A stretch of DNA of 25,201 nt from a virus: positions 1-25,201 of the IMG/VR virus record IMGVR_UViG_3300036851_000553, one strand, 5' to 3'. The position numbers and the translations under genes were made by a program. The notes beneath the pieces are model-generated. The model worked only from the letters and a program-made list of their open reading frames with translations, was not told the DNA's origin and searched no databases. Shown piece after piece: positions 1 through 25,201 of the stretch (positions within the stretch are counted from its first letter, which is position 1; each line of letters opens with the position of its first letter).

Positions 1-92
1 GACGCGGCCTCGGCAATCGCCCGCTGCCGGCGCGCCATCGCCTCGGCGTATTCGCCCCGGACGGCGGCGAAGACGAGGCGCAGGTCACCCAT
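1..92 (-). CDS. Tail tape measure protein, N-terminal fragment (probable)
   Basis: The ATG at 92-90 overlaps the stop of the frameshifted chaperone product (TGA at 87-85). The frame stays open to the window edge, giving a start of MGDLRLVFAAVRGEYAEAMA followed by a charged, helical run. In siphophage gene order the tape measure gene directly follows the frameshifted tail chaperone pair, so the call is positional. Only about 30 codons are visible and no domain can be confirmed. It could be another tail protein, but the 8-nt overlap and the position favour tape measure. Confidence 0.6.
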   Translation of the reverse strand, partial: MGDLRLVFAAVRGEYAEAMARRQRAIAEAA

Positions 93-698
93 CGTCGTCT
101 TTGCCCTCAGCGGCCTCGCCGACCAGCCGGCGCACCGCCTTGGGCTCACCGCGCGATGCCAGCGCGTGCAGCGCGACGAGCGCGGCCTGTTCGCGCCGGC
201 GCCGGCGCGCGGCCAGCACGAGATACCCGGCGATCTGCCGCGGCGTGTAGTGCCAGACGGTGTCGGGCGGATGCCCGATCGCGATCAGTTGCTCGATGCT
301 TTCGGCTAGGCCGCCGCGCCGCCGCTGCCGCCCGGGGCGCGGGCGGCGTCGAGCAAAGGGCCGAAGACATCTCCGGGCAGGCTGAGCGCGATCGCCTCCT
401 GCATGACCATGCTCGCCTCGGCGAGCGTCAGATTGGCGATCGCCGCGCGCTCGACCTTCGGGTCGCCGCATTGGCCGACCCCGGCGGCGATCACCGCCGC
501 CAGTATGCCGATCTGGCCGGAAGCCGACGGGTTGTCGATTTTCTGCCCCTCGACCGCACGCGCCAGGTCGGGGAAGCGGCCGTAGAGGTTTGCCCAGTCG
601 CGGGCGGCGATGCCCTGGAGGCGCAGCTTGACGCCGCGCACGGTGATCTCTTTCGCCGAGATCTCCGGCGGCGCGATGTCGAGAAGGCCGCCCATCAT
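85..698 (-). CDS. Tail assembly chaperone, -1 frameshifted long form (gpGT-like)
   Basis: This is the fusion expected if ribosomes slip -1 at 360-354 or 336-330. The first part is the 130-aa chaperone frame. The rest is the -1 frame ending at TGA 87-85, which carries a protein-like domain (ESIEQLIAIGHPPDTVWHYT, then a helical Arg/Ala-rich stretch and an acidic end). That domain has no ATG or GTG with a ribosome site of its own, so fusion is the simplest way to express it. In lambda, gpG and gpGT are made in a fixed ratio this way and both are needed to assemble the tail on the tape measure. The -1 frame ends by overlapping the next gene, as expected of an expressed frame. The slip site itself is inferred. 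Confidence 0.65.
306..698 (-). CDS. Tail assembly chaperone (gpG-like), unshifted product
   Basis: This 130-aa protein has a conserved-looking core (AKEITVRGVKLRLQGIAARD near residue 16) and an Ala/Gly-rich tail. Its ATG overlaps the tail tube stop in an ATGA junction (698-695). It lies between the tail tube gene and the probable tape measure gene, the place of the lambda gpG / HK97 gp13 class of chaperones, which coat the tape measure protein during tail assembly. The stop is TAG at 308-306. Two in-frame X XXY YYZ heptamers precede that stop, and the -1 frame is open past it, so a longer shifted form is expected. The family assignment rests on position, size and the frameshift arrangement rather than a motif. 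Confidence 0.75.
   Translation of the reverse strand: MMGGLLDIAPPEISAKEITVRGVKLRLQGIAARDWANLYGRFPDLARAVEGQKIDNPSASGQIGILAAVIAAGVGQCGDPKVERAAIANLTLAEASMVMQEAIALSLPGDVFGPLLDAARAPGGSGGAAA
330..360 (-). other. Candidate -1 ribosomal slippery region (two heptamers)
   Basis: On the minus strand C CCT TTG (360-354) and C CCG GGC (336-330) both fit X XXY YYZ in the chaperone frame. Both lie shortly before the TAG at 308-306. GC-rich sequence between and after them could form a stimulatory structure. The upstream CCCTTTG allows better re-pairing (A/U in the A site) and is the preferred candidate. Confidence 0.6.
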
Positions 699-1465
699 GC
701 CAGCACCGGCACCCAGGCCGTCGCATCGTTCCAGTAGAACTGCGCGGTCTTGCCGAAGCTGTCGACATAGACATCAAGCGTCATCGCCAGCTCGCCCGGG
801 TCGGTCGAGTCCGAGTCGAGGAGGGTCAGCGTGCCGTTCGGCGTCAGGATGGCGTTGAGCGCCTCGATCCGCACCGGCGGGCCGACATTGTTGTCGCCGA
901 CGAAGATGAACGAGCCGGTGACCTGGCTCGCATCGAAGATGCCGAAGGCGACGGGGGCGGTGATCGTCACGCTGAGCCCGACCGTCGTCGCGGTCGTCGC
1001 GCGGTCGAGCGTCTGGTCGCTGCCGTCACCGCCGCCCGCCGAGTCGAAGACGAAGCTGGCGCCGGCCGCGATCCCGGTGCCGGCGACGAAATAGCGCCTG
1101 CCATGCACCAGCCCGGTAATGCTGGCGATGTTGTTGAGCGTGAGGTTGGTCGCGATATCGGCCGTCGTCACCAGGTTGACCGCCGCCGCCTGGGTCCCGC
1201 CGAACATCAGCGACGTGTTTTTCGCCGTCCACTCCATCATTGTCAGGGCGAAGCTGAGGTTGGTCTGGTTGACGAAGGTCTTGATTTTCGTCCGCTCGCC
1301 GCCGCGGGCAGCGTATTTGTCGGTCTTCTCGACCGCCGGCGTCACCTCGACCAGCTGCATGTAGCCGAGATCGAAATAGCCCGCCGCGCCGGTGCGCTTG
1401 AAGTAGCCGATGCCGGAGCCCTTGTAGAGATTGTCGGCATTGGGCGAGGTGTCGGAAACAGCCAT
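695..1465 (-). CDS. Major tail tube protein (probable)
   Basis: This 256-aa protein is rich in beta-forming residues. It has an N-terminal tail-tube-like segment (LYKGSGIGYFKRTGAAGYFD, residues 13-32) and a middle part rich in Thr, Val and Gly that may be an inserted or Ig-like domain. The ATG at 1465 follows a strong GGAGG site about 7 bases upstream. It lies directly before the chaperone pair, where the tail tube gene (lambda gpV position) is expected. Its product should polymerise into the tube around the tape measure protein. The length suits a tube protein carrying an extra domain. Assignment is by order and composition. Confidence 0.7.
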   Translation of the reverse strand: MAVSDTSPNADNLYKGSGIGYFKRTGAAGYFDLGYMQLVEVTPAVEKTDKYAARGGERTKIKTFVNQTNLSFALTMMEWTAKNTSLMFGGTQAAAVNLVTTADIATNLTLNNIASITGLVHGRRYFVAGTGIAAGASFVFDSAGGGDGSDQTLDRATTATTVGLSVTITAPVAFGIFDASQVTGSFIFVGDNNVGPPVRIEALNAILTPNGTLTLLDSDSTDPGELAMTLDVYVDSFGKTAQFYWNDATAWVPVLA

Positions 1466-1502
1466 CGCTGGCCTCCGTTAAAAGGAAGTCAAAAGGAATA
1501 TT

Positions 1503-1937
1503 TCAGAGTTCGGCGTGCAGCAGCGGATACTGGAAGGCGAAGTTGAGCCACAGCTCGCCTTCGACCTTGGCGCCCTTCTCGATCCCGGTCGTGCAACCGT
1601 CGTAGCTGACCCGGCCGTTTGTCCCGACGATCGCCTTCAGCGTTGCGTCGTCGACGATCGCCTTGATCGCCGCGAGGCGGATCCCGTTGAGCGTCGTCCC
1701 GACATCCTTGGCGGCGGCTTCGACGACGATGCGGATCGCCGGGTTCATCTCGATCGTCGGATTTTGATCTCGTCGATTTTCCGTCGCCCTGCTCTCATCG
1801 CCGTCCCACAGCACGATCCAAGGGCCGCTGGCGGCGGTCACGTCTTCCTGCATACGCGCAGTGCGCTTCACCCCGGCGATCGTGTCGGCGATCGCCAGCA
1901 GCCGCGCGCAGATCTGTTCGCGCCGGTCGGTGCTCAT
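1503..1937 (-). CDS. Tail terminator / minor tail protein (gpU-like position)
   Basis: This 144-aa mixed alpha/beta protein starts STDRREQICARLLAIADTIA and ends in a beta-rich stretch. An N-terminal helix followed by strands, a length near 140 aa and a place directly before the tail tube gene fit tail terminators (lambda gpU/Z class), which cap the tube and join it to the head. Its ATG lies 4 bases after the previous stop, so the two are cotranslated. No diagnostic motif can be named, so the role is inferred from order. Confidence 0.6.
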   Translation of the reverse strand: MSTDRREQICARLLAIADTIAGVKRTARMQEDVTAASGPWIVLWDGDESRATENRRDQNPTIEMNPAIRIVVEAAAKDVGTTLNGIRLAAIKAIVDDATLKAIVGTNGRVSYDGCTTGIEKGAKVEGELWLNFAFQYPLLHAEL

Positions 1938-1941
1938 GGCG

Positions 1942-2286
1942 TCAATCGAGGATCGAGGTGCGGATCGTCAGCGCGCCGGTCAGCAGCGTCACGATATTGC
2001 CGCCGGCATCGGTCAGCCGCAGCTCGTGGCGGTAGATGCCGCCGAGCGTGGCCGTGTCGGCGGGGTCGAGATGCACGGTGGCAAGGCCGGCAACCTCATC
2101 GGTGACCTCGATCTCGACCGGCGTCGCCTTGCGCAGGACTGCGTCGTCGGCGAAGCGTTCGGCCATGCCCCATTCGAGGCTTGTTCCGGTGAGGTCGAGC
2201 GCGGCGCCGGCCTCATCGAGCAGGCTGACATCGAGCGCCACGTCGTTGCCGGCGTAGATCGTGATGTCCTGCCCGGTTTCGGCCAT
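1942..2286 (-). CDS. Hypothetical phage protein, beta-rich
   Basis: This 114-aa acidic protein starts AETGQDITIYAGNDVALDVS. It has alternating polar and hydrophobic stretches consistent with an Ig-like or BppU-N-like beta sandwich (strands, an acidic loop at residues 40-65, and a final RTSILD strand). It lies between the repeat protein and the terminator-like gene in the head-tail cluster, so a virion or tail-accessory role is likely. A direct homologue was not recognised. Confidence 0.55.
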   Translation of the reverse strand: MAETGQDITIYAGNDVALDVSLLDEAGAALDLTGTSLEWGMAERFADDAVLRKATPVEIEVTDEVAGLATVHLDPADTATLGGIYRHELRLTDAGGNIVTLLTGALTIRTSILD

Positions 2287-2304
2287 CCGGCGTCTCCAAA
2301 CTCG

Positions 2305-3930
2305 TCATGCGGCGAGCCGACCGACGATTGCCGTTACGGCACGACGGCCGATGACTGAAGTCGCCGCGCGCCGGCCGATGATCGCCGCCGGGGCCAGGAC
2401 CCGCCCGACGAGCGGGATATGCACGATCAGCGCGGGCCCGCTCGACACGGTGCCGACAGAAGCCAGAGCGTCATCGGCCTCGGTGACCGAAGCTGCGCCC
2501 TGAACCTTGACCGTGCCCGCTGCGGCGAGCGCATCGTCGGCCTCGATGACCGCCAGCGTTCCTTCGATCGCCGCCGTGCCGCCGCCGGTTGCCGCAAGGC
2601 TGTCATCCGCCTCGGCGATGGCGGCGGCGCCGCGAACGGCGGCGGCAGCGGTTACCGCGACCGTATCGGCAGCCTCGGCGATCGATGCCGCGCCCTGCGC
2701 CTTGACGGCGGTTGTGGCGGCCAGGGCGTCGTCGCCCTCGGCGAGAGCGGCGGCGCCCTGAATTCTGCTGACCCCAGTCGCCGCCAGCGCGTCGCCGGTT
2801 TCGGTGATGGCGGCGGCACCCTGGATCGTGCTGGCGCCGCTTGCCGCGAGTGCGTCGTCGGCCTCGGTGACCCCGGCCGCAGCCGTTACCTTGACCGTAC
2901 CGCTCGCCGCCAGCGCGTCGTCAGCTTCCGTGACCGAGAGCGTGCCGTGGATCGCCGGGTCGCCGGCGGTGCCGGTCGCGGCCAGCGCGTCGCCGGCCTC
3001 GGTGAGCGTGGCGGCGCCCTGGGCCTTGCCGGCGCCGGTCCCCGCCAGGGCATCGGCCGCCTCGGTGACGCTCGCGGCGCCTTGGATCTTGCCGGTGCCG
3101 GCGGCGGCCAGCGTATCCGCTGCCTCGGTGGCGGACAGCGTGCCCTGGATCTTGCCGGTGCCCGTGGCGGCCAGCGTGTCGGCCGCCTCGGTGACCGAGA
3201 CGCTGCCGGAAATCGTCGGCAGCGTCTCCTTGAACGCGACATAGACGCTGGCGTTGTCGCAGGAGACCCAGGTCGGGTTCGAGGCGTCGGTCGTCCCGGT
3301 CGAGATGCGGTGCTCGGCCCGGGCGCACATCTCGGCGGTGGTGCCGGTCGTCGCCGAGTTGCCGTTGGCCCAGGCGGTCCAGTTCGCCGTCGGGGTCAGG
3401 CTGGTGTTGTTACCGACCTCGCCGGCAATGCCCCGCACCCGCAGGCAGGCGATGTTGCTGGTTGTCGCGTCGAGCGAGGCGGGATCGGCGGCATCGGTGG
3501 CGCCGGTATTGGTCGCCTCGACGGCGATCGTGTTGCCGGCGCCAAACGAGAAGTGACGGGCGGTCATCCCCGTCGCGTCCGACAGCGTGCCGCTGGTAAA
3601 GGTTGCGGTGATGAGGTTGCCCGCGGCGAGAGCGTGGGTCAGCACCGAATACCATAGCGAGACGGCTGCCCCCGCCTGCGCCGCCGCATTGTTGTTCGAC
3701 CAGCCGCTCGCCTTTATCCAGGCGTTCGGACCGCCGGATGAATTGTCGCTGAGATGGTCGACCTCGCCGCCGTCGCCGTCAGCCCCGGCCCCCAGATTGT
3801 CGTCCGCGACGACAACGACAACCAACTCGCCGACCGCTGCGCCCCCCGCAGCAACGGTCAGATCAAGGCCGCCCTGATTGTTGGCGCTCGATCCGGCCGA
3901 GCCGAGCGAACCGAGATCGCTGAAAGCCAT
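2305..3930 (-). CDS. Virion-associated protein with twelve ~21-residue repeats
   Basis: This is a 541-aa protein. Residues 1-240 form a Gly/Ala/Ser/Thr-rich beta domain like phage structural or decoration proteins (acidic loop DDNLGAGADGDGG, many Asn and Thr). Residues about 242-498 are twelve tandem units of the type GxxSVTEADDALAATGTVKVQ, ten of 21 residues, one of 24 and one of 23. The last ~43 residues are basic and contain repeated IGRRA motifs. Neighbours are head-tail structural genes. The repeats suggest an elongated beta fibre or decoration that can vary in length by recombination. The exact function is unknown; adhesion or surface decoration is inference. Confidence 0.65.
   Translation of the reverse strand: MAFSDLGSLGSAGSSANNQGGLDLTVAAGGAAVGELVVVVVADDNLGAGADGDGGEVDHLSDNSSGGPNAWIKASGWSNNNAAAQAGAAVSLWYSVLTHALAAGNLITATFTSGTLSDATGMTARHFSFGAGNTIAVEATNTGATDAADPASLDATTSNIACLRVRGIAGEVGNNTSLTPTANWTAWANGNSATTGTTAEMCARAEHRISTGTTDASNPTWVSCDNASVYVAFKETLPTISGSVSVTEAADTLAATGTGKIQGTLSATEAADTLAAAGTGKIQGAASVTEAADALAGTGAGKAQGAATLTEAGDALAATGTAGDPAIHGTLSVTEADDALAASGTVKVTAAAGVTEADDALAASGASTIQGAAAITETGDALAATGVSRIQGAAALAEGDDALAATTAVKAQGAASIAEAADTVAVTAAAAVRGAAAIAEADDSLAATGGGTAAIEGTLAVIEADDALAAAGTVKVQGAASVTEADDALASVGTVSSGPALIVHIPLVGRVLAPAAIIGRRAATSVIGRRAVTAIVGRLAA
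2437..3207 (-). repeat. Tandem coding repeat, 63-bp period, 12 units
   Basis: The DNA encoding the twelve GxxSVTEADDALAATGTVKVQ units repeats every 63 bases, with one 72-base and one 69-base unit. Core residues are TEAxDxLAA, with a Gly at each unit start. Units differ at many codons, so the array is old or has diverged under selection rather than being freshly amplified. Confidence 0.85.
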
Positions 3931-3957
3931 CTAGCGTTTGCCCCGCCTGCGCGGTCG

Positions 3958-4365
3958 TCAGGCGTTCCCGGCGGTGATCGTGAACCCGGTGATGACGACA
4001 TCCTGGCCGGCGGCGAGGACCGCGTTGTCGAGCGTCATGTCGCCGCCGCCGCCGGTCGCCGTCACCGTGCCCTGCAGGTGGCAGGTCGAGCCGCCGCTGT
4101 CATAGATCCGGAAATGCCCCGCCGTACCGGCCGCATCGGCGCTGGTGTCCTCCCAGGTGCCGGATTTGGCCTTGGCGCCGGAAGCGGCCGCCGCCATCCA
4201 GTCGGACGGCAGGGTCAGCGTCGCCAGCACGGTGCCGCTGTCGGCGGCGGCGCAATCGGCCGGCAGCGAGCCGGTGCGGATCTTCAGCACCGGCGCCGTG
4301 CCGATCGCCGTCTCGATCGCGTCGAGCCGCGCATTGCGGACCGTCACGCTTTCCTGAAAGGCCAT
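3958..4365 (-). CDS. Phage structural protein, hypothetical
   Basis: This 135-aa protein opens MAFQESVTVRNARLDAIETA and continues with beta-rich, Gly/Thr-rich sequence (FRIYDSGGSTCHLQGTVTAT). The ATG has a GGAG site 9 bases upstream. Proteins of this type are common in alphaproteobacterial prophages beside head-tail connectors and are usually unnamed. The neighbouring repeat protein begins with the same three residues (MAF), which may be coincidence. A minor virion component is the most that can be inferred. Confidence 0.6.
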   Translation of the reverse strand: MAFQESVTVRNARLDAIETAIGTAPVLKIRTGSLPADCAAADSGTVLATLTLPSDWMAAAASGAKAKSGTWEDTSADAAGTAGHFRIYDSGGSTCHLQGTVTATGGGGDMTLDNAVLAAGQDVVITGFTITAGNA

Positions 4366-4383
4366 GGGATTACTCCAGAGATG

Positions 4384-4710
4384 TCAGACGGCTTCGAGCA
4401 GCAGCAGGTATTCGCCGTCGGCCTCGCCCGCCGGCGACGGCAGCGGCCGCACCGAGCTGATCCGCCAGTCGGCGCCGTTGAGCGTCAGCATCGCGTCATC
4501 GAGATCGGCGCGGACGAGCCCCAGCGCGGCGAGGTCGGCGGCGAGGATTGACGCCGCGGGCTCCGTCGTCTGCACGGCGAGATCAGCGCCAACAGCGGCG
4601 CCGGTGCTGCGGTCGATCGCGGCGACTTGATAATCGTTGCCGGCAATGCTCAGCACCGCGGGGGCACCGAATTCGGCGTAGATCATCCGCAGATCGTCGG
4701 TCGCCGTCAT
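4384..4710 (-). CDS. Head-tail joining protein (gpFII-like, probable)
   Basis: This 108-aa protein begins TATDDLRMIYAEFGAPAVLS and ends in a hydrophobic strand (EYLLLLEAV). The pattern of an N-terminal helix followed by a small beta barrel, the 100-115 aa length and the place after the capsid genes fit the lambda gpFII / phage attachment family. That family docks the tail on the connector. Its ATG overlaps the stop of the 94-aa gene (4710-4707). The assignment is inferred from length, order and general character. Confidence 0.55.
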   Translation of the reverse strand: MTATDDLRMIYAEFGAPAVLSIAGNDYQVAAIDRSTGAAVGADLAVQTTEPAASILAADLAALGLVRADLDDAMLTLNGADWRISSVRPLPSPAGEADGEYLLLLEAV

Positions 4711-4991
4711 CCGGCACGATCGCCCGCGGCGCGGCGGCGGCGGCTGGCCGGCGCGGGCTCAGCTTCCTCCGGCTCCAGCGGCGACAGAAGCTCAGGGCCG
4801 ACCCGCCCGATGTCGCCGGCGATCACCTCGACGATCTCGCCGACCTTGAACTGCACCGTCCGCAAGACGGTGAAGCCGCGCGATGCCGGCGCGAGGTGGT
4901 GGCGGCGCGGTGCCGCCTGCTCGTCGCTCAGCCCCAGCACAAAGCCGGGGCCGAATGAAAACGGAGCGCCGTCAACGCGATAATGCATCAC
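4707..4991 (-). CDS. Hypothetical protein downstream of capsid gene
   Basis: This 94-aa protein starts at GTG 4991 or ATG 4988, the second codon. The middle part is beta-rich (TVLRTVQFKVGEIVEVIAGD, about residues 41-60), and the C-terminus is a short Pro/Glu tail followed by basic residues. The central segment could form an SH3-like barrel. It directly follows the major capsid gene, so it may be a head completion protein. No family was recognised. Confidence 0.5.
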   Translation of the reverse strand: MMHYRVDGAPFSFGPGFVLGLSDEQAAPRRHHLAPASRGFTVLRTVQFKVGEIVEVIAGDIGRVGPELLSPLEPEEAEPAPASRRRRAAGDRAG

Positions 4992-4998
4992 TGCAACT

Positions 4999-5946
4999 CT
5001 AGGTCATCGTTGCGAGACAGGCGTGCTGCCAGAACCCGTAGCCGACGTTGCGCCAGGCATCGATGCCGTACTGGTGCGCGTCGTTGTGGAATTCGTATTC
5101 CGAGCCCTCCGCGACGACCTTCAGCATCACGTCGGTTTCCTGCTGCCGGATAAACGGCTTGACCACGCCGTCGGTGCGGTAGACAGCGAGCTTGTCGGTC
5201 CAGGTCAGCCGCGTGTTCGGCGCCAGCGAGATATCGAACCCCGGCATGCGTTGCACGATGTTGGTCTGCCCGTGCGCCAGCACCGGCACCATCAGCCCGG
5301 TCTGCGCGGCAAACCACAAGGGGATCGGCACGACGACGAGAAACGAGCGCGCCGTCTCGTTCATCGGCTCGCCCTGGTCGTCCTTGAAGCCGAGGATCGC
5401 CTGGATCGCCTGGGCGACGACCTGCTGTATCTCCTCGGGGGACGGGCTCGTCGTCGAGCCGTGAATTTCGGCGGGCAGCGCCGAGATGTCGATCGACAAA
5501 TCGTTCGATTGCGAGCCGCTGTCGCCTTCGCTGTGATCAGTGTCGAAGAAATACTGGCCGTCATAGCAGACGGTCGTTTCCGCGTTGATCATCAACGTCG
5601 ACAGGAGGCTCGCCCAATGCGACTGGGCGCCGTCGGCGAGCTCGCTGATGCGGGCCTGGACCTGACCCGATTTGTCGCGCCGCATCCACCGTATCGGCAC
5701 GTCGATCGTCGCCTCGAAATGCTTGTTGGCGATCGTGATGCCGTTCTCGCGCCAGCCCTTGGCCTGGCGGCTGCCGACCCATTCGCGCATCCGCGGCGTC
5801 ATGCCGAGCCAGTTGTAGGTTTCCGATTCCTGGTCCGAGGTGACCAGCATCGAGGTCGCGCCGATCCATTCATTGGCCGGCTGGGCGGCGAGCCGGTCAT
5901 AGAACATGCCGATGACCGCGCGGCTCGAAAGCGAAAATTCCGTCAT
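4999..5946 (-). CDS. Major capsid protein, Mu gpT type
   Basis: This 315-aa protein is recognisable as a Mu-like major head subunit (gpT family, HK97 fold). It shows the N-terminal helical segment (MFYDRLAAQPANEWIG), the WLGMTPRMREWVG block, the conserved CYDGQYFFDTDHSEG near residue 167, and the QMPGF/VYRTDGVVKPFI-like C-terminal region. The length is near the ~305 aa of Mu gpT. A GAAGGA site precedes the ATG. It follows the protease/scaffold and decoration genes. Packaging genes upstream are of lambda/GpA type, so the head module is a mosaic. Confidence 0.85.
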   Translation of the reverse strand: MTEFSLSSRAVIGMFYDRLAAQPANEWIGATSMLVTSDQESETYNWLGMTPRMREWVGSRQAKGWRENGITIANKHFEATIDVPIRWMRRDKSGQVQARISELADGAQSHWASLLSTLMINAETTVCYDGQYFFDTDHSEGDSGSQSNDLSIDISALPAEIHGSTTSPSPEEIQQVVAQAIQAILGFKDDQGEPMNETARSFLVVVPIPLWFAAQTGLMVPVLAHGQTNIVQRMPGFDISLAPNTRLTWTDKLAVYRTDGVVKPFIRQQETDVMLKVVAEGSEYEFHNDAHQYGIDAWRNVGYGFWQHACLATMT

Positions 5947-5980
5947 GTGGTGGTTTCCTTCAGAGCTGGGTGATCACGGC

Positions 5981-6757
5981 TCAGGCTTCGCGAGCCCAGA
6001 TCCCGCGCATCTCGACGACCGCGTAGCCGTCGGCATCGCCAAACGTCAGCGTGACGAAATCGCCGCGGCGCTGCGTCGCCTTGGTCAGCAGCAGGTCCTT
6101 GTTGTCGGCGCCGGTGATGTCGGGGCCGAGGATCATGTCGGCCGCCGCCGGGTCGACCTTGACCTGCGTCGTGCCGAAGGCGTCGACCGCCATGATCGTG
6201 ATGCCGCTGAGCCCGTCGGCGATCGCCGGCAGCGTCAGCGCGTCGCCGTCGCCGTCGAGGGTGACGCAGAACAGCTTGCCGCTGTCCTGGGCGTCGAACG
6301 TCTTCACCCCGGTCAGCGTCTCGCGCACGGTCTTGTGCGCCCAGGGGTCGCGGTAGTTCTGCGCGTCGAAATCGACGATGACGACGCCGCTCGCTGCGAA
6401 GCGCTGGACAAACCCGACAAAGGCCGCGCCGACCGGGTTGAAGACGAAGGTATCGTCATCGGTGGCGTAGACCGGCTGGCCGATATCGGTGATGACCGCG
6501 CCGGATACCGCCAGCCTGATCTTGCCGGCCTCGATGACGCGGACGTTGATCGCGGCGGCGGCGCCGGCCGAATTGTCGGCCTTGCCCTCGGCGAAGCCGA
6601 CAAACCGGTCGGCGGCATTGAGCGGCCGTGCATGGCCGGTGGCGTCGACCAGTCCGACCGCGGCGCCGCGGTAGATGATGTCCGAGGCGATGACCGGAAA
6701 TTCGTTGCGCGTACCCGGGTCGAGCGCACGCACGCTGTCGGCGGCTAGGGTCGTCAT
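5981..6757 (-). CDS. Head decoration / capsid cement-like protein (probable)
   Basis: This 258-aa protein has two parts. Residues 1-125 resemble capsid cement proteins (RGAAVGLVDATGHARPLNAA, VGFAEG, AVITDIGQPVYATDDDTF), a barrel that stabilises heads. Residues about 130-258 form a second beta domain (LTGVKTFDAQDSGKLFCVTL, then VKVDPAAADMILG) like a small glycine-rich fibre or decoration domain. It has a strong AAGGAG site and lies between the scaffold and major capsid genes, where lambda gpD and DUF2190-type proteins are found. The two-domain design is unusual. The cement role is inferred. Confidence 0.6.
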   Translation of the reverse strand: MTTLAADSVRALDPGTRNEFPVIASDIIYRGAAVGLVDATGHARPLNAADRFVGFAEGKADNSAGAAAAINVRVIEAGKIRLAVSGAVITDIGQPVYATDDDTFVFNPVGAAFVGFVQRFAASGVVIVDFDAQNYRDPWAHKTVRETLTGVKTFDAQDSGKLFCVTLDGDGDALTLPAIADGLSGITIMAVDAFGTTQVKVDPAAADMILGPDITGADNKDLLLTKATQRRGDFVTLTFGDADGYAVVEMRGIWAREA

Positions 6758-6760
6758 CGA

Positions 6761-7294
6761 TCAGGCTCCTTTTGCCAGGCGGCGCACCTTGCCGGCCTCT
6801 TCGGCCTGCTTGAACGCCAGATACGAATTGAACCGGTCGCCGAATTCGCCGCGTAATTCCGGCGACTTGTCCCATTCGGCCTTGGCCCGCTGCTCGACCG
6901 GCAGCGCCGGGTCGACCGCCGGCTCGACCGGCGGCGCCGGCGGCGCGGTCAGTTTGGCGACGGTTTTCTCGTCATCGCGCAGCGCGGCCAGGTGGGCGGT
7001 CCCGGCAGCCTTTTGCGCCTTCGCCTGGGCGAGGGCGAACTCGGCCGGCGACGTGCCGCCGTCGATCGCGCTGCGGGCGAGGGCTTCGTAGCCCGGCAAC
7101 GCCGCCTCCTGGATTTCGAGGATGCGCGTCCGCTCGGCCGCGGCGGCATCGCGGCGTACGGTTGTCAGCAGTGCCGGCTGCGCGGTCTCGGCCGCCGTGC
7201 GGGCCGCGGCGGCGCCTTCCTCGCGCAGCGCATTGGCCGCGGCGGGATGCGCCTCGGCCAGCTGCGCCGCCGTCATCTCGTTCGGGTTCGGCAT
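6761..7294 (-). CDS. Internally started scaffold protein (Nu3-like), in frame with the protease
   Basis: An AGGAGG (7306-7301) stands 6 bases before the in-frame ATG at 7294-7292, which is codon 282 of the protease gene. This is one of the best ribosome sites in the window. It gives a 177-aa product beginning MPNPNEMTAAQLAEAHP, helical and Ala/Glu-rich, ending LAKGA. Lambda makes Nu3 from the same kind of internal start in gene C to scaffold the procapsid. Expression from this start is inferred from the site strength and the known parallel. Confidence 0.75.
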   Translation of the reverse strand: MPNPNEMTAAQLAEAHPAAANALREEGAAAARTAAETAQPALLTTVRRDAAAAERTRILEIQEAALPGYEALARSAIDGGTSPAEFALAQAKAQKAAGTAHLAALRDDEKTVAKLTAPPAPPVEPAVDPALPVEQRAKAEWDKSPELRGEFGDRFNSYLAFKQAEEAGKVRRLAKGA

Positions 7295-8137
7295 CAATTG
7301 CCTCCTTGCTATGGACCGGGCGGGCCCGGGCAGTGAATTGCGGTTGAGGTCGGCGATAACGGAATCGAGCGAGCCGAGCGCATCGGCCATGCCGCGGCTG
7401 ACCGCCGCGGCGCCGATCTCGACGCCGCCCTGGCCGAAATGCTCCAAGACGTCGGCGGCATCGATGCCGCGATGGCGGGCGACGGCCTCGATAAAGACCT
7501 GGGCGATCGCGTCGATCTCGCGCTGGATGTCGGCGCGGCCGGCCTCGGTCTCGGGGTCGAGCCGCTTCCGCGGCGATTGCGTCGAGACGATCTCGCCGCT
7601 CGAAATCCCCGGCCGGTCGCCGGTCTTGATCCAGCGCGCGACGGCGCCGATCGAGCCAACCTGAGCCGTGGCGTCGAGCACGACCCGGTCGGCCGCTGAG
7701 GCAATCCAGTAGGCGCCGCTGGCGGCGCGGTCGCCGACATAGGCGACGATCGGCTTTGCTCCGCGCGCCGCGAAGATCGCGGCGGCGACCTCGTTGACCC
7801 CGGCCACCTCGCCGCCCGGGCTCGAAATGTCGAGCACCACGGCCTTGACCTGCGGGTTGTCGAGCGCCGCCTGGAAATCCTGGCCGAATTGCTCGGTCGA
7901 GGTGGCGCCCGAAATTTCGGTCAGCATGTTGGCGCGGCGGAACATCGGGCCGTCGAGCGGCACCACCGCGACGCCGTCATGCAGCTCGACGTTGCGGCTG
8001 TTGTCGAGCGGCCGGCCGAGCCGCAAGGCCACCGCCGCCGGCCCCTCGCCCTCGCGCGCGGCGATCGTCATGATCGCCAGCAGGTCGGCGTCGGCGAGCG
8101 CCCAGTCGCGGCCGGCGGCCAGGTCGAAGATGTTCAT
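6761..8137 (-). CDS. S49-family head maturation protease with C-terminal scaffold (gpC-like)
   Basis: This 458-aa protein has an N-terminal SppA/S49 (ClpP-fold) protease domain, residues about 50-265. It contains the oxyanion segment DISSPGGEV (103-111), the nucleophile Ser140 in DRAASGAYWIAS, and a probable general base Lys191 in SPRKRLDP. Residues from about 282 onward are Ala/Glu-rich, helical and scaffold-like (to LAKGA). This matches lambda gpC, whose C-terminal part is also made separately as Nu3. The ATG overlaps the stop of the small membrane-protein gene (ATGA at 8137-8134). The enzyme should remove scaffold and trim the portal during head maturation. Confidence 0.85.
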   Translation of the reverse strand: MNIFDLAAGRDWALADADLLAIMTIAAREGEGPAAVALRLGRPLDNSRNVELHDGVAVVPLDGPMFRRANMLTEISGATSTEQFGQDFQAALDNPQVKAVVLDISSPGGEVAGVNEVAAAIFAARGAKPIVAYVGDRAASGAYWIASAADRVVLDATAQVGSIGAVARWIKTGDRPGISSGEIVSTQSPRKRLDPETEAGRADIQREIDAIAQVFIEAVARHRGIDAADVLEHFGQGGVEIGAAAVSRGMADALGSLDSVIADLNRNSLPGPARSIARRQLMPNPNEMTAAQLAEAHPAAANALREEGAAAARTAAETAQPALLTTVRRDAAAAERTRILEIQEAALPGYEALARSAIDGGTSPAEFALAQAKAQKAAGTAHLAALRDDEKTVAKLTAPPAPPVEPAVDPALPVEQRAKAEWDKSPELRGEFGDRFNSYLAFKQAEEAGKVRRLAKGA

Positions 8138-8325
8138 TTTGTGCCGCCGTTTCCCTGATCAGGCGGACCTGCCGAATGCCGACGCCGGTAATAATCGGGC
8201 GGGTGCCGCGGCGCCGGAGGCCAGGAAAGCGTGTGGTTATCCCAGGGGTGCACGACGCACAGCGCCAGAAACGCGATAAAAAGCCCGCCAAAAATCCCGA
8301 CAATCGTCCACGCGACCCAATTCAT
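8134..8325 (-). CDS. Small membrane protein between portal and protease genes
   Basis: This 63-aa protein has one clear transmembrane helix (VAWTIVGIFGGLFIAFLALC, residues 4-23) and a polar, Pro/Arg-rich tail. The ATG overlaps the portal stop and its own stop overlaps the protease start, both as ATGA, so it belongs to the late operon. The function is unknown. A membrane role such as lysis accessory or superinfection exclusion is possible, though its place inside the head cluster is odd for lysis. Confidence 0.7.
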   Translation of the reverse strand: MNWVAWTIVGIFGGLFIAFLALCVVHPWDNHTLSWPPAPRHPPDYYRRRHSAGPPDQGNGGTK

Positions 8326-9902
8326 GCCGGCTGGGCCGCGGTCAGCGGATCGGTCGGGCGGCGGGGGGCGGCAACCACCGGCGCCACCAGCCCGCCGGCG
8401 ACGCGCGACGTCATCTCCTTGACCGATTGCGGGTGCTTGCGCTCCCAGTCGCCGCCGGTCATCTCGGCGGTTTCGTCGGCCAGGGTCGTCACCCCCATAT
8501 CGACGCGCTCGCGCGCGGCGTTGACCTCGACGAGCTGGTTGATCTGGCCGCGCGGCGGGCCGACCCATTCGGTGCCGAGATAGGCCGCGCGCAGAAACGG
8601 ATCGCCGAGAAAGCCCGGCGCGCGGATCAGCCCGCGCGCCACGGCCTCGTAGATCACCGCCTCGTAGAACGGCTGGCAGAGCATCGAGACGAGCCAGGCG
8701 CGGCGCGCACGGAAGAATTTCCAGGCCTCGACGAGGGCCGCCTGCGCCGCCGAATAGCTCGCCGTGAAGTGCTTGATCAGGATCTCGAACGGCAGCTCGA
8801 GCGCGACACCGATCTGCCGCAGGATCGCCTGGGTGAAATCGTCGAAGGCGACGTTCGGCCGGCCGGGCTGGGCCACCGCGATGTCCTCCCCGTATGCCAG
8901 ATCGAGAATCAGGCCATTCCCGAGGTGCTGCTCCTTGTCCGGCACGGCGCCGGCTGCGGTCGTGACGCCGCTGAGCCCGTCGCCCTGCTCGGTCTTGACG
9001 AAGACGGTGAACATCGCGCCGACGACGGCCGCCATCAGCTCGGCCTCGCGATATTGGTCGATCTGGCGCAGGCTTTCGATGACGGGCGCCAGGTACGGCA
9101 CCCCGCGTGTCAGCCCCGGGCGCGTGCGCCAGAACAGGTGATAGACCTGGCGCAACCCGGATTGCGCAAATGCCGCGATCTCGTCGGCCGCGGTGTTCGA
9201 GGCGCCGTAGATATCGCCCGGATGGCACTGCAAAAAGCGGTAGGCGGTCGGCGCGCCGAAAACGTCGCGCTTGACGCCGCCCGCCATCTCGGCGCTGTCA
9301 CGCGTCCCCGGCGGGTTCGCGCAGCGATCGGCCTCGACGATCTGCAGGCCCGTCGCCAGCCGCATGCCCGGCCGTTCGACAAAGCGCCGCACGGCAAAGC
9401 AATCGCCCGATTCCAGCGCCGAGCGGAAGACGAGGAATTGCAGCCCGGCGAAATTCTGCGTTCGGCTGACATCGCAATCGGTCGAGCCGGCGTGGACGCG
9501 GAACTCGCGCTCGATCGCCCGCTCCAGCGCGTCGAATTCCTCGTCGCTGTTGGCGGCGATGCCGCGCAGCACCTCGCGGTCGAGCCGCGACTGCACCATG
9601 AGCCCGGTGCCGACGGCATTGGTCACCGTCGTGTTGATCGCGCCCTTGGCGAGCGGCGCGTTCATTTCGAGGGCGCGCGAGCGGTCGCGCAGCACCGGCA
9701 AATCCATCAGCGTGTCGGCGTCGGCGCTGCCGGTGCGGGTCTGCCACTCGCGCATCTGGCGGCGATCGCCGCGCGCCCCGGTGTAGCCGCCGGTCATCGC
9801 CAGCATCGTCCGCGCGCGCTGCCGGCGCAGCCCGCGCTCAGGGCTGACGTAGGTGACGAGCCGATCGACCGCGTTCGGCTTGACGATAGGCAAACCTCTC
9901 AC
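8322..9902 (-). CDS. Portal protein, lambda gpB family
   Basis: This 526-aa protein starts at GTG 9902, which overlaps the gpW-like stop as GTGA (9902-9899). Upstream in-frame sequence is antisense-like and should not be counted. Recognisable blocks are SRALEMNAPLAKGAINTTV (near residue 70), ESGDCFAVRRFV, HLFWRTRPGLTRGVPYLAPV, the hydrophobic VVGAMFTVFVKT, and the conserved IKHFTASYSAAQAALVEAWK near residue 400. These are typical of lambda-type portals (Phage_portal_2). The portal dodecamer is the DNA channel at the head vertex. The length matches lambda gpB (533 aa). Confidence 0.9.
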   Translation of the reverse strand: MRGLPIVKPNAVDRLVTYVSPERGLRRQRARTMLAMTGGYTGARGDRRQMREWQTRTGSADADTLMDLPVLRDRSRALEMNAPLAKGAINTTVTNAVGTGLMVQSRLDREVLRGIAANSDEEFDALERAIEREFRVHAGSTDCDVSRTQNFAGLQFLVFRSALESGDCFAVRRFVERPGMRLATGLQIVEADRCANPPGTRDSAEMAGGVKRDVFGAPTAYRFLQCHPGDIYGASNTAADEIAAFAQSGLRQVYHLFWRTRPGLTRGVPYLAPVIESLRQIDQYREAELMAAVVGAMFTVFVKTEQGDGLSGVTTAAGAVPDKEQHLGNGLILDLAYGEDIAVAQPGRPNVAFDDFTQAILRQIGVALELPFEILIKHFTASYSAAQAALVEAWKFFRARRAWLVSMLCQPFYEAVIYEAVARGLIRAPGFLGDPFLRAAYLGTEWVGPPRGQINQLVEVNAARERVDMGVTTLADETAEMTGGDWERKHPQSVKEMTSRVAGGLVAPVVAAPRRPTDPLTAAQPA

Positions 9903-10108
9903 AACGGCACCGCCCCCCGGATCCCGATGCCGCCGCGCGCGGTGCGGGCGAGCCGCGCCGCGAGCTGGTCCTTGCGCCGGTAGAGCGTCGCCAGGTCCGC
10001 CTTGGTCACCGAGTTGTCGCGGATGGCGCTGGCCTGGCCGCGCACGAGGATCGCCTCGATCGCCGCGTTGACCGCGTCGAGCTCGGCCTGGTCGGTGGCG
10101 ATCGTCAC
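9899..10108 (-). CDS. Head-tail connector, gpW-like
   Basis: This 69-aa protein starts at GTG 10108, overlapping the large terminase stop as GTGA (10108-10105). The sequence TDQAELDAVNAAIEAILVRG followed by TKADLATLYRRKDQLAARL is the helix / beta-turn / helix pattern of lambda gpW (68 aa). The place between terminase and portal matches lambda order A-W-B. gpW stabilises the packaged head and prepares it for tail joining. A start-codon rule limited to ATG would miss it. Confidence 0.8.
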   Translation of the reverse strand: MTIATDQAELDAVNAAIEAILVRGQASAIRDNSVTKADLATLYRRKDQLAARLARTARGGIGIRGAVPL

Positions 10109-12255
10109 AACCGGATACCCCGCGACCTGACCCGGCGCCGGACCGGCGCCATCCATGCCGGCACGATCGGGACCGGCGCCGATCGCCGGCGGTCCGCATC
10201 GATGCGTTCGGCCTCCGCGGTGCCGATCAGCACCAGCGGGTTGGTCCGCGTCGCCCCGACGGTTGCGGCAACGATGTTCAGCTTCAGGCCGCGGTGCACC
10301 AGGGCGCACAGCGCGGCATAGGCGTAGACGCGGCAGTCGAGGGCTTCGTTGGAGCGGCCGGGCCGCGGCTGCCATACGCGAAACATCCAGCCGCCGACGC
10401 GCTTCGGAATGAGCCGCTCGGCGGTCAGCTGGTCGAACCGCGTGCGGTCCCACCAGGCCGGGAAATGCATGTAGCCGGGGCCCGGCTCGGCGATCGCGAG
10501 ACGCGAGGAGATCGAATCCTTTGCCGCGTTGGTGCCGATCATCACCGGACGAAACCCGCCGGTTTTCCCTTTGCGCGCCTTGCGCAACGGCGGCCAAACC
10601 GGCGAGCGCTGGCCCGACCGTTCGCTGGCGCCCTTGATCGCGTGCACCCCGCCCTGCAGCAGGCCAGCATTGTCGCGGCAGAAATTGTAGACGGCCTGCG
10701 TGTGGTGGCCGCCCGAGTCTATGCAGGCCGCGAGCGCAACGAACGGCACCCCATCGGCGCGCAGCCAGCGCCTTGTCAGGTAGTCGCGGACCGGCTGCCA
10801 GAATTTCGGGTTCTCCTGGTCGCCGTCGAACACCTCGTAGGCGAGCGACCACGATTCCTCGTCATAGCCCCAGCCGACGATTTCGAGCTCGATCCGGTCG
10901 CCTTGCGAGTCGATGCCGACCGTGATGACCGCGACGCCGTCCGGCACATCGGCCTTATAGACCTCGCGTCGCGCCAGCAGCAGGTCGGGCTCGACCTCGA
11001 CCCCGGCCTTGCGCCGGTACGGCAGCCCGAGCTGGGTGTTCCACCAGACCTGCAGCAGGTCCTCGTTGGCCTGCGCCGCGATCCATTTTGTTGCGATGTC
11101 GACCGGCCGGTCCTTCGGCCACGGGCTGTAGAGCTTCGACGCCTGAAACCCGGCGTGGTGGTTCGCCACCGGCCAGCAACCGCACTCCGGGCAGCGCGCC
11201 CGGTAGACCGCCCAGCGCGGGCCGGCCCACCAGTCCCAAAGCTGGGACAACGCAAAAAGCGACGCAATTTTTTCACCGGGCAATTCGGCCCGCCACGCCG
11301 CGTCGTATTCGGCGAGCGGCGAATGCGATTTTCCACAACATGTAAAGGGCCGCGCCTGGTGCCAGCGGATCGTCTGCAAGGCCCGGAGGCGCTCGCCCTC
11401 GGACCAGCCCTTGGCGCAGGCTTCGCAATAAATCCCGGCCGTCGCCGTCAGGTGCTCGCCGCCCTCGCCCTTGTCCCATTCGACGTGGCGGAAGAAATCG
11501 AGAAACTGCCGGTGGCCGCAATGGGGGCACGCGACCGAGGCGCGGCGCTGGTCGGACTCGGCGTAGCTCGCCGCGATCCGGCTCTCCTCGTCGACGGTCG
11601 GCGAGCAGCAGCGGATCGACAGCCAGTTGCCGCCGAACCGCGCGGTGCGCTCCTCGCCGATCGCGATCGGGTCGCCCTCGCGGCCGACCTCGTACTTGTC
11701 GACCTCGTCGAACAGCATGACGCGGATCGGCCGGCTCGACAGGTTGGTCGCCGATCCGGCGCCGACGATCGCCAGGAACCCGCCCGGGAACGGCTTGACG
11801 GCGATCGATTCCTCGCTCGACCGGCTCTTCCTTGTCCCGACCAGGCCGCGCAGGACCGGGGTGGCCGCGATCGTCGGGGTGATCCGCTCCTTCGAGAAGT
11901 CCTCGGCCGCCGATTGCTTCGGCTGCACCAGCAGAATGGGACACGGGTCGAGGTGGGCGAAGTAGCCGAAAGTGTTCAACAACAGCGAAGTCTTTAAGAG
12001 CTGCGTCGCCGCCATCGCGGTGATCGTGCGGACGCCCGGCTCGGTCACCGCCAGCATCGGCCCGCGGGCGATCTCGGCCGTCGATGTCGACCACTTGCCG
12101 CCGCCCTCGGTCTTGGCGATGCCGCGGTAGCGGTCGGCCCAGTCCGGCACGCTCATCAGCGGCGGGGCGGCAAACCCTCGCGTCCAACTCGCCAGCAGCA
12201 GATCAGTTTTTGAGCAGCTCCGGCTCGCCGAGGCCGGCGAGGAGGTGTCTGACAT
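10105..12255 (-). CDS. Terminase large subunit, GpA family
   Basis: This 716-aa packaging motor and nuclease has an ATPase domain with a Walker-A-like ATQLLKTS (83-90) and Walker B VMLFDEVDKY (179-188). A zinc-ribbon pair follows (CPHCG at 243-247, CEAC at 277-280). A second Cys cluster (TCCGKS near 305, CPECG near 355) precedes the family block HHAGFQASKLYSPW (366-379). The nuclease domain starts near VITVGIDSQGD (443-452). It overlaps the small terminase gene by 53 bases. The first ~18 residues are poor quality, so the real start may lie nearer the LLLASW block. The closest relatives cut cos or cos-like sites. Confidence 0.92.
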   Translation of the reverse strand: MSDTSSPASASRSCSKTDLLLASWTRGFAAPPLMSVPDWADRYRGIAKTEGGGKWSTSTAEIARGPMLAVTEPGVRTITAMAATQLLKTSLLLNTFGYFAHLDPCPILLVQPKQSAAEDFSKERITPTIAATPVLRGLVGTRKSRSSEESIAVKPFPGGFLAIVGAGSATNLSSRPIRVMLFDEVDKYEVGREGDPIAIGEERTARFGGNWLSIRCCSPTVDEESRIAASYAESDQRRASVACPHCGHRQFLDFFRHVEWDKGEGGEHLTATAGIYCEACAKGWSEGERLRALQTIRWHQARPFTCCGKSHSPLAEYDAAWRAELPGEKIASLFALSQLWDWWAGPRWAVYRARCPECGCWPVANHHAGFQASKLYSPWPKDRPVDIATKWIAAQANEDLLQVWWNTQLGLPYRRKAGVEVEPDLLLARREVYKADVPDGVAVITVGIDSQGDRIELEIVGWGYDEESWSLAYEVFDGDQENPKFWQPVRDYLTRRWLRADGVPFVALAACIDSGGHHTQAVYNFCRDNAGLLQGGVHAIKGASERSGQRSPVWPPLRKARKGKTGGFRPVMIGTNAAKDSISSRLAIAEPGPGYMHFPAWWDRTRFDQLTAERLIPKRVGGWMFRVWQPRPGRSNEALDCRVYAYAALCALVHRGLKLNIVAATVGATRTNPLVLIGTAEAERIDADRRRSAPVPIVPAWMAPVRRRVRSRGIRL

Positions 12256-12727
12256 GGGTTTCCAGTATGTCGGTCACCCTCGCCGCAGGAACCTCGAGAT
12301 CCGCGGCGATCAGCGGACCGACCTGGCCGGGCCAGGCGAGGAGCGCGTCGCGAAAGCCGTGGGCGCATTCGAAAAACGTCGTCTGCGCCTCGTCGAGCGG
12401 GATGAGGGCGCCGGCCTTCTTCTGGAATTCGAGCGCCCGCAGCCCGGCGAGCGCGCTGTCCTTGACCTGGCCGGCCGCCGCCTTGGTGCCGGATTTTCCT
12501 TCGAGCAGGCCGGCGAGAAATTCGTCGATCGACTGCTGGCGGCGTCGGGGAGCGTCCTCGGCGCTGAATTTTCCGAGCCGCGCCCCTTCGAGCCGCGCAT
12601 CCGATTCTTCGACATCGACCAGCCCGCTGGCGGTCAGCGACAGAAATCCGTCCTCCGCCCACCGGTGCACCGCCTGCCGGGTCACGCCATGCAGCCGGGC
12701 AAAGGCGGATTTTGTGACGGCCGTCAA
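12203..12727 (-). CDS. Terminase small subunit (Nu1-like)
   Basis: This 174-aa protein has an N-terminal winged/helix-turn-helix segment (KSAFARLHGVTRQAVHRWAE, residues 6-25) like lambda Nu1, a charged linker, and a helical C-terminal domain (DEAQTTFFECAHGFRDALLA). It sits directly before, and overlaps, the GpA-type large subunit. Nu1-like proteins bind the packaging site and regulate the large subunit. The HTH residues, order and length all agree. Confidence 0.85.
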   Translation of the reverse strand: MTAVTKSAFARLHGVTRQAVHRWAEDGFLSLTASGLVDVEESDARLEGARLGKFSAEDAPRRRQQSIDEFLAGLLEGKSGTKAAAGQVKDSALAGLRALEFQKKAGALIPLDEAQTTFFECAHGFRDALLAWPGQVGPLIAADLEVPAARVTDILETHVRHLLAGLGEPELLKN

Positions 12728-12818
12728 CCGTCAACCAACTTTCGAGGGATGCAGCTGGCCACCATCGGCACTCTGCAAGTCCTCATAGCGTGGGGCGGCC
12801 GACAGGACCCGTGATCGG

Positions 12819-12983
12819 TCAGGCCGCGGTGCGCTCGTCGGCTTCGGGCACGAGGCCCCAGGCCGCGCGCAGCAGGCGCGAGCAGCGGCGCATCTCGGCC
12901 ATGTTCTTTTCGCTCGGATCGGCCTGGCAGCGCAGGATGGCTTCTCGCAGCATCTGCCAGGCCTCGTTCTCATCGGGGGGCAT
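12819..12983 (-). CDS. Small hypothetical phage protein
   Basis: This 54-aa helical protein (PPDENEAWQMLREAILRCQA onward) is rich in Met, Glu and Arg. The start is ATG 12983, with a GAAGGG stretch just upstream; longer in-frame sequence before it is arginine-rich and antisense-like. It lies before the small terminase. The function is unknown. Confidence 0.6.
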   Translation of the reverse strand: MPPDENEAWQMLREAILRCQADPSEKNMAEMRRCSRLLRAAWGLVPEADERTAA

Positions 12984-13054
12984 GTCCCTTCTCGCTGGCG
13001 ATTGTCGTCGATGACCCAAATGGAGTCGTCGCCGCTCAATCCCAACCTGAAGGA

Positions 13055-13399
13055 TCAGGCGGCCGCCTCGATGCGTCTTTGCTTGCGCGCGGTGCAGCGC
13101 AGCGTCCAGCTCGTGCCGATCGTCGTCTTGGTGTAGCGCTGTTCGACGACCTCGGCGCCTAGATCGGCGACCAGCGCATCCTTGTCGAGGCTCTTGCGCT
13201 CGCCCGGCGGCGACAGCGTGATGTCGAACAGCAGGCCCTGGGCCTTCAGGAGGTCGCGCCGCACGCATTCCAGCTTCAGCGCCTCGAGCTCTTCGTCGAT
13301 TTCGGCGATCGCCGCCTTGAGGGCGCCCACCTTGTCGGCGATGCCGGCCGGCGTCATCGCCCGGAGGCGCTTGGTTTGCTGGTCGAGCGGCGCGGTCAT
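13055..13399 (-). CDS. Hypothetical phage protein with coiled coil
   Basis: This 114-aa protein has a heptad-like helix at residues 20-50 (KVGALKAAIAEIDEELEALK), then a beta-rich part and a basic end (CTARKQRRIEAAA). Its ATG begins directly after the stop of the 62-aa gene. It is in the packaging-proximal cluster. No family was recognised. Confidence 0.6.
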   Translation of the reverse strand: MTAPLDQQTKRLRAMTPAGIADKVGALKAAIAEIDEELEALKLECVRRDLLKAQGLLFDITLSPPGERKSLDKDALVADLGAEVVEQRYTKTTIGTSWTLRCTARKQRRIEAAA

Positions 13400-13588
13400 T
13401 CAGCAGGATCCCCGGGGCACGTCGTCGAGCCGCGGGTCGATCGCCGCCCGGATCGCGATCACCGCCTCGTCGGGATCCCGGAAGGCCCGGCTCGCCCCGT
13501 CGGTCGCCAGTATGTAAAACCCCTGCGCCTCGCGCCAAGAGAGCGCGATATGCGCCGGCTTCGGTGCTTCGGGGACGGTGCCGTTCAT
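13400..13588 (-). CDS. Small hypothetical protein downstream of recombinase
   Basis: This 62-aa protein starts at ATG 13588, overlapping the recombinase stop as ATGA. It has a compact beta-alpha layout (HIALSWREAQGFYILATDGA, then PDEAVIAIRAAIDPR). In-frame sequence further upstream is antisense of the recombinase and was excluded. Translational coupling to the recombinase is likely. The function is unknown. Confidence 0.6.
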   Translation of the reverse strand: MNGTVPEAPKPAHIALSWREAQGFYILATDGASRAFRDPDEAVIAIRAAIDPRLDDVPRGSC

Positions 13589-14307
13589 GCTGCCGTCCTT
13601 TCGGTGCGCGCGAGGATCCGGCGGACCTGTTCGGCCGACCAGGTCGCCTCCCCGCCCGGCGTCTTGATGCCGCGCGCGGTCAGCGCCAGGGCGAGTTGCC
13701 CGAGAGTCGCGCACCCGGCCTTCCGGGCGGCCTCGATGTAGGGGGCGATGTCGAATGCCCGGCGGCTTGCGTTGGCCGATGCCGCCCGCGATGCGTGGCG
13801 GGCCGCGGCCCTTGTGCCGCCGCGCGGGTTCGGATTGCCGAGCTTGACCCCGCGCGCCTTCGCCGCGGCGAGCGCCGCCTTGGTGCGGCTAGAGATCTGC
13901 TCGCGCTCGTGCTCGGCGACGGCGGCGAGGATGTGGATCGTCAGCCTGGTGGCGTGCGGGTTGTCGCAGGCGACGAAATCGACGCCCGACTCCATGAGGC
14001 CCGAGACGAACGAGACGTTGCGCGCCAGCCGGTCAAGCTTGGCGATGACGAGGATGGCGCGGCGGGCCCGGCAGGCCGCGAGGGCCTGGGCGATCTGCGG
14101 CCGGTCGTTGCGCTTGCCGCTTTCGATCTCCTGAAACTCGGCGACCAGCCTGCCGCCGGCGGCGCCGACGTGACGCTCGATCGCCTCCCGCTGGGCCTCC
14201 AGGCCGAGCCCGGAGGCGCCCTGTGCGTCGGTCGATACCCGGACGTAGGAAACGAAGGCCGGAGCGGAAGGCGCGCCAGCGGGCTTCCCTGGGGGCCTGG
14301 CGGGCAT
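13585..14307 (-). CDS. Serine recombinase, resolvase/invertase family
   Basis: This 240-aa protein has a catalytic domain with nucleophile Ser25 in SYVRVSTDAQG, the conserved ESGKRNDRP and KLDRLARN blocks that carry the active-site arginines, and the HIL..VAEHEREQIS helix (the dimer helix region). The C-terminal part (LGQLALALTARGIKT, then WSAEQVRRIL) is a helix-turn-helix DNA-binding domain. It is too short for a large serine integrase, so it is more likely a resolvase or invertase. It sits in the phage gene chain rather than in the transposon. Its site is not visible. Confidence 0.85.
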   Translation of the reverse strand: MPARPPGKPAGAPSAPAFVSYVRVSTDAQGASGLGLEAQREAIERHVGAAGGRLVAEFQEIESGKRNDRPQIAQALAACRARRAILVIAKLDRLARNVSFVSGLMESGVDFVACDNPHATRLTIHILAAVAEHEREQISSRTKAALAAAKARGVKLGNPNPRGGTRAAARHASRAASANASRRAFDIAPYIEAARKAGCATLGQLALALTARGIKTPGGEATWSAEQVRRILARTERTAA

Positions 14308-14338
14308 TCTGACGCCCTCACAAACCCAAACCGAAAAC

Positions 14339-14370
14339 CACGATCCGCGACGTTCGTTTGGCGGATCGTG
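14339..14370 (-). terminator. Rho-independent terminator upstream of the recombinase gene
   Basis: A perfect 10-bp stem (CACGATCCGC / GCGGATCGTG) with a 12-base loop is followed on the minus strand by GTTTTC and further T-rich bases. It lies between the interrupted 66-aa gene and the recombinase start. Confidence 0.6.
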
Positions 14371-14406
14371 AGGAAGCGGCGCAACGCCCCGACGGCCGTG
14401 TGCGCC

Positions 14407-14550
14407 TCAGCCGAAGCCGATGGCGAGGACCGCGCCGATCGCGATCAGCGCCGCCCATTCGGTCGGCAGCAGGCGGCCCTGGTCGCTCGCCTGGCGCTCC
14501 GGCGGCAACGCCGCCTGGCGACGGGCGAGCTCGTAAGGACATGCGCCGGG
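14407..14550 (-). pseudogene. 3' part of the phage gene broken by the transposon
   Basis: The frame reads PGACPYELARRQAALPPE and onward, ending in a hydrophobic helix (EWAALIAIGAVLAIGFG) and TGA at 14409-14407. It has no start of its own. Joined to the fragment at 17612-17676 with one copy of the 8-bp duplication it gives an uninterrupted 66-aa protein. The intact product would be a Cys/His-rich N-terminus and a C-terminal membrane helix. Its function is unknown. Confidence 0.75.
14543..14550. repeat. Left target site duplication (GCGCCGGG)
   Basis: This is identical to 17612-17619. Each copy directly abuts an outer end of the inverted repeats, as expected from a single insertion with 8-bp staggered cuts, the size seen for IS1-family elements. 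Confidence 0.9.
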
Positions 14551-14569
14551 GGTAGTGCGCAGTTTTGAA
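14551..14569. repeat. Left terminal inverted repeat (19 bp)
   Basis: GGTAGTGCGCAGTTTTGAA matches the complement of 17593-17611 at all 19 positions. It ends two bases before the transposase stop. Confidence 0.92.
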
Positions 14570-14571
14570 TT

Positions 14572-15465
14572 TCATGCCGCTTTCGGCTGCCGCGGCTTAT
14601 AAGGGCCGCGCTTTTTCGGGGCTGGCTCCCGCGCATCAATCAGCGCCACGATATCCTCCATCGTCCACAAGCGATCGGCGACCCCGGCAGCCATTGCCGG
14701 TGTCATGCGCAGCGTCTTGTGGATGCGGACGAAGTTGTAGAACACGAAGTAGAGCGCCAACGCATGGCAGTGGTTCTCAACGCGCTTGCTGAACGCGTTA
14801 GTCAGCCGCGTAAACCGACGCATCCCCATGCGGATCGTCAGGTTGTGCCGCTCCACGTAGGACGTGCTGACGTGCTTCGGATCAGGCTTGCCGGTGATTG
14901 TTGTCGGCCGCGCGCCGACGCATTCGGTCGGGCTGTAGCGCCTAGCCGCGTCTGAGGCGGCCGGCGGAGCGCCGTACATTTTCACGAGCTGCGCGTAATC
15001 AACGTCGGCGCCGAACGCTTCCTCGACGGCTTGCAAATAGGCACTGTGCCCGTCCGTGGTGAGTTGCAAGCGGGTCGTGACTCGCTGGCGCAAATCGTCC
15101 ATGAGCGCCAAAGCGTATTCCGCGTCCCGGCCGCCGACCTGCCACGTCAGGATCAGCTTGTTATCGGCATCGAGCGCCGTCCAAGTCCAGATATCGCCAG
15201 CGCCCTGCGGCGCGGCCTTGGCTCTCGGGACGTTCTTTGCCTTGGCATGTACGAAGCTCCAAATCTCGTCGCACTGGACGCGGCGACTTGCGACGCCGCG
15301 CATGGTGCGATCGTGGAACTCGGTGCATGCGGTGCCTGCATCTTTGAGCAGTTTGTCGATTGCCGGAAAGGAGACATCGGCTACGCGGGCTATCGCTCGC
15401 ATGGCCGAGCCTTCGCAAAGCATCGAGAGGACTTGGACGCGCTTGGCGAGAGGGAGCTTATTCAT
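14572..15465 (-). CDS. DDE transposase, IS1-family-like
   Basis: This 297-aa protein starts at ATG 15465 ([19 protein letters not shown]). An N-terminal HTH ([20 protein letters not shown]) is followed by an RNaseH-fold catalytic domain. Candidate catalytic acids are the D in [11 protein letters not shown], the D in [10 protein letters not shown] and the E in [13 protein letters not shown]. The conserved [13 protein letters not shown] and [20 protein letters not shown] blocks and a basic tail follow. This is the family usually annotated as IS1-type in rhizobial genomes. It lacks the N-terminal Cys finger of E. coli InsA and needs no frameshift. Its stop is 2 bases inside the left inverted repeat. 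It looks intact. Confidence 0.88.
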
Positions 15466-15472
15466 AACGAAC

Positions 15473-15501
15473 ATAATACGAAAGCGCTCCCGCATCGTCA
15501 A
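15473..15501 (-). promoter_or_regulatory. Sigma70-type promoter of the transposase, giving a leaderless mRNA
   Basis: TTGACG (15501-15496), a 17-base spacer and TATTAT (15478-15473) are followed by only 7 bases before the ATG at 15465. Transcription would start at or very near the ATG, and no Shine-Dalgarno site exists. Weak leaderless translation would keep transposition low. Confidence 0.65.
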
Positions 15502-15588
15502 CCGAATTTGCAAACCATCATGCAATTTTTCCGTTGAGAATGCAAAAACAATGTGGCACGCTGCCGCTCAACATCGATCGGAGTGGTG

Positions 15589-16185
15589 ATGCCCGTTCCT
15601 CGCCTGGACGACGTAAGACAGATCCTTGAGCCGCGCGAAGAAGCGATCGGCACGATTGTGCTCAACGCGTGGGATCGTTGGTGGAACAACTCAGAGCGGC
15701 TCGCCCTTTCGTTCCGGCGTACCAGAGCGACGCTAGTCCATCAATACATGATGAACCTGGCGGTGCCGGCATTCGACGGGGATCGTGGTATCCGACCAAT
15801 CGAGCGACACGAGACCATCTTCTTTGTCGCCGATCAAAAGCTGATTTTCCGGTTCAAAAAAGGCGATGACATCGGCCTTAGCAGCAATATCGAAACGCAA
15901 TTCGCGCTGGCATTTAACGACCCGCAACAAACGTTGCCGGAGCTGCCAGATGTTGCCCGCGTCGATATCGCGTATGTCTTAAATCCGTTTGAAACCCTGA
16001 TTAATCGGGTCTTGGTTGTTGCTCGTGACGGCGATCGAGTGGTCTGGTCTTATACGATCTTTCCGCAGCCCGAGGCTTTTACCCTTCCCATCCCGCTCCC
16101 TGTTCGACCGTCCCCTCCAGCCCCGCCGGACAACGTGGTGCGGCTGCCGCCGGTCAACAACAAAAAGGAGGAAAAGAGCGAATAG
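15589..16185 (+). CDS. Transposon passenger of unknown function, partner of the ImmA/IrrE gene
   Basis: This 198-aa protein starts at ATG 15589, with GGAG 5 bases upstream; an earlier GTG (15553) lacks a ribosome site. Residues about 10-40 are helical (NAWDRWWNNSERLALSF), followed by a beta-rich core (RHETIFFVADQKLIFRFKKG, then VDIAYVLNPFETLINRVLVV and GDRVVWSYTIFP). The last ~40 residues are Pro-rich and then Lys/Glu-rich, so disordered. No signal peptide or membrane helix is present. It lies 15 bases before the peptidase gene, so the two form an operon. Pairs of this kind suggest toxin-antitoxin or defence modules with this protein as the effector. No catalytic motif was recognised, and that role is inference. 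Confidence 0.75.
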   Translation: MPVPRLDDVRQILEPREEAIGTIVLNAWDRWWNNSERLALSFRRTRATLVHQYMMNLAVPAFDGDRGIRPIERHETIFFVADQKLIFRFKKGDDIGLSSNIETQFALAFNDPQQTLPELPDVARVDIAYVLNPFETLINRVLVVARDGDRVVWSYTIFPQPEAFTLPIPLPVRPSPPAPPDNVVRLPPVNNKKEEKSE

Positions 16186-16200
16186 CGGGAGACAGTCGCA

Positions 16201-17283
16201 ATGGCATTCAATGGCGAGCTGCTCCGATTGGGGCGGCAATACCGGGGATTCTCGCAACGCGAATTTGCCGGCAAGATGCAGATCGAGCCGTCAGCGGCGT
16301 CGCGCATCGAAAACAATGTAACCGCGGCGCCCGAAGGTTTCGTTGAGCGCGCCGCCGCTCTATTGCATTTCCCCGAGAGGTTCTTTGATCAACCCGACCG
16401 AATTTATGGGTTGCCGCTCAGCGTGCATCCATCCATGTGGCGCAAAAAAGCAGCCGTGCCGCAGCGGGATATCGACCGCGCGCTGGCCGGCGTCAATATC
16501 ATGATGATGCACCTACGGCGGCTGATCCGCGCTGTCGAGTACAAGCCGGCGATCCCCTTGCCAAAGATCGATGTCGAAGCCCATCGCGGCGACATCGAAG
16601 CCATCGCGCTCTTGGTGCGCCGCACCTGGATGATGCCGGCCGGCCCAATTGCTGACCTGACGGCTTGGATAGAGCGCGCCGGGTGCTTCGTGATCCATGT
16701 TGATTTGCCAGACGCCGCGATGGATGGCGTTACGCTGCGTACACCGGATACGCCACCCTGCATCTTTCTGAACCGAAGAGCGCCCGCAGATCGCATGCGC
16801 TTCTCGCTGGCGCACGAGTTGGCGCATCTCATCATGCACGATGTTCCGACTCCGAACATGGAGCAGGAAGCCAATGCGTTTGCCGGCGCTTTTCAAGCAC
16901 CGGCGAACGACATTCGACCGTACTTCGCCCGGCGCCGTCGGGTTGACCTTCCGCTGCTTGCCAGCCTGAAGCCGGAGTGGCGCATGGCGATGGCGGCCCT
17001 ACTGTATCGCTCAAAGCAGCTCGGCTTTGTAGACGACAATCAGGCGCGCTATCTGTGGCAGAAGTTCAACATGCACAAGATCAGATTACGCGAGCCGCCT
17101 GAATTGGACTTCCCCGCAGAACAACCAGAACTGTTGGCCCGGCTTATCGGGTTGCACCTAGATGATCTAGGATATTCGCTTGATGAATTGGCGGATTTGC
17201 TAGTGATCTATACGGATGAAATGGTGAACCTCTACGAAATAAACGTGCCGAAAGGCAGACCGCAGTTACGACTTGTCCCGTAA
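16201..17283 (+). CDS. XRE-HTH plus ImmA/IrrE (COG2856) zinc peptidase, transposon passenger
   Basis: This 360-aa protein has an N-terminal XRE helix-turn-helix (RLGRQYRGFSQREFAGKMQI and SAASRIENN, residues 9-39). The peptidase domain has the zinc motif HELAH (205-209) and a downstream Glu in MEQEANAFAGAFQAP (220-234) as third ligand, so it appears catalytically intact. A C-terminal helical region (YRSKQLGFVDDNQARYLWQK) is typical of long COG2856 regulators. ImmA cleaves an ICE repressor and IrrE/DdrO-type peptidases relieve repression, and many fused XRE-COG2856 proteins are antitoxins. A GGGAG site lies upstream. It overlaps the convergent 83-aa gene by 18 bases. Confidence 0.9.
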   Translation: MAFNGELLRLGRQYRGFSQREFAGKMQIEPSAASRIENNVTAAPEGFVERAAALLHFPERFFDQPDRIYGLPLSVHPSMWRKKAAVPQRDIDRALAGVNIMMMHLRRLIRAVEYKPAIPLPKIDVEAHRGDIEAIALLVRRTWMMPAGPIADLTAWIERAGCFVIHVDLPDAAMDGVTLRTPDTPPCIFLNRRAPADRMRFSLAHELAHLIMHDVPTPNMEQEANAFAGAFQAPANDIRPYFARRRRVDLPLLASLKPEWRMAMAALLYRSKQLGFVDDNQARYLWQKFNMHKIRLREPPELDFPAEQPELLARLIGLHLDDLGYSLDELADLLVIYTDEMVNLYEINVPKGRPQLRLVP

Positions 17284-17517
17284 TTTCTGCCAGCGAGCCT
17301 GAACCGCCTTTCGAGCCGCGGCACTGCGTTGCTCCGGTGTCAGGCGTTGTGCGCGGACGTGGCCGCCCTTAAGTCCGCCCCGCCGGCCAAGTTCCGCGGC
17401 CGGGCTTTTGGGCTGGTCAATATCCTCAGCTTCTTCGCCGGTCGCGATGCGCGCCACCTTGATGGCGGCACCGATCACGTCAGCCGGGCGCTTTTCCCCT
17501 CGGGGGCCGCGTGGCAT
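17266..17517 (-). CDS. Small basic passenger protein of the transposon
   Basis: This 83-aa protein starts at ATG 17517, with GGAG 5 bases upstream. It has an N-terminal block PRGPRGEKRPADVIGAAIKV, an acidic linker (TGEEAEDIDQ), a Gly/Arg motif (LGRRGGLKGGHVRAQRLT) and a basic helix ending RKAVQARWQKLRDKS. The C-terminal KGG-like and ARKA..RW pattern resembles short nucleic-acid-binding (KGG-type) motifs. Similar unnamed proteins are frequent in rhizobial genomes. It lies at the right end of the element, opposite the operon. A role in DNA/RNA binding or in transposition control is inferred only. Confidence 0.7.
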   Translation of the reverse strand: MPRGPRGEKRPADVIGAAIKVARIATGEEAEDIDQPKSPAAELGRRGGLKGGHVRAQRLTPEQRSAAARKAVQARWQKLRDKS

Positions 17518-17592
17518 GCTCACTCCATACAAAACCGCTCACGTATGTTATGACCGTGGGATGCGGCGCCGCCGCTGTCAAGGCGGCCGGAT

Positions 17593-17611
17593 TTCAAAAC
17601 TGCGCACTACC
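17593..17611. repeat. Right terminal inverted repeat (19 bp)
   Basis: TTCAAAACTGCGCACTACC is the exact complement of the left end at 14551-14569. Confidence 0.92.
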
Positions 17612-17619
17612 GCGCCGGG
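17612..17619. repeat. Right target site duplication (GCGCCGGG)
   Basis: This is identical to 14543-14550 and directly abuts the right inverted repeat. Confidence 0.9.
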
Positions 17620-17676
17620 ACAAGCGGCGGAATGGCAATGGACCGGGCAGCAAAGGGGCTGCCAGCTCGTCCTCAT
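17612..17676 (-). pseudogene. 5' part of the phage gene broken by the transposon
   Basis: The ATG at 17676 lies 4 bases after the stop of the upstream 61-aa gene. The frame reads MRTSWQPLCCPVHCHSAACP up to the duplication. It holds five Cys and two His residues, like a small zinc-binding knuckle. In the present sequence translation would run into the transposon and stop at 17580-17578. The other part of the gene is at 14407-14550. Confidence 0.7.
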
Positions 17677-17680
17677 GGCT

Positions 17681-17866
17681 TCAATATCCGGGGTAGTGGC
17701 CGGGATCGGGCGGCGCGGCTTGGCCGGAAGATGCCGGCCTGGTGGTGTCGACGCCATTTGCGGTTCCCGGCTCGGCGCCGCTGCCGCACCACGACTCGCC
17801 GAACAGCTCCTCGCGCCGCCGGCGCAGCGCGACAAAGTCGGTCGTCGCGGATCTGAACGCGCTCAT
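17681..17866 (-). CDS. Small hypothetical phage protein
   Basis: This 61-aa protein starts at ATG 17866, overlapping the previous stop as ATGA. It opens with a helix (SAFRSATTDFVALRRRREEL) and ends in a Pro/Gly-rich tail (PPDPGHYPGY). It is the last intact gene before the transposon in the transcription direction. The function is unknown. Confidence 0.65.
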   Translation of the reverse strand: MSAFRSATTDFVALRRRREELFGESWCGSGAEPGTANGVDTTRPASSGQAAPPDPGHYPGY

Positions 17867-18450
17867 CGCGCCCCGGGCCGGCGCGGTTCGAGCTTGAATT
17901 CGGCGACGAGCGCCTTCAGCGCCAGGTTGAGGCAATCGAGATCGCGCCGGTCGGCCGCCCAGGCGGCGGGCGGCCGGCGGTTCGCGGTGTCCATGAAGCG
18001 AAGGCCGTGCTCGAACACCGCGATGTTTTCGAGGACGTGCAATGCCCGGCCGCCGTGGATCAGGACACGGGCGACCGCCGCGCGCAATTGCCTCGCGCAG
18101 CGCCGGTGGATCGTCTCGCGGTCGCTGTCCGCGAGGTCGGAAGCCGGTTCGCAGAGGCCGCCGATCGCCGACGCCAGGTGCGAGCGCGGGGTGTTGCCGT
18201 TGCCATAGGTGATGGCGTGGAGCCCGGCATAGATCAGCCCGGCCCGGTGTTCGCAATCGCAGATCTGGCCGCGCAGGGCGAGGATGCCGAGCGGGTAGCC
18301 GGCGCGCGGGTCCCGCGGATCGCCGCCGGCGATGATTTCGGCGCGGTGGGCAAGGGTCAACGGGTGACCTCGGTCGACGCTGGGCGATGATCTCAGGCTG
18401 CCGTCGGGCTGGCGCTTGCCGCCCTTTCTCGGCCGACCGCGTTGCGCCAT
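17863..18450 (-). CDS. Hypothetical phage protein
   Basis: This 195-aa protein is best started at ATG 18450 (MAQRGRPRKGGKRQPDGSLR), which gives the basic AT-hook-like RGRPRKGG at residues 4-11. An earlier in-frame ATG (18576) would force translation through the terminator at 18468-18497. The rest is helical, with Cys/His near the middle (GQICDCEHRAGLIYAGLHAI) and a long helix (CLNLALKALVAEFKLE). In phages, basic proteins of this kind just upstream of terminase genes may act in packaging or late control. The role is not known. Confidence 0.65.
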   Translation of the reverse strand: MAQRGRPRKGGKRQPDGSLRSSPSVDRGHPLTLAHRAEIIAGGDPRDPRAGYPLGILALRGQICDCEHRAGLIYAGLHAITYGNGNTPRSHLASAIGGLCEPASDLADSDRETIHRRCARQLRAAVARVLIHGGRALHVLENIAVFEHGLRFMDTANRRPPAAWAADRRDLDCLNLALKALVAEFKLEPRRPGAR

Positions 18451-18467
18451 GGGCCCCCGCGGAAATG

Positions 18468-18497
18468 AAAAAGCCCCCCGGCCGGCAGGCGGGAGGC
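18468..18497 (-). terminator. Intrinsic terminator ending the early minus-strand operon
   Basis: On the minus strand GCCTCCCG, a 9-base loop and CGGGGGGC form an 8-bp stem with one G-T pair, followed directly by TTTTT. It lies ~150 bases after the 101-aa gene and only ~17 bases before the next start codon. Late transcription may therefore need read-through or antitermination. A TTGACG at 18555-18550 was seen nearby, but no good -10 element accompanies it. Confidence 0.7.
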
Positions 18498-18646
18498 GGA
18501 TGTCCTGAGATTGAATTTCAGGCGCATCGGAGCGGAATACCCGATTTTCCGTCAAGCCCTCATTTTGCATCGACATGCCGGATGCCCCGCCCGAGCCTGC
18601 GCGCACTCCGCGTTGTCGGCGAGGTTGCAATCCAAGTCCGGCGGAA

Positions 18647-18952
18647 TTAGCGGCGCCGATCGTCCAGCCTGATCACCCGCGTGACCAGCTCGGCCACTTT
18701 CTCCCCGGCGATCGGCGCGACCGGCACCCGGGCGACGTGCGCCAGCCTATAGGCGGCCTCGGCGATGTTGAGCCAGTGGATCGAGAACACCTCGTAATAG
18801 GCCGCCAAGAGCCGGGTCGGCTCCTTGATCGGCGACCGCCCGGTGCGCATCCGCCGATAGGTCGAGACCGCCACCCCGAGCGCCGATGCCGCCTCGGCGT
18901 CATGCCGGAACCCGCACCGATGTTGCCATTCCCTCAGCTCGTCCGCATTCAT
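18647..18952 (-). CDS. HTH-containing phage protein
   Basis: This 101-aa protein has a helix-turn-helix-like N-terminal half (LREWQHRCGFRHDAEAASAL, then GVAVSTYRRMRTGRSPI), followed by a helical segment (LLAAYYEVFSIHWLNIAEAA). XRE-like proteins of this kind are common in prophage replication/regulation regions. It is the last gene before the terminator at 18468-18497. The target is unknown. Confidence 0.65.
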   Translation of the reverse strand: MNADELREWQHRCGFRHDAEAASALGVAVSTYRRMRTGRSPIKEPTRLLAAYYEVFSIHWLNIAEAAYRLAHVARVPVAPIAGEKVAELVTRVIRLDDRRR

Positions 18953-19003
18953 GCCGCGAAAATGTGCGTCCTATCGGCGGCCGGCAATCGGGCGGGCGAG
19001 GCG

Positions 19004-19306
19004 TCACGCCCGCTGGCGCGCGGCCGCCGGCGCTGGGTTCAACCGCTCGCGCAACGCCTTCGCCGGCTTGAACCTGACCTTGCGCCGCGCCGCGATCTGG
19101 ATCGGCTCGCCGGTACGCGGGTTGCGCCCGGCGGTGACCGCCCGCTCGCGCAGCGAGAACGTGCCGAGGCCGGCGATCCGCACGTCGTTTCCGGCGGCCA
19201 GGCCCTCGCTGATTTCCGCAATCATCGCATCGACCGCGAGGCGCGCCTTTGCCTTCGGCAGATCGGCGATGGCGGCGACGCCGTCGATCAGGACTTGAAC
19301 GCTCAT
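19004..19306 (-). CDS. HU-family DNA-binding protein
   Basis: This 100-aa protein has its start fixed by GGAGGAG about 7 bases before ATG 19306. It has a helical N-terminal dimer part (AVDAMIAEISEGLAAGNDVR) and the DNA-binding beta arm with IAGLGTFSLRERA and GRNPRTGEPIQIAARRKVRF (residues 61-80), a near-canonical HU/IHF signature. The tail LRERLNPAPAAARQRA is longer than usual. HU proteins bend DNA and support replication or repressor looping. Phage copies usually lie near replication genes, as here. Confidence 0.9.
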   Translation of the reverse strand: MSVQVLIDGVAAIADLPKAKARLAVDAMIAEISEGLAAGNDVRIAGLGTFSLRERAVTAGRNPRTGEPIQIAARRKVRFKPAKALRERLNPAPAAARQRA

Positions 19307-20799
19307 GGCTTTGCTCCTCCAGATGCCCGAACCGGCTCGGCCGGCGGCGGCTCGGCGGATGGGCTTGTCGCGGTGGCGCCGGCGCCGCCGCCCGGCATCA
19401 CGCTCAACACGCCCGGCAGCTGCAGGTCGGGCGGTCGACGGCGTTTCGCATCGCGTCGGCGCGGCGACGTCGCCGTGCGCAGCGCAGCGGCGGTTGCCGC
19501 CTCCGGCGCCGGATCGGCGGGCGGATCGGCCGGCGCCTGGCCATTGCCGGGAGCGGCGCGGTGCACCCGCTCGGCGACCGCGGCCTGCGCCAGCTCGGCG
19601 TCGAGCTTGCAGTCGGGCGAGCCCGGCGGCCCGCCGAACCATCGCTCGCCCCAGGTGCCGCGATCGACCCAGGCCTGCGCGTGCAGCCGGTCGTTGGTCG
19701 GAAACCGGTTCCACCAGTCCGGCGATCGACCCCACCACAACCGGCGCGCCAGCTGCTCCGGCGGCTCGGCCGGGCGCTCGGGGCGCGCGGCAAGCTGGCC
19801 CTCGCCGGCCGGCGGATCGGCGCCGTTGCCGGCCATCGGCTTCGCCTCCTCCGCCCAGTTGAGCCAGCGGCCGCGCCAGCGGGCCGGCGTGTCGGCCTCG
19901 CCGGCGTTGCGGTTGCGAAACCGCCGCCACTGCGCGTCGAGGTCGGCCTCGGGCTCGCCCCGCTCGGCGCGCTGCCGCCGCGCCGCTTCCCGCCATTCAT
20001 CCGGCAGATCTTCCGGTGGGGGGGCCGGCGTCGCGCGCCTGCGCGAAGCCCCCTTCTTCGATTCCGATTCCGATTCAAGTTCAGGATGAGGGCTCGTGAC
20101 GGCTCTAGAGGGCTCGTGAGCGGTCACTGAGGATTTGGCCGTAGGCGCGGCGGCATCGGCCGGCGGCAGCGGATGGCGATAGCTCGGATGCTGCGGCTGC
20201 TGGTCCCACGACAGGCAGATGCCGTAACCGCGCCCGTCGATCTCGTAGGCGGCGATCAGCTGGCGATCGACCAGCTCGATGAGCAGCGCCTCGATGTCGC
20301 ACGCGTCGAGCGGCAACAGCCGCAGCTTCAACGACAGCGGATCCCACAGGAAGACGCCGTGGTCGTCGGCCTCGTTGCGCAACCCGAGCAAGAGGAGGCG
20401 CGCTGCCGGCGAGCTGCGGGCAAAATTTCCCTCGGTCCACTGCGACGGGTGCAACGAGCGGATGCGGCTCATGGCGATTTCCCCCTTTGCACTGCCTGGC
20501 GGCGCGATGCCGGGCAGCGTCGATTGCGCGGCTGGACGGCGGACCGCGCGTGCCGTGTCGCTGTTTGGCAATTCGAGCCAGGCGCCGGCGACGAGCCACA
20601 GCGCATCGTCCCAGCCGCGCCGGCCCGGCGCCGGCACATGCCGCGCCCCGAGCGCGGCGCAGATCTCGGCCGGGGAGAAGCCGCGGCAACGGCACCAGTG
20701 GACGTGTTCGAGCGCCACCGCCAGCGCCTCGGTCTCGGCCGACATCGCCGGAATCCGCCCATCGGGCGGGCTGCCTCCTGGACGGATCGGCCGGGCCAT
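19303..20799 (-). CDS. Replication initiator-like protein, with unusual N-terminal extension
   Basis: The frame encodes 498 aa. From Met at 20472 (389-aa form) it begins MSRIRSLHPSQWTEGNFARS and continues ARLLLLGLRNEADDHGVFLW. This is the typical N-terminus of phage replication proteins with a winged-helix initiator domain (lambda O / DnaD-like). That Met has an AGGGGG site about 8 bases upstream. The ~109 residues before it form a separate segment (VALEHVHWCRCRGFSPAEIC, then WDDALWLVAGAWLELP) with no stop between, so this is either a fusion or an overlapping start. The long C-terminus is Trp/Arg/Pro-rich (WRRFRNRN, WWGRSPDWWNRFP). It probably loads the replisome on phage DNA. No primase or helicase motif is seen. 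Confidence 0.7.
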   Translation of the reverse strand: MARPIRPGGSPPDGRIPAMSAETEALAVALEHVHWCRCRGFSPAEICAALGARHVPAPGRRGWDDALWLVAGAWLELPNSDTARAVRRPAAQSTLPGIAPPGSAKGEIAMSRIRSLHPSQWTEGNFARSSPAARLLLLGLRNEADDHGVFLWDPLSLKLRLLPLDACDIEALLIELVDRQLIAAYEIDGRGYGICLSWDQQPQHPSYRHPLPPADAAAPTAKSSVTAHEPSRAVTSPHPELESESESKKGASRRRATPAPPPEDLPDEWREAARRQRAERGEPEADLDAQWRRFRNRNAGEADTPARWRGRWLNWAEEAKPMAGNGADPPAGEGQLAARPERPAEPPEQLARRLWWGRSPDWWNRFPTNDRLHAQAWVDRGTWGERWFGGPPGSPDCKLDAELAQAAVAERVHRAAPGNGQAPADPPADPAPEAATAAALRTATSPRRRDAKRRRPPDLQLPGVLSVMPGGGAGATATSPSAEPPPAEPVRASGGAKP

Positions 20800-20807
20800 C
20801 GCACGGC

Positions 20808-21170
20808 TCAGCTTCCGGCTGGATTTGTCGGCGAGGCGCCGCTCAGGGCCGGCCCCATTCGATCAGCCGGCGCGCCAGCCTCAGCAGCTTTTCGCCCAGC
20901 CACAACGCCGCCCGCCTCATCGCGCGCCTCCGCCCAGTGCCGCCGCGCCGCGGCGATCACCAGGCTGAGCCGGTCGCATTCGGCGATCAGCGCGTCGGCG
21001 CGGTCGCCGGAAATTGCCCGCTGGGGCACGCGGCGATAAACCCATTCGTGCGCGGTGCCGAGCGGCAGGCCGAGGAGATGCGCCAGGCGCTTCACCGTGT
21101 GGCGCGGCAGCACCGCGCGGATCGCCGCCGCCTCGCTCACCGATTCCACCGTTTTGTGGGGGTCCGCCAT
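20808..21170 (-). CDS. HTH DNA-binding protein, phage early region
   Basis: This 120-aa protein starts at ATG 21170, with a GAGGG stretch upstream. The N-terminal half has a HTH-like segment (HTVKRLAHLLGLPLGTAHEW, residues 24-43), followed by a helix (ADALIAECDRLSLVIAAARR). In-frame sequence further upstream is not protein-like. It lies 8 bases before the replication gene, so it may be a replication accessory or regulator. The role is inferred. Confidence 0.65.
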   Translation of the reverse strand: MADPHKTVESVSEAAAIRAVLPRHTVKRLAHLLGLPLGTAHEWVYRRVPQRAISGDRADALIAECDRLSLVIAAARRHWAEARDEAGGVVAGRKAAEAGAPADRMGPALSGASPTNPAGS

Positions 21171-21241
21171 TCGCCCTCGCGCCCTATGATCGGGGTGCGA
21201 TGATGAGAACAACGGAGGACAACCCCATCTCGACGCATCGT

Positions 21242-21297
21242 CCCCGGGCGCCCTTCCCCCAGACCGATCTTCCCCCAAAAATCGGCCGCGCCCGGGG
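21242..21297. other. Large imperfect hairpin with internal direct repeats
   Basis: The outer arms CCCCGGGCGC (21242-21251) and GCGCCCGGGG (21288-21297) pair over 10 bp. An inner stem CCGAT/ATCGG lies inside. The 9-mer CTTCCCCCA occurs twice, 16 bases apart (21253 and 21269), flanking the inner arm. It lies in the 173-base gap between two minus-strand genes. It may be an origin, attenuator or structured RNA. No coding was recognised in this gap. Confidence 0.45.
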
Positions 21298-21343
21298 GCG
21301 ATCTCCGAATTGCAAAATTGCGATATCCGATCACCGCCCGGCC

Positions 21344-21679
21344 TCAATCGCCGACGAAGCCTGTCCTCGGGCCGGCCGTAGGCCGGACCCGGGGGACCGG
21401 GATCGGCCGGCGCGAGTCGACCAGGGCCGGGATCTGTCCTGGCGCCAATGGCGGGCCGTATTGGGTATCGAACGGCCGCGCGTCGGGCTCCGCCTCGCTG
21501 CGGATTTCCAGCCGGTAGGCCTCGCTCTGGGCGAAGATCCGCGCCAGCATGTGCAGCCGGTCGACGGTCTTGCCGCGCACCACCGTGCGCGCTGCCGTGC
21601 CGATCTCGACCCACCGCCCGTGCGTGTCCTGCAGCGACACGGTGCCGTGCAGCAGCAGGGCTGGCGGGTGGCCGGTCAT
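21344..21679 (-). CDS. Hypothetical phage protein
   Basis: This 111-aa protein starts at ATG 21679, overlapping the previous stop as ATGA. It begins TGHPPALLLHGTVSLQDTHG and has a beta-rich N-terminal half, a helix (RLHMLARIFAQSEAYRLEIR) and a Pro-rich C-terminus. It belongs to the early operon with the zinc-finger and HNH genes. The function is unknown. Confidence 0.6.
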   Translation of the reverse strand: MTGHPPALLLHGTVSLQDTHGRWVEIGTAARTVVRGKTVDRLHMLARIFAQSEAYRLEIRSEAEPDARPFDTQYGPPLAPGQIPALVDSRRPIPVPRVRPTAGPRTGFVGD

Positions 21680-21894
21680 GCCGCGCTGTCCGGCGGCGCC
21701 GGCAGGCGCGGCGCAAAAATCGATACCGGCTCGGCCGACGGCGCCGACGGATCGAGCGCGCGCAGCGCCGTCCGCGCGCAATAGACGCAAGTGCCGGCAT
21801 CGCCCGGATGCCGCGCCCGGGGGAAATTGAGGTGCCACAGCCCGCCCGGGCAGTCCTCTGCGTGCCGGCCGCAGAAGGCGCAGTGCCCGATCAT
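21676..21894 (-). CDS. Small zinc-finger-like protein
   Basis: This 72-aa protein has Cys5 and Cys8 (CAFC), a Cys15 (HAEDCPGG) and CVYC near residues 36-39, a likely zinc site. The C-terminal half is Pro-rich and probably disordered. ATGA overlaps at both ends couple it to its neighbours. It probably binds DNA or a protein partner. No family is assigned. Confidence 0.65.
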   Translation of the reverse strand: MIGHCAFCGRHAEDCPGGLWHLNFPRARHPGDAGTCVYCARTALRALDPSAPSAEPVSIFAPRLPAPPDSAA

Positions 21895-22268
21895 GCGATC
21901 GCCCCCTGTTGCGGCCAGAAATCGCCGAGCCTGGCGATCGCCGCCGCCGCAGGCCGGGCGGCGCGCCGCGAGCTCCCGTTCCTCGCCGCGTTACACGGCT
22001 CGCAAGCCGCGACCATGTTGCCCCAATCGTGGGCGCCGCCATCGCCAAGCGGCTGCACGTGCTCGATCGTGACCGTCGCGAAATCGAGCGCGCAATGACA
22101 GTAGGCGCAGCGCCAGTTCTGCGCCTCGGCGAGCCGGTGGGCCATCGCCCGCCGGGCCGCGCTGCCGCCGCGATTTCGGATGCGGCGCCACCGGCCCGGC
22201 CGATCCGGCGATCTTCCCGGCACGACATGATCGAGCGGCAGCGCGACCGGCGCGGCGTAGGCCGTCAT
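21891..22268 (-). CDS. HNH endonuclease
   Basis: This 125-aa protein starts at ATG 22268 (TAYAAPVALPLDHVVPGR). The HNH core is WRCAYCHCALD (zinc Cys pair), then TIEHVQPLGDGGAHDWGNMV (catalytic EH and Asn) and ACEPCNAARNG (second Cys pair and Asn). An upstream basic region may bind DNA. It lies in the early operon, about 9 kb from the terminase, so it could be a free-standing nuclease or a packaging/recombination helper. Confidence 0.8.
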   Translation of the reverse strand: MTAYAAPVALPLDHVVPGRSPDRPGRWRRIRNRGGSAARRAMAHRLAEAQNWRCAYCHCALDFATVTIEHVQPLGDGGAHDWGNMVAACEPCNAARNGSSRRAARPAAAAIARLGDFWPQQGAIA

Positions 22269-22373
22269 GGTGGCGCCAAGCTCCGAGCGGGACCGGACAT
22301 GGGTCCAACCATGACGCCCGGTCCCGCCGGCTCTATCCTCGGTGGTGCCAACCAACCCAGGACGGAGAGCGAC

Positions 22374-22670
22374 ATGGCAAAAGGCAGCGAAGAAGCTTTC
22401 GTCGCGATGCTCAATCGCGAGATCAATCGCGCAATGCAAGCCCCGGTCGTCGAGATCCACGCCCGGCTGCTCGGGTACGAGATGGCGCTCGCGGCGATCA
22501 TCGCAGCCCTCGATAAAACCGGCGCATTGCCCATCGCCGGGGCGCGGTCAGCGATCGATGCGGCGGAAACCGCGGTGGCCGAGGATGCGCCGAACGCGCC
22601 GATCCGCTCGGTGCTGCGCCAGCTGTCGGCCCGTCTCGCCCCGCCAGCACCGCCGCCAGCGCGGCACTGA
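22374..22670 (+). CDS. Hypothetical protein, plus-strand single gene
   Basis: This 98-aa protein has a GGAGAG site 5 bases before ATG 22374. It is helical and Ala-rich (EEAFVAMLNREINRAMQAPV, then LLGYEMALAAIIAALDKTGA), with a Pro-rich tail. It stands divergent to the HNH gene and convergent with the 105-aa gene, whose 3' part it overlaps. The function is unknown. Confidence 0.6.
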   Translation: MAKGSEEAFVAMLNREINRAMQAPVVEIHARLLGYEMALAAIIAALDKTGALPIAGARSAIDAAETAVAEDAPNAPIRSVLRQLSARLAPPAPPPARH

Positions 22671-22815
22671 ATTGCACATCGAGACTTGGCATGGGGATCC
22701 GGCCAATTAGGCGGCCGTCGCCCAGTTTGATCGTCAGAATGTGGCCGAGAATGTCGATGCTGGCGATGCCGATCGGCAAGGGACGCGGCGCCGGCAGCGC
22801 GGGCGGCATCATCAT
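22498..22815 (-). CDS. Hypothetical protein of the Cro operon (C-terminal part doubtful)
   Basis: This 105-aa frame starts at ATG 22815, overlapping the previous stop (ATGA). The first ~60 residues look real (GIASIDILGHILTIKLGDGR, then IGRIPMPSLDVQFSAALAAV). The remainder is Pro/Arg-rich and antisense to the plus-strand gene ending at 22670, with about 170 bases of overlap. The real protein may have lost its natural end by recombination. The function is unknown. Confidence 0.45.
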   Translation of the reverse strand: MMMPPALPAPRPLPIGIASIDILGHILTIKLGDGRLIGRIPMPSLDVQFSAALAAVLAGRDGPTAGAAPSGSARSAHPRPPRFPPHRSLTAPRRWAMRRFYRGLR

Positions 22816-22946
22816 GCGGCCTTGGTATCGGGCGGGTAGATGTCCGGTCTCAGCTGATGGCGATTTATGCGGGCAGAAATCAGCGCCTCAAGCTGAAGGA
22901 CGCGCTCGGCCAGGGTCGGCTCGCCGGCGACGGCGGGCGGCATCAT
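22812..22946 (-). CDS. Small hypothetical protein of the Cro operon
   Basis: This 44-aa protein starts at ATG 22946, overlapping the Cro-like stop as ATGA (22946-22943). It is a single amphipathic helix (EPTLAERVLQLEALISARIN) plus a short tail. Its start region is nearly identical to that of the next gene, a small duplicated junction. The function is unknown. Confidence 0.55.
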   Translation of the reverse strand: MMPPAVAGEPTLAERVLQLEALISARINRHQLRPDIYPPDTKAA

Positions 22947-23182
22947 GCGGCCTCGCCAGAAGCGCGGCGCGCAGCATAGAGACGCGCCAGAAGTTCGTGT
23001 GTGATGCCAGTCAAACCGGCCTCGCGCGCGCCCCGCACCACCGCGTCCCAATGTGCCGGCGGTATCGCATCGCGCGTCTTCATCGCGCTCGCTGTGCCGA
23101 TCGGCTTGCCAATGACAGTGCCGAAGGCGGCCGACCCTCCGAAGGCATCGATGATCGCCGAGAACGTCGGATATTCATCCAT
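22943..23182 (-). CDS. Cro-like regulator, carph-isopro-type HTH
   Basis: This 79-aa protein has the pattern AFGGSAAFGTVIGKPIGTAS, then IPPAHWDAVVRGAREAGLTG, the layout of small phage Cro/YdaS-like proteins (carph-isopro domain) with an HTH at residues about 14-45. It is divergent from the repressor gene and separated from it by three operators, the classic switch arrangement. The ATG lacks a ribosome site and lies about 10 bases after the candidate -10, so it may be leaderless. It probably represses the repressor gene. Confidence 0.8.
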   Translation of the reverse strand: MDEYPTFSAIIDAFGGSAAFGTVIGKPIGTASAMKTRDAIPPAHWDAVVRGAREAGLTGITHELLARLYAARRASGEAA

Positions 23183-23192
23183 TTCGCGTCAA

Positions 23193-23221
23193 AGTCTGCT
23201 TTTTGCAGATCGCGGAGTCAA
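23193..23221 (-). promoter_or_regulatory. Promoter of the Cro-like operon
   Basis: TTGACT (23221-23216), a 17-base spacer and CAGACT (23198-23193) are present. Operator O1 (23196-23208) lies between the -35 and the -10 and covers part of the -10, so bound repressor would block it. Confidence 0.5.
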
Positions 23222-23265
23222 GGCCTGTGGCTGCAACATGCAGATTTCTTCCCTGCATAATGCAG
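23196..23265. promoter_or_regulatory. Three repressor operators (CTGCA-N3-TGCAG type)
   Basis: O1 CTGCTTTTTGCAG is at 23196-23208, O2 CTGCAACATGCAG at 23231-23243 and O3 CTGCATAATGCAG at 23253-23265. All share CTGC-N5-GCAG. O3 covers CATAAT (23256-23261), a near-perfect -10 for the plus-strand repressor gene, which would make that mRNA leaderless. The arrangement allows graded control, as in lambda OR. Confidence 0.85.
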
Positions 23266-23267
23266 AA

Positions 23268-23636
23268 ATGGAACGGCACGAAAGGCTGAAGCTGGCGCGG
23301 AAGAAGCGTTTCCCCACTGCGAAGGCGGCCGCGGGCTACCTGCGGATGTCGTATAGCACTCTGTGCCATCACGAGGCGGGTACCCGGCAACCGAAGGACG
23401 ACGAGCTGGCGGCATACGCATCGGCGTACCGTGTCAAACTGGTGTGGCTCGATCACGGCGAGGAAAATCTGTCCCCTCGCGAGGCGCAGCTGCTTGAGGG
23501 CTTCCGGGCGCTCTCCGCCGACGTTCAGAATTTTCTGCTCGCGTCCGTTGGGGGCGAAGTTCCCCGACCAACTGACGTACCCCCAGCCGAGCCAGCCCCC
23601 TCGCCCCCGGCAAGCCGCCAAAAAGGGGGGCGGTGA
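23268..23636 (+). CDS. Phage repressor (CI-like), short, no cleavage domain
   Basis: This 122-aa protein has an N-terminal XRE-type HTH (FPTAKAAAGYLRMSYSTLCH, then HEAGTRQPKDDELAAYASAY, residues 15-54) and a short helical C-terminal part ending in Pro-rich sequence. ATG 23268 is 6 bases after the -10, so a leaderless start like lambda cI from PRM is likely. An upstream ATG (23238) has no -10 or Shine-Dalgarno site. There is no S24/LexA peptidase domain, so induction must use another route, such as the Cro-like protein or an antirepressor. Operators in front of this gene and near 24.3 kb are its probable targets. Confidence 0.8.
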   Translation: MERHERLKLARKKRFPTAKAAAGYLRMSYSTLCHHEAGTRQPKDDELAAYASAYRVKLVWLDHGEENLSPREAQLLEGFRALSADVQNFLLASVGGEVPRPTDVPPAEPAPSPPASRQKGGR

Positions 23637-23684
23637 TCCTTCAATTTCGCCTCAAACACCGGCCAAGGCCATGAGAGGCTGACG

Positions 23685-24065
23685 ATGGCGCGGTCCAAAC
23701 CGCCGACCGCCGACGATGTGCCGCAACTTCTGGAGCGGCTTTGCCGGAGCGCCGAGGGGATAGAACGGCAGCTTGCCCAAATCGCCGAGCGGATCGAGCC
23801 GTTCGATCCGGCCGACGCCAGAACCAAAGCGGCAGCGCGCGAGCCTTCGCCGCAAAGCATGCAGGAAGCCAGCGGCGCAATCCCACGTCGCCGGCAGGAT
23901 GATCGCGCCGACCCTATCGTCCAGGTCGTGCGCAGCGTGAACGACAAGCTCTATTTGTTGGAAATCCACGCAAACGCGATCAGAATCCGGTTTGCCGAAA
24001 TCGCCGGTGACCCGCAATTGAGCGGGCGGCTCAGGCCGTATCTGCGGAACCCGCATCGGCGCTGA
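23685..24065 (+). CDS. Hypothetical protein downstream of the repressor
   Basis: This 126-aa protein has AGAGG ahead of ATG 23685. It has an N-terminal helix (DDVPQLLERLCRSAEGIERQ), a charged middle and a second helix (DKLYLLEIHANAIRIRFAEI). It is probably cotranscribed with the repressor and overlaps the convergent 74-aa gene by 35 bases. The function is unknown. Confidence 0.55.
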   Translation: MARSKPPTADDVPQLLERLCRSAEGIERQLAQIAERIEPFDPADARTKAAAREPSPQSMQEASGAIPRRRQDDRADPIVQVVRSVNDKLYLLEIHANAIRIRFAEIAGDPQLSGRLRPYLRNPHRR

Positions 24066-24255
24066 GAATGCGGCTCAACGCATCTTTGAGGCAGGCCGCG
24101 TCCTCTCGCGTTAACGCGACCCGCATGCCGGCCGCCTCTCGGGAGCGGCCGAAGATGCTCACCATAACCGCCAGAGACGAACCGGATAGCGGATCGAGCA
24201 CGATCTCGACTTCCTGCCCGATGATCGTCAGCACCTCTCGCTCATAAAGCCCCAT
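24031..24255 (-). CDS. Hypothetical protein under operator control
   Basis: This 74-aa protein has a strong AGGAGG ahead of ATG 24255. The N-terminal half is beta-rich (REVLTIIGQEVEIVLDPLSG) and the C-terminal half helical (TREDAACLKDALSRILSADA). It faces the divergent promoter with operators O4 and O5 and should be repressor-controlled. The function is unknown. Confidence 0.65.
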   Translation of the reverse strand: MGLYEREVLTIIGQEVEIVLDPLSGSSLAVMVSIFGRSREAAGMRVALTREDAACLKDALSRILSADAGSADTA

Positions 24256-24279
24256 CGCTCGCCTCCTGCTTCGGCTCGC

Positions 24280-24337
24280 AGTGTAGCATGCAATTCTGCA
24301 AATTGCAGTTGACTATCTCTGCAATGTGCAGAACTAT
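24280..24337. promoter_or_regulatory. Second divergent promoter with two more repressor operators
   Basis: O4 CTGCAAATTGCAG is at 24296-24308 and O5 CTGCAATGTGCAG at 24319-24331. On the plus strand TTGACT (24309-24314), a 17-base spacer that ends with O5, and AACTAT (24332-24337) form a promoter. On the minus strand CTGCAA (24308-24303), 17 bases and TACACT (24285-24280) form another whose -35 lies in O4. One repressor can silence both directions. Confidence 0.75.
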
Positions 24338-24366
24338 TGCCTCCATCATCCCGACGGAGGCCGCCG

Positions 24367-24873
24367 ATGCCCGCTTCCCGTCCCACTCCCGGAAAACCCC
24401 CGCCCACCGTCGCGGAGGCGCTGGCCGCCAAGCTCGCCCGCCTCGAGTGGCTGCACGCCGACAACCAGGCCGACCGGTTCCCGTCGTTCGCCGCCCGCCT
24501 ACGCCGCGGTGAAGCCGGCGAAGCCGCGGATCAGGTGCTCGGCACGGCGCTCGGTCTGCGCGTCGACCAGCGTCTGCTGCGACAGCTTGTCGAGGGTTTC
24601 CAGCGCGCGCTGCGTCTGGCCGGCCTTGATCGGCGGCAGCGTGTAGTAGTGCGGCATGATCTGGCCGCGGCGGGGAATTTCGAGGGTCAGGCTGACCGCG
24701 CGCTCGCCGGCCCGGAGGCGCTGAACGGCGGCGAGAATTTCCTCGGCCGGCCCTTCGATCGTGACGGTTGCGGTAATCGTGGCCGCCGGCTCCCGGGTCG
24801 CGTCCATGTCGCCCCGCCTGTCGCTCTGTCGCCGCGCCGGTATAGCACGCCGCCGGTCCAGCCGGAGTACTGA
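24367..24873 (+). CDS. Hypothetical protein under operator control (3' part doubtful)
   Basis: This 168-aa frame has GGAGG 6 bases before ATG 24367. Residues 1-45 look real (TVAEALAAKLARLEWLHADN). From about residue 46 it is antisense to the 102-aa minus gene, is Arg/Gly-rich and looks non-coding, although the stop (24871-24873) is 1 base before the next plus-strand ATG. The true gene may be truncated or fused by mosaic recombination. The function is unknown. Confidence 0.45.
   Translation: MPASRPTPGKPPPTVAEALAAKLARLEWLHADNQADRFPSFAARLRRGEAGEAADQVLGTALGLRVDQRLLRQLVEGFQRALRLAGLDRRQRVVVRHDLAAAGNFEGQADRALAGPEALNGGENFLGRPFDRDGCGNRGRRLPGRVHVAPPVALSPRRYSTPPVQPEY
24499..24807 (-). CDS. Hypothetical phage protein
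   Basis: This 102-aa protein starts at ATG 24807. It has a beta-rich N-terminal half (AATITATVTIEGPAEEILAA, then AVSLTLEIPRR) and a helical C-terminal half (RALETLDKLSQQTLVDAQTE). Its codon pattern is more protein-like than the opposing frame. In-frame sequence upstream of 24807 is Ser/Arg-rich and excluded. The function is unknown. Confidence 0.55.
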   Translation of the reverse strand: MDATREPAATITATVTIEGPAEEILAAVQRLRAGERAVSLTLEIPRRGQIMPHYYTLPPIKAGQTQRALETLDKLSQQTLVDAQTERRAEHLIRGFAGFTAA

Positions 24874-24874
24874 G

Positions 24875-25114
24875 ATGGAAGCCGCGCTCGCCGCCGGCGA
24901 CCCGCCGCCGCTCGCCGCCGACGAGCTGCAGCACCTCACCTGGCTGGCGTCGAGTTGCCCGGCGGTGCCGCTGCTGACCAAGCCGCAGCTCGCCCGCCTG
25001 CTCGACGACCGCACCCGGCTGATCCTGGCCTTGCGCAACCTGCTGCGCTGCCCGGCGATCGATGACCGCTGGCGCGAGCCGGCCGAGCGCGTGCTGCTGC
25101 GGGTCGACGGATGA
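24875..25114 (+). CDS. Hypothetical protein, early plus-strand operon
   Basis: This 79-aa protein has GGAG about 9 bases before ATG 24875. It is helical (ADELQHLTWLASSCPAVPLL, then KPQLARLLDDRTRLILALRN). Its stop overlaps the next ATG (25111-25114). The function is unknown. Confidence 0.6.
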   Translation: MEAALAAGDPPPLAADELQHLTWLASSCPAVPLLTKPQLARLLDDRTRLILALRNLLRCPAIDDRWREPAERVLLRVDG

Positions 25115-25201
25115 CCGCCGCCGCACCGATGACCGCAACCGAGATGGCGGCGGCGCTGCCTTCGCTGATCCGCTCGCGCGGCGGCGCCGCCCGAGTCGCG
25201 G
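25111..25201 (+). CDS. Hypothetical protein, N-terminal fragment at window edge
   Basis: The ATG at 25111 overlaps the previous stop as ATGA. The frame is open to the edge with an Ala-rich start (TAAAPMTATEMAAALPSLIR). Too little is visible to name it. Confidence 0.5.
   Translation, partial: MTAAAPMTATEMAAALPSLIRSRGGAARVA

Follow-up and report, generated by a model that had tools for sequence, protein, structure and literature searches.

A lambda-type operator arrangement built on one repeated palindrome in a predicted alphaproteobacterial phage immunity region

Introduction

The window analysed here, a stretch of viral DNA of 25,201 nucleotides, holds several copies of one short palindrome near a repressor gene and a small Cro-like gene. 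The question raised by this locus is whether these copies are the operators of a phage switch and, if so, of what kind. The initial annotation had read them as a phage repressor regulon, and this reading is supported here by the conservation of the operators in relatives and by the repressor- and Cro-type families to which the two genes belong. On sequence grounds the locus is very probably the immunity region of a temperate alphaproteobacterial phage with a lambda-type bipartite OR/OL switch, and the host group is probably the Hyphomicrobiales. The switch is a further example of the known lambda-type kind and not a new kind of system.

Layout of the operators and predicted promoters

A divergent helix-turn-helix (HTH) repressor gene and a small Cro gene were found to flank a common intergenic operator region. 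The same operator is repeated between these two genes and is present again at a second early promoter past the repressor gene. The features of the region are given below, with operator centres counted from the repressor ATG.

22943-23182, minus strand: Cro-like protein, 79 aa, carph-isopro type HTH
23193-23221, minus strand: Pcro (predicted), -35 TTGACT 23221-23216, 17-nt spacer, -10 CAGACT 23198-23193
23196-23208: O1, CTGCTTTTTGCAG, in the spacer and -10 of Pcro; centre -66, a position that recurs in relatives
23231-23243: O2, CTGCAACATGCAG, over the predicted repressor-promoter -35; centre -31
23253-23265: O3, CTGCATAATGCAG, holding the predicted repressor-promoter -10 CATAAT (23256-23261); centre -9
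23268-23636, plus strand: CI-like repressor of 122 aa; XRE HTH domain at the N terminus, a helix at the C terminus
23685-24065, plus strand: 126-aa open reading frame (ORF), of no known family, in the interval from the repressor to the distal operators
24031-24255, minus strand: 74-aa leftward ORF beginning beside O4, of no family; an ORF only
24296-24308: O4, CTGCAAATTGCAG, directly next to TTGACT, the -35 of the PL-like distal promoter; relatives show O4 and TTGAC in the same arrangement
24309-24337, plus strand: PL-like promoter (predicted), -35 TTGACT 24309-24314, 17-nt spacer 24315-24331, -10 AACTAT 24332-24337
24319-24331: O5, CTGCAATGTGCAG, filling the spacer of the PL-like promoter

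O1-O3, in the gap from which the repressor and cro genes diverge, would form OR. O4-O5 would form OL at an early promoter that reads rightward and lies beyond the repressor gene, 1.1 kb from OR. The 74-aa ORF may belong to a transcript that starts divergently in the OL region.

Both Pcro and PL were placed by eye on the sequence. This placement agrees with the earlier proposal that O5 occupies the spacer of a TTGACT promoter and O1 that of the Cro promoter, with the addition that O1 also enters the -10 element. A strict sigma-70 scan gave no promoter-like site at its threshold, and the predicted promoters therefore rest on their conservation in relatives and not on a consensus score. The geometry of the PL -35 and its operators was found to be conserved in relatives, and that of Pcro, judged by eye, recurs upstream. 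O1 and O2 are 35 bp apart, and the spacing of O4 and O5 is 23 bp in the window as against 25-26 bp in relatives. Since a gap of only six nucleotides separates the -10-like CATAAT in O3 from the repressor ATG, the repressor is probably translated from a leaderless message. A terminator-like match at O2 turned out to be the operator palindrome itself, and such matches are no commoner than in shuffled sequences.

Directly downstream of the PL-like promoter we noticed two overlapping ORFs on opposite strands, 24367-24873 (plus) and 24499-24810 (minus). The 3' part of the former reads like the antisense of the latter, so that gene calling at 24367-24873 is uncertain.

Enrichment of the palindrome

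Six exact matches to CTGC-N5-GCAG were found by a pattern scan of the window, where 0.79 +/- 0.83 are expected and at most three occurred in 100 shuffles; the initial annotation had estimated about one chance match per 25 kb. Five of the six lie inside two intergenic gaps of 85 and 111 bp (196 bp in total) and the sixth lies outside both, at 4072-4084. The placing of three copies between the repressor and Cro genes and two about 1.1 kb off was confirmed, with correct coordinates and exact matches. The longer palindrome CTGCA-N3-TGCAG, previously said to fit four copies, is matched exactly by O2-O5 and with one mismatch by O1. A strict pattern requiring two operators at a single spacing had no match in the window because the operator spacings differ.

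A short palindrome could gather by chance in comparatively A+T-rich gaps, and the two gaps do have a G+C content of 53% against 68% for the window. For this reason the gaps were shuffled locally with their dinucleotides preserved. Never more than two CTGC-N5-GCAG matches fell in the gaps across 20,000 such shuffles. Even when any 4-mer inverted repeat with a spacer of 0-11 was counted, 2,000 shuffles gave at most three copies compared with the five observed. As both the copies and their spacings are also kept in diverged relatives (below), chance clustering is considered extremely improbable.

The repressor and the Cro-like protein

The 122-aa protein is a HTH repressor of the P22 c2/ImmR type. 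It gave weak matches to XRE helix-turn-helix families, and to HTH families only, and it also matches phage repressor families (PHROGs). A six-sequence profile of the HTH domain retrieved ImmR of ICEBs1 in the PDB (7t8i, 3.8e-6), and the predicted structure (pLDDT 84) was found to be closest to ImmR, the P22 c2 repressor and DdrO.

No S24 self-cleavage domain was detected by family search in the window repressor. S24 matches, scored in relatives at E <= 0.01, were observed in the repressors of seven related loci (L001, L002, L005, L008, L013, L014 and L021) and not in those of L004 (123 aa), L006 and L043. Because the S24 domain found in most relatives was not detected in the window repressor, lambda-type RecA-dependent induction by self-cleavage is unlikely in this phage.

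The 79-aa protein matches carph-isopro (NF046037) with 30.3 bits and an E-value of 3.6e-7, which is below the curated cut-off of 38 bits. All 17 aligned relatives match this family at E <= 0.01 (best 2.6e-16), and a literature search on 'carph-isopro' gave no match. The best PDB match of the Cro profile was P22 Cro (E 0.018). In Foldseek the nearest PDB structures to the predicted model (pLDDT 92.5) were N15 Cro and Xfaso 1 Cro; the top eight matches were to these two and to the Cro hybrid XPH1, with probabilities of 0.95-1.00 and weak E-values of 0.05-0.3 (best 0.047). On the model, and at these weak E-values, the 79-aa protein has its closest structural neighbours among Cro proteins.

Other genes of the window

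The leftward genes of the window include a GpA-type terminase large subunit and an S49 peptidase. At 15553-17283 we noticed an ORF of 210 aa, without a known family, and after it a HTH protein with an M78 peptidase domain (16201-17283), which matches RmrA models (best 1.3e-47) and also the spr1629 repressor/antitoxin family. This pair resembles a toxin-antitoxin or defence module borne by the phage. Beside it, at 13585-15525, a serine resolvase/invertase-type gene adjoins an IS1-type transposase, and this segment may be inserted cargo. The M78 protein was considered as a protease of the repressor; that candidacy is weakened, since the eight related records all lack such a protein and the one in the window finds its best matches in RmrA models, and the HTH-M78 protein looks like a separate cargo module.

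Conservation of the operators in relatives

Relatives were collected by repressor and Cro protein searches without reference to the operator, keeping loci that combine a homologue of the repressor with a Cro near the group of the window. Besides the window, 11 such loci were found: eight viral contigs (L001, L002, L004, L005, L006, L021, L042 and L043) and three Hyphomicrobiales genomes (L008 Lichenifustis, L013 Boseaceae and L014 Microvirga). Five of the contigs (L001, L002, L004, L005 and L006) had been seen first in other searches and were recovered again by this operator-blind one. In 11 of 11 loci, the roughly 100 bp before the repressor start contain at least one exact CTGC-N5-GCAG. The operator centres are typically at -66, -31 and -9 from the repressor ATG, with some copies degenerate:

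Window: -66/-31/-9
L001 and L014: -66/-31/-9
L008: -66/-9
L043: -66/-31
L013: -65/-31/-9
L004: -67/-32
L006: -64/-30/-9

The start codon is shifted or uncertain in L002, L005, L021 and L042, where the distance from first to last site is still 56-57 bp. In L001, L002, L005, L013 and L042 the O2 position holds a conserved imperfect form near CTCAGAYTTGCAG in which one half-site is kept, and this form is possibly a selected weak operator.

The distal unit of operator, TTGAC and operator was found in 10 of the 11 loci when degenerate or single copies are counted. It is exact in six (L001, L002, L004, L005, L006 and L013) and has one degenerate operator in L014, L042 and L021, while L008 has a single operator downstream of TTGAC; in L043 the distal unit was not found. 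A protein search of named phages returned one weak relative, Ruegeria phage 45A6, which has no such palindrome near its repressor.

The search was also run in the other direction. The PL DNA pattern alone led to seven distinct loci, all of them with repressor, Cro and OR operators. Five are viral contigs with a repressor homologue and OR operators, four of which gave a Cro in a search with the window protein; the Cro of the fifth, L006, was found by translation and comparison with the other members. Among 675 genomes taken from the order to which L014 belongs and from the family of L013, the pattern was found in two (L046 and L047), and a reversed control pattern had no match in the same set. 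L047 is the Boseaceae locus L013 again, whereas L046 is newly found and carries a repressor, a Cro and a pair of OR operators spaced by 57 bp. The regulon reading had been made to depend on the palindrome being conserved in relatives, and conservation was observed from protein to operator and from operator to protein alike.

The same searches bear on the idea that the palindrome is a host-regulator site or host-type box and not a phage operator. Palindromic boxes at divergent promoters are common across bacteria, which lends this idea some general plausibility. However, in the whole viral records L001 and L006 (53.0 and 52.6 kb) all four palindrome copies are at OR/OL, and both genomic matches to the PL pattern stand beside this repressor/Cro pair. 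The palindrome is also unlike the alphaproteobacterial LexA box, GTTC-N7-GTTC. A host box is therefore judged very unlikely.

Relatives with other palindromes or none

Upstream of the repressor, CTGC-N5-GCAG is missing from the other repressor homologues, some twenty in number. Distant homologues were instead observed to carry other 15-bp N5 palindromes near -56 or -66, -31 and -10:

L034: AATAC-N5-GTATT at -56 and -31
L031: TATGC-N5-GCATA at -56
L023 and L024: GTAGG-N5-CCTAC at -66 and -17
L029, L030 and L015: TATG-type sites at -56, -31 and -10

This series should be read as a pattern, short of a formal test, as the numbers are small and some loci are near-duplicates. The first site at -56 in several of them is about one helical turn closer than the -66 of the CTGC group. 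Changed palindromes at similar positions would be expected of heteroimmune phages that share one architecture. More tentatively, the operator family may form a single specificity class within a broader heteroimmunity group of alphaproteobacterial phages in which the register is kept and the half-sites change, with the S24-less members (the window and L004) induced in another way, for example by an antirepressor or by a metallopeptidase, the window having an HTH-M78 protein.

The presence and absence of the palindrome also bear on which protein reads it. Only one of the two might do so, for example Cro, with the repressor using another sequence or complex. The repressors of L009-L012 are 66-72% identical to that of L001 in the HTH domain, yet these loci have no CTGC palindrome upstream of the repressor and no detected carph-isopro Cro, so repressor relatedness alone does not explain the palindrome, which goes with the pair of repressor and carph-isopro Cro. 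It does not follow Cro alone either, since L018, L025, L035, L044 and L045, with a more distant carph-isopro Cro, are also without it. An attempt to assign operator choice to the repressor or to Cro by co-variation failed, as neither alone explains presence and absence. Further points against a single reader are the fixed distances of O2 and O3 from the repressor start codon and the other palindromes found near the same places in L015, L030 and L034, which have no recognised carph-isopro Cro. In addition, the footprints of both proteins overlap in CP-933P (PMC8630535). We consider a one-protein operator improbable, and by analogy with lambda and CP-933P both the repressor and Cro are expected to read the palindrome.

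Proposed mechanism

In a lysogen, the 122-aa repressor would bind, presumably as dimers, to sites of the TCTGC-N5-GCAGA type, closing Pcro through O1 and PL through O4 and O5. It would limit its own synthesis through O2 and O3, two sites that overlie the predicted repressor promoter. Once the phage infects or is induced, the Cro-like protein would be expected to occupy the operators used by the repressor and turn off the promoter of the repressor gene. A DNA loop joining OR and OL across the 1.1 kb is plausible.

Lambda OR2 is centred at about -42, and repressor bound there activates its own promoter. Such activation from O2 is not expected here, because O2, with its centre at -31 relative to the predicted start, lies over the -35 and not at about -42.

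Comparison with known switches

The arrangement resembles that of lambda in the divergent repressor and cro genes, the three operators between them, the second set at the early promoter beyond the repressor, the overlap of operators with promoters and the likely leaderless repressor message. It differs in that the operators are 13-15 bp and of another sequence, whereas those of lambda are about 17 bp; O1 and O2 are 35 bp apart; O2 lies over the repressor -35 and not just upstream of it; OL has two sites and not three; and no S24 domain was detected in the repressor.

In CP-933P, a cryptic prophage of E. coli O157:H7, the repressor PaaR2 and the Cro-like YdaS bind over both promoters, and the PaaR2 message has been shown to be leaderless, as in lambda (PMC8630535). 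The leaderless repressor, the divergent Cro-like gene and a further PL-type site are shared with the predicted layout here, a likeness at the level of anatomy. CP-933P differs in its 18-bp palindromes, with the consensus GTTTAGTAA, and in its embedded toxin-antitoxin genes (PMC8630535). The Rac prophage of E. coli likewise has three palindromic repeats between the repressor gene racR and the Cro-like ydaS, and three RacR-DNA complexes are seen in EMSA; its repeats are GCCTAA/TTAGGC, and the parts of the source consulted describe no second operator site (PMC5700373).

The HTH of the window repressor is most like that of ImmR from ICEBs1 of Bacillus subtilis by both profile and structure. ImmR and Deinococcus DdrO are, as here, short repressors without an S24 domain. 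Both are inactivated by an M78 metallopeptidase partner, for which the HTH-M78 protein of the window is only a putative and weakened counterpart.

Implications

To our knowledge, few phage switches have been worked out in the Hyphomicrobiales, and this locus provides a defined set of operator, repressor and Cro for phages of these hosts. The similar operator register with changed half-sites forms a natural data set for the specificity of HTH proteins for their operators. Furthermore, the promoter pattern is specific enough for detecting prophages of the same immunity class.
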